Shown here: positions 1 through 64,000 of the stretch, piece by piece | Position numbering within the stretch: position 1 is the stretch's first letter | Layout of the letters: every line of letters begins with the position of its first letter | The notes under the pieces: generated by a model | The model's input: only the letters and a program-made list of their open reading frames with translations | Told to the model about the DNA's origin: nothing | Databases searched by the model: none | Made by a program: the position numbers and the translations under genes | Assembly (NCBI GenBank): GCA_022826905.1 | Contig: JAJDUA010000034.1 | Span: forward strand, 1 to 64,000 | DNA length: 64,000 nt | From: Candidatus Dadabacteria bacterium | GTDB lineage: Bacteria; Desulfobacterota_D; UBA1144; Nemesobacterales; Nemesobacteraceae | Direction of reading: 5' to 3'

Positions 1-60
1 AAGACGCTTTAGCTTTTTCCCTTCTTCTTCCGATAATTCTATTGCCGCCGCAATACGCAT
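1..60 (-). CDS. IS630-family transposase, N-terminal fragment cut by the window edge
   Basis: Read on the minus strand, an ATG at 60-58 follows a GGAGG ribosome binding site at about 72-66 and opens a frame beginning MRIAAAIELSEEEGKKLKRL. This closely matches the usual first residues of IS630-family transposases (MRIAxxIELSxEExxxL). Only the first 20 residues are inside the window, so nothing can be said about the catalytic DDE residues or intactness. The 289 bases between this start and the next gene hold no convincing gene. They include a nine-to-ten-base G run near 213-222 and probably the IS end, but I could not identify terminal inverted repeats from one side alone. Confidence 0.7.
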   Translation of the reverse strand, partial: MRIAAAIELSEEEGKKLKRL

Positions 61-349
61 TAATTTTCCTCCAGGCTATGGTATTGTTATTCTACCACAG
101 CAGAAGAATAATTAAAGGTATAACTAGGACACTACACTAGTTTCCACCCTGTCCACACCGGCCTCCGGAGGCGCACATGAAAGTTCCACACAGCCACCCC
201 GCAGTTTGACAGGGGGGGGGTGAGTTGATAAACTTCCCTGCTTTTAGTGTTTTCAAGTTTAACTGATGCTATACGAGGGTATTTTTTAGAAGCGCCTAAA
301 ACTTTAAGAATATTTCTTAGAGGTAGCTTAAAACCACCGGAAGAAACGG

Positions 350-3300
350 ATGTCTTTGGTTTCAGCAAAATCCCAGAGGTTGCCGACTCAGGAACCTGTG
401 GCGCTTTCATCTAAAGTTCCCTGCTCCTTCCCGCAAAATCCTTTATCAAAATCCCGACCGGAAGGAACCTGGTTTTCCGGATTTTTCCGCATTGCGATGG
501 TGTTTGTTCTCGCCGCAGCAGTTCTCGGCGCAAAGACGGAAACGGCTTATGCCGGCAACCTTTGTTCTGACGACGAACTGGTTCACTATAGAATGACGTT
601 TCAGGGCAATTTCAACAGCGCAAGCTCTCCGGGAGGTCTTCCGCACATTGCGCGGTTCACCCAGATAATATGGGTCACACATACCAGTCAGAAAACTTTC
701 TGGAAGCCAGGCGGCATGGCAAGCTCGGGCGTGGAAGATGTTGCGGAACTCGGTGAAACGTTTACGTTTGCTGATGAAGTTATCGATGAAATCATAGCAG
801 GCACCGTAGAAGCTAGCGATTTCTTCCCGTATGGTCGTTATCCACGCGGCGAAGAGACATTGAGCAGAGTGATCACCTTATGCAAAAAAGCTCCTCTGGT
901 TACTTTTCTGGCTATGCTTGATTTCTCTCCTGACTGGTTTATAGGAGTCTCGAATTATTCTCTTCTGAACAGCCAGAACAACTGGATTTCTCCCGTCACA
1001 TTGGATCTTTATCCCTACGACGCGGGCACGGAGGAAGGGACTGGATTTTCGCTTAACAATCCTCCCAGCAAACCTCATGTGCCAATCAGCAGCCTTAGGG
1101 GGAAAGGCAAGTTTTCGGGGGCAACCGCTCCTGTGGCGAGGATGACATTCGAGCGGGTTAATACGGTGAACCTTTCGGTGAACAAATCATGGCCCCACAA
1201 GATGACCGAAGGGGACGGGACACTCAGCATCACGGCGACGCTGGCAAGCAGCAATGCCTCGGGCAGTGCGCTCAGCATCCCCCTGGTTATCGGAAGCGGC
1301 ACGACCGCGCAGCCCGGGGACTACACGGCACCAAATTCCATCAGCATTGCCGACGGAGCAAAAAGCGGCAGCGGGAGCTTCGCGGCGGTTGACGACAATA
1401 CGGACGAGCCGTCTGAGACAGTGGTTATAAAGCTTGGCAGCTCTCTGCCTGGGGGAATAATTGCGGGGTCTCAAAGTACAGTCACGATTACCATAGAGGA
1501 TAACGACGCCACGGTTGTGAATCTCGGGCGCAGTGATTCGGGAACCGTTGCGGAAGGCGGGACGGGGGTGAAGGCGGACGCGGAGTTCACGGTGACCCTG
1601 AGCCGCGCGCTTGTGAAGGGCGAGCGTATTGACGTGCCTCTTGTGCTGTCCGGCAGCGGAATCACAGCCGGGGATTTCAGCCTGGCAAAAAAAAGCGGCG
1701 CCAGTCTTAACACGGGCGTCACCGTCTCCGGCTCAGACACTCTCACACCCACGGTGATTTTCCAAAATGCCGGAGCCAGAACGGCTACCCTAACGCTGAC
1801 GCCGACAGATGACAGTTACATTGAGAGCGACGAAACCCTTACTGTCGCTCTGGGGCCCGACAGCAGCGAGCCCAACGGTTTTGACCGCGCGGGGCTGGGC
1901 ACCAACGTTAGCGGCGGGGCGAACCCGCATGGGAGCAGCAACAGTTTTGACGTAGTAATTGAATCCGATGACACAGCGCCTCCGACAGTTCCGCTGGTGA
2001 GCATCTCCGGCGGGAACGCCGTAACCGAAGGGGAATCTGCCACTTTCACCCTGACTGCATCGCCCGCACCGAGCTCCGCCATCTCGGTGAAAGTCACGAT
2101 AGCCGACAACGGCTCTTTCGCGGCAAGCGGGCAGACCAATCCGCGCAGTGTGACTATAGGCACGGGAGGTACGGGCAGCCTGACAGTGACAACGGTGAAT
2201 GACAGCGCGGATGAGCTCGACGGAACCATCACTGCGACTCTGGGAACAGGCAGCGGCTACGGTATAGGATCTCCGAATTCCGCGTCCGTGACAGTCAGAG
2301 ATGATGACGACCCGACTCCTGTAATTACCATCTCCGGCGGGAACGCCGTAACCGAAGGGGAATCTGCCACTTTCACCCTTACCGCATCGCCCGCCCCGAG
2401 CTCCGATATCTCGGTGAGAGTCATGATAGCCGACAGCGGCTCTTTCGCGGCTAACGGCCAGACCGGCTCAAAAAAGGTAACTATAGGCACGGTAGGTACG
2501 GGCAGCCTGACCGTGACAACGGTGAACGACAGCGCGGATGAGCTCGACGGAACCATCACGGCAACTCTGGGAACAGGCAGCGGCTACGGTATAGGCTCTC
2601 CGAATTCCGCGTCCGTGACAGTCAGAGATGATGACGACCCGACTCCTGTAATTACCATCTCCGGCGGGAACGCCGTAACTGAAGGGGAATCCGTCACTTT
2701 CACCCTTACCGCATCGCCCGCCCCGAGCTCCGGAAATGTCTTTGTGAAAGTCACGGTAGCCGACAACGGCGATTTTGCGGCAAGCGGCCAGACCGGGACA
2801 ACAAGGGTGACCATAGGCACGGTAGGTACGGGCAGCCTGACCGTGACAACGGTGAATGACAGCGCGGATGAGCTCGACGGAACCATCACGGCAACCGTGG
2901 AAGCGGGCACCAGCTACAGTGCAGGGTCTCAGAATTCCGCGTCTGTCATGGTCAAAGATAATGACGACCCGACTCCCGAAATCACAATCTCCGGTGGTTT
3001 AGGAGTAACTGAGGGCAAGGCCGCGAGATTCACTGTGAACGCCGATCCGGTTCCGGCAAAAGACCTGCTGGTAAAGCTGTCGGTCTCTGAGGATTCAGGC
3101 GAAGGGGATTTTGTGCACTCAGGCAATGAAGGAACCAGAACAGTTACGATCAAGGCGAATAAGGGTTCAGCATCCTTTGCCGTGTCTACACTGGATGACA
3201 AAAATAACGAACCGAACGGGCGGGTGACAGTAAGGGTGGAATCTGGTAGCGGCTACATAACAAAATCTCCACGTTCCGCATCAGTTATGGTCAATGACGA

Positions 3301-4357
3301 TGACGAACCGCCGACTGTTACAGATGCGGTCAGTGGAGATACCGGTACATTCAGTGGAAATACGGACGATGTTCCGAGTCCTGACCGCGGGGCGCTTTTG
3401 GAGATATACAAAGCTGCTGTGGGAGCAAACTGGACACGCAACGACAACTGGAACACCGACGTACCGGTTGCTCTCTGGTACGGGGTAAGCGCTGATTCAG
3501 ACGGCAGGGTTACTGAGCTTCTCCTTGAAGACAACAATCTCTCCGGAACTATTCATCAGGATATAGGAGAACTCAAGAGGCTTGAGGTTCTATACATGAA
3601 TGATAACAGCCTTACGGGAACAGTTCCCGCAGAGAAGCTTGAGACACTGAGTTCCCTTAAGGAACTTGCCCTCTGGGGCAATACGGGGCTTAGGGGAACA
3701 ATTACCGATGAGCTTGGAAAGAAGGTTGACAGGGCGGTGCTTAGAAGAGTTAAGGATGTTAACGGAGATTCTCTACAGGGCTGGTTTGCTCTTGATGAGA
3801 CTGTTTTTGATTATTCCGGATGGCAGGGGATAGGGGTTAACAGTGAGGACAGGGTAACTGAGCTTGATCTCTCGGCTTCCGGGTTAAGAGGGGATATTAC
3901 GGATGCGGTATGGGAGCTTTCAGATCTTGAGAGGCTTGATGTTTCTGACAATCCTGATTTAACGGGAGAACTGCCACAGCGTATAGCGGATACAGTGCTT
4001 GAGTATGTTGACATAAGCGGAAGCGGGATATGCGCTCCCGAAGAGCAGTGGTTTACGCAGTGGGTTGATGATAACAATATTGTTTTTACAGACAATGATA
4101 ACTGCGGGCAGGATGAGGGGACTTCTTCTGCCGTCTCTCCATCCCCCGGGACAAGTGAACCAACCCGACGCGAAACGAACCAGACGACAGCTGCGGGTGG
4201 AGGAGGATGCTCTGTTGCTTCCGGCGGTGGATTCAGGCGGAACATTCCGGAATTTGCTCTTGGGGTCTTCGTGCTGGGGATGATGTTGCTTGCGGGCAGA
4301 CGAAACGCGCAACACGAAAACGGCATTCAGACAAAAAACAAAAAAGATACTTGCTGA
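350..4357 (+). CDS. Large secreted Spondin_N / Calx-beta / leucine-rich-repeat protein with C-terminal sorting tail
   Basis: This 1335-residue predicted surface protein has a long N-terminal lead and then a hydrophobic signal segment (about residues 45-68, cleavage after AYA). Residues about 70-270 match Spondin_N: an early Y-x-x-T-F, a G-x-x-A-S followed by A-E-x-G, and SPDWFIGV followed by LDLYPYDAGTEEG. Residues about 275-1000 are several Calx-beta domains, recognisable by VTEGESATFTLTAS and DSADELDGTITATL. Residues about 1010-1240 are plant-type leucine-rich repeats opening with a W-x-x-x-x-x-W pattern and LSGTI/LTGTVP repeats. The tail is GGGGC near residue 1285, a membrane segment and an Arg pair, the layout of a cleaved C-terminal sorting signal. 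The start at 350 is preceded by GGAAG; an internal ATG at 497 directly before the signal core is possible but lacks a ribosome site. The role is probably adhesion or matrix. The next gene begins one base after the stop. Confidence 0.85.
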   Translation: MSLVSAKSQRLPTQEPVALSSKVPCSFPQNPLSKSRPEGTWFSGFFRIAMVFVLAAAVLGAKTETAYAGNLCSDDELVHYRMTFQGNFNSASSPGGLPHIARFTQIIWVTHTSQKTFWKPGGMASSGVEDVAELGETFTFADEVIDEIIAGTVEASDFFPYGRYPRGEETLSRVITLCKKAPLVTFLAMLDFSPDWFIGVSNYSLLNSQNNWISPVTLDLYPYDAGTEEGTGFSLNNPPSKPHVPISSLRGKGKFSGATAPVARMTFERVNTVNLSVNKSWPHKMTEGDGTLSITATLASSNASGSALSIPLVIGSGTTAQPGDYTAPNSISIADGAKSGSGSFAAVDDNTDEPSETVVIKLGSSLPGGIIAGSQSTVTITIEDNDATVVNLGRSDSGTVAEGGTGVKADAEFTVTLSRALVKGERIDVPLVLSGSGITAGDFSLAKKSGASLNTGVTVSGSDTLTPTVIFQNAGARTATLTLTPTDDSYIESDETLTVALGPDSSEPNGFDRAGLGTNVSGGANPHGSSNSFDVVIESDDTAPPTVPLVSISGGNAVTEGESATFTLTASPAPSSAISVKVTIADNGSFAASGQTNPRSVTIGTGGTGSLTVTTVNDSADELDGTITATLGTGSGYGIGSPNSASVTVRDDDDPTPVITISGGNAVTEGESATFTLTASPAPSSDISVRVMIADSGSFAANGQTGSKKVTIGTVGTGSLTVTTVNDSADELDGTITATLGTGSGYGIGSPNSASVTVRDDDDPTPVITISGGNAVTEGESVTFTLTASPAPSSGNVFVKVTVADNGDFAASGQTGTTRVTIGTVGTGSLTVTTVNDSADELDGTITATVEAGTSYSAGSQNSASVMVKDNDDPTPEITISGGLGVTEGKAARFTVNADPVPAKDLLVKLSVSEDSGEGDFVHSGNEGTRTVTIKANKGSASFAVSTLDDKNNEPNGRVTVRVESGSGYITKSPRSASVMVNDDDEPPTVTDAVSGDTGTFSGNTDDVPSPDRGALLEIYKAAVGANWTRNDNWNTDVPVALWYGVSADSDGRVTELLLEDNNLSGTIHQDIGELKRLEVLYMNDNSLTGTVPAEKLETLSSLKELALWGNTGLRGTITDELGKKVDRAVLRRVKDVNGDSLQGWFALDETVFDYSGWQGIGVNSEDRVTELDLSASGLRGDITDAVWELSDLERLDVSDNPDLTGELPQRIADTVLEYVDISGSGICAPEEQWFTQWVDDNNIVFTDNDNCGQDEGTSSAVSPSPGTSEPTRRETNQTTAAGGGGCSVASGGGFRRNIPEFALGVFVLGMMLLAGRRNAQHENGIQTKNKKDTC
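2003..2986 (+). repeat. Three tandem about 327-bp coding repeats (Calx-beta units)
   Basis: The phrase ATCTCCGGCGGGAACGCCGT recurs at 2003, 2330 and 2657, exactly 327 bases apart, and a diverged fourth unit begins at 2987 after 330 bases. Each unit encodes one 109-residue Calx-beta domain, and large parts are nearly identical in DNA as well as protein. This points to recent tandem expansion or gene conversion. The array may vary in copy number between strains and could be misassembled from short reads. Confidence 0.9.
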
Positions 4358-4358
4358 G

Positions 4359-6053
4359 ATGAAGCGTTTTTTGTCTTTTCTGTATTCACGGTATCTGAAT
4401 CCGGGTGGCGCTCTGCTGCTCTGCGCTCTTTTCGCCGTGACTACATGCGGAGGATCAGATAAAAATGATATTCCCGCTGAGGTTCAGTCATACAGAACGA
4501 TTGACGGAAGCGGCAATAATCTCAAATATCCGGAAATGAATAAGGCGGCTACTCAGCTGGTTCGCCTCGCCCCTGCCGCATACGCTGACGGAATAAGCTC
4601 TTTTGCCGGACCGGACCGTCCCAACCCCAGAAGAATCAGCAACATCGTACATGCCCAGAAAGAACTGATTGCCAATCCGGACTCAACAACCAATTTCATG
4701 TGGCTCTGGGGGCAGTTCATAGATCACGACATCACTTTCTCAGATAATTCCGACGAAGAACCGGCCAATATCAAGATTCCGCGGGGAGATGAAATTTTAG
4801 ATCCGCAGGGAACCGGCGAGGCCGAGATGTTCTTCAATCGCGCCATCAATGATCCGGCCACCGGCGGATCAGAGGAAAATCCTCGCCAGCAGATGAATGA
4901 AGTCACCGGATGGATTGACGCGTCGACCGTTTACGGCTCTGACGCGAAACGCGCCGACGCATTGCGGACAAACGACGGAACCGGCAGACTTAAGACATCC
5001 GAAGGAAACTTTCTTCCCAGAAACGAGCGGCAATTTCCCAACTCTCGTTTCGCGTTATCAGTTTTTTTCTTTGCCGGAGACGAACGGGCTAACGAAAATC
5101 TCGGCATCCTCTCGATCCAAGCGCTTTTTATGCGTGAGCATAACAGGCTTGCCGAAGAAATTGCCATGAGCAACCCCGGTTTGTCCGGCGAGGAGATCTA
5201 TCAGAGAGCAAGACGGATAGTCGGAGCCCATATACAGGCGATCACCTATAATGAATTTCTGCCCTTACTGCTGGGACCCGACGCTCTGCCGCCTTACTCC
5301 GGCTATGATGACTCAATCAACTCAGGCATTGTCAATTCATTCTCCTCGGCAGCCTTCCGGGTAGGACACACGTTCCTTGATCCGAAAATTCCACTTGTCG
5401 ACACGCACGGCGAAGAGATTGGGGCAGTGGCATTAAAAGACGCTTTTTTCGTCAGGCCGGAGAGGTTCGCCGAATTAGGAATTGACCCGATACAATCCGG
5501 TATTGATCTGATACTCAGAGGTTTTGCGACCCGCAAGCACCAGCGGGTGGACCCGCTCATCATTGATGATGTCCGCAACTTCCTGTTCGTAGACACCCTG
5601 CCGACGGGAACACCGAGAATTCAAGGGGCGGGTCTTGACCTGGTCAGCCTCAACATTCAGCGCGGCCGGGATCACGGACTTCCTGACTACAATGAAATGC
5701 GCGAAGCGCTGGGACTTGGGCGGAATGAGAGTTTCTCTGACATAAACAAAGATCCGGAAGTGCAAAGAAAGCTTCGCGAGGCCTATGAAACCACGGATGA
5801 TATGGATATCTGGAGCGCGGGGATAGCGGAAGGTCGTCATGGCGAATCAATGCTCGGCGAGCTTTTTCACACGATCATCTCCCATCAGTTCAGGGTGCTA
5901 CGCGACGGCGACCGTTTCTGGTACCAGCGCATCCTGCCAGCGGAGGAACTAAGGAGAGTGGAAGAAACCAAGCTTGCCGACATTATCCGCAGAAACACGG
6001 GCATTGCCGGAGAAGAAATCGGCGACAACGTGTTCAAAGTCACACCCGAATAA
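4359..6053 (+). CDS. Secreted animal-type heme peroxidase (peroxidasin/myeloperoxidase superfamily)
   Basis: The product is about 564 residues. The distal heme motif WGQFIDHD lies near residue 119 and corresponds to Gln91/Asp94/His95 of myeloperoxidase. GDERANEN near 240 supplies the distal Arg and the ester-forming Glu, with Asn where myeloperoxidase has Met243. REHNRLAEE follows, and the proximal-histidine motif FRVGHTF lies near 334. The family uses peroxide to oxidise halides or organic substrates. The N-terminus (MKRFLSFLYSRYLNPGGALLL, then CALFAVTTCGG) is a signal peptide with a weak lipobox, so the enzyme is exported and perhaps a lipoprotein. I chose the ATG at 4359, one base after the previous stop; an upstream ATG at 4290 overlaps that gene and would bury the signal sequence. 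Co-transcription with the Spondin/Calx-beta protein suggests joint work at the cell surface. Confidence 0.9.
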   Translation: MKRFLSFLYSRYLNPGGALLLCALFAVTTCGGSDKNDIPAEVQSYRTIDGSGNNLKYPEMNKAATQLVRLAPAAYADGISSFAGPDRPNPRRISNIVHAQKELIANPDSTTNFMWLWGQFIDHDITFSDNSDEEPANIKIPRGDEILDPQGTGEAEMFFNRAINDPATGGSEENPRQQMNEVTGWIDASTVYGSDAKRADALRTNDGTGRLKTSEGNFLPRNERQFPNSRFALSVFFFAGDERANENLGILSIQALFMREHNRLAEEIAMSNPGLSGEEIYQRARRIVGAHIQAITYNEFLPLLLGPDALPPYSGYDDSINSGIVNSFSSAAFRVGHTFLDPKIPLVDTHGEEIGAVALKDAFFVRPERFAELGIDPIQSGIDLILRGFATRKHQRVDPLIIDDVRNFLFVDTLPTGTPRIQGAGLDLVSLNIQRGRDHGLPDYNEMREALGLGRNESFSDINKDPEVQRKLREAYETTDDMDIWSAGIAEGRHGESMLGELFHTIISHQFRVLRDGDRFWYQRILPAEELRRVEETKLADIIRRNTGIAGEEIGDNVFKVTPE

Positions 6054-6244
6054 GGGAGCAACCCCGGCTTGCGGTTTCAAGCTATCTGCAGATCAAACTT
6101 ATTCACCTGTGCACAGCAGTGTCAGCATTTATTTCCTCTTAAGAATACGTTTCTAACGCGTCAATCAACTTTGAACTTGCGCGACAATCTTGTGAAACAC
6201 CCCCTGCCGGGTATGCTATCCATAACTGAACATGGGAGATTCTA

Positions 6245-6403
6245 ATGGGTGATAAACCAAGAACCGTATTGGGGTCTGTTAAATCTGTTAAAACCAAACG
6301 CAAACCTGACGGACTAAAGATTAAAGTTCCAAGAATTCGACTACCAAAGGCAAAAGCACCCAAGCTTAGAATGCCTAGATTTAGGCTTGGAAGACTCTTT
6401 TGA
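6245..6403 (+). CDS. Small, highly basic protein of unknown function (52 aa)
   Basis: The ATG at 6245 is preceded by GGGAG at suitable spacing. The 52-residue product is packed with Lys and Arg. Its second half is a periodic series of Pro-Lys/Arg-hydrophobic steps (KVPRIRLPKAKAPKLRMPRF), and it has no Cys and few acidic residues. Such composition suggests binding to nucleic acid or to negatively charged membranes, but I recognise no family. It is the first of four small genes running in one direction to 7151, which look like one accessory operon. Short length is the main reason for doubt. Confidence 0.5.
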   Translation: MGDKPRTVLGSVKSVKTKRKPDGLKIKVPRIRLPKAKAPKLRMPRFRLGRLF

Positions 6404-6440
6404 AACAAAAAGGTACTACGTACGCTATGGGAGGAGACCG

Positions 6441-6653
6441 ATGGCAGATGAGAACGTTAGGCAGTTAGAAGAAGAAATAGCCCACCTCAAATTAAAAATG
6501 GAGTTTTATCCCGACAAGGCAACTTTGCAAGAGATTAAAACTTTTATAGTTCATGAACAGCTTAATGCACATAAATGGATAACATGGCTTGTAATTGTAT
6601 TGTCAGGTCTTGCTCTTAGTCTCCTTGTAGTTATTTTAAGACAGGCAACATGA
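6441..6653 (+). CDS. Small coiled-coil protein with a C-terminal membrane anchor (70 aa)
   Basis: The start at 6441 follows GGAGG; an upstream ATG at 6387 overlaps the preceding gene and has no comparable site. The N-terminal half (ENVRQLEEEIAHLKLKMEF) is a likely short coiled coil, and residues about 46-66 form one strongly hydrophobic membrane helix followed by RQAT at the C-terminus. That layout gives a tail-anchored or bitopic protein with a small soluble domain. The stop overlaps the next start (ATGA at 6650-6653), so the two are probably translationally coupled. No family is recognised. Confidence 0.6.
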   Translation: MADENVRQLEEEIAHLKLKMEFYPDKATLQEIKTFIVHEQLNAHKWITWLVIVLSGLALSLLVVILRQAT

Positions 6654-6940
6654 CTAAACGAGAAACAATTTTTATAGTTTTAGAGGCTGATCAATCTGGG
6701 CTTGGGTGGGAAATATACAAGGGAAGTGTTGTTACCGCCATGTCTATAAGTTCGTCTCCTGAACCTATCAGGAAGATCGGGACTCTAACTTTTTCCAAAG
6801 AATGCTTCCACTTGAATTCAGGGGAAGAGCTCTCTCAAGAGGAGATGGAGAGGGTTCTTAGTTCAATAAGAAGAAACGCTCAGTTCAAAGAGATATCGAC
6901 TAGTTATGCTCGTCCTCTTGCTGAGTCCAGTGCCGAATAA
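6650..6940 (+). CDS. Hypothetical protein (96 aa), coupled to the small membrane protein
   Basis: This gene overlaps the preceding one by four bases (ATGA). The product is a soluble, mixed alpha/beta-looking protein with no membrane segment, no paired cysteines and no motif I can name. The middle holds an LTFSKECFHLNSGEEL segment and the C-terminal third a helical, charged stretch (SQEEMERVLSSIRRN). The tight overlap suggests a fixed stoichiometry or partnership with the membrane-anchored protein. The function is unknown. Confidence 0.6.
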   Translation: MTKRETIFIVLEADQSGLGWEIYKGSVVTAMSISSSPEPIRKIGTLTFSKECFHLNSGEELSQEEMERVLSSIRRNAQFKEISTSYARPLAESSAE

Positions 6941-6986
6941 TGGGACGCAAGCCACGGGCTTTCCGGCTTCGTAAGGAGGGAAATTT

Positions 6987-7151
6987 ATGAGTGAAGAAAA
7001 GAAGACTAAACCGGAGGTCACTATACGTATTCCTAGTTCAGTTGACCGCGGGAAATGGGAAGTGGAAGTGGCTTTGACCATTGCGTCTCATTACCCGTCT
7101 TTAGGGGCTATATTTGATGAGAAAAGAGTTTTTGAGGACAAGCTTTCTTGA
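6987..7151 (+). CDS. Small hypothetical protein (54 aa)
   Basis: The ATG at 6987 follows a strong AAGGAGGG at about 6974-6980, which is the main support for this gene. The 54-residue product starts with a charged, probably flexible segment (MSEEKKTKPEV), continues with a predicted strand TIRIPSSVDRG, and ends in a short amphipathic section. It lies 46 bases after the previous gene and appears to close the cluster of four. No family is recognised. The IS1595 remnant starts about 23 bases downstream on the other strand. Confidence 0.5.
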   Translation: MSEEKKTKPEVTIRIPSSVDRGKWEVEVALTIASHYPSLGAIFDEKRVFEDKLS

Positions 7152-7174
7152 CAGGAAGACATGGTTCCACAAAC

Positions 7175-7442
7175 CTAACCGATGAGTTCTTTGTACTTAA
7201 GCCTTTTCCCCACGATGCCTTTTGCTACGAATGCCATTTGGTCTACCGTGTCCATCTCTCGGACATTATGTCTTCCAGCGAACTCGGTAACGTAACGCTC
7301 CAAGTGCTTCGGAGATATTTTGTGATAGGTTCCGTAGTATCCCCTTTTCAAAGTGGCCCAGAAGCTTTCGATTCCGTTTGTATGAGCCATTCCCTTTACA
7401 TACTCACCTACGCTGTGATTCACGCTCTCATAATTCCCAATG
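7175..7442 (-). pseudogene. IS1595-family (ISXO2-like) transposase, C-terminal remnant
   Basis: On the minus strand this stretch encodes VNHSVGEYVKGMAHTNGIES, then FWATLKRGYYGTYHKISPKH and LERYVTEFAGRHN, the typical C-terminal part of the ISXO2/IS1595 DDE transposase domain, including the final catalytic Glu in the NGIESFW context. The N-terminal two thirds, with the zinc ribbon and the two Asp residues, are missing. Similarity stops near the leuA stop codon at 7443, so the element has decayed to a fragment directly behind leuA. It cannot encode an active transposase. Confidence 0.85.
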
Positions 7443-8993
7443 TTAAATCCCCTTAAGCTCAGAGCCCCGCCGCGGATGCTCCTTTCTCCAGCGAAGCCTG
7501 TTAAGCGCACTGACGAAGGCCTTCGCGCTCGCTACGGAAATATCCGTATCCACTCCCTGTCCCTGCGATATAACTCCATCGTCAGATATCCTCACCGTGA
7601 CCTCTCCCTGCGCGTCGGTTCCACCCGTTATAGACGATACCGAAAAATTCTCAAGTCTGGGATCAAGCCCCGTCGCCTTCTTAACCGCCTTGAAAATCGC
7701 ATCAACCGGCCCCGAGCCCGTCTCGCGGACCGAGATCTCTTCCCCGCCCTCCATGATCGTGACGCTTGCCTCGGGCGATGAGTCCGTTCCGCCCGAGTAG
7801 CTAGCGGCCGTGAACTCGTAATAATCAGAGGAGCGCAGAAACTCCTGGTTTATGAGCGCCTCTATGTCCTCGTCGAAAACATATTTCTTCTTGTCGGCAA
7901 GCGCCTTGAACTTCGTGAACGCGTTCTCGAAAGCCTCAGGCTCGAGAACGTATCCGTACTCCTCCAGGCGGTCGCGAAACGCGTGGCGCCCCGAGTGCTT
8001 GCCGAGCACTATCTGGTTAGAGGGAATCCCCACTTCCTGAGGGGTCATTATCTCGTAGGTTATGCTCTCCTTAAGCACCCCGTCCTGGTGGATGCCCGCC
8101 TCGTGGGCAAAGGCGTTCGCCCCGACTATGGCCTTGTTCGGCTGAACGTTAACCCCCGTCACCTGGGAAACGAGCCTGCTCGTTGGATATATCTGCGTCG
8201 TGTTTATCCCGAAGCCGTAGGGCTTCTTGTCGCTTCTCACGCTCAGTCCCATAACTATTTCCTCAAGCGAGGCGTTGCCCGCCCTCTCCCCTAGGCCGTT
8301 AACCGTGCACTCAACCTGCCTTGCCCCCTCGCTTATTGCGGCGTGGGAGTTAGCTACCGCAAGGCCGAGGTCGTTATGGCAGTGGACGCTCAGGATCACG
8401 TCGTCGAGGTTAGGGACGTTTTTAACGAGCGTATGGATTATGTAGGCGAACTCCTCTGGAATCGTGTACCCGACCGTGTCGGGGATGTTGATGGTGGTGG
8501 CCCCCGAGCGGACGGCCACGTCGACCGCGGTGCAGAGATAGTCGATGTCCGTGCGCGTCGCGTCCTCGCAGGAGAACTCGACGTTGTCTGTGTAGTTCCT
8601 TGCGTGCTTTACGGCGCCGCTTATCATCTCGAGCACCTGGTCCCTCGTTTTTCTCAGCTTGTGCTTGAGGTGTATCTCAGAGGTGGCGATGAAGGTGTGT
8701 ATCCTCGGGCTCTCAGAGTGCTGCACGGCCTCCCAGCCGCGGTCTATGTCCTTCGCACTCGCCCTGCAGAGGCCAGCTATCTGGCAGCCCTTTATTCTCT
8801 GCGCTATCTTCTTTACGGACTGGAAGTCTTCTTCTGAGGATATGGGAAACCCGGCCTCTATTATGTCCACCCCCAGGCGCTCGAGCTGGTAGGCGACCCG
8901 AAGCTTCTCCTCCGAGGTCATGCTGCAGCCCGGGGCCTGCTCTCCGTCCCGAAGCGTCGTATCGAATATGTGTATGTAGCTGTTGTTCGGCAT
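7443..8993 (-). CDS. leuA: 2-isopropylmalate synthase
   Basis: LeuA condenses acetyl-CoA with 2-oxoisovalerate in the first step of leucine synthesis. The 516-residue product starts [18 protein letters not shown], the family signature that supplies the catalytic Arg and a metal-binding Asp, and later has [15 protein letters not shown] with the HxH metal ligands and [14 protein letters not shown]. The C-terminal part from about residue 390 is the LeuA dimer/regulatory domain ([14 protein letters not shown]), so leucine feedback is expected from the family. Length is normal. The gene stands alone, without leuBCD next to it. The IS1595 remnant begins at its stop but the C-terminus looks complete. 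Confidence 0.97.
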
Positions 8994-9090
8994 CCCTTAA
9001 ACCTTGCTCTTCGCCTTGCCGCAAAAGCAGATTTCTACACGCACCCGGAGCAGTTGTCAAAAACGCCTCCGCGGGGAATACGCCCGGCAC

Positions 9091-9357
9091 TCAAAGCGAA
9101 TCCGTGTGACCGAGGTCCATGCCCGGACACACTGCGTCCCGCACCGCGCGCTTAAGCTCCTTTATCTCCGGGAACCTTCCCGCCTCCTTCCGCGACCACA
9201 CAAGCTCCCCTCCCGCGCGCACCTCGAAGATCCCGCCGCTTGAGGGAACGAGCGACACCCCGCCGAGCGCCTCCCCGAAAGTGCCCAGAAGCTCCTGCGC
9301 CATCCAGGCGGATCGCGGAAGCCAGCCGCAACGCGTGCAGTACTTTATCTCTACCAT
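9091..9357 (-). CDS. SelW/Rdx-family thioredoxin-like protein (SelT/SelW/SelH type)
   Basis: The 88-residue product has the family opening VEIKYCTRCGWLPRSAWMAQ with a CxxC redox pair (Cys in both positions, no selenocysteine) and a closing segment with FPEIKELKRAV(R)D, typical of Rdx proteins. These small thioredoxin-fold proteins are linked to redox handling of glutathione or protein thiols, but the bacterial role is not settled. I chose the ATG at 9357 because the family starts there and a GAGGAG lies upstream; an in-frame start at 9405 would add 16 unrelated residues. It lies between leuA and the cytochrome c gene, which points the other way. Confidence 0.8.
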   Translation of the reverse strand: MVEIKYCTRCGWLPRSAWMAQELLGTFGEALGGVSLVPSSGGIFEVRAGGELVWSRKEAGRFPEIKELKRAVRDAVCPGMDLGHTDSL

Positions 9358-9407
9358 TTCGCCTTTATCTCCTCGCCCGGGGCGCTCACGCAAAGCCACC
9401 TCCACAG

Positions 9408-9435
9408 TTGATTATAAAGGCAAAAAAGATATACT
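9408..9435 (+). promoter_or_regulatory. Sigma-70-type promoter for the cytochrome c gene
   Basis: TTGATT at 9408-9413 and TATACT at 9430-9435 are separated by 16 bases. The predicted transcript starts near 9442, giving a leader of about 54 bases before the ATG at 9496 with GAGG in front of it. Confidence 0.5.
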
Positions 9436-9495
9436 CAAAGACGAGGGAAGCTTTTCCCCGAATCAAACTTTTTCCCGCAGAGAGGCCAAAGAACA

Positions 9496-9876
9496 ATGAA
9501 AAACGGAATCTTGCTCGCAACGATTGTTTTTTCCTGCGCGCTCTTTCTTGCTGCCGGGCCTTCACAGGCGGCCGACAGCGCTAAGGGACAGGAAATCTAC
9601 ACCACCTTCTGCGCGACCTGCCACGGCCCCACGGGGCTTGGCGACGGGGTCGCGGCAGCCGCCCTTGACCCCAAGCCGAGGGACCTCTCGAGCGCCGCGA
9701 TCCTCGAGACCTACACGGACGAGTACCTGGTTAACGTGATAACAAACGGCGGAGCGGCAGTCGGCAAATCCCCGATGATGACCGCCTGGGCCGGGATAAT
9801 AAGCCCCGAGGACATAGACAACGTGGTGGCGCACATAAGGCAGAACCTCTGCAAATGCGAGTACAAGAAGCAGTAG
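9496..9876 (+). CDS. Periplasmic class I cytochrome c, single heme
   Basis: The product is 126 residues with a signal peptide ending in SQA-AD and one heme-binding CxxCH motif (FCATCHGP, about residues 38-45). The axial Met is probably in SPMMTAW (near residue 94), and the fold closes with the family helix EDIDNVVAHIR. The protein would carry electrons in the periplasm. The extra C-terminal tail NLCKCEYKKQ contains a C-x-C pair outside the heme motif, which is unusual for this family and might bind metal or form a disulfide. A second, isolated copy of this 3' end lies at 11741-11812. Confidence 0.92.
   Translation: MKNGILLATIVFSCALFLAAGPSQAADSAKGQEIYTTFCATCHGPTGLGDGVAAAALDPKPRDLSSAAILETYTDEYLVNVITNGGAAVGKSPMMTAWAGIISPEDIDNVVAHIRQNLCKCEYKKQ
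9803..9876 (+). repeat. Direct repeat, left copy (3' end of cytochrome c gene)
   Basis: About 74 bases ending at the cytochrome c stop recur at 11739-11812. I count seven or so differences, all transitions. Apart from one Glu-to-Lys change and a different stop codon they are synonymous. The two copies bound the AlbA_2-gene island. Confidence 0.85.
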
Positions 9877-9979
9877 CGTATAGCGGGGCTTATCACAGCT
9901 TTTCGAAACGGATATATTTTTCCGAGATGTCGTTTGCGGAGCATTGAATGTGAATACCGGAATCGGAAGAGCAAAGATT

Positions 9980-10111
9980 ATGTGCTTGCGGTCTGAAGTT
10001 CTGAGATTTGATTCTGACATGGAGCTCGACGCTAGGTTCTTCCATAAATATAAGGACGAGAGTTGCGATGCTCCGTCCCTAGTTCCAAATACGGATTCCC
10101 AGCCACGATGA
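9980..10111 (+). CDS. Possible 43-aa upstream ORF coupled to the AlbA_2 gene
   Basis: An ATG at 9980, 10 bases after GGAAG, opens a 43-codon frame whose TGA overlaps the AlbA_2 start as ATGA (10108-10111). The overlap would let ribosomes pass from one frame to the next and would explain why the larger gene has no obvious ribosome site. The peptide has no recognisable motif, and the frame may be open by chance. Confidence 0.3.
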   Translation: MCLRSEVLRFDSDMELDARFFHKYKDESCDAPSLVPNTDSQPR

Positions 10112-11322
10112 CAAGAACAGAACTTCTGGAAATTATAGCCAACGGTGAGAATTCGGGCGTTGAGTTCAAACGCGACACCTTGCGAAACTACAACCTGGCA
10201 AAAGAACTTGTCGCCTTTTCCAATCTCGACGGCGGAATGGTGCTTCTTGGCGTTGAGGATGACGGAACCGTATCGGGCCTTACCCGGGACCGTCTTGAAC
10301 AATGGGTAATGAATGCGTGCAGGGACAAGATCAGACCGGGCATAATACCGTTTTTTGAAATAATAAAAGAAGTGGAACCCGGCAAGGATGTCGCAATTGT
10401 ACGTGTTCCGCGCAGCAGCCACGTACACAGCCAATGGCATAATAACGGACACACTTACTATATAAGGGTAGGAACGCAAAGCCGGGAATCAACTCAGGAG
10501 GAACTTGGGCGGTTATTCCAGCAGCGGGGCATGATTCGCGCTGAAACGCAGCCTGTTTCCGGAACGACAATCAATGACCTTGACCGTCGCCGCCTTAAGG
10601 ATTACTTCGGACGTGTTCGCCAGCAGGAGGTTCCCGGTGACGGTGACGACGCGGGATGGCTGAATCTTCTGATAAATACCGAAATTTTAACGGAAGAGGG
10701 AATAACTCTCGCCGGCATTCTGCTGTTCGGAATCACGCCGAACCGGTATCTGCCCCAAGCCGGAATTGACGCCGTCGCATACCAGGGGACGGAAAAGGAA
10801 TACGAGGCAAAAGAACGAAAACAGCTACGGGGGGCAATGACGCCGCTTATGGACCCCAGCGGAACCCTTCTTGAGGCGGGCCTAGTGGAGCAGGCGGTGA
10901 GTTTTGTCCGCCGAAACACACCCGTGCATTCCTATCTCGAAGACGGAGCGCGTCGTGTGGATACTCCGACGTACCCGGAGGAAGTAATCAGGGAGACCAT
11001 AGTAAATGCCCTGATTCACAGAGACTATCTTCTTTCAGGTACTGATATTGAGCTTGCGATTTACGAAGACCGGCTGGAAGTAATCTCGCCCGGAAAGCTT
11101 CCAAACGGCATAACACCGGAACGCATGCGCCTCGGTACCCGGGCAGCCCGGAACAATCTGCTCAAGGATTTTATGCGCGACTACAGATATCTGGAGCATA
11201 TGGGAATGGGCGTACCCAGAAAAATCATAAAAGGAATGAAGGAGCACAACGGCTCTGACCCCGAACTGATTGAAGAAAACGAACGTTTTACGGTACGGCT
11301 GTTTTCAACAAAGAACCCTTAA
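10108..11322 (+). CDS. AlbA_2-domain putative DNA-binding protein (RecG-like transcriptional regulator family)
   Basis: The product is about 404 residues. An AlbA_2 (Schlafen-like) domain at about residues 10-115 is shown by GVEFKRD, LAKELVAFSNLDGGMVLLGV and YYIRVGTQSRES. The C-terminal part from about residue 290 contains RETIVNALIHRDY and EVISPGKLPNGI, the degenerate GHKL ATPase-like region often annotated HATPase_c_4. Proteins of this layout are usually called ATP-binding regulators; some Schlafen-like relatives act in defence. It sits alone between two copies of the cytochrome c gene end, so it was probably acquired horizontally. ATG 10108 fits the family start; a longer frame from 10063 is possible. 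Its direct targets cannot be read from the sequence. Confidence 0.85.
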   Translation: MTRTELLEIIANGENSGVEFKRDTLRNYNLAKELVAFSNLDGGMVLLGVEDDGTVSGLTRDRLEQWVMNACRDKIRPGIIPFFEIIKEVEPGKDVAIVRVPRSSHVHSQWHNNGHTYYIRVGTQSRESTQEELGRLFQQRGMIRAETQPVSGTTINDLDRRRLKDYFGRVRQQEVPGDGDDAGWLNLLINTEILTEEGITLAGILLFGITPNRYLPQAGIDAVAYQGTEKEYEAKERKQLRGAMTPLMDPSGTLLEAGLVEQAVSFVRRNTPVHSYLEDGARRVDTPTYPEEVIRETIVNALIHRDYLLSGTDIELAIYEDRLEVISPGKLPNGITPERMRLGTRAARNNLLKDFMRDYRYLEHMGMGVPRKIIKGMKEHNGSDPELIEENERFTVRLFSTKNP

Positions 11323-11740
11323 GAAGGTTAAAGGAGTAGTATCTACAAAGGATTTTCCATGGCTCTCCTGAACCTGTAGATTCAAGAAAAGCACCAGAGT
11401 GCTCGCTTCCAGAACAATTCGGACTTCAGGGAAAAAGTTAATTTTTCCGCATTCGCTTGTCTCCCGTTCAGATCAGGATGAAAAACAGAACACATGACAA
11501 AGGATTTTTTGGCAATAAGTTTTTTGGCAAAAGATTTATTGCCACAGTGGAGACTACAGAAGATGCTATCCCCGCACTTCCATGAAATCCAAGCCAAGGC
11601 GTTTCAACCATCCAGACCCAGAAACCCGGCAGACGCACAGTCAGTTTTTCAGCACAGCGGAAAACCAAAGGCGTAAATCCCGGTAAACGGCGAAACGCTA
11701 TATGCCCAAAGCGTAGCCACCGTTACTCATCGCCTTTCGC
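11323..11740. other. Gene-free stretch between the AlbA_2 gene and the cytochrome c remnant
   Basis: I see no supportable gene in these 418 bases. There is a short internal near-repeat around 11507-11545 in which TTTTTTGGCAA recurs twice. Open frames present on both strands lack ribosome sites and protein-like composition. The stretch is probably decayed island DNA. Confidence 0.5.
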
Positions 11741-11812
11741 CCCAAGGACATAGACAATGTGGTGGCACACATAAGGCAGAACCTCTGCAAATGTGAGTAC
11801 AAAAAGCAATGA
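11741..11812 (+). pseudogene. Isolated 3' end of a cytochrome c gene (direct repeat, right copy)
   Basis: In frame, this encodes PKDIDNVVAHIRQNLCKCEY followed by KKQ and a TGA stop. That is the C-terminus of the cytochrome c encoded at 9496-9876 with a single Glu-to-Lys change. All other differences between the two copies fall at synonymous third positions. Purifying selection is implied, so this end came from a once-functional homologue rather than from simple decay of a duplicate. No heme motif or start codon remains. Confidence 0.88.
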
Positions 11813-11815
11813 CGC

Positions 11816-11867
11816 AAAAAAGGGCGACCCCCCTCGGGAGAGACCCCGAAGGCAGCCGCGCCCTTTT
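11816..11867 (-). terminator. Rho-independent terminator for the nitroreductase gene (possibly bidirectional)
   Basis: GGGCG at 11822-11826 pairs with CGCCC at 11859-11863, with a further inner hairpin (CCTCGGG/CCGAAGG type) between them. On the minus strand the stem is followed by six T residues, and on the plus strand by four. It lies just past the stop of the leftward nitroreductase gene and also behind the cytochrome c remnant. Confidence 0.65.
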
Positions 11868-11886
11868 CCTTATTATATATAAGAGA

Positions 11887-12768
11887 TCAGACTCCCCTTT
11901 CCTCAAGACCCGGGGGAAGTTCTCCGTAATAGGGAGAGTCCTCCTCGTACATCTCAAGGACCTTCTCCTTCGGCATGTCGCACATGTCTTCCGTGAAACC
12001 GAACATCCTGCATATGTGGCGAAGCTCCTCCTCCCTTCCCGGAAGCGGGTCCATGGGCTGTATGAGCTTCTGCTCCTCAAGCTCCTTTCTGACGTCCTGG
12101 TCCTCGGCAAGCGGAGTCCCGTACTCGTTTGAGTGATAGAGCCTGTCAAACCTCTTCCTCGGCCTCTGCCCGGGATCCTCGGCCGGATATCCAACCGTCA
12201 TGAGCCAGATGGGAACTATGTTCTCCGGAGTTCCGAGCACTTTCGGGAACTCTGCAGGCTTTCTCCCCGTGGCGATAAGGCAGCACCCGAGTCCCATGTC
12301 GGTGGCCGCGAGCATGGCGTTCGCTATGGCCTGGCCCGCCTCGACCCTGAGGAGATCCTCCGCCCTGTCCTTTGGAAAGCTCATGAGCCTCGGATAGGTG
12401 TTCTCGGTCAGGATCTTGTAGGTCCAGCCGTGGGCCGCGGTTATGGCCCTCGCGGGAAACAGCACCTGGAAGGTCTGTATGAGCTCCTTGTACCAGGCGT
12501 CCATGTTTATCAGCCACGCCACGATAATCGGGGCCTGGCGCAGGTGAATCTCGTTAAAAGCGGAGCCGCACTCAACTATCTTCTCGAACTTCTCGGAAGG
12601 ATAGGTCCTCTTGTCTATAACTATCGCCTCGGTCGAGTTGCAGTTGCCCTGGCAGGAGCAGTACCGCGCCGCCTGGAGCATCTTCTGTATCTTCCAGTCC
12701 TCAACTTCTTTCCAGGGCTTGTAGAACCGGAAACTTCTCCTGGTGCCCATCGCTTCAAAAACTTCCAT
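11887..12768 (-). CDS. Nitroreductase-family FMN-dependent oxidoreductase
   Basis: The product is 293 residues and begins with the family signature MEVFEAMGTRRSFRFYKP, where RRSxR contacts the FMN phosphate. The mid-region MLAATDMGLGCCLIATGRKP forms the second FMN site. These enzymes reduce nitro groups, quinones or other electrophiles with NAD(P)H. The C-terminal about 80 residues (from KRFDRLYHSNEYG) go beyond the minimal nitroreductase core and are acidic. Clusters of Cys near residue 40 (CSCQGNC) are unusual. It is followed by a clear terminator and preceded, 45 bases away, by a same-direction SDR gene, so the two are likely co-transcribed. Confidence 0.85.
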   Translation of the reverse strand: MEVFEAMGTRRSFRFYKPWKEVEDWKIQKMLQAARYCSCQGNCNSTEAIVIDKRTYPSEKFEKIVECGSAFNEIHLRQAPIIVAWLINMDAWYKELIQTFQVLFPARAITAAHGWTYKILTENTYPRLMSFPKDRAEDLLRVEAGQAIANAMLAATDMGLGCCLIATGRKPAEFPKVLGTPENIVPIWLMTVGYPAEDPGQRPRKRFDRLYHSNEYGTPLAEDQDVRKELEEQKLIQPMDPLPGREEELRHICRMFGFTEDMCDMPKEKVLEMYEEDSPYYGELPPGLEERGV

Positions 12769-12813
12769 TTGAAATTCCTCCTTTGTCGTTAGTTGCTTTT
12801 TTCTTCCGTGCGC

Positions 12814-13578
12814 CTAAAGAGTGGTCCAGCCCCCGTCTATAACGAGATCGGAACCCGTAACGTACCGGGCCTCGTCCGAAGCCAGGTAGAGAACCGAGTG
12901 GGCCACTTCCTCCGCTTCGGCCCTTCTCACCAAGGGAATCATGTCGGCCGCTATCGCGTCAAGCTGCTCCTCCGCGTCCGGGGGGTTCCCCATGAACTCG
13001 GGATCCATCTTGGTCTTTATGTAGCCGGGGCAGACGGAGTTCGTCCTTATATTGTCCTTCGCGTGATCAAGAGCCATGCTTCTCGTTATCTGCCTCACGG
13101 CCCCTTTCGAGGCATTGTACGCCACGCAACCCTCCATCCCCACGATGCCGAGCACGCTTGAGTTGTTGATTATGGAGCCCCCGCCGTGCTTTGCCATGAG
13201 CGGAACCACGTACTTGCTTACGAGAAAGACCCCCTTCACGTTTATGTCGATCGTGCGGTCCCAGACCTCGTTAGAGGTCGTTACCACCGTGCCGCCCTCT
13301 AGGATCCCGGCGTTGTTAAACAATATGTCCACGCTTCCGAAATCACCGTAGAAGGCCTCGACCACCCTCTTTACGTCCTCTTCCGCTGAAACGTCCCCGG
13401 GATAGGCCTTTATCTCCCCGGGACCCGGGTTCTCCGCCACCACCTCGTCAAGTCTCTCCGCGGTTCTCGACATTATGCCCACATTGGCGCCCTCTGCTGA
13501 GAACAGAAGCGCCGTTGCTTTTCCTATTCCCTCTCCCCCGCCCGTTATGAGCGCGGTCTTTCCAGTAAGTCTTCCCAT
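12814..13578 (-). CDS. Short-chain dehydrogenase/reductase (classical SDR)
   Basis: This 254-residue classical SDR has the cofactor-binding TGGGEGIG (about residues 12-19), the structural NNAG, the catalytic Ser in NNSSVLG and the catalytic YNASK (Tyr-x-x-x-Lys), followed by the usual PGYIKTKM. NAD(H) versus NADP(H) preference and substrate cannot be read with confidence. It runs in the same direction as the nitroreductase behind it. Upstream, the 5' side faces the left copy of the nitrilase promoter repeat, so before the island arrived the SDR and nitrilase genes would have been divergent neighbours. Confidence 0.92.
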   Translation of the reverse strand: MGRLTGKTALITGGGEGIGKATALLFSAEGANVGIMSRTAERLDEVVAENPGPGEIKAYPGDVSAEEDVKRVVEAFYGDFGSVDILFNNAGILEGGTVVTTSNEVWDRTIDINVKGVFLVSKYVVPLMAKHGGGSIINNSSVLGIVGMEGCVAYNASKGAVRQITRSMALDHAKDNIRTNSVCPGYIKTKMDPEFMGNPPDAEEQLDAIAADMIPLVRRAEAEEVAHSVLYLASDEARYVTGSDLVIDGGWTTL

Positions 13579-13625
13579 TATTATCCTCCTCGCTTTCGGG
13601 TAAGAAACCCTGCTTTTTTAACTTA

Positions 13626-13665
13626 CGTTATATAATAACCCATTATGAGCAACGGAAAATCCTTT
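13626..13665 (+). repeat. 40-bp perfect direct repeat, left copy (nitrilase promoter and first codons)
   Basis: These 40 bases are identical to 15782-15821, which hold the TATAAT element and the first seven codons (MSNGKSF) of the nitrilase gene. The preceding about 20 bases are also similar (CCTGC plus a T-rich run). The copy carries its own ATG at 13645 in a chimeric 76-codon frame that leaves nitrilase similarity after seven residues. The repeat bounds the DprA/PRTase/nucleotidyltransferase island, and its TATAAT (13631-13636) could serve as promoter for that island. Confidence 0.92.
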
Positions 13666-13846
13666 GCGGTGGCGGAGCACGGTGATTCCGTACTTGTGAG
13701 GGGTGAACCAGCAGAGACCTTCATGGCTGCGGAAATACCATGTAAACTATTTGGCCGGGAACTGAATTCCCTCGTAAAAATCATCTTTGTGCTGGCATGC
13801 GGGTATTGGAGCGGAAATCAAGAATCCGGCCCGCGTGGAGATTTTC

Positions 13847-14740
13847 ATGAGCGAGAAACTTCTTTTCGAACCTGAAAAACCGGAACTGCCATCCGTCTCC
13901 GCCTTCAGGGAAATGGGTGCCTACGAAGCGCTTTGGAGCGGGAAGGCCATGTCTTTTAAGAAGCTTGCCGAAATGCGCCGCGGTCCGGAATCGGTTCTGT
14001 CCGATTTCGTTGACGAGGCAACGGCCTATGAGTTTGCTGGCCGCGTCCGCGGCTTGCTTGCGGATGCTGGAGTCGATCAATTCGGAGTCCGTGTTTACGG
14101 TACATGGGAATACCCCGAAGGGCTTCGCGATGCCGCTCATCCTCTTGAACTGCTCTATTTCCAGGGATTGTGGGACTTAGTTTACACGAGATCGGTTTCC
14201 GTCGTGGGCACTCGCAACCCGTCTGCGAAGGGGAAGGCCCGGACGCGCAGCCTCGTCAGAAAACTGGTCAAAGACGGGTTCACCATAGTTTCGGGGCTGG
14301 CCTCGGGGATTGATACGGTCGCACATACTGCCGCGATCGAAAATGGTGGGTGGACGATAGCGGTGATAGGTACTCCTCTTTCGGAGACCTACCCTAAAGA
14401 AAATGCGGAACTTCAGAGGCGTATCGCGAAAGAGCATCTGCTCATAAGCCAGATTCCTGTATGGCGATACTCTCAGCAGGGACCTCAAGGTAACCGATTC
14501 TTTTTTCCGCAGCGCAACGTGACGATGTCCGCGCTTGCCGAAGCGACAGTCATTGTCGAAGCTGGCGAGACTTCGGGAACGCGGTTTCAGGCTGAAGCGG
14601 CCGTCGAGCAGGGCAGGAAACTTTTCATTCTGGACAGTTGCTTTCGAAACCCCGCTCTTACCTGGCCCGAAAAGTTTGCGAGTAAAGGAGCCGTGCGGGT
14701 TGCCGACTATGAAGACATAAGGAGATACCTTGGTTGTTAA
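13847..14740 (+). CDS. DprA/Smf-like SLOG-fold protein
   Basis: The product is 297 residues. A Rossmann-type DprA domain from about residue 110 has SVVGTRNPSAKGKARTRSLV, GFTIVSGLASGIDTVAHTAA, IAVIGTPLSETYP, FFPQRN and EAGETSGTRFQAEAA, all core DprA motifs. In competent bacteria DprA loads RecA on incoming single-stranded DNA; related SLOG proteins in defence loci sense or process nucleotides. The N-terminal about 100 residues do not match the usual SAM-like domain that I would expect in housekeeping DprA. The start at 13847 is set by GGAG six bases upstream. The next gene overlaps the 3' end by 11 bases. Its place in a repeat-bounded island beside a PRTase and a nucleotidyltransferase argues for a specialised role rather than transformation. 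Confidence 0.85.
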   Translation: MSEKLLFEPEKPELPSVSAFREMGAYEALWSGKAMSFKKLAEMRRGPESVLSDFVDEATAYEFAGRVRGLLADAGVDQFGVRVYGTWEYPEGLRDAAHPLELLYFQGLWDLVYTRSVSVVGTRNPSAKGKARTRSLVRKLVKDGFTIVSGLASGIDTVAHTAAIENGGWTIAVIGTPLSETYPKENAELQRRIAKEHLLISQIPVWRYSQQGPQGNRFFFPQRNVTMSALAEATVIVEAGETSGTRFQAEAAVEQGRKLFILDSCFRNPALTWPEKFASKGAVRVADYEDIRRYLGC

Positions 14741-15386
14741 GCTTTCCGAAATCGATGATCTTTCCCGCCCGGAGCATCATTTTCTTGAGCCCGGTGACAG
14801 ATGTTTCTTTCTTTGGGAATATACCCCGAACCGCGGCTACAAGTTCAGCGAAGTCAACAATCTGATTCTCAATTTCAAGAAGTCCCCAGAGAGACAAGGC
14901 CGACCCGAATGGCGGTACAAGGAACAGGCGATAGAGAAAATAGCAGAAGCATTTCTAAAATCACTTAGAGCCGAGTGGCTTCGGAGCGTAACGCTGGTTC
15001 CGATTCCTCCGTCGGAAGTCAGAGGATCTCCGCGGTATGACGACCGCATGCTCAGAGTGCTCAGGAGACTGGGTGAAAAGTTCCGCCGCAACCTTGATAT
15101 CCGCGAACTGATTCTGCAACTCGAAAGCACCGTCGCGGATCACAAAGCCGATCAGCGTCAGTCTCTTGAAGATTTGATTAGCAACTATCGTTTTAACGAA
15201 CAAGCCGCTCTTCCCCCGCCGAAGAGAATCGCTTTGTTCGATGATCTTCTCACTACGGGAAGGCACTTTAAAGCCGCTGAACATTTGCTCCAAAGGCGGT
15301 ATCCGGACACGGAAATTCTGGGAATTTTTGTGGCTCGCAGTTCGCGGGCGGCGATTATTAAGGAGATGTTCATGTCAGAAAAATGA
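14730..15386 (+). CDS. Phosphoribosyltransferase-fold protein (ComF-like)
   Basis: The product is 218 residues. The PRPP-binding loop is ALFDDLLTTGRHFKAAEHLL (about residues 168-187), with two acidic residues and the TTG turn, and VTLVPIPPSEVRGSPRYDDR earlier matches the ComF/orotate-type PRTase core. It uses a TTG start at 14730 within the end of the DprA-like gene, after AGGAG, so the two are translationally coupled. Type I PRTases transfer or recognise phosphoribosyl groups; ComF proteins act in competence, but defence-linked PRTases also exist. The substrate is unknown. The C-terminus MFMSEK overlaps the start region of the next gene. Confidence 0.82.
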   Translation: MVVKLSEIDDLSRPEHHFLEPGDRCFFLWEYTPNRGYKFSEVNNLILNFKKSPERQGRPEWRYKEQAIEKIAEAFLKSLRAEWLRSVTLVPIPPSEVRGSPRYDDRMLRVLRRLGEKFRRNLDIRELILQLESTVADHKADQRQSLEDLISNYRFNEQAALPPPKRIALFDDLLTTGRHFKAAEHLLQRRYPDTEILGIFVARSSRAAIIKEMFMSEK

Positions 15387-15708
15387 GAGCGCTTCTTCGG
15401 GATGGGTTGTTGACGAGTATAATTTTTGCCTACCCTTTAAAAAGCATCTTCCGAATACCCGCGTCTGGGTATACGGTTCCCGTGCTAGGCTCACCGCAAA
15501 AAAGAGTTCGGATCTTGATATGGTGGTATTCGCCCGAAGCGAGCAGAGAAGACAAGTCTGCGATCTTCAAGAAGCTCTTGAACAAAGCGATCTTCCGTTT
15601 CGGGTGGACCTGTTTGTGTGGGATGATATTCCTGAGGGATTCCAGAAGAAAATCGAGTCAGATCACGCAACCTTGGTCACTTCGGACCACGAAACCCAAG
15701 CGCTATGA
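15372..15708 (+). CDS. MNT-type nucleotidyltransferase-domain protein, start unresolved
   Basis: The frame ending at 15708 encodes the minimal nucleotidyltransferase core: VWVYGSRARLTAKKSSDLDM, with the GSR and the D-x-D pair that bind metal and nucleotide, then LPFRVDLFVWDDIPEGFQKK with the third acidic residue. No ATG lies in frame close to the domain. An AGGAG followed by ATG at 15372 would start it, but that frame meets TGA after four codons. Dropping one base in the A run at 15379-15383 would join it to the domain. So the gene uses a non-standard start, relies on frameshifting, contains a sequencing error, or is freshly broken. MNT proteins often pair with HEPN toxins, but no HEPN gene is next to it. 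It closes the repeat-bounded island. Confidence 0.65.
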
Positions 15709-15781
15709 AAAAGAGGCGGGCCACGCCCCGATTCAAAAGAGAAACAGAAGCTCGGAATGAGCCTGCCTTTTCTCAAATTTT

Positions 15782-15821
15782 CGTTATATAATAACCCATT
15801 ATGAGCAACGGAAAATCCTTT
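15782..15821 (+). repeat. 40-bp perfect direct repeat, right copy
   Basis: This copy is the functional one. It contains TATAAT at 15787-15792 and the first seven codons of the nitrilase gene. It matches 13626-13665 base for base and marks the right edge of the island. Confidence 0.92.
15787..15800 (+). promoter_or_regulatory. TATAAT element eight bases before the nitrilase ATG (leaderless-type start)
   Basis: TATAAT at 15787-15792 is followed by eight bases and then the ATG at 15801. No Shine-Dalgarno sequence is present, so transcription would start at or next to the start codon. I see no good -35 hexamer. Confidence 0.45.
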
Positions 15822-16706
15822 ACGGCGGCGACGGTGCAGGCCGCTCCCGTTTTTCTCGACAAAAAGGGCACGGTCGATAAAGTCCTCAAACTCATAAAGG
15901 AGGCTGCGGGAAACGGGGCGGAACTCGTGGTTTTCCCCGAGGCCTTCATACCCACTTATCCCTACTGGCCCAAGGACCTCGGGTTCGGAGCCGAGAAGAA
16001 ACTCACCATGGACGCCCACGTCGAGCTTCACAGAAACTCGGTCGAGGTTCCTGGAGAGGACACGAAAAGAATCGGCGACGCAGCGAGGCGTGCCAAGACC
16101 TGCGTCGTAATAGGGGTTAACGAAAAAGAGGGAGGAACCCTCTATAACACCATACTCTACTTCGGCAAGGACGGCACCCTTTTGGGCAGGCACAGAAAGC
16201 TCATGTCGATTGACAGCGAGAAATGCGTCTGGGCGAACGGAACCGCCGAGGACGTAAGGGTGTTCGACACCGAAGTCGGAAAAATAGGGGGGCTTTTCTG
16301 CTACGAGCACCACATGACCCTTGAGAAGTACGCGATGTTCACCAAGGGGGAGCAGGTGCACGTGGGGCTTTGGGGAGGGCACGCATTCGTTAAGGACACT
16401 ATGGATTTCGCAAGCCGCCAGTACGCGTTTGAGGGGCAGGTGTTTGTGATAATCTCAGCCGGGTTCATAGAAGAGGACATGATTCCCGACTCCTTTCCCC
16501 TGAAAGAGCATACGATCTGGGACTACCCCGGGGGAAGCGGCATATTAAACCCGAGAGGGCAGTACATCGCCGGTCCCGTGTACGGAAAGGAAGAGATCCT
16601 CTACGCCGAAATAGAGCTTGACCAGATAATAAGGGCAAAGACCGTCATAGACTCCGTTGGGCACTTCTCAAGACCGGACATATTCAGATTCGAGATAATG
16701 GAGTGA
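15801..16706 (+). CDS. Nitrilase-superfamily carbon-nitrogen hydrolase
   Basis: This 301-residue protein has the catalytic triad of the nitrilase superfamily: Glu in ELVVFPEAF, Lys in LLGRHRKLM and Cys in GGLFCYEH. Size, the GHAFVKDT region and the TYPYWPK segment after the catalytic Glu are like the aliphatic/aromatic nitrilase branch, which hydrolyses nitriles to acids and ammonia. Amidase activity cannot be excluded. The gene appears to be transcribed from a TATAAT placed so close that the mRNA may lack a leader. Its promoter and first codons are duplicated on the far side of the adjacent island, showing that the island entered exactly here without destroying the gene. Confidence 0.88.
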   Translation: MSNGKSFTAATVQAAPVFLDKKGTVDKVLKLIKEAAGNGAELVVFPEAFIPTYPYWPKDLGFGAEKKLTMDAHVELHRNSVEVPGEDTKRIGDAARRAKTCVVIGVNEKEGGTLYNTILYFGKDGTLLGRHRKLMSIDSEKCVWANGTAEDVRVFDTEVGKIGGLFCYEHHMTLEKYAMFTKGEQVHVGLWGGHAFVKDTMDFASRQYAFEGQVFVIISAGFIEEDMIPDSFPLKEHTIWDYPGGSGILNPRGQYIAGPVYGKEEILYAEIELDQIIRAKTVIDSVGHFSRPDIFRFEIME

Positions 16707-16728
16707 CTTCGCTTCGGCCAATCCGTTT

Positions 16729-16914
16729 TTATTGTTCAGCGACACCCCATTCCCTGCCGACAGGCAAGGTCAAATCCACACCCGGCGATACAGTGACTGT
16801 GCCTTTCAACGAACTGGAAATACGTAAGAAAAGACCGGATTCAGCCTCATCGTCAGGCTTGACCTGAGCGGGTTGTCTTCCTCCGACCTCAGGTAACGGC
16901 TTGTGTTCAGACAT
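16729..16914 (-). CDS. Possible small hypothetical protein (61 aa)
   Basis: An ATG at 16914 with AGAGG eight bases upstream opens a 61-codon frame (MSEHKPLPEVGGRQPAQVKP...). The product is hydrophilic at the start and has a beta-rich end (SSSLKGTVTVSPGVDLTLPV). It has no recognisable family. It lies between the nitrilase stop and the VapC gene, in the VapC direction. The ribosome site and protein-like composition support it weakly. Confidence 0.35.
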   Translation of the reverse strand: MSEHKPLPEVGGRQPAQVKPDDEAESGLFLRISSSLKGTVTVSPGVDLTLPVGREWGVAEQ

Positions 16915-16957
16915 TATAGCAACCTCTTATACATGCTCGATTTCTAATGAATTACGA

Positions 16958-17344
16958 CTACCACAATCGATTGACTCCATACCGATCAAACACCGCATCA
17001 GCCGACACAACCACTAAATCGCGCGCCAAGGCCTGAGCAATGAGCATGCGGTCGAACGGATCGCGATGCGGGCCAGGCAGCAAGCCAGCACGTTCGGCAT
17101 CAGCAACACTGATCATGAGTTCCCGGAAGCCTTGACGGGCAATGTTGCCGACAACATCAAAGGCTGCCACGGCTCCTTCGGGAAGTTTGCCGAGCCTGTA
17201 CTTGGTAGTAATTTCCCAAGCAGACGCCGCGCTGACAAAGATGTCGTTTTCCTCGTCCGCAATCATCCGGCGCGTCGGGTCGGACAGACGCTCACTGTCT
17301 GCAAGCCACCAAAGAAAAGCATGGGTGTCCAGCAACGCCCGCAA
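16958..17344 (-). CDS. PIN-domain ribonuclease toxin of a type II toxin-antitoxin pair (VapC-like)
   Basis: The PIN domain shows its acidic residues in order: Asp in LLDTHAFLWW, Glu in SAWEI, Asp in DPFDRMLIAQA and Asp in VVSADAVF. PIN toxins cut RNA, often tRNA or rRNA. I chose the TTG at 17344, nine bases after GGGAGGG; a TTG at 17362 would add six residues and would place the start ahead of that site. The gene follows the antitoxin directly and the two signals overlap, the usual arrangement. Confidence in the family is high and in the exact start moderate. Confidence 0.88.
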   Translation of the reverse strand: MRALLDTHAFLWWLADSERLSDPTRRMIADEENDIFVSAASAWEITTKYRLGKLPEGAVAAFDVVGNIARQGFRELMISVADAERAGLLPGPHRDPFDRMLIAQALARDLVVVSADAVFDRYGVNRLW

Positions 17345-17346
17345 CG

Positions 17347-17580
17347 CTATTTTCCCTCCCAAGCTCCCAGATCATCCTCCGACAGCGGCTCGAAAAAATC
17401 CTCCGGCAGGACAATCTTCCCCTTGAGGACATCGGGCTGCCGTTTGCCTCTGGGCTTGCAGCCGACAAGTCGCGCAACCGGTTCCCCCCTGCGGGCGATC
17501 ACGATTTCCTCGCCCGCCTCGACCTGCGCCAGAAGGCGAGACAGATGAGTTTTAGCTTGGTGAACATTAACAACAGACAT
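17347..17580 (-). CDS. Phd/YefM-type antitoxin
   Basis: The 77-residue product begins MSVVNVHQAKTHLSRLLAQV, continues with GEEIVIARRGEPVARLV, and matches the Phd/YefM DNA-binding fold. The C-terminal tail (PEDFFEPLSEDDLGAWEGK) is the flexible toxin-binding region. It should neutralise the VapC-like protein encoded just downstream and repress the pair. The ATG at 17580 is preceded by GAGG at about ten bases. The gene pair sits between the nitrilase gene and tRNA-Gln, a common place for accessory cassettes. Confidence 0.9.
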   Translation of the reverse strand: MSVVNVHQAKTHLSRLLAQVEAGEEIVIARRGEPVARLVGCKPRGKRQPDVLKGKIVLPEDFFEPLSEDDLGAWEGK

Positions 17581-17694
17581 AACCAAATAACCTCGATCAA
17601 CTTCTAGTCAACAATATAGCTAAGTTTTTTGTCAAAGGCAAAAACGAGTGAATCTTGATATTGCCGTGCTGAAAAACTCGCCAGAAACGGAGGC

Positions 17695-17768
17695 TGGCTG
17701 GGGCACTAGGATTCGAACCTAGACTAGCGGATCCAGAGTCCGCTGTACTGCCGTTATACGATGCCCCA
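17695..17768 (-). tRNA. tRNA-Gln (anticodon CUG)
   Basis: On the minus strand the sequence folds as a tRNA. The acceptor TGGGGCA pairs with TGCCCCA, the anticodon stem GCGGA/TCCGC encloses the loop CTCTGGA with CTG at positions 34-36, and the T arm is CTAGG-TTCGAAT-CCTAG. Discriminator G and an encoded CCA follow. It reads the glutamine codon CAG. Confidence 0.95.
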
Positions 17769-17783
17769 GAGTGCGGAGAGAAA

Positions 17784-17812
17784 ATTATTTACTCTAAACC
17801 CCGCGGTGTCAA
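17784..17812 (-). promoter_or_regulatory. Promoter for tRNA-Gln
   Basis: On the minus strand TTGACA (17812-17807) and AATAAT (17789-17784) are 17 bases apart, 16 bases upstream of the tRNA 5' end. Confidence 0.55.
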
Positions 17813-17917
17813 ACCGGTGAAAACCCCCGCAGCCGGGGTTGATTACTCGGGGCCATCCAAGTAAATTAGCGGATACGGAGGTGGCGCCCGCAAAGGCCGC
17901 GCGGCGTTTTCTGGCCC

Positions 17918-18277
17918 ATGGACGAACCGAACCCGGAAATCCTGGAGACTTTCGAGAACAAAAACCCGGAGAGGAACTACGAAATCGAGATATCGTGTCC
18001 CGAGTTCACCTGCGTCTGCCCGAAAACCGGGCAGCCGGACTTTGCGACCATCACAATAAAATACGTACCCGACAGGCTCTGCGTGGAACTTAAGTCCCTT
18101 AAGCTCTACATGTTCTCCTACAGGAACACGGGTGAGTTCCACGAGCACGTGACGAACAGGATCCTTAACGACTTCGTCTCCGCGTGCGACCCGAGGTTTG
18201 TCGAGGTAACAGGCGACTTCAATGTCCGCGGCGGAATAAAGACGGTAGTCCGGGCCTCTCACAGAAAGGACGCCTGA
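17918..18277 (+). CDS. queF: NADPH-dependent 7-cyano-7-deazaguanine reductase (QueF, short type)
   Basis: QueF reduces preQ0 to preQ1 in queuosine synthesis. The 119-residue product has the short-form architecture. The catalytic Cys is in [20 protein letters not shown] (either Cys of TCVCP, by family the first), followed by the QueF motif [14 protein letters not shown] and the closing [11 protein letters not shown]. The GTP cyclohydrolase FolE2 encoded at 48.8 kb could supply the first pathway intermediate; queCDE are not in the window. There is no clear ribosome site at 17918. A GGACGC/GCGTCC hairpin overlaps the stop codon. Confidence 0.95.
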
Positions 18278-18298
18278 GCGTCCCGGGCCCAAGACAGC

Positions 18299-19108
18299 AT
18301 GTACGTAAAAACCCAGGTAATAATCACGGGAACGGTAATATTCCTTATAATTCTGGTCGCGATCTTCGCGCCCGCTCTCTCCCCGTACGAGTACGACCAG
18401 ACGAATTTCGCAAACGCGCTTCGCGCTCCCGACTCGGTGCACCTCATGGGAACGGACCAGGAAGGTCGCGATCTTCTGAGCAGGGTAATTCACGGCTCGA
18501 GGATATCGATCGCGGTCGCCGTCGGTACCGCCGCGATGGCGCTTGTAATCGGAACGGTTCTCGGGGCGGTTTCGGGATACGCCGGGGGCAAAACAGATGA
18601 GCTCATAATGCGCACGGTTGACGTGTTCTACGCCGTTCCCGACCTTCTGCTGATCGTTCTTCTCACTCTCGTCATCGGAACCGGGGTTACGGGCATCGTA
18701 ATATCTCTCGGGGTGATGTCATGGATGAGGGTTGCTAGGATAGTGAGGGGAAGCGTGCTTCAGATAAAGTCATTCGAGTACGTCGAGTCGGCAAGGGCGC
18801 TCGGGGCCTCGCCGCGTACCATCCTCGCAAGACACATACTTCCGAACACTCTCAGTCCCCTCATAGTCACCGTCACGTTTTCGGTCCCTTACGCGATTCT
18901 CACCGAATCCACCCTGAGCTTCCTCGGCCTCGGGATATCCCCGCCTGAGGCGAGCTGGGGAACGCTTGCGAGCACCGGATGGCAGGGAATAAGGACCTTC
19001 CCCCACCTTATAGTGTTTCCCAGCGTGGCGATTTTCATAACGGCGCTTTCCTTTAATCTCTTCGGGGAGGGCATAAGAGACCTTCTTGCTACGGAGAACT
19101 CAAGGTAA
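18299..19108 (+). CDS. Oligopeptide/dipeptide-type ABC transporter permease (DppC/OppC family)
   Basis: The product is 269 residues with about six membrane helices. The first is residues 8-28. The OppC-type sequence HLMGTDQEGRDLLSRVIHGSR follows it, and the EAA coupling loop ESARALGASPRTILARHILPN is near residue 165. DppC/OppC subunits pair with a DppB/OppB permease, two ATPases and a binding protein to import peptides or nickel. None of these partners is next to it, so it must work with subunits encoded elsewhere or be an orphan. Its stop overlaps the start of the lytic transglycosylase gene (TAATG), so both are likely made from one message. Imported muropeptides would be a sensible substrate, but that is inference. 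Confidence 0.9.
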   Translation: MYVKTQVIITGTVIFLIILVAIFAPALSPYEYDQTNFANALRAPDSVHLMGTDQEGRDLLSRVIHGSRISIAVAVGTAAMALVIGTVLGAVSGYAGGKTDELIMRTVDVFYAVPDLLLIVLLTLVIGTGVTGIVISLGVMSWMRVARIVRGSVLQIKSFEYVESARALGASPRTILARHILPNTLSPLIVTVTFSVPYAILTESTLSFLGLGISPPEASWGTLASTGWQGIRTFPHLIVFPSVAIFITALSFNLFGEGIRDLLATENSR

Positions 19109-21147
19109 TGGAACCGAAAAAGGCCACACTCAGCGTCTTTCTCCTTGCTCTGTTTCTCCTGGCCGCCGCGGCCGAGGGCGCGCGCGCCGATTACGCCGAC
19201 TGCGAAAAGGCCCTGCAATCCACGGAGGAAACACTCGAGGCGCGGTTTCTCAAGGTCTACTGCCACGCCCGGGCGCAGCAGCACGCCGAGGTGCTCGGGG
19301 CTCTCGCCGGAATAAAGGATAAGCTCACCTTCATAGAGGACTACATCCTTTACTACGAAGCGGAGGCGGCTTTAGGCCTCGGGCAGAAGGAGAGGGCCGA
19401 GGCGCTTTTCCTAAAGATGCTGAAACACCACCCGGACTCGGCGGTCGGCCATGACGCCCGTGAACGGCTTGGGGGAATTCACCTTGAAAACAAACGCCTC
19501 GCCGAGGCGGAAAAAACATACTCTTACCTCGCCAAGCTGACCGACAGCAGGTGGAAAAAGGCCGTTTACCTTAAAAACCTCGGCGAGATAAAGGAAAGAC
19601 AGGGAGACTTCCCCACGGCCTCCGAGATATTCGAGAGGATATGGAGCGAGCACCCTGAAGTGAGCTTCTCGGATTACGTATTCGAGCTTTACACGAAAAA
19701 CGGAAAAGTCTTTGTCCCTTCGCCGGCGCAGTTCAAAAAAAGAGGGGAGGTCATGTTCAGGGCCGGTAACTGGGAGGGGGCGCTTGAGGCTTTCTCCGGG
19801 GCACCGCGGACAAGCGCGGTGAAAACGAAAACCGGCATCTGCCTATACAGGCTCGCCCGGTTTCCCGAAGCCCTAAAGATACTCTCGGGGATCGACTCCC
19901 CGAAGGCCTTTTACTGGAGGGGGGTGACTCTCATGAGCATGGAGAGGGAAGAAGAGGCCATAGCAGTCTTCGAGAGACTCCACAAGCTTAACCCCAAAAG
20001 CTCCTGGGCGGTGAAGTCGCTTCTTAAGGCCGCAAGGCTCCGCCACCTGCGCGAAGAACAGCAAGAGGCTCACCGGCTCTACCGCCTGGCCATCGAGAAA
20101 TACCCCAAAAGGGAAGAGGCCCGGGAAAGCGCGTGGAACCTCGGGTGGATGCACTACAGGAAAAAGGAGTACGCAAAAGCACTTGAGGTTTTCTCCGACC
20201 GCGCCTGGGCTGGGGGGAAAGACCGGGAGCGCTTTGTTTACTGGTACGCGAGGGCGGCCGAGCGGGCGGGGGACAAGCCCGGGGCGCTGTTCGCGCTTGG
20301 AAAACTCGCCGAATCCCCGAAAATCACCTACTATTCGGCTCTCGCGAAGATGAAGCTCAGGGAAAACCTGCCTCAGTCCCCGCCTCCCGCCGCTGCCTGG
20401 CCGGGAAACCCTTTCGGGAAAAACCCCGCGCTCAAGAAATTCCTTTTCTTCGCCAAGGCCGGGATATACGATCTCGCTCTCGGGGAGGCCGAGCTTCTTC
20501 GGTCCCAGGCGAAAACAGCCGCGCAGCGGCTCTATCTCGCCTCTCTCTACCTGCAGGCACGGGATTACAAAACCTCCATAAGCCTGGCAACCGGCATCAG
20601 CTCTCCCGAGGCGCTCCGCTTCTCCTTTCCTAAGGGCTTTGAGGAGCGGGTGAGGTTTTTTTCGCGCAAATACTCACTTGACGAGTTCCTGGTCTATTCC
20701 CTCATAAGGGAGGAAAGCCATTTCGACAGGGAGGCGGTTTCGGTTTCCGACGCTAGGGGACTCATGCAGCTTCTTCCCTCGACGGCGCTTGAGACGGCGC
20801 CCAAGGCGGGTCTTAGCAATTTTCAGGCTTCCCAGCTTTTCTCCCCGGACATAAATCTTGAACTGGGATGCTATTACCTGAGCTGGCTGCTGGAGATCTT
20901 CGAGGGCAACTTCGCCATAAGCCTGGCCGGCTACAACGGCGGCCCCACAAGCGCCAAGACGTGGCATGAGAAAAACGGGACACTCGACATAGACGAATTC
21001 ATAGAGGAAATCCCTTTTGAGCAGTCAAGGAACTACGTAAAGAAAATCATAAGGAGCTACGCCGCGTACGAGGCGGCCTACGGAAGGGAGAAAGATCAGT
21101 TCTCAAGGCAGAGCTTCGAGAAATTCCTCAAGATCATGAGCCCGTAA
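19108..21147 (+). CDS. Soluble lytic murein transglycosylase with TPR-like superhelix
   Basis: The 679-residue product has a signal peptide (residues 1-28, ending ARA-DY). A long alpha-helical region rich in tetratricopeptide-like repeats covers about 40-500, as in Slt70. The C-terminal SLT domain has the catalytic Glu in LIREESHFDREAVS, then DARGLMQLLPSTA, and closes with LAGYNGGPTSAKTWHE and FEQSRNYVKKI. Such enzymes cleave glycan strands to 1,6-anhydro muropeptides in the periplasm. The start overlaps the stop of the ABC permease gene. The 3' end overlaps the oppositely directed hisH by about 50 bases, an unusually long convergent overlap. Confidence 0.93.
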   Translation: MEPKKATLSVFLLALFLLAAAAEGARADYADCEKALQSTEETLEARFLKVYCHARAQQHAEVLGALAGIKDKLTFIEDYILYYEAEAALGLGQKERAEALFLKMLKHHPDSAVGHDARERLGGIHLENKRLAEAEKTYSYLAKLTDSRWKKAVYLKNLGEIKERQGDFPTASEIFERIWSEHPEVSFSDYVFELYTKNGKVFVPSPAQFKKRGEVMFRAGNWEGALEAFSGAPRTSAVKTKTGICLYRLARFPEALKILSGIDSPKAFYWRGVTLMSMEREEEAIAVFERLHKLNPKSSWAVKSLLKAARLRHLREEQQEAHRLYRLAIEKYPKREEARESAWNLGWMHYRKKEYAKALEVFSDRAWAGGKDRERFVYWYARAAERAGDKPGALFALGKLAESPKITYYSALAKMKLRENLPQSPPPAAAWPGNPFGKNPALKKFLFFAKAGIYDLALGEAELLRSQAKTAAQRLYLASLYLQARDYKTSISLATGISSPEALRFSFPKGFEERVRFFSRKYSLDEFLVYSLIREESHFDREAVSVSDARGLMQLLPSTALETAPKAGLSNFQASQLFSPDINLELGCYYLSWLLEIFEGNFAISLAGYNGGPTSAKTWHEKNGTLDIDEFIEEIPFEQSRNYVKKIIRSYAAYEAAYGREKDQFSRQSFEKFLKIMSP

Positions 21148-21716
21148 TCAGAGCTTTTTTCGGGGTGGAACTGAAAGGCGAAGAGGTTTCCCGAAATGAC
21201 CCCCGCCTCGAACTCCCCCCCGTAATCGGAGAGCAGAACACCTGCGCCGGGCTCGTCAGAAACCACGTGGTAGGAGTGAACGAAGTAAAACCAGCTGCGC
21301 TGCGGTATCCCTTCGAGTATGGAACTCTGCTCGGGCGCGCTAACCCTGTTCCAGCCCATGTGGGGCACCTTAAGCTTCTTCTCCGAGACGCGGAACTTGA
21401 CGACCTTCCCTCTGAATACCCCTAGCCCCTCTTCCCCCGGAGCCTCTTCGCTTGACTCGAACAGGACCTGGAAGCCGAGGCATATCCCAAGAAACGGCCG
21501 CCCGCTTGCGATGAAATCCTTTATGGGCCCGGTCATGGAGCGCTCGCGAAGACTCCTCACGCAGTCGCCGAACGCCCCGACTCCGGGAAGCACAAGGCCG
21601 CTTGAGCCCTCTATGTCGCCCGGATCCTCGGTAACGCGGACCTCGATTCCCTGGGAGGTGAACCCCTTCTCGACGCTCCTCAGGTTTCCCATCCCGTAAT
21701 CCACTATGGAAATCAC
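21096..21716 (-). CDS. hisH: Imidazole glycerol phosphate synthase, glutamine amidotransferase subunit
   Basis: HisH releases ammonia from glutamine for HisF in histidine synthesis. The 206-residue product starts ISIVDYGMGNLRSVEKGF. The class I amidotransferase triad is present: Cys in PFLGICLGFQVLF, and His and Glu in FAFQFHPEKSSDYG. It starts with GTG at 21716, sharing one base with the hisB stop, so the two are co-translated. hisF and hisA are not in the window. Its last about 17 codons run into the convergent transglycosylase gene. Confidence 0.97.
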   Translation of the reverse strand: MISIVDYGMGNLRSVEKGFTSQGIEVRVTEDPGDIEGSSGLVLPGVGAFGDCVRSLRERSMTGPIKDFIASGRPFLGICLGFQVLFESSEEAPGEEGLGVFRGKVVKFRVSEKKLKVPHMGWNRVSAPEQSSILEGIPQRSWFYFVHSYHVVSDEPGAGVLLSDYGGEFEAGVISGNLFAFQFHPEKSSDYGLMILRNFSKLCLEN

Positions 21717-22303
21717 TAGAGCGTACCCTTGGTCGAGGGAATATCGTCGCGGCGCCCGTCAAGCGATGATGCCGTGTCCATGGATCTCCCCAGGGCCTTG
21801 AACATGGCCTCTATTATGTGGTGCAGGTTCGTTCCGTGGCGAAATTCGATGTGCAGGTTGCAGCGAAGCGAATTCGTAAGGGATTTGAAGAACTCCTCGG
21901 CAAGCTCCGAGTCAAAGTCCCCGACCTTGCCCGCGGGAATTTCTCCCTTCAGAACAAAGCAGGGCCTGTCGCTCAGATCAACTGCCGCCACTACAAGCAC
22001 ATCGTCAAAGGGAATTATGGCGTGCCCGTATCTGGTGATCCCCCTCTTGTCTCCGAGGGCTTGCGAGAAGACCTCCCCGATCGCTATCCCGACATCCTCT
22101 ACGGTGTGATGGAAATCAACGTCAATGTCCCCTTCGGCCTTGACCGTGAGGTCAAAGTAGCCGTGCTTTGCGAACTGGCTCAGCATGTGGTCGAAAAACG
22201 GCACCCCGGTCGATATATCGAATTTTCCGGTTCCGTCGAGATCAAGCTCGACGCTGGCGCTGACTTCTGATGTTTCTCTTTTTAAAACGGTTTTGCGGGT
22301 CAT
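21716..22303 (-). CDS. hisB: Imidazoleglycerol-phosphate dehydratase
   Basis: HisB converts imidazole glycerol phosphate to imidazole acetol phosphate. The 195-residue, monofunctional form has the metal-binding motifs FFDHMLSQFAKHG, DVDFHHTVEDVGI, EFRHGTNLHHIIEA and the substrate loop around ITRYGHAIIPFDD. There is no fused HAD phosphatase. AAAGGAG precedes the ATG. It heads a two-gene hisB-hisH unit driven by the promoter at 22354-22383. Confidence 0.97.
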   Translation of the reverse strand: MTRKTVLKRETSEVSASVELDLDGTGKFDISTGVPFFDHMLSQFAKHGYFDLTVKAEGDIDVDFHHTVEDVGIAIGEVFSQALGDKRGITRYGHAIIPFDDVLVVAAVDLSDRPCFVLKGEIPAGKVGDFDSELAEEFFKSLTNSLRCNLHIEFRHGTNLHHIIEAMFKALGRSMDTASSLDGRRDDIPSTKGTL

Positions 22304-22353
22304 TGTTAGACTGGGCTCCTTTCTTCGCGGTATAACGGCTAGTTTCGCTAATC

Positions 22354-22383
22354 ATTCTATATACAGGTGTCTTTTATTGTCAA
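22354..22383 (-). promoter_or_regulatory. Promoter for hisB-hisH
   Basis: On the minus strand TTGACA (22383-22378) and TAGAAT (22359-22354) are 18 bases apart, about 50 bases upstream of the hisB ATG. Confidence 0.5.
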
Positions 22384-22422
22384 TAAAGCCCGGGACGGCG
22401 GATACGGGCCGGGTTCTCTGTT

Positions 22423-22747
22423 TTACCCCGACCGCGGAGCTGTTCTCGCTCTTGATCCACGCCCTGCGGAAACGCGCTTTACCTTGATCTTCTCTTCCAA
22501 CTCCTGCGAGTGGGCAAGGTCAAATGCCAGCTGCATACCAAGCCATGTTCTCGGAGTCGAACCGAATGCCTTTGACAGTCTATAGGCCATTCCAACGGAA
22601 GCGGATATTTTTTGCGTTGACAAGATTGGAAAGCGTCTGGTGCGTGACGCCAAGCACTTTCGCGGACTCGGTAATCGACAGACTTTAGGGTCTCGTACAA
22701 TCATCGCGTACGATAACGCCCGGATGCACGGGATCCTTCATTGCCAT
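22423..22747 (-). pseudogene. Broken HigA-type antitoxin gene (XRE helix-turn-helix)
   Basis: From an ATG at 22747 (GGAGG upstream) the frame reads MAMKDPVHPGVIVRDDCTRP and then TAA. The same frame goes on with SLSITESAKVLGVTHQTLSN LVNAKN before similarity jumps to another frame (ISASVGMAYRLSKAFGSTPR and TWLGMQLAFDLAHSQELEEK). Together these make a typical HigA antitoxin with HPG start, helix-turn-helix and the SKAFGSTPxxWL motif, interrupted by one stop codon and one frameshift in an A run. The gene is inactive unless those are sequencing errors. Confidence 0.85.
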
Positions 22748-22779
22748 AATTTTCCTCCCTCAATCACACATAGATCGCT

Positions 22780-22857
22780 TTAATGATAATCCAGGTAATT
22801 GACATCCACAGCATGGCCTTCTTCAAACCGGAACGTGACCCGCTAACTGCCTGAAGC
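22780..22857 (-). pseudogene. Broken HigB-type toxin gene, 3' remnant
   Basis: On the minus strand the frame RVTFRFEEGHAVDVNYLDYH ending in TAA is the typical C-terminus of HigB (RelE-like mRNA interferase; family ending about WRVxFxxxxGxAxxVxxxDYH). The position of the conserved Trp before RVTF is a TAG stop. Everything upstream is gone, replaced by the DUF4276/AAA module, whose last gene ends 14 bases away. It lies directly before the broken higA, the normal higB-higA order. Confidence 0.75.
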
Positions 22858-22870
22858 CAAAAAAGCAGGA

Positions 22871-23482
22871 TTACACCCTTAAACTTTCCAGTTCAGAAAG
22901 CCATTCTCCAAAATTCGGGCATTTTTCCCTCAGCGCGCTAAGCCCGATTTCCTTTGCCACAAGAGGGCCATGGATAGTTTTTCGATACTCCGTTTTGCTT
23001 TCCAGCCTTTTTGACGGAGCAAAGTGTTCTGAGTCGTTTATTAACTCAGGTCTTCCGCCAAATTCGTTTGCCACTCCTCGCGCCCAATCCGACAGACCTC
23101 TGTGGGGAGGAATGTTACTTTCTATAGCTTCAGGTGACGAAAACAGCAATCCCTCAAACTCATACATCTGAACATACGGAATGAGCCGGCCGCGCAGGGA
23201 ACTTTTAACGCAATCGAGGATTTTCCGCTCAAGCGATTTTTTACTTTCTCCTTCTTCTTTTCCCTTGAATCCGTAAAAATCATAAAATGTCGTCACTTTG
23301 TCAAAGCTTCTTAGCAGGTTCGTTAAATCTTTTCTGACGCGCGGTATCGAAACATCTCCCCCGCTACGCCCGAGTAAAACAGGGTCAGTGTAAATCTCTC
23401 GATCTTGCAGATGCGGAGCTATAACTTCTTTTATAAAACGCTCCTCCGTCTGTCTCTCCACTGATACGGCAAGTCTTACCAT
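22871..23482 (-). CDS. DUF4276-family protein (predicted TOPRIM-like), partner of the AAA ATPase
   Basis: The product is 203 residues. The DUF4276 pattern is visible: an N-terminal beta strand and acidic motif VSVERQTEERFIKEVIAPHL (family usually E-G-x-T-E; here the Gly is Arg), GGDVSIPRVRKDL, then KVTTFYDFYGFKG with the conserved Asp and Tyr, and MYEFEGLLFSSP. The family is thought to share the TOPRIM-like fold of OLD and PARIS effector nucleases. Its start overlaps the end of the ATPase gene by seven bases, so the pair is co-translated. An ATPase sensor with a nuclease-like partner is a common anti-phage layout; that role here is inference. Confidence 0.75.
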   Translation of the reverse strand: MVRLAVSVERQTEERFIKEVIAPHLQDREIYTDPVLLGRSGGDVSIPRVRKDLTNLLRSFDKVTTFYDFYGFKGKEEGESKKSLERKILDCVKSSLRGRLIPYVQMYEFEGLLFSSPEAIESNIPPHRGLSDWARGVANEFGGRPELINDSEHFAPSKRLESKTEYRKTIHGPLVAKEIGLSALREKCPNFGEWLSELESLRV

Positions 23483-24597
23483 TCCGGACGGCCGCCAACA
23501 AGATTCTTGGACCAGATGTCGCCCATCCCGTATTCATCCAACCATCGTTCAACCTGTTCTCTCTCAAGTCGCCTGAACACTGAGACTCCGTCTTTTAACT
23601 CCGTTACAACAAAGTCCTCAGGACTGAAAAAGTTGGCAAAAACCACGGATTGCGTAGAACAAATCACCTGCGTTTCCTCGGATACCGAGCGGATAATATC
23701 GGCAAGCACACAAAGTGCCGCAGGATGCAATCCGAGTTCCGGTTCATCAAGTATTACCGTGCTGGGCCTTCTATCTGCGGGCTGTAGCAAGAGAGTTGCG
23801 AGACAGACAAATCTGGCCGTTCCGTTCGATAAAACATTGGCGCTGAATGGTGACCGGTAATTAGTATGCATCCACCGCAGCAAAATATTTTCATCTCCTC
23901 GTTTTCCAGTTGGTTCCAAGTAGAAATCTTGAAAAAACGGTGCCACGCTCTGAACTGCGCAAACAATCTGTTTGTATGATTGCTGGTCTTCATCATGCCG
24001 ACCGTTTCTCAGGTCGTAAAGAAAAGGAGCAATATTAGCCGCATCTTCTTCAAGGTAATAATAATTGTCCAAGCTGAATCTTTTCTTGAATTTGGCTTGG
24101 CTGCTTGTATCGTCAAAATGGTAAACCCTGCATTGGTCAAGATACCTTTTCGTGTAGTACTTTACGGGCTGACCTCTAAGATCTTCGGCCGCCAAGCCAC
24201 TTTCACCTCTCCTTGGATAAAGAGGCCATGGCGATTTTCCCGGTGAATCAACAAGGCGACAACTTTCAACGTCAAAAACCAATGAATCATCGTCGAGGTT
24301 CGGCAAAAACTCCACGCTGTAGCCGTTGTTTCCAATCTCCAAGTCTAGCTTTATCCTTTCGGTGTTTTTGGTGCCAAAATGGAAAAAGGTTTCCGCTCCC
24401 CCTTCAGTTTTAACATATCGTTGCAACTTACCTTGGGATAAAAAGCCTAGAAAACTGAACAGCGAAATCAGATTGGTTTTCCCGGCCCCATTTGCGCCAA
24501 TCAGTATATTGATATCCCTCATAGGCAAATCGAGTTGCTTTATAGACTTAAACCCCTCAACCCGAATGCGTCTAAGATTGTTCGGTCCTTGCGTCAT
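23476..24597 (-). CDS. AAA_21/ABC-type ATPase (OLD/PARIS-like sensor ATPase)
   Basis: The product is about 373 residues. RRIRVEGFKSIKQLDLPM opens an SMC/ABC-like ATPase. Walker A is LIGANGAGKTNLI, the ABC signature is LSNGTARFVCLATLL, Walker B is STVILDEPELGLHP, and the switch region is QVICSTQSVVFANFF. A long insert separates Walker A from the signature, as in OLD-family and AriA-like ATPases. I chose ATG 24597 because the family begins there; a GTG at 24648 would add 17 residues without a ribosome site. It forms an overlapping pair with the DUF4276 gene and adjoins a ruined higBA, which marks this as an accessory island. Confidence 0.88.
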   Translation of the reverse strand: MTQGPNNLRRIRVEGFKSIKQLDLPMRDINILIGANGAGKTNLISLFSFLGFLSQGKLQRYVKTEGGAETFFHFGTKNTERIKLDLEIGNNGYSVEFLPNLDDDSLVFDVESCRLVDSPGKSPWPLYPRRGESGLAAEDLRGQPVKYYTKRYLDQCRVYHFDDTSSQAKFKKRFSLDNYYYLEEDAANIAPFLYDLRNGRHDEDQQSYKQIVCAVQSVAPFFQDFYLEPTGKRGDENILLRWMHTNYRSPFSANVLSNGTARFVCLATLLLQPADRRPSTVILDEPELGLHPAALCVLADIIRSVSEETQVICSTQSVVFANFFSPEDFVVTELKDGVSVFRRLEREQVERWLDEYGMGDIWSKNLVGGRPEW

Positions 24598-24877
24598 ATC
24601 CACTCTTGCCTGCCACGGCTCATTCCCAAAAAACTGCAAATACGTCACCGTAGTGTAATCTGCTGCAAAACCTTACGCAATCTAAGTCTCCTACATATCC
24701 TTATGTGATTCAACTTTGAAATTCAGAGGTCATTCAGCCCTTCGACCGATTCCCTCTTGCAAAAGCGGCAGGAGCGCATAACCCCTATAACTGGTTCACC
24801 CGTAGAGATATGGGAACACGAATGAACTTGTGATAGAATAGTGTCCGGTTTGGGGTTTCCACCGCGAGGTAGCAGTC

Positions 24878-25552
24878 TTGAAATTCATATTGGTTCCCGT
24901 AAAAGATCTTTCAAGGGCAAACGAAAGGCTTGCCTCGGTGCTCAGCAACAAGCAGAGAACCGAACTTGCCTACGTGATGCTGGAAGACGTGTTCTCCGCG
25001 GTCGGCGACTCGAAGCTTGCCGATAACAGGGTCGTTGTTACGCTTGACAGGAAAGCGGAGAACATGGCCCTTGAAGAAGGGTTTGACGTCATAAGGGAGG
25101 AGAACCAGCTCGGGGAGAGTTCGTCGGTTGATCTTGCGATCCAGGTCTGCAGAAAAATGGGTGCGAAATCCGTGCTCGTGATCCCGGGCGACGCCCCTTT
25201 AATAACCGGTGAGGACCTGGACTCCGTTCTGGAGAAAGAGAAGAAGGGCAAGTCCGTGATTCTCGTTCCCTCAGAAGATGAGTTCGGCACAAACGCCATA
25301 CTGAGAAAGCCTCCCGACAGCATACCCTCGATGTTCGGAAACGACAGCTTCAGAAAACACAGGGAGGAGGCCGAGCGCAGATACGTTCCCTGCGACATCT
25401 ACAGAAACTTCAACATCAGCATCGACATTGACGAGCCCGGGGACATAGAAACCTTCTCCCACCACGGCTCCCACACCAAGACCTACAGGAAACTTCTGGA
25501 ACTGGGGCTCATAAAGGAAGAAACGAAAAAAAACGGGGTGGCGGCCAGCTGA
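24878..25552 (+). CDS. cofC: 2-phospho-L-lactate guanylyltransferase (CofC/FbiD family)
   Basis: CofC activates 2-phospho-L-lactate, or phosphoenolpyruvate or 3-phosphoglycerate in other lineages, with GTP to make the donor used by CofD in F420 synthesis. The 224-residue product has the nucleotidyltransferase start FILVPVKDLSRANERLASVL, the central VLVIPGDAPLITGEDL with the metal-binding Asp, and FGTNAILRKPPDSIPSMFGN. The TTG start at 24878 follows GAGG. Substrate choice cannot be read from the sequence. The matching cofD lies at 62.5-63.4 kb. Confidence 0.93.
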   Translation: MKFILVPVKDLSRANERLASVLSNKQRTELAYVMLEDVFSAVGDSKLADNRVVVTLDRKAENMALEEGFDVIREENQLGESSSVDLAIQVCRKMGAKSVLVIPGDAPLITGEDLDSVLEKEKKGKSVILVPSEDEFGTNAILRKPPDSIPSMFGNDSFRKHREEAERRYVPCDIYRNFNISIDIDEPGDIETFSHHGSHTKTYRKLLELGLIKEETKKNGVAAS

Positions 25553-25604
25553 TTTACACAGAGCAGGGGTCGCGCAATTTCCCCTGAACCCTCGTGTCCG
25601 CGCG

Positions 25605-25632
25605 TTGAATCCTCATGGGATACTGGTATAAT
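25605..25632 (+). promoter_or_regulatory. Promoter for the CAU-anticodon tRNA
   Basis: TTGAAT at 25605-25610 and TATAAT at 25627-25632 are 16 bases apart, 31 bases upstream of the tRNA. Confidence 0.6.
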
Positions 25633-25663
25633 TTCCTGCTTTTCGAATTACCTTTTTTCCGGG

Positions 25664-25735
25664 GGCGGCGTAGCTCAGGGGTAGAGCGGGGCTCTCATAA
25701 GGCCTGTGTCGGTGGTTCGATCCCACCCGTCGCCA
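25664..25735 (+). tRNA. tRNA with CAU anticodon (elongator Met or Ile2)
   Basis: Acceptor GGCGGCG pairs with CGTCGCC, with A as discriminator. The anticodon loop is CTCATAA and the T arm is GGTGG-TTCGATC-CCACC. CCA is not encoded. The CAU anticodon with this loop fits elongator tRNA-Met or the lysidine-modified tRNA-Ile2; sequence alone does not settle it. TilS, the enzyme that modifies tRNA-Ile2, is encoded at 57.7 kb. Confidence 0.93.
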
Positions 25736-25743
25736 CTTCCCTG

Positions 25744-26142
25744 CTACTTCTCTCCTTCGAAATCCAAAGAGGCGGAATTTATGCAGTACCTGAGCCCGGT
25801 AGGCTGCGGGCCGTCCGGGAAAACATGTCCCAGGTGGGCGTCGCACTTTGAGCATAAAACCTCCGTTCTCGTCATCCCGTGGGAGTGATCGGTCTTCTCC
25901 GCCACGTTCTCCCGCGAGACGGGCTCCCAGAAGCTCGGCCATCCCGTGCCGGAATCGAACTTCTCTGAGAAACGGAAAAGCTCCTGCCCGCAGCACACGC
26001 AGGTGTACATTCCCTTTTCGTGATGGTCGTGGTACTTTCCGGTAAAGGCCCTCTCGGTGCCCTTCTTTCTCGTGACAAGAAACTCCTCGGGGGAGAGCCG
26101 CTCCTGCCACTGCTCGTCCGTCTTCTTTACCTTTTCAGACAT
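25744..26142 (-). CDS. msrB: Peptide-methionine (R)-S-oxide reductase
   Basis: MsrB repairs methionine R-sulfoxide in proteins. The 132-residue product has both zinc CxxC pairs (YTCVCCGQ and [14 protein letters not shown]), the substrate site [11 protein letters not shown] and the catalytic Cys in [11 protein letters not shown]. It is cytoplasmic, with no signal peptide. The start lies seven bases after the tyrA stop, so msrB is the last gene of the pheA-hisC-tyrA run. Confidence 0.97.
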
Positions 26143-26149
26143 TATCTTC

Positions 26150-27004
26150 TCACTCCCCGAGATTCCTCTTTGAATCCCGGGCCTCCCTCAAAAGAACTGT
26201 CAGATCTTCTACATTACCGGAGGCGACTGCTTTTTCAATTTCCCCGAGCTTTCCCGCAAAGCCGCGGATGGCACCAAGCAGCGCCTCGCGGTTCTCGATG
26301 AAAATACCGGCCCACATCTCGGGGGAGCTGCCGGCGATCCTAGTGAAGTCGGCAAGGCCCCCGCCCGAAAAATCAAAAAGATTTCCGTCTCCCCCACTCG
26401 AAGCCACCGTGCTTACAAGGGAGTATGCGACCGCGTGGGGAAGATGGCTTACAAGCGAAAAGACCTCGTCGTGGAATTCGGGATCCATCTCTACCACCTC
26501 GCTTCCAACTAGCGAAAAAAGTGTTTTCACCACGGAGAGAGCTTCGGGGCTTGTGCTTTCCACGGGAGTGACAACACATCTTTTCCCCGAGAAAAGACCT
26601 GGATCAGACTCCATGACGCCGGATGTTTCCCTCCCCGCGATGGGGTGGGCTCCGACAAAGCGGATATTTCGGGGGCCCTTTTCCATCTCCCTCACTATAG
26701 AAGCCTTTACGCTTCCCACGTCGCAAACCACCGTGCCGGGGGAAACAAATCCGGAAACCTCCTCGACCACCCGTGCTATGGTGTTGACGTAGGTTGCGAC
26801 GACAACTATTTCCGACCCCGCCATGCCGGGGCCGATTTCGGAAGCGCCCGCATCTGCGATTCCGCTCTCAAGGGCGAAGCGGAGTGACTCCGCGTCCCGC
26901 TCGACCCCGAAGATTTCCCCGATTTCCCCCGATTCGCGAAGGGCGGCCGCAAGGGAACCTCCTATCAGCCCGAGACCTACAACCGCTACTTTTTCAAAAG
27001 TCAT
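26150..27004 (-). CDS. tyrA: Prephenate dehydrogenase
   Basis: TyrA oxidatively decarboxylates prephenate to 4-hydroxyphenylpyruvate for tyrosine. The 284-residue, monofunctional product has the dinucleotide fold [30 protein letters not shown], the substrate-binding [14 protein letters not shown] with the catalytic His, and [11 protein letters not shown]. There is no ACT domain. Arogenate as substrate is possible and cannot be excluded. It overlaps hisC by four bases (ATGA), so the two are coupled. Confidence 0.95.
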
Positions 27005-28086
27005 CTTCCGAGAACCCTCCCAAGCGATTCAATGAATTTTTCGTTCTCTCGCTTGAGGCCGAAGCTTACCCTCAGGTGCGTTTTAAGTCCGTAGCCGCCC
27101 ACCGGCCTCGTTATGACCCCGTCGCGAAGAAGCGCCTCGTAAACCGGCATCGGATCCCTCTCAAGGTCAACAAGAACGAAATTCGTGTGGGACTCCGTGT
27201 ACCTGACCCCGAGCTCGCCCAGCTTCTCGCGGAAATACTCCTTTGCGGTGCGGTTAAGCTCCCTTGAGCGGGCGACATGTCTCCCGTCGTCAAGCGCGGC
27301 GCAGGCCGCCACCTGCGCGGCCGAGTTCACGTTAAACGGCTCCCTTACCCGGTGCATGTAGGAGACCGCCTCTTTTGACGCGACCCCGTAGCCGACCCTG
27401 AGCCCCGCAAGACCGTAAATCTTGGAGAAGGTTCTCACCGTCACGAGTGATTCGCGGACCGAGTGGTAGCGAAGCGTGTCCGGATACTCGGGGTCGTCCA
27501 CGTACTCGAAATAGGCCTCGTCCACAAGTATTACGATATTTTCAGGAACCCGCTCGAGGAACCATTCAAGCTCGTCCCTTCTCGCTATCGTGCCGGTCGG
27601 GTTGTTCGGGTTTGCGATGTAGATGATTTTCGTTTTCTCCGTGACCAAAGAGAGCATGTCCTTTAGGTCGTGCGCAAGGTCCGGCATCCGGGAGATGACG
27701 TGCGAGCACCCGAGCGACTGGGTGACGATCGGGTAGACGATAAACGCGTGGCGGCCGTAGATGGCCTCGTCCCCGGGCTCAAGAAAGGTCCTTGCGACGA
27801 TCTCTATCACTTCGTTCGAACCGTTGCCGAGCAGTATCGTGTCCTCGGGAACCCCGAGCTTCTCGGAAAGTTTCCGCCGGAGTTCAAAGCAGCCCCCGTC
27901 GGGATAAAGGTTAACATTCGAGACGTGTTCTAAAAGCGCTTTTTTCGCAAGCGGTGAGGGACCGAGGGGATTTTCGTTCGAAGCCATCTTGGCGGCGTCC
28001 CGGATTCCTAGCTCCCGCTCAAGCTCCTCGATCGGCTTTCCCGGAACGTAGGGAATAAGGTTCTTTACGCTTGCTCTTGGTTCCAT
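27001..28086 (-). CDS. hisC: Histidinol-phosphate aminotransferase (probably also the aromatic aminotransferase)
   Basis: The 361-residue class I/II PLP aminotransferase starts PYVPGKPIEELERELGI and has ASNENPLGPSP, NPNNPTGTIARRDELEW, VDEAYFEYVDDPEYPDTLRY and the PLP lysine in VRTFSKIYGLAGLRVGYG, all typical of HisC. It lies between pheA and tyrA rather than with hisB/hisH. HisC enzymes can transaminate phenylpyruvate and 4-hydroxyphenylpyruvate, so in this operon it probably performs the last step of Phe and Tyr synthesis as well as the histidine step. That dual role is inference from context and known family breadth. Confidence 0.93.
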   Translation of the reverse strand: MEPRASVKNLIPYVPGKPIEELERELGIRDAAKMASNENPLGPSPLAKKALLEHVSNVNLYPDGGCFELRRKLSEKLGVPEDTILLGNGSNEVIEIVARTFLEPGDEAIYGRHAFIVYPIVTQSLGCSHVISRMPDLAHDLKDMLSLVTEKTKIIYIANPNNPTGTIARRDELEWFLERVPENIVILVDEAYFEYVDDPEYPDTLRYHSVRESLVTVRTFSKIYGLAGLRVGYGVASKEAVSYMHRVREPFNVNSAAQVAACAALDDGRHVARSRELNRTAKEYFREKLGELGVRYTESHTNFVLVDLERDPMPVYEALLRDGVITRPVGGYGLKTHLRVSFGLKRENEKFIESLGRVLGR

Positions 28087-28110
28087 GGAGACTCGTCCGC
28101 CAGGCCGCCG

Positions 28111-29196
28111 TCAGCCCGGTACTCCGGAGGGGTAGGATCCCAACACCTTGAGAAAAACGCAGTTGGCTTCCACCTTCTCAAGTGCGTCCCTTACCGCCTT
28201 ATCCTCGCGGTGTCCCGAGAAGTCAGCAAAAAACACGTATTCCCAATGCCTGTCGCGCAAGGGCCTGGATTCGATTTTGGTGAGATTTATGCCGGATTCG
28301 GAAAACGGGAGAAAAAATGTCCTGTGAAGCGCCCCCGGCTCATCCTTAACGGAAAAGGCAATTGAAGTCTTGTCCTCCCCGCTCGGGGGAGGGTTCTCCC
28401 TTCCCATTACCACGAATCGGGTCGTATTGCGCGGGCTGTCCTCTATGTGGTTCTGTATCGTCTTAAGATTGTATATAGATCCCGAGAACTCGCTTGCAAT
28501 CGCGGCGACGTTTTTGTCCCTCGCGGCCATCTTCGCCGCCGCCGCGGTGCTCGGGGTCTCAACAAGCGCCACGCCGTAGAGATTTGCGGCAATCCATTTC
28601 CTGCACTGCCCGAGCGCCTGGGGATGCGAGGCCACTGTTTTTATTTCACTGATGTCTCCGCCGATGGAAAGCAGGAAGTGCTCTATGCGCTCGAAACACT
28701 CGGCCGAAATGCTGAGATCCCATTCAACCAGCATGTCAAGAACATCTCCCACCGAACCTTCAATCGAGTTCTCGACGGGCACTATGCCGAAATCGGCCCT
28801 CTTGCCGTAAACCGCTTCGAACACGTCCTCGAAGCTGGAAACTGGAACAAACTCCGAAGAAGCACCGAATTTCCGAAACGCGGCCTGGTTTGAAAAGCTG
28901 CCCTCGGGTCCTAGGTAAGCGACTTTCTCGTCGTGCTGAAGAGACCTGCAGCGCGATATTATCTCCCTGAAAACAAAGAGAATATCCTCGTTGGAGAGGG
29001 GGCCCGGATTGCCTCCCGTTATCTTGCTTTCTATCTCCTTTTCCCTGCCCGGGTCGTAGACTCCCAGAGAGTCCTTTTTCTTGAGTCTGCTTACCTCTAT
29101 CGCAAGCTCGGCCCGCCTGTTTATAAGTTCAAGCAACTTGGAATCGAGGGCATCTATTTCCCTTCTTACAGAGGCAAGTTCTTTGTTGGGAGCCAT
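28111..29196 (-). CDS. pheA: Bifunctional chorismate mutase / prephenate dehydratase
   Basis: The product is 361 residues in three parts. An AroQ chorismate mutase is at about 1-90 (VRREIDALDSKLLELINRRA). The prephenate dehydratase at about 95-270 shows YLGPEGSFSNQAA, VPVENSIEGSVGDVLDML and SPRNTTRFVVMG. A C-terminal ACT domain at about 280-355 includes DEPGALHRTFF and the phenylalanine-binding IESRP. The ACT domain implies feedback by phenylalanine. It leads pheA-hisC-tyrA-msrB, 24 bases ahead of hisC. No convincing ribosome site precedes the ATG. Confidence 0.97.
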   Translation of the reverse strand: MAPNKELASVRREIDALDSKLLELINRRAELAIEVSRLKKKDSLGVYDPGREKEIESKITGGNPGPLSNEDILFVFREIISRCRSLQHDEKVAYLGPEGSFSNQAAFRKFGASSEFVPVSSFEDVFEAVYGKRADFGIVPVENSIEGSVGDVLDMLVEWDLSISAECFERIEHFLLSIGGDISEIKTVASHPQALGQCRKWIAANLYGVALVETPSTAAAAKMAARDKNVAAIASEFSGSIYNLKTIQNHIEDSPRNTTRFVVMGRENPPPSGEDKTSIAFSVKDEPGALHRTFFLPFSESGINLTKIESRPLRDRHWEYVFFADFSGHREDKAVRDALEKVEANCVFLKVLGSYPSGVPG

Positions 29197-29282
29197 TATC
29201 CAGTCTTAAGGAGAAGATTTTGAGAAGAATAGCGAGGGGGTAGGGCAAAGTCAAATAGCCCGCAGGGGTGAAAACGGAGCTC

Positions 29283-30188
29283 TCAGCTGCCCCCGTTGCC
29301 CCTTACGATCCTGGGTTCCGCAAGCGTTCCCTGGATCCTTCCGGAGAAGGTGCCGTCCCCCTGGGAACCAAGAAAACCGCCGACAAGAGCAAGCTTTGCG
29401 TCTTCCGGAGAAGGCCTGAACGTAACGGAGAGATCAAGGGCGGCTCCCTTTCTTAACCGAAGCGGAGACGGGGCTTTTCCCTCCGCCTGCAAGGAAAGCT
29501 GGGGGTTCGTGAGGGAAAACTTCTCGACTCGCGATTCAAAGCGGTTGGCGGTACCGCGAAGCACCACGCTCAGGTTCGTGTACTCCTCTTTAACCTCAAA
29601 CCCCTGCACACTGTCCACGGCTACCGAAAGAGAAGGAGAGGACAAGAGATACTCCATCTTTGAAATCCCTCCGCTTTCCCCCTCTCCGAAAAACTTTACG
29701 GTTCCGTCGACCTTTCCGCTGACCGAGATCCCCTCGTTTCCCAGAAAAAGACGGGAAACGGCCGAAGATTCGAGGGAGATTATATCCACCTCCGCGCTTG
29801 TAACCTTGTTTTTCTTCATGTTCTGCGAAACCTTGCCGTCTATCTTCCCTCCGTAGGCATTAACGGAAAAGGAAATCCGGGTGTCGTCGGAGAAAATAAC
29901 GGAGAAAATCCCGGCGCTCACCCTGGCCCTGTCAATCACAAGCGGCTCCCTTTCCCCGAGGATCACGCTGATGTCCCTGAACTCGATAGAGGAAAGACCC
30001 TTGAGTTCCGCATCGCCTACCAGAACCGGAACCGGGGAGTTGCTCTGTATCTCGAAGACGGCTCTTCTTTCAACCGAGTCCCATGGAAACCCTAAAAGAA
30101 GAAAAATCAGGAGAAACGCGAAGAATATCCCTGCGTAAAGGCGGAAGGAGACTTTTTCCGGCATTTTGATTCTGGTCTTTATATTCAT
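29283..30188 (-). CDS. gspN: Type II secretion system protein GspN-like
   Basis: The 301-residue inner-membrane protein has one N-terminal membrane helix (about residues 16-35) and a long periplasmic beta-rich domain, the layout of GspN. FPWDSVERRAVFEIQSNSPV at the membrane exit and the final SGRIQGTLAEPRIVRGNGGS fit the family. GspN has an accessory role in some type II secretion systems. The gene follows gspM by nine bases and shares its direction with gspL, dnaN and dnaA. No other secretion genes are close. Confidence 0.75.
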   Translation of the reverse strand: MNIKTRIKMPEKVSFRLYAGIFFAFLLIFLLLGFPWDSVERRAVFEIQSNSPVPVLVGDAELKGLSSIEFRDISVILGEREPLVIDRARVSAGIFSVIFSDDTRISFSVNAYGGKIDGKVSQNMKKNKVTSAEVDIISLESSAVSRLFLGNEGISVSGKVDGTVKFFGEGESGGISKMEYLLSSPSLSVAVDSVQGFEVKEEYTNLSVVLRGTANRFESRVEKFSLTNPQLSLQAEGKAPSPLRLRKGAALDLSVTFRPSPEDAKLALVGGFLGSQGDGTFSGRIQGTLAEPRIVRGNGGS

Positions 30189-30197
30189 TCTTACCGC

Positions 30198-30836
30198 TTA
30201 CGATTCACTGAAAGAAAAAGTGGACAGTCGGAACGAGACATCGGACAGGTTCGGGTTGTCGAATCTGGTTTTTATTCTAAGGTCCGAGACCTTGAGGATG
30301 GTCTTGCTTTTCTGAAAGGTGTAGAGAACATTAAGCACTCTGGGAACGGGTACCTTGTTTATCTTGACCAGGACCGCTCTTTCTCGATTTATTCCCTTCC
30401 CCCTAACCGACGGGTTTGTTCCCTTTATGGAAAAGGAGCGGCGGTCTATACCGTTTCTGACGAGCACCTTCTCCACCACCGAAATAAGCGCCTCCCTTTC
30501 CTCCTTCATCGAACCGCTGACCTTTGCCAGAAGATCCCTTGAGTAGCGGTACTCCTCCTTGAGGGACCTCATCTCGTTTAGCTGAAATCTCACCTGGCTG
30601 ACCTCGCTTCTTACTGCGGAACCCCCGGGGAAAACCGCCCTGTAGGCAGAAAAAAGTATGAAAACGGCCAAGGCCGCGGCGGCTATCTTGAGAGCGCGGA
30701 CATCCCTTGCGGAGAACTCCCCCCTGTTTACTAGCTCCCTTACCCTATTCGCTAGGGGTTCGGTTTTCTCCAGAACCGCCGAGAGAAGTGATTTCAATCC
30801 CTGCACCAGTCTCTGTATTAACTCTTTCATTCTCAC
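30198..30836 (-). CDS. gspM: Type II secretion system protein GspM-like
   Basis: The 212-residue product has an N-terminal cytoplasmic stretch, one membrane helix (KIAAAALAVFILFSAYRAVF, about residues 50-69), a coiled-coil segment (VSQVRFQLNEMRSLKEEYRY) and a C-terminal ferredoxin-like periplasmic domain ending in VSFRLSTFS. This matches GspM/PilO, which bind GspL/PilN. It overlaps gspL by four bases (ATGA). Weak sequence conservation is normal for the family; identification rests mainly on topology and gene order. Confidence 0.75.
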   Translation of the reverse strand: MRMKELIQRLVQGLKSLLSAVLEKTEPLANRVRELVNRGEFSARDVRALKIAAAALAVFILFSAYRAVFPGGSAVRSEVSQVRFQLNEMRSLKEEYRYSRDLLAKVSGSMKEEREALISVVEKVLVRNGIDRRSFSIKGTNPSVRGKGINRERAVLVKINKVPVPRVLNVLYTFQKSKTILKVSDLRIKTRFDNPNLSDVSFRLSTFSFSES

Positions 30837-32299
30837 CTGACTACCATTGACATCTCGAATTTCAAACCGCTGTTAACTGCCTTTCCGACCTGTCCCATCT
30901 TCACCTGGGTAAAGCTGCCGGACTCAGAGAAGGCTTTCTCTATCGACGCTATCTCCTCGTAGGAATCGCTCCTGCCCCATATCTTGGCCTTGCCCCCGTC
31001 TTCGATCCTTATTTCGTCAACAGAGAAACTCACGCTCTCCGGAACGGCGGCGGAAACCGCCGTCAGCACCTCAAGCGGGCTGTGGCCCCCTCTTACCTGC
31101 TTCAATATGTCAAGCTTGCGGTTGATGACTTCAAGCTTCCCCCTGTAAAAAGCAACCGGGTCCTGTGTTCCCGCAGCCTCAGGAAACTCCTTCCTAAGGT
31201 CCATCTCCATCTCGGAGCGTATGGAATTCATTTTGCTCCTGGCGGATACCACTTCCGTCACGCGACCGAAAACAACCACAAGAAGCAGAGCGGCGCACAG
31301 GGCGACGGGAACCCGAAACTCCTTTAATAAGCCTCCCGCCATCCCCCGCGGCCTGTATCCGTCCCTTCTGAGATTGAGTCTTCCCTTTTTGCCTGAGGAA
31401 CTTCCGTAAAGTGCAAGAGCGTAAGCCCTTGCGAAAAAAGGAGAGTCATTGTGACCAAGCTGCTCTATGAAAATTCTCTTTACTTCCCGGTCGAGCTGCT
31501 CGGTAAGTTCTTTCGCAACCCCGTCTACCTCGCATATCTCTCCGGTAATAACCAGACTCTTTATTTCCTCTCCGGTTTCTCCCTCAAAATAGCGCATAGT
31601 GTTTCTTATTTCCTCCGCGATGAAGCGGCAACTTTTAAGAAACGCTTTTTTCTTCTCATCATCACTGTTTATCTGCGGCAGGTCGAGAATATCAGTGGCA
31701 AGAGATTTTTTCACTCTCTCGACGGCGTCATCGCAGTTCCTCACCCTGCTGAGTCCCCCTTCGTCGAAAAACGAGAAGTTGAGATGGTCCTGGTCGGCGT
31801 CTATAAGGAGAAGCGGTCTAGGCCCTTCAATAAGATCCCCCAGTGAAGAAAAAGCAACCGGAGTGAAAGTCACTTGATCCGGGTCAACGCCAGACTCCCG
31901 CAGGGAGGCCAGATAGTTCTCAAACAGCCCCTTCTCAAAAGCGGGAACTATGGCCTCGGCTCCCTCCGGTCTTTCTACCTCATGGTAGTCGGACAGCACA
32001 TCCTCCCCCAAGGTGAACCCGGTCGAGTTCTCAAGCTCGAAGCGGTAAACCCCCCTGAGCTTCTTTGAATCAGAGAAAGGAAACTTGAGAACCCTGAGAA
32101 GAAGAGGGGAATGGCAGAGCCCGGTAACGGCTCTGGTTCCGAGGGAGATTTCGTTCTTGAGGAAAGCCGATGTATCGCCGGTTCCAAGCCCCCCGGTAAA
32201 AGAGGCTTTGCGGATCTCAGTTCCTTTGAGCCCCCTTCTTACGGTTACGGTCCTGACTTTTCCGCCGGAAAAATCGACCCCGATGAATCCACCTAGCAT
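30833..32299 (-). CDS. gspL: Type II secretion system protein GspL (PilM/PilN-like fusion)
   Basis: The product is about 488 residues. An actin-like PilM/GspL cytoplasmic domain begins LGGFIGVDFSGGKVRTVTV and has SLVITGEICEVDGVAKELTE. One membrane helix lies near residue 350 (VALCAALLLVVVFGRVTEVV). A PilN-like periplasmic domain follows (SPLEVLTAVSAAVPESVSFS ... IWGRSDSYEEIASIEKAF). GspL links the secretion ATPase GspE to the inner-membrane platform. I chose the start at 32299, just after the dnaN stop; a start at 32353 would overlap dnaN and add a strongly basic lead. Neither site has a good ribosome binding site. Confidence 0.85.
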   Translation of the reverse strand: MLGGFIGVDFSGGKVRTVTVRRGLKGTEIRKASFTGGLGTGDTSAFLKNEISLGTRAVTGLCHSPLLLRVLKFPFSDSKKLRGVYRFELENSTGFTLGEDVLSDYHEVERPEGAEAIVPAFEKGLFENYLASLRESGVDPDQVTFTPVAFSSLGDLIEGPRPLLLIDADQDHLNFSFFDEGGLSRVRNCDDAVERVKKSLATDILDLPQINSDDEKKKAFLKSCRFIAEEIRNTMRYFEGETGEEIKSLVITGEICEVDGVAKELTEQLDREVKRIFIEQLGHNDSPFFARAYALALYGSSSGKKGRLNLRRDGYRPRGMAGGLLKEFRVPVALCAALLLVVVFGRVTEVVSARSKMNSIRSEMEMDLRKEFPEAAGTQDPVAFYRGKLEVINRKLDILKQVRGGHSPLEVLTAVSAAVPESVSFSVDEIRIEDGGKAKIWGRSDSYEEIASIEKAFSESGSFTQVKMGQVGKAVNSGLKFEMSMVVR

Positions 32300-32315
32300 C
32301 TTAAAGGTACGAGGA

Positions 32316-33476
32316 TTATCCCCTCGCCTGCCCCTCCGCCGCCTTGGCGTCAAGTTCCATTGGCATTATTACGTTTACGTAGCCGTCCTGCTTTTCACCT
32401 TCCTCGCAGGGAACTATGTAAACCGGGTTCTTGTGGCCGGAAAAACCGATTATCACTTGAGAAGATCCTACAGCGTCAAGAACATCCTGGAAGTACGTGA
32501 AGTTGAAACCAAGCCTCACCTCGTCTCCCGAATACTCAACCGGTATGCTCTCTTTTCCCTCTCCGGTGTTAAGATAGGCGCCCAGAAGCAACCTTCCTTC
32601 CCCGAAAGCCATTTCCACGAACCTGCCCCCGCCCTTTACATTGTCCGCGGAAAAAAGGGAAACCCTCCTCAGCGCAACCAGCAGCTTGGAGGCATCAACC
32701 GTGACTGTATTTTTCGTCGAGACCGGAACCACCTGCATGTAGTCTGGAAACTCAGCATCAATCACTCTGGAAATGAAAACAAGGTTCTCATCGTTCAATT
32801 CGAAAACAAAGAAGTTTCCGCTGCTCCCGATTCTGACTTCCTTCGAGAGACGAAGAAGCCTTTTCATCTCCATAACCGCCTTTTTGGGAACTAGGATGTC
32901 CTTTGGCAGGTTAAGATTCTCTATTTTTTCATCGACAAAACTAAGCCTGTGACCATCGGTGGCGACAAGCCTGAGCGTCTGCTCTGTCCTTTTTTCGAAA
33001 AACACCCCGGAGAGACTTCTTCTCATCTCATCGTCGGAAACGGAAAAAACTGTCTTGGATATCAACTCCTCAAGCTTCTCTGAGGAAACCTGAAAAAGGT
33101 TTTCCGACGAAACCTCGGGTATCTTGGGGAAATCGTCGGCTGCAAGCCCCGCTATCTTAAAAGAACCCGAGCTGGTAACAACCTCGATCCAGTTGTTATC
33201 GGTAACGGTAACCGAAATCTCCTCTTCCTCTTTTATCTCCCTGACAAGATCCGAAATGATTCCGGCAGGAACCGCCATCTTGAATTCCCCTTCGGTTTGA
33301 GCATCGCAAAAAACTTTGGCCGTGTTTTCAAGATCAGTGGCTTCCAGAAACAGGCCCTTGTCTGTAGAACTCATAAGAACATGGGAGAGAATCGGCATGG
33401 TCGTTCTTCTTTCCACAACTCCCTGAATCATCCCCAACTTCCTTGAAAAATCCCCGCCTTTGATTTTAAACATCAT
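32316..33476 (-). CDS. dnaN: DNA polymerase III sliding clamp (beta subunit)
   Basis: DnaN forms the ring that holds the replicase on DNA. The 386-residue product has the family features VVERRTTMPILSHVLMSSTD, EATDLENTAKV, RLVATDGHRLSFVDEK and the C-terminal region ending VNVIMPMEL. The C-terminus runs ten or so residues past the usual MPM(R/E)L end (DAKAAEGQARG), and these could affect the client-binding pocket next to it. It lies 391 bases downstream of dnaA, and that gap is the likely replication origin. Confidence 0.97.
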   Translation of the reverse strand: MMFKIKGGDFSRKLGMIQGVVERRTTMPILSHVLMSSTDKGLFLEATDLENTAKVFCDAQTEGEFKMAVPAGIISDLVREIKEEEEISVTVTDNNWIEVVTSSGSFKIAGLAADDFPKIPEVSSENLFQVSSEKLEELISKTVFSVSDDEMRRSLSGVFFEKRTEQTLRLVATDGHRLSFVDEKIENLNLPKDILVPKKAVMEMKRLLRLSKEVRIGSSGNFFVFELNDENLVFISRVIDAEFPDYMQVVPVSTKNTVTVDASKLLVALRRVSLFSADNVKGGGRFVEMAFGEGRLLLGAYLNTGEGKESIPVEYSGDEVRLGFNFTYFQDVLDAVGSSQVIIGFSGHKNPVYIVPCEEGEKQDGYVNVIMPMELDAKAAEGQARG

Positions 33477-33867
33477 CTTGAGAAAAAAACCTCCGGTTCC
33501 GAAAAAAACAGAAAAGAACTTCTCTTCTTTTTCCGGTTGTGTGTAAATAGTTTCTTCATATGATAATAACCATTTTTCTCTGCAAAACCATAAATTGCAA
33601 GGCTTGGCATCTTTCTACTACTATTCCTACTTTTTAGTAAGTTTTAAAACTTTCTTAGTAGCAGTAGTAGTAACTGCTGTGAAAAAGGTGAAATCAGTGA
33701 AACCGCCCGAAATATCTGGGTTTTTCGGTTCGGGATATGTTTATAATTTTTCTTTTTCTCAACAGGTCCTCACACCATCCTTATTTTGTTTGTTGCGCAT
33801 CTGTGCAGAAACAAAGATTCTTGCACAGTGTTTTCAGTTTTCTTTAACAGGTTGTCCTTTGGCTGGT
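33477..33867. other. oriC: Candidate replication origin in the dnaA-dnaN gap
   Basis: This gene-free, AT-rich 391-base gap holds a run of trinucleotides TAG TAG CAG TAG TAG TAA at 33656-33673. The opposite-strand counterpart CTACTACTATTCCTAC is at 33615-33630, and between them is the AT-rich stretch TTTTTAGTAAGTTTTAAAAC. TAG-type triplets are the signature of DnaA-trios, where DnaA loads on single strand. Approximate DnaA boxes, each 7 of 9 to TTATCCACA, lie on the minus strand at 33538-33546 and 33802-33810, with a weaker one (6 of 9) at 33819-33827. No perfect box is present. Position between dnaA and dnaN plus the trios supports an origin. Confidence 0.55.
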
Positions 33868-35292
33868 TCAGGATGTGATGAACTTCTCGAGGGTGGCCGA
33901 AACCGCCGTGACTGCGTTTGACACCGAAGGGTCCTTGGCAATCTTTTTTTCAACGTTTTTTACTGCGTGGACCACCGTGGAGTGGTTTTTCCCGCCGAAC
34001 CTGTTTCCTATCTCCGGGAACGACGATGAGGTGTATTTTCTCGAAAGAAACATCGCTATCTGTCTGGGTTGAGAGACTTTTTTCTGCTTCTGGTTGGATT
34101 TAAGATCCTTTACGGTGAGGTCAAAGAAGGTGCTCACCTCTTTCTGGATTAGATCTATGGTTATTATTTTCGGGGTTTCTTTTTTTACCAAGTTGCTAAG
34201 AAGCTGCTTTGCCAGTTCGAGAGTTATTTTCTCTCTGAACATCTTGGAGTAGGCAAAGAGCTTGTTCACCGAGCCTTCAAGTTCCCTTATGTTAGAGAGA
34301 ACATTCTGGGCCACAAACGAGGCCACGTCGGTCGGGATCTCGATATTTTCCTCCTCGGCTTTTTTCTCTATAATGGCTATCTTTGTTTCCACTTCCGGCG
34401 GCTGTATGTCGGCCGTTAGCCCCCACTCAAATCTGGACTTCAGGCGTTCCTCGAAGTTCTTCATAACGCTTGGGGGTTTGTCGCTAGTTATAACTATCTG
34501 CTTCTTCGCGGTGTAGAGGGAGTTGAACGTGTGAAAGAACTCTTCCTGTGTGCTGTCTTTCCCGGCGATGAACTGTATGTCGTCTATCAGCAGGACGTCG
34601 CAGTTCAGTCTGTAGAGGTTCCTGAACTTGTCCATCGAGCCGGTTTTTATGCTTTGCACCACCCCGTTTGTGAAATGCTCGGCCGAGATGCAGAAGGTGT
34701 TCAGACGGGTTCCATACTTTTTGAGTATGTGGTTCCCTATGGAGTGAAGCAGGTGGGTTTTCCCGAGGCCAACTCCGCTGTGTATGAAAAGCGGGTTGTA
34801 GGCCATTCCCGGGTTCTCAGCTATGGCGTATGATGCGGCGTGGGCAAACTGGTTACTCGGCCCGACGACAAAGTTATCAAACGCGTTGGATGAACTGAAG
34901 AAGCTTGCTGTCTGGGGATCGTGTGATTCTATGGTTCTATGGTTGTTTCCTGGGGCCATGTTTTTTTTAGTTTCCTTGGTCCAGGAGTTCTCCTCGCCCA
35001 CGTCTATGATTACTTCGAAGCCTTCTTTTCCGTAGAGAATGCGGGCAGTATCGTTTATCAGCTGCAGGTAGTGGTTTTTCACCCAGAGGGCTTGGAAGTG
35101 GGTTTTCGCTTCAAGCGTGACGATCTTTCCCTCGATCTTTGCGACTTTTATGGAGAACAGCCAGGAAGGGGGAAAATAAAGGTCTTTCTTTACGCCGTCG
35201 AGAACAGCGTCCCAGTCAAATTCTACTTTTTGTTGGGGTTTTTGGTTTTCGGTAGCCAAGTTGTCGTGCGCAACTTCCTCTGTCTTTTTCAA
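33868..35292 (-). CDS. dnaA: Chromosomal replication initiator protein DnaA
   Basis: The product is 474 residues. The N-terminal helicase-interacting domain is at about 25-105 and a short linker follows. The AAA+ domain has Walker A HSGVGLGKTHLLHSIGNH, Walker B CDVLLIDDIQFIAGK and the sensor region ITSDKPPS. The C-terminal helix-turn-helix has the signature FGGKNHSTVVHAVKNVEKK, so classical DnaA boxes are expected targets. The TTG start at 35292 follows GGAG by eight bases. The promoter at 35377-35405 gives a leader of about 80 bases, where autoregulation could act. It heads the leftward run dnaA-dnaN-gspLMN. Confidence 0.98.
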   Translation of the reverse strand: MKKTEEVAHDNLATENQKPQQKVEFDWDAVLDGVKKDLYFPPSWLFSIKVAKIEGKIVTLEAKTHFQALWVKNHYLQLINDTARILYGKEGFEVIIDVGEENSWTKETKKNMAPGNNHRTIESHDPQTASFFSSSNAFDNFVVGPSNQFAHAASYAIAENPGMAYNPLFIHSGVGLGKTHLLHSIGNHILKKYGTRLNTFCISAEHFTNGVVQSIKTGSMDKFRNLYRLNCDVLLIDDIQFIAGKDSTQEEFFHTFNSLYTAKKQIVITSDKPPSVMKNFEERLKSRFEWGLTADIQPPEVETKIAIIEKKAEEENIEIPTDVASFVAQNVLSNIRELEGSVNKLFAYSKMFREKITLELAKQLLSNLVKKETPKIITIDLIQKEVSTFFDLTVKDLKSNQKQKKVSQPRQIAMFLSRKYTSSSFPEIGNRFGGKNHSTVVHAVKNVEKKIAKDPSVSNAVTAVSATLEKFITS

Positions 35293-35376
35293 CAGCTTTT
35301 CTCCTGAAAAGCAAAGAACAACCCTAAAACGGATATTTCAGAAAATCCCGACCCACCCTTCGGAAAGTGAAATTTA

Positions 35377-35405
35377 ATTGTAATTGCATCGGTTTTTCGT
35401 GTCAA
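35377..35405 (-). promoter_or_regulatory. dnaA promoter
   Basis: On the minus strand TTGACA (35405-35400) and TACAAT (35382-35377) are exactly 17 bases apart, a near-consensus sigma-70 promoter. Confidence 0.7.
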
Positions 35406-35487
35406 GAAGAAACAGCCTTCTACCCTCATGAAACCCCGTTTTCGTGCTTGTGGCTGAGGAGAAAAAATTTCGGACATGCCGGCTAAA

Positions 35488-35516
35488 TTGACACGCAACT
35501 GTGTTTACAATACAAT
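35488..35516 (+). promoter_or_regulatory. thiL promoter
   Basis: TTGACA at 35488-35493 and TACAAT at 35511-35516 are 17 bases apart. The predicted transcript starts about six bases before the thiL ATG, too short for a Shine-Dalgarno sequence. It faces away from the dnaA promoter, 82 bases distant, and has the same two hexamers. Confidence 0.7.
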
Positions 35517-35528
35517 TTTTAACTGGAA

Positions 35529-36506
35529 ATGGGTGAAACAGAAGCCTTGAGGTTTTTAGCCGAAAGGTTCAAGGTTACTCAGAAAGAAGTTTTGAAGGGG
35601 ATAGGGGACGATTCCGCTGTTGTAGAACTCAGAGAAAAAACCTGCCTTGTCGCCTCGACGGACACTCTTGTTGAAGGTGTTCACTTCCATCTTGGTGCGC
35701 AGACCCCTAGGCAGCTCGGCAAGAAGGCCGTCTGCGTCGCCGTAAGCGACATAGGGGCGATGGGGGCGGTGCCCAGATACCTGCTCTGCTCCCTGGGTTG
35801 CCGGGGCAAGGATGCAATGGATTTCATCGAGGGTCTCTCTCAGGGAGTTGGAGATGGCTGCCGGGAGTTTGGTGTCTGCCTTGTAGGGGGCAATCTCTCG
35901 GAATCACAGACTGTTTTCATAAGCATGACGGCGCTTGGGGAGGTGTTGAGGGATGATATGGTGCTCCGCTCTGGAGCTTCCGAGGGAGACGACATATACG
36001 TGACCGGGACTCTTGGGGATTCCGCCTTGGGCCTGAGGGTTCTCTTGGATGATTGCGGGATTGACGGATCCGAAGGCGCTGTTTCAAGACACATCGAGCC
36101 CACGCCACGCCTTCAGGTTGGCAGAATGGTCGCGAGACGCGGAGTAGCCTCTTCGATGATAGACGTAAGCGACGGGCTTTTCTGCGACCTTGAGAAACTC
36201 ACCTCAGAGCACGGACTGGGTGCCGAAGTAAGCCTCGGGAGTCTTCCGCTTTCTCCCGGTTTTCTCTCTCTCTGCGGCAAACTCTCGGAGGACGCCTACC
36301 GCCTTGCGCTCTCCGGGGGAGAGGATTATGAGCTTCTTTTCACCTCTTCTGTGCGGAACCGCGTCTCGATAGAGGAGGTTTCGCGCCTCTGCGGGATTGC
36401 TATCTCGAAAATCGGCTCTGTTACCGCCGGGCGGAAAATAAGGTTTTTTGACGAGGGAGGGGAGGAGGTTTTTTACGATACCGGGGGGTTTGAGCACTTC
36501 TGCTGA
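35529..36506 (+). CDS. thiL: Thiamine-monophosphate kinase
   Basis: ThiL phosphorylates thiamine monophosphate to the active diphosphate. The 325-residue product has the AIR-synthase-like fold motifs VLKGIGDDSAVV, STDTLVEGVHFHL with the metal-binding Asp residues, AVSDIGAMGAVPRYLL, VGGNLSES, and near the end SMIDVSDGLFCDLEKL and LSGGEDYELLF. The start is only 12 bases after the promoter -10 element and has no ribosome site, so translation of a nearly leaderless message is likely. It is followed 21 bases later by the CNNM genes. Confidence 0.96.
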   Translation: MGETEALRFLAERFKVTQKEVLKGIGDDSAVVELREKTCLVASTDTLVEGVHFHLGAQTPRQLGKKAVCVAVSDIGAMGAVPRYLLCSLGCRGKDAMDFIEGLSQGVGDGCREFGVCLVGGNLSESQTVFISMTALGEVLRDDMVLRSGASEGDDIYVTGTLGDSALGLRVLLDDCGIDGSEGAVSRHIEPTPRLQVGRMVARRGVASSMIDVSDGLFCDLEKLTSEHGLGAEVSLGSLPLSPGFLSLCGKLSEDAYRLALSGGEDYELLFTSSVRNRVSIEEVSRLCGIAISKIGSVTAGRKIRFFDEGGEEVFYDTGGFEHFC

Positions 36507-36527
36507 TTCCTTCACGGGGGTAAGATT

Positions 36528-37868
36528 TTGGGCGAAAATTTCATTCTGATTCTTTTTTTACTGTGTTGCTCCGCGTTTTTCTGCTTCAGCGAGGGGGCGC
36601 TTTTCTCCCTCAGCCGTCCGCAGAGAGAAAGCATATCGAAGCAGGGAGGCAGGGTTTCTGCGGCCATAGAAAAGCTCCTTGCCAATTCCCACAAGCTCAT
36701 CACTACGGTTCTTCTGGCCGATGAAATATTCAACATAGCCTACTCAAGCGTAATAGGTCTCACGGCGAGAAAATACCTCCAAGGCACCCCGGAGCAGACA
36801 GTTGCCCTCATATCCCTGGCCATAGCATCTCCCACGCTCCTTGTGTTCGGGGAGATCGTTCCCAAAACCGCCGGCGTTAAGTTCCCCAGAAGCATTTCTA
36901 AGGCGGTTGCGCTTCCCCTTTATTTCTTCCACGTTGCGGTCACCCCGGTCAGGTGGGCGATCCTGTTTGTCTCCGGTTTCTTCATAAGGGCCTTCGGGGC
37001 GGATCTGGGACACCGCGCGCAGGGGAACGACATTTCCTCTGACGAGCTTGAAATTCTGGTTGGAATGGGGAGGGACGAGGGGGTGCTCAACGAGGTGGAA
37101 AAATACCTTGCCGACGGCTTTTTCAAGCTCGAGGACCTGCCTGCCCACAGGATAATGACTCCCGCCATAGACTGCTTCACGCTTCCCCACGATATTGAGG
37201 TGAGAGAGGCCGTAGGCCGGGTCCGCCAGATGGGCCGTTCCCGGATCCCGGTTTACGAGGAGGAGAAGGACAACATAGCGGGCGTTCTATACGGAAAGGA
37301 TCTTCTGAAGTGGAATTTTACCGAGCACAACCTTGCGGCCACCGTGAGCGAGTGTCTCAGGAAGCCATACTTCATCCCACGCTCCAAGCCCGCGGGGGCG
37401 CTTCTGCGAGAGTTTCAGATGCACAGAATTCACATAGCGATAGTGGTCGACGAGTACGGAAGGTTCGACGGGCTGGTGACCATGGAAGACATACTGGAGG
37501 AGCTTTTCGGAGAGATAGAGGATGAAAGGTCGGTGCCCGACAGGATTGCGCCCGCGGTCCGCGAGGGAGCAATCACGATTCCCGGGGGAATGAAGATAGA
37601 GGAATTCAACGACGGCTATCTTTTCTCGGTTGCGCGCTCGGCGGGGCTGGGGAATATGGGGAAAATACTGGAGGAGGCCGTGATCCCGCTTCGGATGGAA
37701 AACGAGACTATGGGCGGTTTCGTATTTGATCTCTTCGGTAGGCTGCCCGCAGAAGGGGAAAAAATAGGGTTCGGCGGGCTGGTTTTCACGGTAAAGAGCA
37801 GGGAAGGGAAAAGGATTTCCGAGATAAGGGTTGACGTTGGGAAGGGGGTGCGCGGCGATGTCAATTGA
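36528..37868 (+). CDS. CNNM/CorC-type membrane protein with CBS pair (first of two)
   Basis: The product is 446 residues. A DUF21/CNNM membrane domain of about four helices covers roughly residues 1-170 (IIVPKTAG-type motif visible as GEIVPKTAGVKFPRS). Two CBS domains follow at about 200-330 (AHRIMTPAIDCFTLPHD and IAIVVDEYGRFDGLVTMEDI), then a CorC_HlyC domain at about 350-440. Such proteins are linked to magnesium or cobalt export and regulation; the old name hemolysin is misleading. It uses a TTG start after GGGGGTAAG. The next gene, a paralogue of the same architecture, overlaps its end by 11 bases. Confidence 0.9.
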   Translation: MGENFILILFLLCCSAFFCFSEGALFSLSRPQRESISKQGGRVSAAIEKLLANSHKLITTVLLADEIFNIAYSSVIGLTARKYLQGTPEQTVALISLAIASPTLLVFGEIVPKTAGVKFPRSISKAVALPLYFFHVAVTPVRWAILFVSGFFIRAFGADLGHRAQGNDISSDELEILVGMGRDEGVLNEVEKYLADGFFKLEDLPAHRIMTPAIDCFTLPHDIEVREAVGRVRQMGRSRIPVYEEEKDNIAGVLYGKDLLKWNFTEHNLAATVSECLRKPYFIPRSKPAGALLREFQMHRIHIAIVVDEYGRFDGLVTMEDILEELFGEIEDERSVPDRIAPAVREGAITIPGGMKIEEFNDGYLFSVARSAGLGNMGKILEEAVIPLRMENETMGGFVFDLFGRLPAEGEKIGFGGLVFTVKSREGKRISEIRVDVGKGVRGDVN

Positions 37869-39084
37869 ATTGGTGATTCTTCTTATTTTGCTGTTTTTAA
37901 TCTTGCAGGCATTTTTCGCCGGCTCGGAAATCGCTCTCATCTCTTGCGACAAGATAAAGATGAGATCCCTTGCCGAGGAAGGTTCCGCCGCCGCGGAGCT
38001 GGTTCTTGACGCCCATTCGAAGATCGAAAGCTTCATCGGTACCACCCTGATAGGGGTTAACCTTTCGCTCATAATAAACACCTTGGTGCTCACCTTTTAT
38101 TTCGAGGAGACCGTCGGGCAGCGAAGCGGTCTCTACACAGTGGCCGTGCTCTCTCCGCTTATCGTTGTTTTCGGCCAGGTGGTTCCCAAGGCGGTGTTCG
38201 AGAGCAAGCGAAACTCCATAGTGCTCTGGATCATCTATCCGCTCTGGGTTTTCTCCAAGCTTTTTTACCCGGTGCTTTTCTTCGTCAGCCTTTTTACCCG
38301 GGGGATATTGAGCCGCCCGGGCAAAAACATGAGCTCCATAACCCGCGAGGAACTTGAGGACGTGATGGAAGAAGACGAGGACAAGCCGAGTTCGGACTAC
38401 AAAAGAAGGGTTCTTCGCAGGATTTTCGGCTACTCAGAGACCACGGTCGGAGAGATAATGATCCCGCTTGTCAAGGTGGACGCGCTTGAGAGGAGGTCCA
38501 CGCTTCACGACGTCAGGAGGCTCATAGCGGAGAAAAGCCATTCGAGAATCCCGATTTTCAGCGACCGAGTCGACAACATAACCGGTATACTCAACTCGTT
38601 TTACGTTCTCGGCGAGCAGGACCTTGACAAGAGCGTTGAGCAGTACGCTCTTCCTCCTTTCTACGTTCCGGAATCGAAGCTTGTGAATGAGCTTATGGAC
38701 GAGATGAAGGGAGGGTGCGCAGGAATGGCTGTCGTGGTTGACGAATACGGAGGGTCGGTCGGAATCATAACCCTTGAGGACATAATTGAAGAGGTCGTAG
38801 GGGAAATAGAGGATGAGTACGACACTGGCGAGACCCCATGGAGAAAGCTCGGCGTCGGACAGTATCTGATCGATCCCACAGTCGAGATAGAACGGCTTAA
38901 CGACGGCCTCGGCCTTGCCATTCCCGAGGGAGAGGATTACGAAACGCTCGGGGGATTCCTTCTTTACAAATATGGGTCGATTCCCGCTCCAGAAACCGTG
39001 ATAGTTCTCGGAAGAAAAACCTTTACAGTGGTCTCTTCGACCGCAAGGATGATAAACGAGGTTCACCTGCGGACGGCAAAATGA
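37858..39084 (+). CDS. CNNM/CorC-type membrane protein with CBS pair (second of two)
   Basis: The product is about 408 residues and repeats the layout of its neighbour. DUF21 helices cover about 1-150 (AFFAGSEIALISCDKIKMRS; GQVVPKAVFESKRNS). The CBS pair includes VGEIMIPLVKVDALERRSTL and MAVVVDEYGGSVGIITLEDI, and a CorC_HlyC domain closes the protein. ATG 37858 lies inside the end of the first gene. Divergence between the two is high, so the duplication is old. As CNNM proteins dimerise through their membrane and CBS domains, the two may form a heterodimer; that is inference from the overlap. Confidence 0.9.
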   Translation: MSIELVILLILLFLILQAFFAGSEIALISCDKIKMRSLAEEGSAAAELVLDAHSKIESFIGTTLIGVNLSLIINTLVLTFYFEETVGQRSGLYTVAVLSPLIVVFGQVVPKAVFESKRNSIVLWIIYPLWVFSKLFYPVLFFVSLFTRGILSRPGKNMSSITREELEDVMEEDEDKPSSDYKRRVLRRIFGYSETTVGEIMIPLVKVDALERRSTLHDVRRLIAEKSHSRIPIFSDRVDNITGILNSFYVLGEQDLDKSVEQYALPPFYVPESKLVNELMDEMKGGCAGMAVVVDEYGGSVGIITLEDIIEEVVGEIEDEYDTGETPWRKLGVGQYLIDPTVEIERLNDGLGLAIPEGEDYETLGGFLLYKYGSIPAPETVIVLGRKTFTVVSSTARMINEVHLRTAK

Positions 39085-39164
39085 TCTCAGAGAGAGTCGA
39101 CGATGTATCTGCAACGTGCCGGGGAACCTGCTCCCGCCCCAGCGTGAGAAGCGAGATGCTCGGG

Positions 39165-39764
39165 TCAGTGAAGAGGCTGCTCCCGCAGAAGTTCCTTTGC
39201 TATCAGTTTTCTGTATGACTCAACGGGCTGGATGCCGTGTATCCTGAGTTCTCCAAAGTAAAGGGTAGGAACGCCGAGGACCGTGTTTTCCCGGGCGCTT
39301 TCCATGTTTTTTTCTATTTTCTCTGAAAAGCTTCTTTCGCGAAGAGATTCTGAGAGTTCCTCGGGACATAGCCCCGCCCTCTCGCCCGCCTTGAGAACGA
39401 TTTCGAGAAGACCTATGTTCTTCCCCTCCCTGAAATAGGCGGTGTAGCAGGCCTTGTGAAACTCCATGAACCTGTTTTTCTCTTTCGCGAACTCCGCTCC
39501 CTCAAGACATAGCCTCGAATTGGTTACGAATCCCGGGAGTTTTATCCCGACCCCGACCTCGGCAGCTACATTCTCGAGGGTCTCCGAGATGCGGATGCTC
39601 CTCTCTGTTTTTTTCCGCCTTTTCCCCTCCGCCGGGTATTCGGGGTGAATTTCAACGCCGAGCCACTCCACTTCAAGGCTGAAATCCCTTGCGAGGTCAA
39701 GCACCCTCTCGGTAGCTAAAAAACAGAAAGGGCAGATGTAGTCGTAGTATAGAAGAATTTTCAC
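39165..39764 (-). CDS. DsbA-family (FrnE-like) thiol oxidoreductase
   Basis: The 199-residue product starts ILLYYDYICPFCFLATERVL, with the CPFC redox motif, has the helical insert of DsbA-like proteins and the cis-Pro loop NTVLGVPTLYFGELRIHG near the end. No signal peptide is present, so it resembles cytoplasmic FrnE-type 2-hydroxychromene-isomerase-like members rather than periplasmic DsbA. It starts with GTG and has no clear ribosome site. Substrate unknown. It points in the same direction as the TonB receptor gene upstream. Confidence 0.85.
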   Translation of the reverse strand: MKILLYYDYICPFCFLATERVLDLARDFSLEVEWLGVEIHPEYPAEGKRRKKTERSIRISETLENVAAEVGVGIKLPGFVTNSRLCLEGAEFAKEKNRFMEFHKACYTAYFREGKNIGLLEIVLKAGERAGLCPEELSESLRERSFSEKIEKNMESARENTVLGVPTLYFGELRIHGIQPVESYRKLIAKELLREQPLH

Positions 39765-39822
39765 AGATATTAAGAGAGAATTTCTAAAGGGTCAGGTCTT
39801 TTTATTAGCCAACAGCGCATCA

Positions 39823-42360
39823 TCAGATGTCGAACTTTGCCGTCAGAAACAGCGTGCGTCCCAGAATCGAATCCAAGTATAGTACGTGATCCTCATCGGA
39901 CTCAGGGCTAGACTGACCTTCATTGCCGAGATTCAGAACCCCTCCCGTGAGTTCCAACTGGTTAAAACCAAAGGCGTTTTCCCAGTTAAGCGCGATATCA
40001 TGCCCTACCCACCTTCTGAAGCGCTTGGTCCGGGTGGAGTTCCAAAAAGACGTAACCGCGTGCGTGTTCCACTGCACGGCCAGGTCGTTACGGCTTGCGC
40101 GGAACAGAACGTGAATACGGTTGCGCGGAGTATCTCCCGGCTGTGTTTCTTCTCCTACGCGTCTTTCGTAATTTGTTATCCTGAGCCAGTTGGCATTGAG
40201 TGCAAAATTCGCCAGATCGGTTTTCAGATCACCCCCAAGCTCTGCGGTGAACCCGTCCATGTCAGTCTCTCCGCTGTTTGTAGTCGGGTTGAAGATTTCC
40301 GTTAACCGCCCGTCCGAACGTATCACTCTGACTCCTGGATACTCGCTGAGTCTTCCGCTTCTTTCAAGACTGATGATAAACTGGGTGTCAAGCCTGCTCG
40401 GCGTCTCGTGAAGGCGAAGCCTGAACCAGTCAAAGTCGGCTGAGAACGGACCCCAGCCCGCGGAAACTCCCGCGCCGAAGCTTTCGGCCTCGTCCGGCTC
40501 AAGTTCCGGATTGCCGCCGGCGACCATCCGTACCTGATCCTTGGAGCAGTCGGGAGTAGGCGTGTCCGCGTCGCACACATACGGGTAATAAACGAATTCC
40601 TGCCCGTGTAGCGTCACAAAGCTGGGCGCTCGCCCCCCTTCGCTCCATGACGCTCGCAGCGCGACATTGGGTATTATTCGGTAAAGCGTCGCTATCCTGT
40701 GCGAGAGCACTCCCCCAACATCGTCAAAATCGTCGTGGCGGAGAGAAAACGACATGTCGAGCGTATTCCCCAGAGGAACCAGAATGTCGCCGAAAGCCGA
40801 GAGGCGTCGGCGGTCGGCCTCAAGCGAGTATGCACTTCCCCCAAGCACATCACCCACGTCAACTGGTTCGCCCCGAAGATTGAAATATTCTTCCCCCTGG
40901 CTTCTATCTTCCTGGGCTATCTGCAGGCCGGCACTCCAGCTGAGCCTGTTGCCCATAAGCTCAAACATCGGCCCGCCGAGTGTTGCCCCCGCATTAACAT
41001 AGTCGATTTCTAATTTATATTTGCTACGCACGCTGCTTTCACTGATTGCGGCCTTATGCTCTTCGGCTTCGGAAAGCGGATTCTGTATGTCGTAATCCCC
41101 GCTCGCAATGGCGGTTTCTATTATCGGTCCGTGGATGAAGGTGCGACCCGCATCAACATAGTCGTAGCGTCTGTAATGTACGTAGCCGTCATACTTTATG
41201 TCATCTTTAATGTCGCCCCGCAGTCCCAGAGCGATATCGTATTGTTCAAGGTCCGAATCCCACTGCCGGTTGCCGTGTCCAAGGAAGCGGTGAGCGACCG
41301 TGATTTGCTCCGGGAAATTGCTCTCGTCAAGACCTTCGATGCTTTCGATAAGGTTGTTTCTCAACGCCTCGTTCGGCGCGAAGCGGAAATCGTTCGGATC
41401 AGGCGCATACAGCAACCTCAGTTTTTCTCTTGTTGCGTGTCCCTCAACATATATCTCAGCCGCGTCGCCGAGCGGATAGCTGAAATCCAGAAACGCACTG
41501 TCATTCTGCCTGCGCCTCAGGTGCCACGCGATGTCCGCATAGGCAAAACCGCATACGGTGCCGGAAAATCCGCCCGGAGGGTCAGTTAGCACCCCCGTGT
41601 ACACGTTTTCATTACAGTCGTTCAGAGGTGCCGATATAAGTTCTCCGTCGTTTTTTTCCAGAAACACCGTGTTGCCGCGCACCGACACTCCTTCAGTGTC
41701 GGCGAAGGAGCCTCCGGGCGTGTATCTGGCGCGGCTGTAATCCCGGTCAACGTCACGCACCTCGTCCCGCCGGAAAATATCCGCGCCGACGGTCAGGTTT
41801 CCCTCTCCGACGCTTATCCCCCAAAGAGCGTTCAGGTGTTCGGAATCTGCTCCCTCCGCCCGGGGACGCCCGGCGTTTAACTGGATCTGAAGACCTTCAT
41901 AACCTTTTCTGAAAACGATATTTATGGCGCCGCCGATTGCTTGCCCGCCATACAGGGCGCTCGCGCTGTCATTAAGGATTTCGATCCGTTCAACAGCCGA
42001 GATCGGAATGGTGTCAAGGTCAACGCCGGAGCCTGCGACTCGCCGCCCGTTTATCAGGATTATGGAGCGTTCGTACCCCAGAACAAGCGGTCTATTGAGG
42101 CCGAAATTGTTAAAAGCAGACCGCCCGAACAGATCAGTCAGCCTGCTTACGCCTGAGAGTTCAATATCCCGTCGCGTGATAACGTTTATAGGGTGCAGGG
42201 TGTCGGACATTTCTTCTGAGTATGGTCGGTTACCTGCAACACTGCCTTCTCTTGCGGTTGCGTCCCGGACCATAGAGTGAGATGTCGCCAAGATAAGTAC
42301 CGCGAGAATTATATTCCAAGGTGCGGCTTTAGAAATTGTCTCATAAGACTTGTGGATCAT
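39823..42360 (-). CDS. TonB-dependent outer-membrane receptor
   Basis: The product is 845 residues with a signal peptide (about 1-36, ending DATA-RE). The plug domain at about 45-160 has VITRRDIELSGVSRLTDLFG, IILINGRRVAG and the classic VERIEILNDSASALYGGQAI GGAINIVFRKG. A 22-stranded barrel fills the rest, and the protein ends in TAKFDI. The plug resembles receptors for large organic ligands more than classic siderophore receptors, but the ligand cannot be read. AAGGAG precedes the ATG. No TonB/ExbB/ExbD genes or ligand-processing enzymes are close, apart from the divergent Cache-like surface protein gene. Confidence 0.93.
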   Translation of the reverse strand: MIHKSYETISKAAPWNIILAVLILATSHSMVRDATAREGSVAGNRPYSEEMSDTLHPINVITRRDIELSGVSRLTDLFGRSAFNNFGLNRPLVLGYERSIILINGRRVAGSGVDLDTIPISAVERIEILNDSASALYGGQAIGGAINIVFRKGYEGLQIQLNAGRPRAEGADSEHLNALWGISVGEGNLTVGADIFRRDEVRDVDRDYSRARYTPGGSFADTEGVSVRGNTVFLEKNDGELISAPLNDCNENVYTGVLTDPPGGFSGTVCGFAYADIAWHLRRRQNDSAFLDFSYPLGDAAEIYVEGHATREKLRLLYAPDPNDFRFAPNEALRNNLIESIEGLDESNFPEQITVAHRFLGHGNRQWDSDLEQYDIALGLRGDIKDDIKYDGYVHYRRYDYVDAGRTFIHGPIIETAIASGDYDIQNPLSEAEEHKAAISESSVRSKYKLEIDYVNAGATLGGPMFELMGNRLSWSAGLQIAQEDRSQGEEYFNLRGEPVDVGDVLGGSAYSLEADRRRLSAFGDILVPLGNTLDMSFSLRHDDFDDVGGVLSHRIATLYRIIPNVALRASWSEGGRAPSFVTLHGQEFVYYPYVCDADTPTPDCSKDQVRMVAGGNPELEPDEAESFGAGVSAGWGPFSADFDWFRLRLHETPSRLDTQFIISLERSGRLSEYPGVRVIRSDGRLTEIFNPTTNSGETDMDGFTAELGGDLKTDLANFALNANWLRITNYERRVGEETQPGDTPRNRIHVLFRASRNDLAVQWNTHAVTSFWNSTRTKRFRRWVGHDIALNWENAFGFNQLELTGGVLNLGNEGQSSPESDEDHVLYLDSILGRTLFLTAKFDI

Positions 42361-42570
42361 TTTTTACTCCTTAATTATCGCTTGAACTCCTCCTGCCCGT
42401 ATGCAAGGGTATTTCCGGGTCTGCAATCGTGCGGGAATCTTAAATCACGGAAATTATTCTATCCCAATTCCGTTTTCAAAACCAGCAAGGTACTATAGAC
42501 AGGCAAAGAACCAAAATCCGCAGTTATGTGGAAACTGTATTTTGAATCGGCAGAAAGAGAGGTTGAAGCT

Positions 42571-43959
42571 ATGAAAAAAATCGCTACCGCAGTCCTTCTT
42601 TTCTTAATCACAATCGTTTTTTCCGCGGTTCCGCCCGCCTTTGCCCATGATGGTCCAGACGCCGAAGATGCAAGTTCGGGAGATATGGATGATATGAGGA
42701 ATTTCTTGCTGCACCTAAAAGAGCACCGGGGGAGGGTCAGCAGCGATGACAGTCAGACAGAATTCCGAAACGCCCTGAGAACCGATAACGGAGTGTGGAG
42801 ACACGGCGACACGTACGTAATTACCGTTAATAAGTCCGGTGACGGGGAAGCCCCCTCCTCCGCTCAGTCTGGCGATATCATATTTTTTCATGCGAAACAT
42901 CCTGCGGCCGTGAGCGGGTCCCTCAGCGGCATTGCGATTTTCCGGGACCTGATCGAGAAGGTGGAGACAGCGAACGGGGAAGCGGTATGCGTTCAGGATA
43001 CAAGCAGAAAATACGGCAATCACATCTGCGCGGTTGAAGATTCCGATCCGGCCGGATTCGGAGCCGGAGTTCCCTTCATACAGATTGTGGGATTTAATCA
43101 CGAAAGCAATGAAGCGGATCTTTCCAAGGCAAAAGACGCCTGTCCTGAGTTCACTGCTGAGAATCTTAGGAGCAGAGGGTGGCTGAGTGCCGACATGGTT
43201 AATGACGAGGAAAGTCTGGTGAGTTATCTCGAAGGGGTGGTTGAGCATGTTTCTGAAGAGATCGGGAATGCTCCCGGGCAATCAGGAAATGACGCGCGCG
43301 AGGGCGTTTCGCTGCTTAGAATGGTTCAGCTTATGCCTTGCTGGAGAGAGATGCCATGGGAGTCGGGCTCCATATATTTTTATATAGTTACCGATACGGA
43401 CAAGATGTTCGGAATTTTCAACGGAAACACTCCCCAGCTTCAGGACAGGACGCTGCGTCTTGTGGACGACAACGGAGTTGAGATTGCCAAACGCATTTTG
43501 GAAGAGGTGCGCAGACAGGACGATACCCCGAACCGGGGTTTTCTCACTTACCTCTGGGATGATCCGACTGTCGTGGGTGACGAGGTGGTCTGTCAGCAGA
43601 GGGAGCCTGTTCCAGGCCCGTTCGCGGAGGACGAGGACGAAGAGGTATTTTGTGAGGTCGGAAGTCCTGTTCCCGGTAGATCCACCGGCACGTCGGTCAA
43701 GCGCGGGTACTTCATACGGACAAACTTTGGCGTTGGGGAAACGTATTACGTTGTAGGCTCCGGTATTTATCCGAAGTCCCGGGAAGGGAGCAGCGGAGAG
43801 GGTGGTGGAGGGTGCGCGATTACCTCTGGGAGCGGCAAGGGAACTGGAACACCGGCGTTTAACCTGTTTTTGACCACTGCGGTTCTGTTTCTGGCGATTT
43901 TGTGGGGAAGACGCCCGGGCGAGGAGTTTCTGAGGAAAAACGGGCGCCGCGGGGACTGA
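42571..43959 (+). CDS. Secreted Cache-like protein with GGGGC-type C-terminal sorting tail
   Basis: The product is about 462 residues with a signal peptide (1-28, ending AFA-HD). The first block (residues about 45-190: FLLHLKEHRG, DTYVITVNK, GDIIFFHAKHPAAVSG) and the last block (GFLTYLWDDPT; KRGYFIRTNF; YYVVGSGIYP) resemble Cache_2-type ligand-binding domains. Between them lies a helical section (ESLVSYLEGVVEHVSEEI). The C-terminus is GEGGGGCAITSG, a spacer, one membrane helix and an Arg pair, which is the same plan as the Spondin/Calx-beta protein at 350-4357. It is probably exported and anchored or released by a sorting protease. ATG 42571 follows GAGG by eight bases. The Cache assignment is tentative; the tail is clear. 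Confidence 0.75.
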   Translation: MKKIATAVLLFLITIVFSAVPPAFAHDGPDAEDASSGDMDDMRNFLLHLKEHRGRVSSDDSQTEFRNALRTDNGVWRHGDTYVITVNKSGDGEAPSSAQSGDIIFFHAKHPAAVSGSLSGIAIFRDLIEKVETANGEAVCVQDTSRKYGNHICAVEDSDPAGFGAGVPFIQIVGFNHESNEADLSKAKDACPEFTAENLRSRGWLSADMVNDEESLVSYLEGVVEHVSEEIGNAPGQSGNDAREGVSLLRMVQLMPCWREMPWESGSIYFYIVTDTDKMFGIFNGNTPQLQDRTLRLVDDNGVEIAKRILEEVRRQDDTPNRGFLTYLWDDPTVVGDEVVCQQREPVPGPFAEDEDEEVFCEVGSPVPGRSTGTSVKRGYFIRTNFGVGETYYVVGSGIYPKSREGSSGEGGGGCAITSGSGKGTGTPAFNLFLTTAVLFLAILWGRRPGEEFLRKNGRRGD

Positions 43960-44109
43960 TTTCGTCCGGGAAGATGCCCCGCGGGGAACCTGCTTTTCGC
44001 CAAACAGAGTCGTGCTGCCTCTTCGGTATCTGTGAAAGGGATGTATTTATCTCCGAATAGGCCTGTATTTGCGCTCAAACAACGCTAGGACCGGCTTCCC
44101 CAGCCCGGC

Positions 44110-44138
44110 TTGATTAACCCCCTTGGATTCAATATAAT
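44110..44138 (+). promoter_or_regulatory. Promoter for the Fe-S oxidoreductase gene
   Basis: TTGATT at 44110-44115 and TATAAT at 44133-44138 are 17 bases apart, 39 bases before the ATG at 44178. A GC-rich imperfect hairpin (44090-44110) lies immediately upstream and may end transcription from the previous gene. Confidence 0.6.
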
Positions 44139-44177
44139 CTACACTGACTTTTCCATGTCTTGCTCAGGAGAAACCAG

Positions 44178-46178
44178 ATGAACCCCAAATCTGCAATAAT
44201 GCTTTTGCTGCTTGTGGCGGCCTTCGGTTTTTTCGCCTACAACATCCGCCTTCTCATAAGCCTCGTCACTCTCGGCAAAAAGGAAGACAACAGGCTTGAC
44301 AACATTCCCGAGAGGATAAGAAAGGTCATCGTCTACGTGTTCGGGCAGAGAAGGCTTTTCAAGTACCGTTTCGCCGGTATAGAGCACGCCATGATCTTCT
44401 GGGGTTTCGTCATAATAACGGTGGGGACCGTGGAGATGCTGATAAGCGGTGTTGTTCCCGGATTTCATTTCTTCCCGGGGCTGCTGGGGGGAATCTACGA
44501 ACTGGTTCTTGACATAGTGCAGACTCTGGTTCTTGTGGCCATAGGTATGGGCATAATAAACAGGCTCACCATAGGGAGAAGAAGGGAAGTTAACGGGCCC
44601 GACGCGGTCGTGATACTGGGTCTTATATTCGGCCTCATGATCACCGCCCTTCTCACCACTGGGGCAAAGATAGCGCTTGCCGAAACAAGCCCCGCGATGC
44701 TGCCGGTGTCCAGTGCATTCTCCGGGCTCTACGACGGCATGAGCGCCGGGAGCACCTTTTTCTGGAAGGAGTTTTTCTGGTGGTTCCACATACTCATAGT
44801 GCTTTCCTTTCTCAACTACCTTCCCTACTCTAAGCACAGCCACGTCCTGACGGCGATTTTCAATGTTTTTTTCCAGAGCCTCAAGCCCCGCGGGCAGCTC
44901 TCGAAGCTTGATTTCGAGGACATCCCCGAAGACCTTGACCACTTCGGCTCCTCGAAGATAGCCGATTTCAGCTGGAAGGACATACTCGACGCCTATACCT
45001 GCACCGAGTGCGGAAGGTGCACGGACAACTGCCCGGCGTGGAATACCGAGAAGGTGCTCTCCCCCAGGGACATCGTCGTTAAGCTTCGCCACTACGTCTC
45101 AAGCGAGGGGAAGGACATACTCGCCGGAAAACCTAAGGAAGAGCAGCCCGACCTCCCCGACGCCGAGTGGGTGACGCCAGAGGAACTCTGGGCATGCACC
45201 ACGTGCAACGCCTGCGTCGAGCAATGCCCGCTTTTCATCGACCAGATGGGCAAGATAATGGACATGAGAAGGTTCCTTACTCTTGAGGGCCGCCTGAGCG
45301 GAACCGCCACGAGAACTCTTCAGAAGCTTCAGAACAACGGAAATCCTTGGGGATTTCCTGAGGCCGACCGCGGCTCTTGGCTCTCGGAGATGGAAGTTCC
45401 CATCCTCGGAGTCTCGGCCGAGAACGCAAGGGAATTTGACGTGATTTACTGGACGGGATGCTTCGGGGGCTACGACCCTAGAGGCCAGGAAGTCTCAAAG
45501 GCGATAGTGACCCTGCTTAAGATCGCGGGAGTTAATTTCGCCGTCATGGGTCCGGGGGAGACCTGCACGGGTGACCCCGCAAGAAGACTGGGAGAGGAGG
45601 CCCTCTACCAGATGCTCGCCGTCCAGAACATCGAGACTCTTAACGAATTGAAGGTGAAGAAGATTCTCGCGAACTGCCCCCACTGCTTCAACACCATGAA
45701 GAACGAGTATCCGCAGTTCGGCGGGCACTACGAGGTTGTCCACCACACGGACTTTCTCCTGCAGCTCATCCAAGAGGGCAAGCTTAACCCCGACGCCCCG
45801 GTCGAGGAGAAGATAACATACCACGATTCCTGCTACATCGGCCGCTACAACAACATTTACGACTCCCCGAGGGAGATACTGAAAAGCATTCCGGGGATTG
45901 ATCTCGTGGAAATGAAAAGGAACAGGACAAAGAGTTTCTGCTGCGGGGCCGGAGGCGGAAAGATATGGATGGAGGAAGAGGCTCCCAGGGTTAACTGGAA
46001 TCGCTTTGACGAGGCCGCGGAAACTAATCCCGACACCCTGGCAACGGCGTGCTACTTCTGCAACACGATGTTTGATGACGCCGCGCGCTTTAAGGGTAAG
46101 GAGGAGGATATCGGCGTTCAGGACATAGCCGAAATCCTTAACCGCTCGGTTAAAGCTGATGCGCCTCCCCCGTCGTAA
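44178..46178 (+). CDS. Membrane-bound Fe-S oxidoreductase (EtfQO-like membrane oxidoreductase, HdrD/GlpC type)
   Basis: The product is about 666 residues. A NarI-like membrane domain with four to five helices and several His residues for heme b covers about 1-235. Next come two 4Fe-4S motifs (CTECGRCTDNCP and CTTCNACVEQCP, about 275-350). Two CCG domains follow at about 410-660 (WTGCFGGYDP, ETCTGDPARR, HDSCYIGRYN and SFCCGAGGGK, with ANCPHCFNTMKNEYP). This layout matches the proteins that take electrons from electron transfer flavoprotein into the quinone pool in Geobacter-like bacteria. AGGAG precedes the ATG at 44178. No etfAB genes are next to it here. Confidence 0.85.
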   Translation: MNPKSAIMLLLLVAAFGFFAYNIRLLISLVTLGKKEDNRLDNIPERIRKVIVYVFGQRRLFKYRFAGIEHAMIFWGFVIITVGTVEMLISGVVPGFHFFPGLLGGIYELVLDIVQTLVLVAIGMGIINRLTIGRRREVNGPDAVVILGLIFGLMITALLTTGAKIALAETSPAMLPVSSAFSGLYDGMSAGSTFFWKEFFWWFHILIVLSFLNYLPYSKHSHVLTAIFNVFFQSLKPRGQLSKLDFEDIPEDLDHFGSSKIADFSWKDILDAYTCTECGRCTDNCPAWNTEKVLSPRDIVVKLRHYVSSEGKDILAGKPKEEQPDLPDAEWVTPEELWACTTCNACVEQCPLFIDQMGKIMDMRRFLTLEGRLSGTATRTLQKLQNNGNPWGFPEADRGSWLSEMEVPILGVSAENAREFDVIYWTGCFGGYDPRGQEVSKAIVTLLKIAGVNFAVMGPGETCTGDPARRLGEEALYQMLAVQNIETLNELKVKKILANCPHCFNTMKNEYPQFGGHYEVVHHTDFLLQLIQEGKLNPDAPVEEKITYHDSCYIGRYNNIYDSPREILKSIPGIDLVEMKRNRTKSFCCGAGGGKIWMEEEAPRVNWNRFDEAAETNPDTLATACYFCNTMFDDAARFKGKEEDIGVQDIAEILNRSVKADAPPPS

Positions 46179-46227
46179 GGGCGTTCCCAAGTGCTCCACC
46201 GGGCTTTGAGTCTCAGGGGAGGAGGCT

Positions 46228-47451
46228 ATGAAGCTTGACAGACCAAAATCCCTTTTAATAGACTCGGGCGGAGGATGGTTCGATTCGGGTTTCTCTGCCA
46301 CGGCCGGCATTTTCGGCGCTCCCGTTGTCACTCTCTGCTTCTCAAGCGACGGGCCCAAGCTGTTTTCCCGCTCCGGGGAGAAGACTTTCTCAGAAGACCC
46401 TCTCGGTTTGGTCGAGAAACTGGCTGCCGAGGGATACACCGCCCTTGGCTACATAAGCTACGACTACCTAAGCTACACCACTCCCGGGGTTGCGACCTCG
46501 GATGCAAAGCAGGGAGAGAGGTTTCCTTTTCTGTTTTTTCACTTTTACGAAAAGGATAGTTTTTATACAGCCCCCCTGGAGGAAATTCTCTCCGCCCTCC
46601 CGCAGGACAGTACGGGTCCCGGACCCCTTCCCCGCTCGAACATTGAGATGGAAGAATACGCCTGGAAGATTTCGGCGATAAAGGAGCATATAGCGGCGGG
46701 AGATGTTTACCAGGTGAACCTTTCGCGAAAGTTCCGCTTCGAGCCTCTGGGTGAGCCGCTTTCGTGGTTTCTGGATTTTTACCGTGCCCAGCCCGTCCCC
46801 TTCGCCGCCTTTATCGGTTTTCCGGGGTTTGAGCTTGTAAGCGGTTCTATGGAGCTTTTTCTCAAGAAAAGGGGCGACAGGATCACCACGAGACCCATAA
46901 AAGGGACCGTCCGCAGGGATCCCGACCCCCGTCGCGACCGGCAACTTGCCGAGACGCTCGGAAACAGCCCCAAGGAGCGGGCCGAGAACCTCATGATAGT
47001 CGATCTCATGAGAAACGATCTGGGGAGAATATGCGGGTACGGTTCCATAGGGGTGAGGGAACTTTTCGCCGTCAGGCCCTACAGCACCCTTTTCCAGATG
47101 GAATCCGAAATCGAGGGACGTCTTCGCCCGGGGGTCGGACTCTCTCAAATAATTGCCAGTACCTTTCCCCCTGGATCCGTTACCGGGGCTCCGAAAAGGG
47201 AAGCTCTTCGCATAATAGACAGTCTCGAGCCCCACCTGAGGGGTCCTTACTGCGGGGCGATCTGTCTGTTCTCTCCGGGCGGGAACTTCACCATGAGCGT
47301 CGCGATCCGCACGGGGGTGAACAGCCCCGAGGGTGCGGATTTCTGGTTCGGGGGCGGAATCGTTTGGGATTCGAAAGCGGATGAGGAATATGTAGAGACG
47401 GAGCTCAAGGCAAAGGCGCTTACATCCGTTGCGTCCCGACGGATGCTATAA
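46228..47451 (+). CDS. pabB: Aminodeoxychorismate synthase component I
   Basis: PabB makes 4-amino-4-deoxychorismate for folate. The 407-residue chorismate-binding enzyme has RITTRPIKGTVRRDPDPRRD (PIKGT with the covalent-intermediate Lys of PabB; anthranilate synthase has PIAGT), ENLMIVDLMRNDLGRI, FPPGSVTGAPKREALRIID and GGGIVWDSKADEEYVETELK. The N-terminal half is poorly conserved, as usual. GGAGG precedes the ATG. pabC follows nine bases later. No PabA glutaminase is in the window. Confidence 0.95.
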   Translation: MKLDRPKSLLIDSGGGWFDSGFSATAGIFGAPVVTLCFSSDGPKLFSRSGEKTFSEDPLGLVEKLAAEGYTALGYISYDYLSYTTPGVATSDAKQGERFPFLFFHFYEKDSFYTAPLEEILSALPQDSTGPGPLPRSNIEMEEYAWKISAIKEHIAAGDVYQVNLSRKFRFEPLGEPLSWFLDFYRAQPVPFAAFIGFPGFELVSGSMELFLKKRGDRITTRPIKGTVRRDPDPRRDRQLAETLGNSPKERAENLMIVDLMRNDLGRICGYGSIGVRELFAVRPYSTLFQMESEIEGRLRPGVGLSQIIASTFPPGSVTGAPKREALRIIDSLEPHLRGPYCGAICLFSPGGNFTMSVAIRTGVNSPEGADFWFGGGIVWDSKADEEYVETELKAKALTSVASRRML

Positions 47452-47452
47452 T
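47444..47452 (+). promoter_or_regulatory. Extended -10 element over the pabB stop, before pabC
   Basis: TGCTATAAT (TG-n-TATAAT; 47444-47452) overlaps the pabB stop codon and lies eight bases before the pabC ATG, with no ribosome site between. It could drive an internal leaderless pabC message. Confidence 0.4.
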
Positions 47453-47460
47453 TATCTGAC

Positions 47461-48270
47461 ATGGAAAAACTTTTCTTTCTCGACGGAAAAAGGCTTGAGG
47501 GTGTGCCCGCGCTTCGCGCTCTTTTTTACGGAGAAGGGGTTTTCGAGAGCTTCAGATGGAAGGGGTCCCCGCCCGTTTTCCTCTCCATGCATCTTGAGAG
47601 AATGAGAAAGGGAGCCGATTTTCTCGGCATCCCGTTTCCCGCGGCATCCCAGGTGAGACTCAGGATCGAGGATGCCGCGGGAGCGTTCCCCAAGGACGAT
47701 CTGCACGTAAAAGCGTGTCTTCTCGCCCAAGGGGACGCGGTTTATCACTCACGGCCCCGGGCGGCTTCGCTTCTTGTGTCCGTAAGACCCCGTGCGGAGA
47801 GTCCGGATAGCCTTTCTCTCTGGGTCTGCGGTGAGAGACGGCCCCCGCAGAACAGTCTTTTTTCGCATAAGACGCTTAACTATCTGGGAAACATCGTGGC
47901 TAAAAGAGAGGCCATGGAGAGGGGATTTGACGAAGCTCTTTTCCTCGATACCGAAGGTAGCGTAACCGAGACCTCGTGCCACAACGTTTTCTGGGCGAAA
48001 GGCAAAAGGCTTTTCACTCCGTCTTCTGAATGCCCTATTTTGCCCGGGGTGACTAGGGAAATCGTTTTGCGTTTGGGCAGGCGGCTTGGCTATGAGCCCG
48101 TCTGCGGGAATTTTCCCCTTGAGGAGCTTTTATCAAGCGATTACGCTTTTCTTACCAACGCCGGTGCGGGTATTGTTTATATAAGACGCGTGGGCGACAA
48201 CGCGATGCCTTCTGTTCCTCGGAGTTACGAGGTTATGAGGGAATCGCTTCTTTCAGAGTTTGGGTGGTAG
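47461..48270 (+). CDS. pabC: Aminodeoxychorismate lyase (class IV PLP enzyme)
   Basis: PabC splits aminodeoxychorismate to 4-aminobenzoate and pyruvate. The 269-residue product has the class IV aminotransferase plan: RALFYGEGVFESFR, the PLP lysine in SHKTLNYLGNIVAKREA, DEALFLDTEGSVTETSCHNV FW, and LTNAGAGIVYIRRV near the end. Branched-chain or D-amino-acid aminotransferases share this fold; adjacency to pabB decides for PabC. No Shine-Dalgarno precedes the start. Confidence 0.9.
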   Translation: MEKLFFLDGKRLEGVPALRALFYGEGVFESFRWKGSPPVFLSMHLERMRKGADFLGIPFPAASQVRLRIEDAAGAFPKDDLHVKACLLAQGDAVYHSRPRAASLLVSVRPRAESPDSLSLWVCGERRPPQNSLFSHKTLNYLGNIVAKREAMERGFDEALFLDTEGSVTETSCHNVFWAKGKRLFTPSSECPILPGVTREIVLRLGRRLGYEPVCGNFPLEELLSSDYAFLTNAGAGIVYIRRVGDNAMPSVPRSYEVMRESLLSEFGW

Positions 48271-48333
48271 AATTAAGGGGACGGAAAAAACTTTAGGGTT
48301 TGTTGTGGCTGCTAAGAAGCTGAGGATGGTTTT

Positions 48334-48672
48334 ATGTCTGGCGAGATAACGGTCAGGGAGTATCAGCGGGAAGTTGACGAGTGGATAAGGGAAGTAGGAG
48401 TGCGATACTTCTCCGAGCTTACCAATCTTGCACAGCTTGTCGAGGAAGTGGGAGAAGTCGCGAGAATCATGTCCAGGACATACGGGGAGCAGAGCTTCAA
48501 GGGAGATGAGAATCGCCGGGAACTGGGGGATGAACTCGCCGACGTTTTCTTCGTTTTAACATGCATAGCGAACCAGACGGGAGTTGATCTTACGGAGGTT
48601 TTGAGAAAGAATTTCGAGAAGAAAACAAAGAGAGACGGGAAGCGGCACGCGGACAACCCCAAACTTCGCTGA
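48334..48672 (+). CDS. MazG-like nucleotide pyrophosphohydrolase
   Basis: The 112-residue product is a single MazG-like all-alpha NTP pyrophosphatase domain. The metal-binding acidic motifs are LVEEVGEVARI (E-x-x-E) and ELGDELADVFFVLTCIA (E-x-x-D). Such enzymes hydrolyse dNTPs or modified nucleotides to monophosphates. It lies in the folate gene run, between pabC and folE2, where it may act on dihydroneopterin triphosphate, a step for which several unrelated hydrolases are used. That role is speculative; general nucleotide cleaning is equally possible. Confidence 0.85.
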   Translation: MSGEITVREYQREVDEWIREVGVRYFSELTNLAQLVEEVGEVARIMSRTYGEQSFKGDENRRELGDELADVFFVLTCIANQTGVDLTEVLRKNFEKKTKRDGKRHADNPKLR

Positions 48673-48792
48673 AGACCCCGTTGTGAGCTCTGTTTGTTGC
48701 AAAGGTCTTTCATTGTGGTATCCTTCCCCGTCTCGAAAAGAATCCGCCTTTGGTTCGCATCAGTTACTCTATTGAAGAAAGGGGAAAATACT

Positions 48793-49629
48793 TTGAAAAT
48801 GAAATTTGAAGAAAAACCCATTGAAGATATACAGGCGAGAAGGGACTACAGGAATATCTCCATAGACAGAGTCGGCGTCTGCGACCTCAAGATTCCGCTT
48901 AAGATAAAAGGTTGCGAGATCGATTCTGAGAAAGGCCAGAGCGTTCAGGCTTCCCTGAGCCTAAGCGTTAACTTGGGTCCCGACCAGAAGGGAATTCACA
49001 TGAGCCGGTTGCTTGAGACAGCTCTTGATTTCAACGGGTCCTTTTCCTTGAAAAGCATGGCTTCTTTCCTGATCGCTCTCTGCGACAGGCAGAGTTCAGA
49101 AGATTCCGACGTCAAAATAGAGTTTGATTACTTTTTCAACCGTCATGCTCCAGTAAGCGGCAAGATATCTCCACAGCCTTATAAATGTACGTACCACGGC
49201 GAAATGCACCCTGATGGCATACGTCTCACACAGAGCGTGGTGGTTCCGGTCAAGACCCTTTGTCCCTGCAGCAAGGAGATAAGCGATTACGGGGCCCACA
49301 ACCAGCGTTCGAAGGTTTTCATAACTATCACGCACGAAAAAAAGAATGAAAACGATCCGATAGACATATGCCTTGAGGAAATAATAGGGATTGCGGAAAG
49401 AGGGGCATCTTCCCCGCTTTACCCGCTTTTAAAAAGGGAAGATGAGCGCCACGTTACCATGAGTGCCTACAACAAGCCGTGCTTCGTTGAGGATGTCGTG
49501 AGAAATATAGCTTCGGAACTCCACGGCAACCCTAGTTTCGACTCTTACGAACTCAGGGTTCTTAACTACGAAAGCATTCACAGCCATAACGCTTTTGCCA
49601 GCATCGGCAAAAGATTCTCAAGCGAGTAA
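48793..49629 (+). CDS. folE2: GTP cyclohydrolase IB (FolE2 type)
   Basis: FolE2 converts GTP to dihydroneopterin triphosphate for folate and, through QueD/E/C/F, for queuosine. The product is about 278 residues. The catalytic Cys is in VKTLCPCSKEISDYGAHNQR (first Cys of CPCS), followed by the conserved Tyr and metal-binding His, with VEDVVRNIASELHG near the end. I chose TTG 48793, eight bases after AGGGG; an ATG two codons later is the alternative. With pabB, pabC and the MazG-like gene it forms a pterin/folate group; queF is at 17.9 kb. Confidence 0.95.
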   Translation: MKMKFEEKPIEDIQARRDYRNISIDRVGVCDLKIPLKIKGCEIDSEKGQSVQASLSLSVNLGPDQKGIHMSRLLETALDFNGSFSLKSMASFLIALCDRQSSEDSDVKIEFDYFFNRHAPVSGKISPQPYKCTYHGEMHPDGIRLTQSVVVPVKTLCPCSKEISDYGAHNQRSKVFITITHEKKNENDPIDICLEEIIGIAERGASSPLYPLLKREDERHVTMSAYNKPCFVEDVVRNIASELHGNPSFDSYELRVLNYESIHSHNAFASIGKRFSSE

Positions 49630-50082
49630 ACCGGTGTAAACCCCTGGACTGGTAACTGTTTCCGGCTATTTTTCGGGCACGATCAGCCCGTATCCCCTAA
49701 CTGATAGTAAATGCGGCGATATCCTGTTCTCGGTGCCTTTTTGAATATTGTACCGTGCCGGGAGCCCGAAGAAGCTCCTGGTTTTCGTAATTGCTTGATA
49801 TCAAACAATTTTTTCTGTTGATAGATTGTGGAATATTCTGATCCCACGTGATTCAGGAGATTTAACTACCTGAAATTACTTGATAATTTTTCCCGGTCCG
49901 CGAAGATCCCTTTTAGCCCTATGTGAAATACTAATGGCCGCCACTAAACCTTTTTTATCGGTTGTAAGGTGTTCTTTTACCTTGTTTTTCGGGCAATCAG
50001 GAAGGATTTCAGCTTGTTTTTAAAGCATGGAAAACCTGTGCAATTTTCTCTTTAAACTGTTATTTTTCACAACGGAGGAAAA
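49630..50082. other. Gene-free stretch after folE2
   Basis: These 453 bases are richer in A and T than the genes around them and have no open frame I can support. They contain a terminator-like hairpin (49758-49785, listed separately). The last 20 bases hold the GGAGG of the next gene. A small RNA could be encoded, but I see no specific sign of one. Confidence 0.4.
49758..49785 (+). terminator. Possible Rho-independent terminator after folE2
   Basis: CCGGGAGC (49758-49765) pairs with GCTCCTGG (49774-49781) through an 8-base stem with one G-U pair and an 8-base loop, followed by TTTT. It lies about 130 bases after folE2. Confidence 0.4.
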
Positions 50083-51210
50083 GTGCATACCCTTTTGAAA
50101 CTCATAAAAGAGGAGATACGGGAATCTGGCCCGATTTCTTTTCGCAGGTTTGTCGAGCTCTCCCTTTTTCACCCAGAGCATGGCTATTACTCGTCGGGGA
50201 AGGCGAGGATAGGAAAAAAGGGAGATTTTTACACCGCTCCATCGGTTCACCGCTCTTTCGGGGAGACTATTTCGCGGTTCCTTGCCGAGGCATCGCTTCT
50301 GCTCGAAAGGGAGAGTTTCACCGTCGTGGAGTTCGGGGCCTCTGGAGGTCAGCTTGCCCTTGATATACTCGAGGCTCTTAGCCGAAACCACCCCGAGCTT
50401 TACTCAAAGACCGACTACGTTATGATTGAAGCGAGCCCGGTAGCGGTCCTAGCAGCTAAAGAGGGGCTCAAGGGGCACCGCGAGAGGGTTCGGTGGGTAA
50501 ACGATCTGCAGGAAATCGGAAAGGGCGGTTTCTGTGGAGTGGTAATCGCCAACGAATTTCTCGATTCCCTGCCCTTTCACAGGCTTAGGTCGGACGGAGA
50601 GAAAATCCGGGAGGTTTTTCTTTCCCTTAGCAGCGGGGAAATCGAGGAAATTCTGCGGGATCCTGAAGCGGAAGGGATTTATGGCTTTTCAAAACGATAT
50701 CTGGAAGGATACGCTCAAGGCGAAGAGGCGGAAGCTTGCCTGCTGGCGGGAAAATGGCTTGCCGAAGTGGGAAGGACGCTTCAAAAAGGGTTTGTTCTAT
50801 GTATTGACTACGGATATCTCGCTCCCGAGCTTTACTCCCCCGGAAGACGAAAAGGTACTTTCAGGTGCTTTTATCAACATGAACTGAGTTCTGACCCTTA
50901 CATGAGAGTTGGAGAGCAGGATATAACGGCTGACGTTAATTTCTCCGAACTTATGAGGGTCGGGGATACCTTGGGTCTTTCCATCGTCAAGTATACAACG
51001 CAGGGGCAGTTCCTTGTTGACTGGGGAATTCTCGAAATTTTCAAGACATACGACAAACCCCAGAACCAAAGAGACCGTCTCGCGGCCAAGACGCTTTTTA
51101 TGCCTGAATTCATGGGAAGAAAATTCAAGGTTCTGCTCCAGTCAAAGAATCTTTCACCCGAAGAACTGGCTGGGCTCGATAAAGACCAATCGTTACGTAT
51201 TATACTGTAA
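50083..51210 (+). CDS. SAM-dependent methyltransferase of the MidA/NDUFAF7 family
   Basis: The 375-residue product has the family opening GPISFRRFVELSLFHPEHGY Y and GDFYTAPSVHRSFGETISRF, the SAM site VVEFGASGGQLALDILEAL, and GVVIANEFLDSLPFHRL. The mitochondrial homologue methylates an Arg of a complex I subunit; the bacterial role is not defined. GGAGG lies four bases before the GTG start. No respiratory genes are next to it. No membrane segment is seen. Confidence 0.9.
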   Translation: MHTLLKLIKEEIRESGPISFRRFVELSLFHPEHGYYSSGKARIGKKGDFYTAPSVHRSFGETISRFLAEASLLLERESFTVVEFGASGGQLALDILEALSRNHPELYSKTDYVMIEASPVAVLAAKEGLKGHRERVRWVNDLQEIGKGGFCGVVIANEFLDSLPFHRLRSDGEKIREVFLSLSSGEIEEILRDPEAEGIYGFSKRYLEGYAQGEEAEACLLAGKWLAEVGRTLQKGFVLCIDYGYLAPELYSPGRRKGTFRCFYQHELSSDPYMRVGEQDITADVNFSELMRVGDTLGLSIVKYTTQGQFLVDWGILEIFKTYDKPQNQRDRLAAKTLFMPEFMGRKFKVLLQSKNLSPEELAGLDKDQSLRIIL

Positions 51211-51239
51211 TTACTTCTTAATTTGTTCAAAATGCGCCT

Positions 51240-51388
51240 TGACAACAGATTCTTTCAAAGGCGTGGAACAGGGGTTTTTTAAAGAGGATTTTAATCCGAA
51301 GGAATTGTCCAGATTCATGGTTTCTCGGTTTGAAGGAGCCATACTTCTGGCTAAAGCCAAGAAATTTTTTCTCCTATGGAAGATATAA
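51240..51388 (+). pseudogene. Decayed TetR-family regulator, C-terminal remnant
   Basis: In frame, FKGVEQGFFKEDFNPKELSR and FMVSRFEGAILLAKAKKF match the last part of TetR-type ligand-binding domains (G-x-F-xx-D-x-xx-x-E-L-A-xF-xx-x-xEGALLLAKA). The helix-turn-helix and start are missing: upstream sequence runs straight into the end of the methyltransferase gene. The remnant lies before the AhpD-like gene, which such regulators often control. The rest of 51211-51639 holds nothing else I can name. Confidence 0.6.
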
Positions 51389-51639
51389 TATGGCAGGGGA
51401 GAAACCTCCTTCTGAAAGACGAGCGGATGCATTTAGCCAACGGTTGGATGTGCCTAACCAGTGAAACCTGACCCGCATCCTCACCACTTGGGCAAAACCT
51501 ATTTCCACCTGTACCCGACCTGTTGATTTTCCGGTCTGGGGCAGTTACTCTACACCCGAGGATTTGGAGTTTCTGTGCTTTGGTCAAGCTCAGTTCTTTA
51601 AAAGACGGGGAAACAATAGTCAAGGGGGGTATAACCAGC

Positions 51640-52323
51640 ATGTCTGATACTATAATGAAGGCCCAGATCGGTGGAGATATAGCTCATCTCAGAAAACTGA
51701 ACCCAGATCTTTACGACTCCTGGATGGCTTATCATGATTCGGTTTTTACCGACGGAGCTCTCACCGCAAAGGAAAAACAGCTCATTGCAGTGGCAGTAGC
51801 ACACATTACGGCTTGTCCTTACTGCATAAGGTCAAGGGTTCGAGCCAGCAAAAAAGAGGGAGCGAGCGACCAGGAGATAGTCGAATCGATATACGTGGGG
51901 CTTAGGCTCAACATGGGTGGCCCTTTCGCGTTTTCAAGCCTGGCTTTTGAAGCCTGGGACACCCTCGAAAGCGGCATCCCGCTTACCGAGGGGCACTTCT
52001 TTAAAAAGGATATAGCGAAGGAAATTGCCAGTTTCAGGGAATGCAGCGGCGATATTTCTCCCCACTTCATGGAGCTTCACAAGAAAATTTTTGCCGACGG
52101 AGCCCTCAGCAAGAAAATGAAAAGGGGTATAATAGGTCTTGCCTGCGCTCACGCGACTAAATGTCCTTATTGTATAAGGGGAACCGTGAAGGACGCGCAT
52201 ACCGACGGCGTAACTGCGGAGCAGATGGCTGAAGCCATAAACGTTGCTATGGTTATGACTGCCGGTTCCTGTTATGCGCACACCAGCATTGCCATGGACA
52301 CACTTAAGAGTCTCGAGAAATAG
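51640..52323 (+). CDS. Tandem carboxymuconolactone decarboxylase-like (AhpD-like) protein
   Basis: The product is about 227 residues made of two CMD domains. The first (about 15-110) has the redox motif ITACPYCIRSRV, and the second (about 125-220) has ATKCPYCIRGTV. Each CxxC with its nearby His is like AhpD, which passes electrons to peroxiredoxins. One chain holding two half-units may replace a homodimer. GGGGGG precedes the ATG at about ten bases. A decayed TetR gene lies upstream, suggesting that an older peroxide- or drug-type control has been lost. The stop is followed by the parS-containing terminator. Confidence 0.88.
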   Translation: MSDTIMKAQIGGDIAHLRKLNPDLYDSWMAYHDSVFTDGALTAKEKQLIAVAVAHITACPYCIRSRVRASKKEGASDQEIVESIYVGLRLNMGGPFAFSSLAFEAWDTLESGIPLTEGHFFKKDIAKEIASFRECSGDISPHFMELHKKIFADGALSKKMKRGIIGLACAHATKCPYCIRGTVKDAHTDGVTAEQMAEAINVAMVMTAGSCYAHTSIAMDTLKSLEK

Positions 52324-52361
52324 AGTTTTAACGGTTTTTTTGAAAATCCTCCCCATTATTT

Positions 52362-52399
52362 GCCTTGAATGTTTCACGTGAAACATTCAAGGCTTTTTT
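52362..52399 (+). promoter_or_regulatory. parS: parS site inside a Rho-independent terminator
   Basis: The 16-base parS consensus TGTTTCACGTGAAACA is perfect at 52370-52385. It is the centre of a 32-base perfect palindrome (52362-52393) followed directly by six T residues (52394-52399). As RNA it would form a 14-base-pair stem with the central ACGT as loop, so it can end transcription of the AhpD-like gene. As DNA it is a ParB nucleation site. Confidence 0.95.
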
Positions 52400-52439
52400 C
52401 CTCTGACCGAATGCGGTTTTATATGGTAAATTCTCTTTC

Positions 52440-53834
52440 ATGTCGTCACTTGTGCCCGAGCGTGAAAGCACCATAGCTGCCATTTCCACTCCGCCTGGAG
52501 AGGGAGGAGTGGCCGTAATCCGCATAAGCGGTGGTGAATCTCACTTGATTGCGAGGAAAATCTTCGTTCCCGCAGGAAACTCGGGTTTTTCCGAGAGAAA
52601 ACTCTGTTTCGGGAAGATAATCAACCCCGAAACAGGCGGCACAGTGGATGAAGTCCTGTGCGTTGTCATGAGTTCCCCCGATACCTATACGGGAGAGGAC
52701 GTAGCCGAGATACACTCCCACGGGGGACATATGGTTCCCCGGAAGATACTTGAGATTATGATCAGCCTCGGGGCAACCCTCGCCGCCCCGGGCGAGTTTA
52801 CCCAGAGGGCGTTTCTCAACGGAAAAATGGACTTGGCGCAGGCCGAGGCGGTTTCCGACATTATAAGCGCCCAGACCGAACAGAGCCTCCACTACGCCGA
52901 GGCTCAGCTTGAAGGGACCCTTTCGGGAAAGGTTAACGAACTTAAGGATCAAATTCTTGACGTTCTGGCAGAAATAGAGGCGAATCTCGATTTTCCCGAG
53001 GAAGACATAGATCCAATTGCGAAAAACCGTCTCAAGGAAACGTCCGAATCTGTGGAAAAAGAACTTTCGGCGCTCATCGATAGCTACGACACGGGCAGAA
53101 TGTTCAGAGACGGGGTGACGATGGTAATATTGGGCAAGCCTAACGTCGGGAAATCGAGCATACTTAACTGCCTGCTTGAGACTCAGAGGGCTATAGTGAG
53201 CCCGATAGCCGGAACCACTAGGGATTTTATCGAAGAGAGAATCAATGTCGGGGGAATTCCCCTCGTTATAACGGATACTGCCGGCATAAGGGACACGGAG
53301 GATCGGATAGAAAAGCTGGGAGTGGAGCTTTCCCTGAAAAAAGCCGAGGAGTCCGAGTTCGTGCTCGTCGTTTTGGACCAGAGCACGGAACTTGATGCCT
53401 TGGACAGGAAAATCCTCAAGACCGCCGCCAAAAAGAAGCATCTTGTCGTAATCAACAAGGTAGACCTTGAAGAAAAGCTGGAAAGATCGAAACTGCAACG
53501 GATTCTCGGGCGAAGAAAGCCGGTTGAAACCTCGGCACTTGCAAAAGAGGGAATAGGACGGCTCAGGCAGGCTATGTTCGAGACCCTTGCGGACTCGCCT
53601 CGTGCCTCAGATGCCTCGGAACTGGTACTTACAAATCTTCGCCACAAAAAATCCATGGAGAAGGCCCGCAACCAGCTGCGCATGTTCCTTGAGCTTCTTG
53701 AGCGGAACGAGTATCCAGAGATTCTCTCGATAGAATTGCGAAACTCAATGAATTCGCTCGGCGAGATTACGGGAGAAGTGACCACGGAAGATCTTCTGGG
53801 CAGAATTTTTTCCAGATTCTGCATTGGAAAGTAG
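52440..53834 (+). CDS. mnmE: tRNA uridine-5-carboxymethylaminomethyl GTPase
   Basis: MnmE with MnmG modifies the wobble uridine of several tRNAs. The 464-residue product has the folate-binding N-terminal domain (STIAAISTPPGEGGVAVIRI SGG), helical EIHSHGGHMVPRKIL and FTQRAFLNGKMDLAQAEAV, and the G domain: G1 GKPNVGKSS, G2 IAGTTRD, G3 DTAGI, G4 INKVD. It ends with the catalytic CIGK tail. No ribosome site precedes the ATG. It sits between two parS sites; mnmG and parAB, often near, are not in the window. Confidence 0.98.
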   Translation: MSSLVPERESTIAAISTPPGEGGVAVIRISGGESHLIARKIFVPAGNSGFSERKLCFGKIINPETGGTVDEVLCVVMSSPDTYTGEDVAEIHSHGGHMVPRKILEIMISLGATLAAPGEFTQRAFLNGKMDLAQAEAVSDIISAQTEQSLHYAEAQLEGTLSGKVNELKDQILDVLAEIEANLDFPEEDIDPIAKNRLKETSESVEKELSALIDSYDTGRMFRDGVTMVILGKPNVGKSSILNCLLETQRAIVSPIAGTTRDFIEERINVGGIPLVITDTAGIRDTEDRIEKLGVELSLKKAEESEFVLVVLDQSTELDALDRKILKTAAKKKHLVVINKVDLEEKLERSKLQRILGRRKPVETSALAKEGIGRLRQAMFETLADSPRASDASELVLTNLRHKKSMEKARNQLRMFLELLERNEYPEILSIELRNSMNSLGEITGEVTTEDLLGRIFSRFCIGK

Positions 53835-53847
53835 AAGCGGGACGGAA

Positions 53848-53863
53848 TGTTTCACGTGAAACA
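53848..53863 (+). promoter_or_regulatory. parS: Second parS site
   Basis: A second perfect TGTTTCACGTGAAACA lies 14 bases past the mnmE stop, inside a 20-base palindrome (53846-53865). It has no T run, so it is not a terminator. Confidence 0.95.
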
Positions 53864-54292
53864 TTTCACAGGACACTCGGCGGAGCGAATGAGAGGGGCT
53901 GGGTAGTTTGGAAAATTATTCAATTATTTAAGGCAGTTAAGATGTGACCTGTGAGGGGGGGGGAATTCCATTCACAATCTATCGACAAGAAAAAGTGTTT
54001 CATATCAGTGAATTAAGAAACTCCAAACGAATTTGTAATAATTTGTTAACAGTTGAAAAATTCTCAGAGAATTTTTCGTGCGGACATGACTCTTTGCCCG
54101 CCTCGGGGATAGCGTTTTTCTCTTCGACCGGTTAGAATGCCCGCCCGTTTGCGAGAACGGTTCCGTGGTCGACCGGATTTGGTCAAGGATGTTTGAGAGG
54201 TATTTTTAATTTCTTAAATAATCTTTTGTTTTCAGCGGGTTAACTGTTGACCAGTTTTTTATACCGTGTAACCTAACTCGCCGGGTGAATTT
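53864..54292. other. Gene-free stretch before pheT with a perfect inverted repeat
   Basis: No gene is supported here. There is a G run of nine near 53957. A perfect 10-base inverted repeat with a single central base, AAAAATTCTC-A-GAGAATTTTT, lies at 54056-54076 and looks like an operator or a transcription stop. TTGACC (54247-54252) and TAACCT (54269-54274), 16 bases apart, are a weak candidate pheT promoter. pheS, which usually precedes pheT, is absent. Confidence 0.5.
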
Positions 54293-56707
54293 ATGATTTT
54301 TCCTCTTGGATGGCTTACCGACTACCTCAAAATTGACGTTTCTCCAGAAGAACTGGGAGAAATGCTCACCATGGCAGGCCTGGAGCTTGAAGCCCTTGAA
54401 GACAAGGGCAAGGCTCTTGCCGATGTCTGTGTCGCCCAGATAAGCAGCATCGAAAAGCATCCGAACGCCGACAGGCTGAGCGTCTGCGAGGTTACGGACG
54501 GAGAAACCCGCTACACGGTTGTCTGCGGTGCGGACAACATGAAAAAAGGGGACAAGGTCGCTTTTGCCAAGGCCGGAACCGTTCTTCCCGTTACCTCGAA
54601 GTTTCCAGAAGGCCTCCAGATAAAACACTCCAAGATCCGCGGAGAGAATTCCGAGGGGATGCTGTGTTCTGCGGATGAAATGGGTCTCTCGGGCGACGAA
54701 GACGGGATAATGATTCTTTCCTCCAAGGCCGAGCTTGGAACCAGCATGAACGAGCAGATCGGCTACGACGGCGTTATCTTCGAGGTGGGAATTACCCCTA
54801 ACCGTCCTGACTGCATGAGTATTTTCGGGATCGCGAGAGAAGTCTCGGCAATACTGGGCGAGAATCTTCAGAAACCGGTATTTTCCTTAAAAGAGCAGGG
54901 GGAAAACATTTCGGAAAAGGCTGCCGTAGATGTTGAGGACGCGGAGTCGTGCCCCAGATACTGCTGTCGGCTCATTGAAGGAGTCAGAATCGGTCCTTCT
55001 CCCGCGTGGCTTCGGGAGAGGCTTGAGTACTGCGGAATCCGCTCCGTTAACAATGTCGTTGACGTTACGAACTTCATTTTGCTTGAGCAAGGACAGCCAC
55101 TCCACGCTTTTGATTACGACAAGCTTGATCAGGGCCGAATTTCCGTCAGAAAAGCTAGGGACGGAGAGACGATAGAAACTCTTGACGGGGTCGAAAGAAA
55201 ACTGCTTGCCGAGGATCTGGTTATTTGCAGCGGGGATCGTCCCGTCGCGCTTGCCGGAGTCATGGGCGGGTCCGACACCGAAATAGAGGACGCAACCAGC
55301 AATGTTCTGCTTGAGTCCGCTTACTTTTCTCCAACCGGCATAAGGAAAACATCCAAGCGAACCGGCCTCAAGAGCGAATCTTCGAGCAGATTTGAAAAAG
55401 GCATCGATATAAACAACGTTTCGTTCGCGCTTGACCGCGCCGCCGAGCTTATAAGCCGCCTATCCGGAGGAACAGTTGCTAGGGGGCTTATCGACGCGTA
55501 TCCCGACCCGGTGAGCCAAAGGGAGATCTCTCTCTCAGTCGGCAAGGTCTGCAACCTGATCGGTATATCCACTGATTCCCAGGAGATAGCGGAACTTCTC
55601 GAGAGTCTTGGGTTTGAGGTTCTCAGCATCTCGGCCGATGAACTCTTGCTTCGGGTTCCGACTTTCAGAGTGGACATAGAGCGCGAGGTGGATATAGTCG
55701 AGGAAGTCGCCCGCCTCCTGGGTTACGATAACATTCCCTCCGTCCTGCCGGAGGTTCCCATGGTGGCTCGAAAAACCAATGTGATAACCGTCATGGAGAA
55801 AAGGCTCAGGGACATTTTCGTCTCCTATGGTTTTCTCGAGGCTATAAACTACAGCTTTGAGTCTCCCGAGCTTCTCAGGACATTCGGCTTAGAGGAGTCG
55901 ATCCGCGTTATGAACCCGATATCACGGGAGCTTTCGGAAATGAGGACGAGCATTCTTCCCTCCCTAGTGAAAAACGTGAGATTCAACCTCTCAAGGCAGA
56001 ACCAGGATGTAAGACTTTTCGAATCCGCGAAGGTTTTTTACCCCAAAAACATGGACCAGCTGCCAAACGAAGTGAAGAAGTTTGCCGCGATTGCGACCGG
56101 AAAAAGGGCACCTGAGATATGGGACGGGGAAAAATTCGACTTCTTCGACATAAAAAGCGTGCTTGAAAGAAGCTTGGAGGTCCTTTCGGTGGATTCAAGG
56201 ATAGATTTTGAGTCCATTTCCCCCGATCATGGATTCCTTTGGCCTGGAAAATCTTCCGCTGTGCTGGTTGACGGAAACGTTCTGGGGATGGTAGGGGAGC
56301 TTCATCCCCATCTTCTGGAAAAACTCGAAATAGGCGAAAGCGTGTACGTACTTGAACTCGACCTATCACTTCTCTCGGTCGTCTACAAGAGTTTCGAGAG
56401 AAAATTCTCCTCCCTTCCCAAATTCCCTTCCCTGCGGCGCGACATAGCGCTTGTGGTTGATGATGCGGTTCCGGTACGGGAAATTCTTTCGGTTATAAAA
56501 AAGGCGGATTCCGGTATAATAGAAAACGCTTGGGTGTTTGATGTTTATAAAGGGGATTCCCTTGAAGAAGGAAAAAAAAGCGTTGCGCTTTCCCTTATTC
56601 TTCGAAACAGGGAAAGGACCCTTACCGACGAGGATGCGAACAGGGTTCAGCAGGATGTTCTTAAGAGTTTGGAAAAAACAATAGGGGCCGAATTGCGTTC
56701 GATTTAA
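54293..56707 (+). CDS. pheT: Phenylalanine-tRNA ligase, beta subunit
   Basis: The 804-residue product has the usual domain order: tRNA-binding OB fold at about 40-150 (VAQISSIEKHPNADRLSVCE), B3/B4 editing domain (VDVTNFILLEQGQPLHAFDY), B5 (about 400-475), the catalytic-like core (DIVEEVARLLGYDNIPSVLP) and the C-terminal anticodon-binding domain (about 710-800, KFPSLRRDIALVVDDAVPVR). The enzyme is an alpha2-beta2 tetramer, so a pheS elsewhere is required. Gene order pheT-ihfA is the familiar one, minus pheS. Confidence 0.98.
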   Translation: MIFPLGWLTDYLKIDVSPEELGEMLTMAGLELEALEDKGKALADVCVAQISSIEKHPNADRLSVCEVTDGETRYTVVCGADNMKKGDKVAFAKAGTVLPVTSKFPEGLQIKHSKIRGENSEGMLCSADEMGLSGDEDGIMILSSKAELGTSMNEQIGYDGVIFEVGITPNRPDCMSIFGIAREVSAILGENLQKPVFSLKEQGENISEKAAVDVEDAESCPRYCCRLIEGVRIGPSPAWLRERLEYCGIRSVNNVVDVTNFILLEQGQPLHAFDYDKLDQGRISVRKARDGETIETLDGVERKLLAEDLVICSGDRPVALAGVMGGSDTEIEDATSNVLLESAYFSPTGIRKTSKRTGLKSESSSRFEKGIDINNVSFALDRAAELISRLSGGTVARGLIDAYPDPVSQREISLSVGKVCNLIGISTDSQEIAELLESLGFEVLSISADELLLRVPTFRVDIEREVDIVEEVARLLGYDNIPSVLPEVPMVARKTNVITVMEKRLRDIFVSYGFLEAINYSFESPELLRTFGLEESIRVMNPISRELSEMRTSILPSLVKNVRFNLSRQNQDVRLFESAKVFYPKNMDQLPNEVKKFAAIATGKRAPEIWDGEKFDFFDIKSVLERSLEVLSVDSRIDFESISPDHGFLWPGKSSAVLVDGNVLGMVGELHPHLLEKLEIGESVYVLELDLSLLSVVYKSFERKFSSLPKFPSLRRDIALVVDDAVPVREILSVIKKADSGIIENAWVFDVYKGDSLEEGKKSVALSLILRNRERTLTDEDANRVQQDVLKSLEKTIGAELRSI

Positions 56708-56722
56708 AAAGGGGGGCTTTTC

Positions 56723-57010
56723 ATGACGAAGAAGGATCTGGCAGGCGTTTTATACGAGGAAATAGGGTTTTCGAGAAGGGAATCCGCTGAGATAGTAAAC
56801 TTTTTTTTCGATTTGATGAGAAAGGAGCTTATAGCCGGTGAAGAGGTGAAACTCCCGGGGTTCGGAACCTTCAGGGTCACGAGAAGGAAATCCCGGATAG
56901 GAAGAAACCCTTCCACTGGAGAGGAAGTAGACATACCTTCCCGCCTCACGGTCGTTTTCAAGCCAAGCAGGTTCCTCAGGAAAAAGATTGACCAGAAACA
57001 GGGGGATTAA
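56723..57010 (+). CDS. ihfA: HU/IHF-family DNA-bending protein, IHF alpha-like
   Basis: The 95-residue product has the family pattern KKDLAGVLYEEIGFSRRESA, EEVKLPGFGTFRVTRRKSRI and GRNPSTGEEVDIPSR, the DNA-intercalating arm with its Pro. Position directly behind pheT favours the IHF alpha subunit over HU. It bends DNA in replication, recombination and transcription. AAGGGGGG precedes the ATG. The next gene overlaps its end by 23 bases. An IhfB partner is not in the window. Confidence 0.9.
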   Translation: MTKKDLAGVLYEEIGFSRRESAEIVNFFFDLMRKELIAGEEVKLPGFGTFRVTRRKSRIGRNPSTGEEVDIPSRLTVVFKPSRFLRKKIDQKQGD

Positions 57011-57689
57011 AATACCAGACTCAAAACCTCCCCAATCTTCTTTTTTCAAGCAGAGCTTCATTGCTGGCATCCTGATTATCGTCCCTTTCGGGGTGACCAT
57101 TTTCGTCCTCTACAAGCTGATAAAGTGGATGCTTTTCTTTTTCAGCACCGGTCCCGCCGGGATACTCCACCATTTCATAGACGTCCCGCCTTACGTGTTT
57201 CAGGGAATCTCTTTCCTAATAGGGATCGTTGCCACATTGCTGCTGATCATTTTCCTGGGGGCCGTTACCAGGAACTTCGTTGGCAGGAGAATGCTTCTGT
57301 TCGGCGAGTCTCTTATCTCGAAGATTCCGCTTGCCAGAACTTTCTACGTGAGCGTGAAGCAGGTTGTGCAGACGCTTTTTTTCACCTCCCAGATACAGAG
57401 CATGAGTAGAGTTGTGCTGGTCGAGTACCCGAGAAAAGGGATCCACGCCGTAGCTTTCGTAACGGGAGTTACGGAGGCCGGGAGGGGCCATAACGCGACG
57501 GACCATGCGCTTGTCAGCCTGTTTGTCCCCACGACGCCGAATCCGACAAGCGGCATTTACATTATGGTTCCGGAGGAGGATCTGCAGGAACTGAATATTT
57601 CCGTAGAAGACGCGTTTCGGCTTATAGTTTCCGCCGGGATTTCTCAGAGCGACTCCGATGTTTCTGGGCAAGATCAGAAAAACAGTTGA
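56988..57689 (+). CDS. DUF502-family membrane protein
   Basis: The 233-residue product has two membrane helices at about 25-47 (FIAGILIIVPFGVTIFVLYK) and 70-92 (GISFLIGIVATLLLIIFLGA), followed by a soluble domain with RMLLFGESLISKIPLARTFY, VLVEYPRKGIHAVAFVTG and VPTTPNPTSGIYIMVPEED, all conserved in DUF502. The family's function is unknown. It starts with TTG inside ihfA, and tilS starts inside its 3' end, so ihfA-DUF502-tilS form a tightly overlapping block. Confidence 0.9.
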   Translation: MTRNRGIKIPDSKPPQSSFFKQSFIAGILIIVPFGVTIFVLYKLIKWMLFFFSTGPAGILHHFIDVPPYVFQGISFLIGIVATLLLIIFLGAVTRNFVGRRMLLFGESLISKIPLARTFYVSVKQVVQTLFFTSQIQSMSRVVLVEYPRKGIHAVAFVTGVTEAGRGHNATDHALVSLFVPTTPNPTSGIYIMVPEEDLQELNISVEDAFRLIVSAGISQSDSDVSGQDQKNS

Positions 57690-59073
57690 TTCCTTCGGGA
57701 TGATCGCTCCCGGGGACGTGATCGTCGCGGGAGTGTCCGGGGGGTCAGACTCCATGGCGCTTCTCCTTGCTCTTTTGGACCTGCGGGAGTTTTATCCGGG
57801 CACGGAAGTGGTTGTTTCCCACGTCAATCACGGGTTAAGGGGCGGCGAATCGGATGAAGACGCGGAATTTGTCAGGGAAGCGGCCGAGCGGCTCGGACTT
57901 GCGTTTGAGTGCGTGCGGGTAGATACTGAGGGCTTCAGAAAAAAACACGGACTTTCACTCGAGGACGCCGCTAGGGAGCTTCGCTACGGTTTTTTCAACG
58001 AAATTCTGGAGAAACGTTCGGCTCAGAGGATCGCCACGGCGCACACACTTAATGATCAGGCCGAGACGGTCATAATGAGATTCATAAGAGGGAGCGGCTC
58101 CCAGGGGCTTGCCGGGATAAGACCCTTGAGCGGCAACATAATACGTCCGCTCATAAACGTTACCAAGTTCGAAGCTAGGGAGTATCTTCGGTCAACAGGT
58201 GTATCCTGGAGAGAGGATTCGACCAACAGTTCGGACGAATTCCTTAGAAACAGGGTAAGAAATGAACTTGTCCCCCTGCTTGAGAGCTATAACCCGTCCG
58301 TCGAGCAGGTTCTCTCCCGTGTGGCGGCGGTATGCGCCGCGGAGGCGGATTTCATTTCGGCCGAAGCCGATGAGAGATTCGGGAAACTTGCCCGCGTCGT
58401 AGAGGGGTGCGTTCTGGGAAACGTGGAGAAATTTCTCGGGGAACCTAGCGCTATCAGGTTCTCCGTGATGAGAAAATCGATTCTGGCCGTAAAGGGAGAC
58501 TTGAACTCGGTTTCCGCCAAGCATCTTTTCTCGATTGACGAGGTGTTGCGCTCCGGGGAGACATCGGCGGAGGTGAATCTTCCCGGCAGAGTGGTTTTTC
58601 ACATGGGTCATGGGGTTTTCTTTTTCGCGCGCGAGGAGAATTTTCTCGAGTTCCCGGCAACCGAGATAAGAGGTTGCGGAACCCACAGGGTTTCCCGGGA
58701 CCTTGAGGTAACAGTTGAGCTTACAGATGACGTTTCTCTCTGGGGCGCAGCCGAAGTGGGGTACTTTGCGCCCGAAAAAATCAGTTTTCCCGTAACGCTC
58801 AGGAGTTTTTCCGACGGAGACTCGTTTGTTCCGCTGGGAATGAGAGGAACCAAGAAACTCAAGGATTTTTTCATTGACGAGAAAATACCGAGATTCCTGA
58901 GAAAGAAAGTGCCGGTTTTTGAAACCCGTGACGGGATAATCTGGGTTGGGGGGTTAAGAACGGACAACAGGTTCAAGGCGGATGATACAAAGAGTCCGTG
59001 GCTGCGGGCAAGCATCAGAGGTTCTTCCCAGAAGCTGATTGACTTGGCGAGGAGGGCTCCCCGGCCGTCTTAG
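57658..59073 (+). CDS. tilS: tRNA(Ile)-lysidine synthetase
   Basis: TilS turns the wobble C of tRNA-Ile2 (CAU) into lysidine so that it reads AUA. The 471-residue product has the P-loop VIVAGVSGGSDSMALLLALL, VVSHVNHGLRGGESDEDAEF, ATAHTLNDQAETVIMRFIRG and the C-terminal region SFSDGDSFVPLGMRGTKKLK DFFIDEKIPRFLRKKVPV, as in the long TilS form. It overlaps the DUF502 gene by 32 bases and the convergent ROK gene by four bases. Confidence 0.96.
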   Translation: MFLGKIRKTVDSFGMIAPGDVIVAGVSGGSDSMALLLALLDLREFYPGTEVVVSHVNHGLRGGESDEDAEFVREAAERLGLAFECVRVDTEGFRKKHGLSLEDAARELRYGFFNEILEKRSAQRIATAHTLNDQAETVIMRFIRGSGSQGLAGIRPLSGNIIRPLINVTKFEAREYLRSTGVSWREDSTNSSDEFLRNRVRNELVPLLESYNPSVEQVLSRVAAVCAAEADFISAEADERFGKLARVVEGCVLGNVEKFLGEPSAIRFSVMRKSILAVKGDLNSVSAKHLFSIDEVLRSGETSAEVNLPGRVVFHMGHGVFFFAREENFLEFPATEIRGCGTHRVSRDLEVTVELTDDVSLWGAAEVGYFAPEKISFPVTLRSFSDGDSFVPLGMRGTKKLKDFFIDEKIPRFLRKKVPVFETRDGIIWVGGLRTDNRFKADDTKSPWLRASIRGSSQKLIDLARRAPRPS

Positions 59074-60014
59074 CAATTCTCCTCGAGTCCGCTTTCGGCC
59101 AGGTAGCACGCCCCCAGCACCCCCGCGTCGTCTCCAAGGACGGCTCTTTTTATCTGAAGTCCCCTAGCCGCTTTACTAATGCACCTTCTTTCGGTTTCCT
59201 CGGTGGTTTTCCCGATAAAAAGTTCCCAGGCACCCGAAAGCCCTCCGCCCACTACCACCGTCCTTATGTCAAGGATATTTACGAGAATCGATATTGCTAC
59301 TCCGAGATTCGCACCGAAATCATTCCATACGGAGATTGCCGCCGGGTCTTTTTCCCGCGCGAGCTCCGCCAGACGTTCAGGGAAGGCTGATTCTTCAACG
59401 TCGGAGAATTTTTCGCGGAGTTTCGGGTTCTCGCGGACGATTCTCCTTATTGCTACCTGCGAAACGTAAGCTTCAACGCAGCCTCTTGAACCGCCGGCGC
59501 AAGGGGGTCCCGACGGGTTGATCGTCATGTGCCCCAATTCCCCGGCAAAGCCGTTTTCTCCAGTCCAGAGTTTTCCGTCGAGTATTATTCCGCCCCCGAA
59601 TCCTGTTCCCAGCGTTATCATTACCATCGAGTTCGAGCCCCTGCCCGCCCCCGCTCGGTATTCTCCTATGGCCGCGCAGGTGGCGTCGTTTTCGATAAAA
59701 ACGGGCGTTGCGGTTCCAATTCTTTCCGAAAGGACTTGCGCAAACGGAAAATCCCTCGTCTCGGCTATGTTCGGGCCCTGAACAAGAATGCCGTTTGCGC
59801 TGTCAACAGTTCCCGGCACCCCTATCCCGATCGCCGATATCTCCTGTCTTGAGAATTCTTTTATGAAGCCAACTAGGTTCTCCATGAGCCGGGAGATGCC
59901 CGCGGAGGCGTCCGAACGGATTTTCCCCTCCCCGAGAGTATCCCCTTGCCCGGAGATGATTTTTCCTCTCAGATTGGTTCCCCCTATATCTATGCCAAGG
60001 AATTTTCGCTTCAT
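59070..60014 (-). CDS. ROK-family sugar kinase (glucokinase-like)
   Basis: The product is about 314 residues. The ATP site is FLGIDIGGTNLRGKII, the substrate site ENDATCAAIGEYRAGAGRG, and then LGTGFGGGIILDGKLWTGEN, the catalytic Asp in FIENDAT and GHMTINPSG. The ROK zinc motif is normally CxCGxxGCxE; here CAGGSRGCVE keeps the first and last Cys but has Gly for the middle one, so zinc binding may be weak or altered. Glucose is the likely substrate but N-acetyl sugars are possible. ATG 60014 follows GGGAAG; an ATG at 60041 is the alternative. Confidence 0.88.
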   Translation of the reverse strand: MKRKFLGIDIGGTNLRGKIISGQGDTLGEGKIRSDASAGISRLMENLVGFIKEFSRQEISAIGIGVPGTVDSANGILVQGPNIAETRDFPFAQVLSERIGTATPVFIENDATCAAIGEYRAGAGRGSNSMVMITLGTGFGGGIILDGKLWTGENGFAGELGHMTINPSGPPCAGGSRGCVEAYVSQVAIRRIVRENPKLREKFSDVEESAFPERLAELAREKDPAAISVWNDFGANLGVAISILVNILDIRTVVVGGGLSGAWELFIGKTTEETERRCISKAARGLQIKRAVLGDDAGVLGACYLAESGLEENC

Positions 60015-60130
60015 TCTTCCCTTTTCTGAACTGAAAAACATGGGCCGTTGGACTAAACCGCCCTGAAGCTCCTATTTTACCAGTATTTTTCAAAAGATAT
60101 CGCCCCTCCGCCGATCAAAGACGCGGGTTT

Positions 60131-60160
60131 TTGCGTAAGCCTAGTATATAAGTTTATACT
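60131..60160 (+). promoter_or_regulatory. Possible mltA promoter
   Basis: TTGCGT (60131-60136) and TATACT (60155-60160) are 18 bases apart, 55 bases before the mltA ATG. Confidence 0.35.
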
Positions 60161-60215
60161 TATTCGCGGGTGTTTCGCGTCTTATATTCTTCCTTCGGAG
60201 AACCAGAAGGTTTAT

Positions 60216-61520
60216 ATGTATATAATTCCCAATCAAAAAACCGTAGCTGTCCTGTCAGCCGTTTTCCTCCTCTTTATCTACCTTTCCTGCGAGAGACCCT
60301 CGGAGGTTCCGAGCCCCGGGTCAATGCGGGCGGTTCCCGCATTTCCCGAGATGAACGACGATCTTTTTCCCGAGGGACTAAAGGAATCCATCGGCGCAAG
60401 CGTCGAGAAACTTTCGCAGAAAAAAAATTCCCAGCTCGTTTTCGGACAGAAAACCGTCTCCGCGGGGGACTACGCTCTGGCACTCGGTTATCTTCTCGCC
60501 AAGCTTGAAGCGGGTGTCAGTAAGGATGATTTCATAAAGGATGTAAGGGAAAATTTCGACTTCTACGGCTTTCCGGGAAAACCTTGGGGCAAGGTTTTTA
60601 TAACCTCTTACTTCTCGCCGGTACTTTCTGCCTCCCGGACCAGAACACCGCAGCACACACAGCCGCTTTACGGAGTTCCCGACGACCTGGTGCGCTTGCG
60701 GATAGACAGGTTCGTCGAGCGGTTCGAGAGATTTTCGTTTCTCGAGGACGACAAAATCACTCGGGGAAAGCTTCAGTCCCTTTACGGCAGGGTCGCCTCC
60801 GGAGGTCTCGGCAGAACTTCCGAACTGGTTCCCTATTACTCACGAAGCGAGATAGACTCCGGGGGAAGGCTCCGGGGGAAAAGGCTCGAGATCGCATGGG
60901 TAGACCCTGTTGACGCGTTTTTTCTTCAGATACAGGGCTCGGGTAAAATAAGGTTCACAGACGGAGAGGAGCGGGTTGTGGGCTACGCGGCCCAGAACGG
61001 GCACGATTACGTGGCAATAGGGAAATTTCTCTTCGAGTGGATTCCCAAGGAAAAAATGAGCCTTTGGGCGATAGAAAGCCACCTGAGGTCCCTCTCCTAC
61101 GCAGAGAGAATGGAGATTCTTTACAAAAACCCGAGTTACATTTTCTTCCGCGGGCTTCCAGGGAAACCCGAGACTTCTTTCGGAACGGAAGTCGTTGACG
61201 GCAGGACCATAGCCACCGACAAGGCCTTTTTCCCCAAGGGGGCTCTGGCGTTCATGGAGTTTGAGAGACCGGTTTTCGAAACTCCCTCTTCGGTCGAGCC
61301 GTCGCAGTGGAAGCCGGTTTCCCGTTTTGTCGTTAACCACGACAGCGGGGGAGCTATAAAAGGGGCCCGTCGCGCCGACCTTTTCTGGGGAGAGGGAAAA
61401 GACGCCTCACGGCACGCGGGTGTGATGAAAAACTGGGGAAAGTTCTTCTATTTGGTGCCGAAGGGGGAATTCCTTGCGGTGCTTAGGGGAAAAAACGGCG
61501 GGCAGAGCCCAGGAGGATGA
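60216..61520 (+). CDS. mltA: Membrane-bound lytic murein transglycosylase A
   Basis: MltA cleaves peptidoglycan strands from the outer membrane. The 434-residue product has a lipoprotein signal (LFIYLSC, Cys about 25), the MltA barrel (VFITSYFSPVLSASRTRTPQ, HTQPLYGVPDDLV, AWVDPVDAFFLQIQGSGKIR) and the 3D domain with VVNHDSGGAIKGARRADLFW G, where ADxFWG carries the catalytic Asp. The middle has VVGYAAQNGHDYVAIGKFL. It is the second lytic transglycosylase in the window. The next gene starts two bases after its stop, behind AGGAGG. Confidence 0.95.
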   Translation: MYIIPNQKTVAVLSAVFLLFIYLSCERPSEVPSPGSMRAVPAFPEMNDDLFPEGLKESIGASVEKLSQKKNSQLVFGQKTVSAGDYALALGYLLAKLEAGVSKDDFIKDVRENFDFYGFPGKPWGKVFITSYFSPVLSASRTRTPQHTQPLYGVPDDLVRLRIDRFVERFERFSFLEDDKITRGKLQSLYGRVASGGLGRTSELVPYYSRSEIDSGGRLRGKRLEIAWVDPVDAFFLQIQGSGKIRFTDGEERVVGYAAQNGHDYVAIGKFLFEWIPKEKMSLWAIESHLRSLSYAERMEILYKNPSYIFFRGLPGKPETSFGTEVVDGRTIATDKAFFPKGALAFMEFERPVFETPSSVEPSQWKPVSRFVVNHDSGGAIKGARRADLFWGEGKDASRHAGVMKNWGKFFYLVPKGEFLAVLRGKNGGQSPGG

Positions 61521-61521
61521 G

Positions 61522-62457
61522 ATGACCGACGAAAAAGCGCTTGCATGTTCCCAGATGTCTTCTCTTAGCGGAGAACATCTGTACGGAACCGCTCCCGAGG
61601 TAAAAAACTGGTTTGTGCTCGAGTACTCCGGTGTATGGAAGAAAGACGCTTTTATTCAAAGCGCGCTTCCGGAAGAAGTAAAAGACCACCTTGGAGGATT
61701 TCTCTCGTCTTTTGAGGACTCAAGGATTCAGCTGATAGGAGGACCGGGCCCAAGCAAGGGCAATCTCGCTTTTTACTACGCCCATTGTTCTGAATTCTCC
61801 CCGAAACTCTACAGATTCGAAGTAGAACGCTACGAGGATCTTCTCTCGATAGATCTTGCGGAACTCGTCCGCACCGGTGAGATAGAGAAATTTTCCTGCG
61901 AAGAAAGTCTAGTTCTGGTCTGCACCCACGGAGCCCATGATGGATGCTGTGCGGTCGCAGGACCGGGGGTTTACAAAGAACTTCTCAAAAAAGAGGGGCT
62001 TTCCGCGTGGAGAACCACCCATGTCGGGGGCCACCGCTTTGCCGCCAACCTCATCATGCTTCCAGAGGGCATATACTACGGAAGGGTAAACGGAGAAAAC
62101 CTAGAGGATGTGGTTTCCTCTCACCTTCGCGGCGAGATATTTCTTGACTGTTACAGGGGAAGGTCGTGTTTTTCCCAGACTTCTCAGGTTTCTGATTATT
62201 TCTTAAGGAAAGAAACAGAAAAACTCGGCATTTACGATATAAGGTGGCAATTCGAGAAGGATCAGGAGGACTATACATCGGTTGAGTTCTCAGTGGAGGG
62301 GCAAAATGCGGTTTACGGCGTAAACACAGTGGTCATGAACTACGGAGTGAGTCTCCAGACGAGCTGTGATTCAACGGAAGTAAAGAGAATACCTCAGTTC
62401 TTTTTCTACAGCATGATACTCTATGAGCCGCAGACGGGAGAGAAAGAAGACTCCTGA
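61522..62457 (+). CDS. Sucrase/ferredoxin-like protein (thioredoxin-like [2Fe-2S] family)
   Basis: The product is about 311 residues and resembles the Suc_Fer-like family. It has an N-terminal Cys segment (ALACSQMSSLSGEHLYGTAP), then SLVLVCTHGAHDGCCAVAGP GVY and TTHVGGHRFAANLIMLPEGI YYGRV, in which the Cys and HxGGHRFAxN residues probably bind a [2Fe-2S] cluster. A C-terminal about 90-residue segment is less conserved. The biochemical role is not established; the name sucrase comes from an old screen. ATG 61522 follows AGGAGG; an earlier ATG at 61474 lies within mltA. Confidence 0.82.
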   Translation: MTDEKALACSQMSSLSGEHLYGTAPEVKNWFVLEYSGVWKKDAFIQSALPEEVKDHLGGFLSSFEDSRIQLIGGPGPSKGNLAFYYAHCSEFSPKLYRFEVERYEDLLSIDLAELVRTGEIEKFSCEESLVLVCTHGAHDGCCAVAGPGVYKELLKKEGLSAWRTTHVGGHRFAANLIMLPEGIYYGRVNGENLEDVVSSHLRGEIFLDCYRGRSCFSQTSQVSDYFLRKETEKLGIYDIRWQFEKDQEDYTSVEFSVEGQNAVYGVNTVVMNYGVSLQTSCDSTEVKRIPQFFFYSMILYEPQTGEKEDS

Positions 62458-62467
62458 TAGGCCTTGG

Positions 62468-63421
62468 CTAGGGTGAGGTACGCCTGCGCCCTAGGGATTC
62501 CACAAAATCTAGGATGTCCTGCGAAAGACGCATTGAGCTTTGCTCGTCGGGGATTACGGTGTCTGTGACCAAAACGCTTACTTCCAGGGCTTCTATGGCG
62601 GCCGCCTCTCCCGCATCCGAGCGGTCGATTACGAGCACGTCCAGAAAATCGGCGTAAAGCCTGGCCACCTGGGTCGAAGAGGCCTCCATTCCAAGTCCCC
62701 TCATGAGCTTGTCCGCCGGACCCTTAAGGGGTTTTCCGCGCATAAGGGGGCTCACGGCAACCTTTACTCCCGGCGTGCCGACTAGCCTCTCCTTTATTTC
62801 CTTTATCTCGAGTATGGGTCCTATGCTGATTATTGGGTTGCTCGGGCATATGATCACAAGGTCGGCGTCATTTATCGAGTCAAGAACCAGCGGGGCTGCG
62901 GAAGCCTCGCGCGCCCCTTTTATCTTGACTCCGCGTACCTCGGGACGCATCGCATGCTTTATGTAGTATTCCTGGAAGTGCATCTCGCCCGCATCCGTTT
63001 CTATCCATGTCTCGACCCTGTCGTCGCTCATGGGCAGTATGCGCATTTCCCCGAGCCCGAAGCGCTGCGCTATCTTCGAAGTGGATTCGCTGAGGGTTCC
63101 CCCGGCGTCGATGACGGCTTTTCTGAACAGGTGGGTGGCGAGGTCCCTGTCGCCAAGCCCGAACCACGTCGGAAAACCGAACCTCGCGGCGGCGCCCAGG
63201 AATTCGAACGTGTCGCCGTGAAGCCCCCACCCTTTTTTTTCGTCTATACTCCCCGAGAGCCTGTAGATTATGGTGTCTATGTCCGGAGAAACCCTCATTC
63301 CGTAAAGATCCATGTCATCCGCAGTGTTCACTATTACGGTGAGTTCCGACGGGGGAATTATCCCCGTGAGTCCCTTAAGGAATTTCGCGGCTCCGCTTCC
63401 GCCGCCAAGCGCCGTTATCAT
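62468..63421 (-). CDS. cofD: 2-phospho-L-lactate transferase (F420 synthesis)
   Basis: CofD joins the activated phospholactyl (or related) group to 7,8-didemethyl-8-hydroxy-5-deazariboflavin to form F420-0. The product is about 317 residues with the family features ITALGGGSGAAKFLKGL, VIVNTADDMDLYGMRVSPDI DT, WFGLGDRDLATHLFR, QEYYIKHAMRPEV and VIICPSNPIISIGPIL. ATG 63421 follows GGAG by eight bases; an upstream start would add seven residues. With cofC at 24.9 kb it shows that part of the pathway is present; cofG, cofH and cofE are not in the window. Confidence 0.96.
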   Translation of the reverse strand: MITALGGGSGAAKFLKGLTGIIPPSELTVIVNTADDMDLYGMRVSPDIDTIIYRLSGSIDEKKGWGLHGDTFEFLGAAARFGFPTWFGLGDRDLATHLFRKAVIDAGGTLSESTSKIAQRFGLGEMRILPMSDDRVETWIETDAGEMHFQEYYIKHAMRPEVRGVKIKGAREASAAPLVLDSINDADLVIICPSNPIISIGPILEIKEIKERLVGTPGVKVAVSPLMRGKPLKGPADKLMRGLGMEASSTQVARLYADFLDVLVIDRSDAGEAAAIEALEVSVLVTDTVIPDEQSSMRLSQDILDFVESLGRRRTSP

Positions 63422-63571
63422 CTGAATTTCTCCGTGCCCCAAGCTATTTCACCTGTAAGCTATTTAAGCCCCTTATCCGTGTCAAGCCGGGAACCGCACG
63501 CCTACTCCGGCAGCTTGAAAGTTGATACCGGCTCATATAGAGTTTAGTTCGTCTTTTCAAGGAAAACCCCG

Positions 63572-64000
63572 TTGGCGTTCGATATCATAAAAAACAAGCG
63601 GGGCCTTCTCACGAAGGCTCTACTTCTGCTGCTCGCTTTTACCTTCGTTATCGGCTTTGGATACGTGGGGGGAATAAGCATAGGAGGTAGAGGCCCCAGC
63701 GGCGGAGCTGCGGTTGAGGTGAACGGGGACAAGGTTTCCCTCGCGGAGTTCTACAACCTTAGGGATTCGATGCTTGACCGCTTGCGCCGCAGCGATCAGC
63801 AGATCTCGGATGAGCTTTTCGAATACGTGAATTTTTCCGTGATCGACTCGCTGGTTAACAAGAAGCTGCTTGCCCAGAAGGCCGAAGAACTGGGGATCAG
63901 GGTAAGCCAAGAGGAACTTTCTGACGCAATAAGAAACGACCCGGGTTTCCAGGTGGACGGCGCTTTCGTGGGGTTTGAGCGCTATCAGGACTTTATTTCA
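63572..64000 (+). CDS. SurA/PpiD-type periplasmic foldase, N-terminal part (cut by window end)
   Basis: A TTG at 63572, eight bases after AAGGA, opens a frame that runs off the window. It shows one membrane helix (KALLLLLAFTFVIGFGYVGG, about residues 15-34) and then a SurA_N_3-type domain: AAVEVNGDKVSLAEFYNLRD, FSVIDSLVNKKLLAQKAEEL and GIRVSQEELSDAIRNDPGFQ. This is the start of a membrane-anchored PpiD/SurA-like chaperone with probable parvulin domains beyond the edge. 143 residues are visible. Confidence 0.88.
   Translation, partial: MAFDIIKNKRGLLTKALLLLLAFTFVIGFGYVGGISIGGRGPSGGAAVEVNGDKVSLAEFYNLRDSMLDRLRRSDQQISDELFEYVNFSVIDSLVNKKLLAQKAEELGIRVSQEELSDAIRNDPGFQVDGAFVGFERYQDFIS

What the first reader, a model, noticed from the sequence alone, without database searches (positions are those of the whole stretch)
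13626..15821. Repeat-bounded island encoding DprA-like, PRTase and MNT nucleotidyltransferase proteins
Three same-direction, overlapping genes join a SLOG/DprA fold, a PRPP-binding fold and a minimal nucleotidyltransferase. The set lies exactly between two identical 40-base copies of the nitrilase promoter and first seven codons. The DprA-like protein lacks the familiar N-terminal domain and no competence gene is near. SLOG and PRTase folds occur in nucleotide-based conflict systems, so this may be an undescribed defence or nucleotide-signalling module. I cannot match it to a named system.
Basis: partly seen in the sequence, partly recalled or inferred. Interest (0 to 1): 0.82.

Follow-up and report, generated by a model that had tools for sequence, protein, structure and literature searches.

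The report
ShosTA toxin-antitoxin beside a broken antitoxin
The island is a known two-gene anti-phage toxin-antitoxin system (ShosTA) that landed inside another toxin-antitoxin cassette next to a nitrilase gene in a sponge-associated bacterium; the apparent third gene is a fragment of the older cassette, so the three genes are not a new defence system.

Summary
Two exact 40-nt copies of the nitrilase promoter and first codons (13626-13665, 15782-15821) bracket three same-strand ORFs. The first two genes are a named system: PADLOC calls them ShosA (E 6e-93) and ShosT (E 2.5e-47). ShosT has ShosA beside it in 134 of 137 loci on plasmids, phages and chromosomes; the other three are cut by contig ends. 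The third ORF is not a native partner: 0 of 137 ShosTA loci carry an MNT. Thirteen same-genus (Candidatus Dadabacteria) genomes explain it. Five have an empty site with one repeat. Five carry a repeat-bounded HEPN (HI0074/PF08780) + MNT cassette. Three carry a diverged ShosTA at the site, one of them beside HEPN-MNT. One has a TnpB element there. The window is a chimera: ShosTA replaced HEPN and the first ~20 codons of MNT. Residues before the MNT core are ShosTA 3'-flank DNA, alignable to a second ShosTA copy in G010. Most likely function: ShosTA abortive infection (ShosT toxin, ShosA antitoxin), driven by the duplicated nitrilase promoter, plus MNT debris. New member of a known kind; the repeat-flanked cassette turnover at nitrilase is the only mildly new part.

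The parts
13620..13674 (+). Left copy of the duplicated nitrilase promoter and 5' coding end (exact core 13626-13665); its upstream flank matches the empty site, its downstream end matches the left end of the HEPN-MNT cassettes up to about 13681
13645..13875 (+). Short leader ORF (76 aa) starting at the duplicated nitrilase ATG and running into the start of shosA; probably not a functional protein
   Evidence: sequence reading
13722..15431 (+). ShosTA unit as delimited by DNA homology to the second, damaged ShosTA copy in G010 contig C131
13847..14740 (+). shosA: DprA-like (SLOG/Rossmann) antitoxin, 297 aa, ATG start with a GGAG upstream
   Evidence: PADLOC PDLC03961 E 5.8e-93; PF02481 E 1.2e-54; below TIGR00732 dprA cut-off, 162.7 vs 191.15; alignment A2
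14730..15386 (+). shosT: phosphoribosyltransferase-fold toxin, 218 aa, TTG start, overlaps shosA by 11 nt; PRPP-loop motif LFDDLLTTG intact
   Evidence: PADLOC PDLC03962 E 2.5e-47; alignment A1 with invariant D171, D172, T175, G177
15436..15708 (+). Truncated MNT (MntA/HI0073-like) nucleotidyltransferase remnant; catalytic GSRAR...SDLD motif kept, first ~20 residues and the HEPN partner gene lost
   Evidence: 88.9% aa identity to G001 MNT; DNA homology starts at 15436-15437; NF047752 E 8.8e-11, below cut-off
15709..15775 (+). 3' flank of the former HEPN-MNT cassette
   Evidence: DNA alignment with G001
15776..15830 (+). Right copy of the repeat, the working promoter and 5' end of the nitrilase gene (exact core 15782-15821)
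15801..16706 (+). Nitrilase (CN_hydrolase), intact here and found in all 13 same-genus genomes (in two pieces in G010)

Best explanation
The island is a ShosTA toxin-antitoxin/anti-phage module. It replaced most of an older HEPN-MNT (type VII-like) toxin-antitoxin cassette sitting between two copies of the nitrilase promoter/5' end. Shown here: the two ShosTA families, their near-universal pairing, the chimeric junctions (left between ~13681 and ~13722, right at ~15431-15436), the empty sites and intact HEPN-MNT cassettes in sister genomes, and the lack of MNT at other ShosTA loci. Inferred: ShosA restrains ShosT; on phage attack ShosT, a PRTase-fold enzyme, upsets purine nucleotide pools and stops or kills the cell, as reported for ShosTA elsewhere. 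Also inferred: the left repeat supplies a promoter for shosA-shosT, the right repeat keeps the nitrilase expressed, and the MNT fragment is debris with no function in the system.
For: PADLOC ShosA/ShosT hits, with the same best models for an E. coli plasmid pair and a Burkholderia phage pair. ShosA next to ShosT in 87/87 and 47/50 loci. MNT in 0/137 by HMM and by catalytic-motif scan, with positive controls. Intact HEPN (PF08780 E 5e-23) + MNT cassettes at the same site in G001, G010, G011, G012, G013. Window left and right ends both match that cassette, the middle does not. A second ShosTA copy on G010 C131 (ShosA 89% aa, DNA 82.7%) aligns with window ~13722-15431, including the non-coding stretch read as the MNT N-terminus. 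No HEPN DNA found in G000. Empty sites in G002 (nearest relative in the tree), G004, G005, G006, G008. Defence by DprA+PRTase against T7 and lambda: PMC9122126. ShosT/ShosA mechanism: PMC12593503 citing Pu et al. 2025.
Against: No activity was tested. The published mechanism is taken from a review of another ShosTA; the solved ShosA (9vzo) is a distant relative (profile E 3.4e-29) and no solved ShosT was found by sequence. The MNT fragment does not look long-decayed: dN/dS against intact MNTs is 0.09-0.17, like that among intact ones, with 4 synonymous and 1 nonsynonymous unique codon changes. So truncation is recent or the fragment is still used.
Confidence: 0.88

Rival explanations
1. Tripartite system: the truncated MNT was recruited as a third component that nucleotidylates ShosT or ShosA, giving a new regulated ShosTA variant.
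For: Catalytic motif intact; low dN/dS of the fragment; same strand, directly downstream; MNT enzymes do modify partner toxins (PMC7641770, PMC11586414).
Against: 0 of 137 other ShosTA loci carry an MNT; the fragment lost its N-terminus and has no good start codon; the residues before it are ShosTA 3' flank; its native partner HEPN sits with it in sister genomes.
Confidence: 0.06
2. Genuine DprA serving transformation or recombination, with a ComF-like PRTase.
For: PF02481 and weak ComF similarity. No other DprA above cut-off in G000.
Against: Scores below the dprA equivalog cut-off while matching ShosA far better. Nine of the 13 same-genus relatives have no ShosT, and eight of those nine have no DprA-family protein above the Pfam cut-off, so the genus does without one. 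Coupled to ShosT on plasmids and phages.
Confidence: 0.03
3. Assembly chimera in a metagenome-assembled genome joining ShosTA to HEPN-MNT DNA of another strain.
For: G000 is a draft genome of 69 contigs at 93% completeness; the junction occurs in only this genome.
Against: The MNT fragment and the ShosTA both differ by about 12-17% DNA from the nearest relative's copy, so no sampled donor strain fits; the locus lies inside an 85-kb contig; no long repeat lies at the inner junctions.
Confidence: 0.05

Closest known systems
ShosTA toxin-antitoxin / DprA-PRTase anti-phage system (PADLOC PDLC03961 + PDLC03962; P2-phage hotspot system in PMC9122126)
   Same: Same two families, same gene order, overlapping genes, found on mobile elements
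   Different: Sits in a chromosomal nitrilase locus of a Dadabacteria genome under a duplicated nitrilase promoter, with MNT debris downstream
HEPN-MNT (HepT/MntA, HI0074/HI0073) type VII toxin-antitoxin
   Same: Window 15436-15708 is the 3' part of such an MNT; sister genomes hold the full pair at the same site
   Different: HEPN gene and MNT start are missing in the window genome
PsyrTA
   Same: DprA-like antitoxin, related nucleotide-binding fold
   Different: PsyrA model scores much lower (E 4.8e-23 against 5.8e-93) and the toxin is ShosT-type

Membership tests
ShosTA | DprA-like ShosA antitoxin | tested here: met
   PDLC03961 E 5.8e-93, residues 23-293 of 297
ShosTA | PRTase ShosT toxin with PRPP-loop acidic motif | tested here: met
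   PDLC03962 E 2.5e-47; invariant DD..T.G in alignment A1
ShosTA | Adjacent, same-strand shosA-shosT order | tested here: met
   11-nt overlap; same order in 87/87 and 46/50 loci, one inverted, three cut by contig ends
ShosTA | Toxicity of ShosT relieved by ShosA; anti-phage activity | not testable with these tools
   needs experiment; literature for other members only
HEPN-MNT type VII TA | HEPN-fold toxin gene next to MNT | tested here: not met
   absent from the window island and not found in G000; present in sister genomes
HEPN-MNT type VII TA | Complete MNT with GS...D.D motif | tested here: not met
   motif present, first ~20 residues and start codon missing
Housekeeping DprA | Passes dprA equivalog cut-off | tested here: not met
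   TIGR00732 162.7 bits against 191.15
New three-gene defence module | Gene trio recurs in independent genomes | tested here: not met
   0 of 137 ShosTA loci with MNT; 0 of 13 same-genus genomes with this junction

The most novel reading that the evidence does not exclude
The duplicated nitrilase 5' end acts as a cassette-exchange site. Repeat-flanked toxin-antitoxin cassettes are gained, lost and swapped by recombination between nitrilase-promoter copies, each insertion borrowing that promoter while restoring the nitrilase gene. In the closely related G009/G011/G012/G013 clade, G012 has both cassettes, G009 only ShosTA, G011 and G013 only HEPN-MNT.
Probability: 0.3. Interest if true: 0.5.

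Novelty: new member of a known kind. Interest (0 to 1): 0.3.

Why it matters
It places ShosTA in sponge-associated Candidatus Dadabacteria and shows how a false 'three-gene system' can arise when one toxin-antitoxin module lands in another at a hotspot. If the repeat-flanked nitrilase site does exchange cassettes, it would be a simple integrase-free defence hotspot that can be followed across 14 related genomes.

Tried and rejected
Recurrence of the trio as a unit: none found in plasmids, phages, viral contigs or GTDB species genomes. Repeat as a short integrase target-site duplication: rejected as the simplest reading, because homology in G010 reaches about 85 nt, upstream homology adds up to ~40 nt in G000/G001, and no integrase lies in the island. 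MNT decay test by dN/dS: no sign of long decay, so it neither proves nor excludes recent loss. A +1 frameshift at AAAAATGA (about 15379-15386) fusing ShosT to MNT was considered and dropped once G010 C131 showed that this stretch is ShosTA 3' flank. No structure prediction was run, because sequence profiles settled the families.

Full report
Observation. The repeat is the nitrilase promoter plus first codons; a genome-wide search of G000 with the nitrilase and its 5' region returned only these two copies.

Identity of genes 1 and 2. PADLOC gives ShosA (PDLC03961, E 5.8e-93) and ShosT (PDLC03962, E 2.5e-47). The same two models are the best hits for a pair on an E. coli plasmid and one on Burkholderia phage Mana (Peduoviridae). 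Profile scans of 87 loci from plasmids, phages and species genomes, and of 50 viral contigs, found ShosA next to ShosT in 134; the remaining three start at a contig end. A DprA+PRTase system from a P2-like phage protected against T7 and lambda, and DprA homologs are the antitoxins of shosTA (PMC9122126). A 2025 review reports ShosT as a phosphoribosyl transferase and pyrophosphatase that disturbs purine metabolism, ShosA as DNA-binding, and T7 Gp0.7 as trigger (PMC12593503).

Identity of ORF 3. It is an MNT nucleotidyltransferase related to HI0073 and MntA. None of the 137 ShosTA loci carries one, by HMM or by the GS..R...SD.D motif, while positive controls were found.

The locus in the genus. 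In 13 same-genus genomes the SDR-nitrilase interval is: empty with one repeat (G002, G004, G005, G006, G008); repeat-HEPN-MNT-repeat (G001, G010, G011, G013); ShosTA then one repeat (G003, G009); ShosTA-repeat-HEPN-MNT-repeat (G012); a TnpB/OrfB element (G007). HEPN is PF08780 (E 5e-23). On a tree of the three flanking genes the nearest relative of the window genome is G002 (support 85), which is empty.

The chimera. The window's left end matches the HEPN-MNT cassette to about 13681 and its right end from 15436. The middle, ~13722 to ~15431, matches a second and damaged ShosTA on G010 contig C131, at 82.7% DNA identity over the main block. There the DNA that is read as the residues before the MNT core in the window is ShosTA 3' flank. 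So ShosTA replaced HEPN and the first ~20 codons of MNT. No HEPN DNA was found elsewhere in G000.

What stays open. The MNT fragment shows purifying selection like intact copies (dN/dS 0.09-0.17), so its loss is recent or it retains some use. The repeat duplication spans about 85 nt in G010 and reaches further upstream in G000/G001, which fits duplication or homologous recombination better than a short target-site duplication. Cassette differences in the closely related G009, G011, G012, G013 (flanking-gene identity 96-98%) fit repeat-mediated loss or exchange, but this was not tested directly.

DprA control. Only ShosA passes the PF02481 cut-off in G000, and empty-site relatives show only sub-cut-off hits, so the genus appears to lack a housekeeping DprA and ShosA is an accessory protein.

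Noticed in passing
window 16958-17580, - strand: PIN/VapC toxin with a Phd/YefM antitoxin just downstream of the nitrilase; both present in G002, only the antitoxin found in G001, G007, G008, absent in others. The nitrilase gene is flanked on both sides by variable toxin-antitoxin modules.
   Followed up: partly
window 10063-11322, + strand: Schlafen/AlbA_2 plus RecG-C-like HATPase protein; patchy in the genus (found in G003, G010, G013 within the fetched stretches).
   Followed up: partly
L028 8102-9343 (G007): IS605-type TnpB element sits just after the -10 box of the nitrilase promoter, at the same spot used by the toxin-antitoxin cassettes; coordinates are in the orientation of the nitrilase.
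   Followed up: partly
L140 (G010 C131) 843-2342: Second ShosTA copy with a disrupted shosT, near an XRE-type regulator and an ImmA/IrrE-like peptidase.
   Followed up: partly
L036 3100-6872, L037 3097-6889: In Rhizobiaceae plasmids ShosTA lies tail to tail with a second DprA + PRTase pair; L069, L073, L082, L106, L107, L114 have a second DprA-like gene in tandem.
   Followed up: no
G000-G013: Genus appears to lack a housekeeping DprA (only sub-cut-off PF02481 hits outside ShosA, except G013 C1:4311-4919).
   Followed up: partly
L022 2093-2218 (G001) and the left repeat of G010 in L031: A leader ORF starting at the duplicated nitrilase ATG ends in TCATGA overlapping the HEPN start, suggesting translational coupling (read by eye).
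   Followed up: no

Follow-up and report, generated by a model that had tools for sequence, protein, structure and literature searches.

Genes and sequence elements around the junction

The window analyzed here, a 64-kb stretch of DNA from a Candidatus Dadabacteria bacterium, contains an ahpD-like gene followed on the same strand by mnmE, and the space between the two holds a parS site set within a longer palindrome. The features referred to below are as follows:

33892..35166, minus strand: dnaA (TIGR00362, 2.5e-151)
51640..52323, plus strand: ahpD-like gene, carboxymuconolactone decarboxylase family (Pfam CMD, 1.3e-29; two CMD domains); ATG at 51640, stop codon at 52321-52323
52362..52393, plus strand: 32-bp perfect palindrome, folding as a 14-bp RNA hairpin with an ACGU loop (inverted-repeat search and fold)
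52370..52385, no strand assigned: parS, perfect consensus TGTTTCACGTGAAACA (0 mismatches), the inner part of the hairpin
52394..52399, plus strand: T6 tract of the predicted intrinsic terminator (read from the sequence; terminator scan)
52403..52432, plus strand: candidate mnmE promoter, CTGACC, 18 nt, TAAATT (read from the sequence)
52440..53834, plus strand: mnmE (trmE), tRNA-modification GTPase (Pfam MnmE_helical and TrmE_N), between both parS
53848..53863, no strand assigned: second perfect parS (0 mismatches)

The palindrome at 52362-52393 reads GCCTTGAATGTTTCACGTGAAACATTCAAGGC and runs directly into TTTTTT, its two 16-nt arms (52362-52377 and 52378-52393) matching at 100% with no spacer, and its outer arms, GCCTTGAA and TTCAAGGC, being G+C-rich and lineage-specific. 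The original prediction, which placed a perfect parS in the middle of a 32-base perfect palindrome followed by T6, is exact by sequence. Folded as RNA, the same 32 nt yield an energy of -21.8 kcal/mol (z -6.8), a value equaled by 0 of 200 shuffles. Strong terminators carry G+C pairs at the base of the stem beside the T run, and such pairs are found at the base of the parS hairpin, adjoining its own T run. The element displays the stable hairpin, G+C-rich base, and directly following U tract expected of an intrinsic terminator, and its orientation is that expected of a terminator serving the ahpD-like gene, as the stem starts 38 nt past the stop codon with the T run on the sense strand. Among 34 terminator-like sites in the region scanned (44.5-64 kb) the parS hairpin has the longest stem, and only two hairpins in the 64-kb window combine a stem of at least 8 bp with at least 6 T in 8 bases, the one without parS being the weaker. 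Given a parS, the computed chance of finding eight extra pairs and an adjoining T6 is approximately 6e-9. Beyond the T run, the candidate mnmE promoter is of weak consensus and was not picked up by a promoter scan (8 of 12 matches); the sequence TATATGGTA(G/A)ATT is conserved in most of the genus.

The second parS, absent from the listing that accompanied the original prediction, lies 13 nt past the mnmE stop codon, and a search of the whole 1.78-Mb assembly allowing up to two mismatches returned these two sites only, such that mnmE is bracketed by the only two parS of the genome. A terminator was sought at the second site (53848-53863), and none is present there. The parS within the predicted terminator is located approximately 17 kb from dnaA, near which the GC skew turns.

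ParA and a canonical, parS-type ParB (not Noc) are encoded on another contig of the assembly (C25). The ParB of this genome carries the GERRWRA motif and, when aligned to solved ParB chains and mapped by eye, keeps the Arg and Gly at positions 173 and 201, both of which are reported to be absolutely conserved in ParB (PMC7383237). A TGTTTCACGTGAAACA palindrome, few copies near the origin, and cognate ParA and ParB are what characterize chromosomal ParABS systems, and the site described here shares with them the 16-bp consensus, the origin-proximal position, and the accompanying ParA and parS-type ParB. It differs in that chromosomal parS are usually described within or between genes without an RNA role, whereas the Dadabacteria site forms the core of a predicted terminator stem. 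In a complete relative (G007), parB (C1 618608) is found approximately 465 kb from the parS/dnaA region (1084297), a placement unlike the usual origin-proximal one of parAB.

As any terminator hairpin is itself a palindrome, it could be argued that this one is an ordinary terminator resembling parS by accident, with no ParB site involved. Such a reading is highly improbable in light of the perfect 16-bp match, the location of both parS of the genome beside mnmE and near dnaA, and the finding that relatives without the hairpin (G014 and G020) also have a parS upstream of mnmE.

Conservation and covariation within the genus

The genus comprises 14 genomes, 13 of which hold the ahpD-mnmE junction, the contig of the remaining genome (G009) beginning inside mnmE. 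Close relatives found in the named collection are MAGs of Candidatus Dadabacteria, with MnmE identities of 95% and 88%, and the genomes carrying the arrangement belong to a sponge-associated Dadabacteria group. Wherever the junction is held (13/13), parS sits in a stem of 13 to 15 bp, and 5-8 of the 8 bases after the stem are T, with fold energies of -20 to -27 kcal/mol and with the T run on the ahpD-sense side only. While the parS sequence is invariant in the genus, the flanking arms drift yet stay paired. The parS downstream of mnmE provides a good internal control because it is met by the same ParB; in the 13 genomes measured, it is extended by 0-5 bp, has at most one G-C pair in that extension, and lacks a T run.

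Covariation was analyzed over 14 stem pairs in 12 distinct rows, with 500 shuffles. Within this alignment 99.4% of cells are paired, 4 of the 14 pairs have changed on both sides in a compensatory manner, and not one of the 500 shuffles matches the observed percentage paired or the covariation score. The ten inner pairs, within which the whole of parS falls, are constant and uninformative with regard to structure. Where only one partner of a pair has changed, the outcome is in every case a G-U or U-G wobble as read on the T-run strand (UG in two cells and GU in three, counted over distinct rows), and no A-C change occurs among the one-sided changes in the 12 rows. Each of these wobbles is a mismatch both in the DNA palindrome and in the RNA of the opposite strand. 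Since they pair only in RNA of the T-run strand, they favor selection acting on transcripts that run out of ahpD, though they may represent only two or three events given that most carriers form one clade in the tree.

These patterns bear upon a second alternative, in which selection maintains the long palindrome at the DNA level, be it as a stronger ParB site, a site for another regulator, or a cruciform, with the T run being incidental. The absence of a spacer and the perfection of the palindrome would suit such a role, and long parS palindromes without T runs do exist in Gordonia phage Woes and in Paenibacillus. Selection on DNA alone is nevertheless an improbable account of the element, as the T run is one-sided in all 13 genomes with the junction, the arms drift in sequence as a protein site would not, the wobbles are tolerated though they break DNA symmetry and suit RNA, and the mnmE-downstream parS of the same genomes manages without arms. 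A chance origin was also considered and is rejected by the figure of approximately 6e-9, the 13/13 conservation, and the covariation. The comparative evidence thus lends good support to a dual anatomy of ParB site and predicted terminator, and the earlier proposal that one element serves as both after the AhpD-like gene is upheld, as predicted anatomy, by conservation, covariation, T-run polarity, and the presence of a canonical ParB.

Origin and independent occurrences

In the sister genus (G014), parS lacks arms and lies 57 nt from the mnmE ATG, the corresponding distance in the window genus being 54-65 nt. The junction of the sister genus holds a separate strong terminator, consisting of a 16-bp stem and T6, with a T run ending one base before parS. 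This arrangement suggests that the function of the terminator was transferred to parS, and a separate terminator directly before parS is probably the earlier state. Between ahpD and mnmE, G016 and G027 carry other hairpins and no parS, and in the more distant families f3 and f5 of the order parS is found only 3' of mnmE, often abutting TTATCCACA boxes. Judging from the few lineages available for comparison, the simplest order of events would begin with an intergenic terminator beside which a parS was gained, followed by loss of the separate hairpin and growth of arms and a T run around parS.

The parS abutting DnaA boxes in relatives within the order was considered as a template for the window element and rejected, as it corresponds to the mnmE-downstream site. 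In f3 and f5 this downstream parS directly abuts TTATCCACA / TGTGGATAA DnaA-box-like inverted repeats (e.g., L050 7211, L051 7236, and L054 7108), suggesting that parS has been fused to an origin element in these families; the mnmE-downstream parS of the window genome has no DnaA-box-like repeats. Family f8 of the same class, represented by 14 reduced genomes of approximately 1 Mb (G044-G057), did not match the pattern of parS with its flanks, and parS may have been lost or altered in these genomes.

The standing of the parS hairpin among terminators was assessed in a 416-kb sample of the complete relative G007, where it ranks as the 4th strongest of 422 hairpin-plus-T sites. T-tailed hairpins clearly outnumber A-tailed control hairpins only at the strong end of this sample (7 versus 0 at -20 kcal/mol or below). 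With so few strong intrinsic terminators in the chromosome, the bacterium may rely mainly on other means of termination.

A strict pattern scan of 387 genomes matched 4 of 317 genera, with true palindromes in two only (the window genus and that of G323), counts that are lower bounds since the strict pattern misses A+T-richer arms; the possibility that such hairpins are a universal feature of parS is rejected. In G323, two parS (L194 1513, 1581) lie 68 nt apart 3' of a gene, and one of them is contained in a near-perfect stem followed by T5 in terminator orientation. In Riemerella anatipestifer, a parS terminator hairpin lies just 3' of mnmG and the other parS just before mnmG (L205 2078, 4007), so that mnmG is bracketed by two parS in parallel to mnmE in the window genome. 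A scan covering 18 genomes of Bacteroidota plus a Riemerella record found a parS terminator in Riemerella only, again as a lower bound. The Riemerella "plasmid" records carry mnmG and ybeY, and therefore look like pieces of chromosome.

Similar hairpins occur in phages, and the independent cases from bacteria and phages alike are placed 3' of a gene and oriented as terminators. Three gokushovirus-type records have a parS terminator, which in these ssDNA phages (L206 2604, L207 3006) takes the form of a GGG-parS-CCC hairpin followed by T6 to T8, and one faecal phage record constitutes another independent case. Four phage contigs (L172 3649, L175 6321, L181 2296, and L182 10320) display GGGAG-parS-TTCCC and a long T run, with the hairpins sitting between structural-type genes, a tail-type gene and then the next gene. 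Across the viral collection the same pattern gave 43 matches for parS versus 0 for two control palindromes, a contrast which speaks against accidental resemblance to parS but which partly reflects how common parS is. Gordonia phage Woes (L210 1087, 1508) has at least two long parS-centered palindromes without T runs, and related phages match.

Proposed termination and ParB loading at a single site

The explanation that we favor, with a probability of roughly three in four, is that a genuine origin-proximal parS came to serve, through its own dyad symmetry, as the loop-side half of an intrinsic terminator for the ahpD-like gene. According to this sequence-based proposal, lineage-specific G+C-rich arms and a T6 tract would have been added around parS; polymerase leaving ahpD would transcribe parS, the resulting RNA would fold as a hairpin, and transcription would end at the U tract, ahead of the mnmE promoter, while ParB would load on the duplex DNA of these 16 bp. 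We infer that both termination and ParB loading take place at the element. The likely benefit would be compactness together with insulation of mnmE, as read-through into mnmE would be blocked by the hairpin in the absence of ParB and by protein on the template when ParB is bound.

A more far-reaching version, in which ParB occupancy sets read-through from ahpD into mnmE, or the terminating polymerase sets ParB loading, appears unlikely. The footprint of RNA polymerase is large enough that an enzyme pausing at the U tract would extend over part of parS, and the convergent appearance of parS terminators in other lineages is compatible with such coupling; mnmE, however, seems to own a promoter past the terminator, and little read-through may therefore exist to control. 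Studies of other systems point in both directions. Active transcription does little to disturb ParB patterns on plasmid F and is no major obstacle to ParB binding there, whereas promoter-bound complexes are (PMC6238139). In Pseudomonas aeruginosa, ParB represses promoters neighboring the intergenic parS3 and parS4 (PMC5521831), so that ParB acting on the mnmE promoter is no less plausible than ParB acting on termination. Were a ParB-responsive terminator to operate here, segregation and local transcription would regulate each other. Similarly, it is a doubtful extension that centromere-terminators are a class that recurs under selection across unrelated bacteria and phages, with ParB occupancy and termination influencing one another; if true, these elements would couple the segregation of chromosomes (or phages) to transcription nearby.

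Under the favored explanation, one 16-bp sequence appears to be selected both as DNA, in the form of a ParB centromere, and as RNA, in the form of a terminator stem, and offers a clean natural case in which the coexistence of transcription and ParB loading is directly testable with a small reporter. It would also exemplify exaptation of a palindromic binding site as a terminator, as has occurred with uptake sequences.

A search of the literature for parS joined with a terminator found no description of parS as a terminator core. Both parts are of known kinds, and by analogy their fusion resembles the DNA-uptake-sequence (DUS) terminators of Neisseria and the uptake-signal (USS) terminators of Pasteurellaceae, in which a DNA motif recognized by a protein also acts as an intrinsic terminator (PMC2397512). 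DUS and USS terminators are built from two inverted copies of the motif and are present many times per genome, whereas the Dadabacteria element consists of one palindromic site occurring once; with a single parS rather than two repeated motifs as its stem core, it falls outside that class. The P. aeruginosa parS3 and parS4 are, like the site described here, intergenic and beside promoters, and ParB affects transcription there, but unlike the Dadabacteria element they have no terminator hairpin reported in the available part of that source (PMC5521831). In mycobacteria, parS overlaps the -10 element of the gidB promoter (PMC2346475), and so likewise coincides with a transcription signal near the origin, in that case a promoter and not a terminator.
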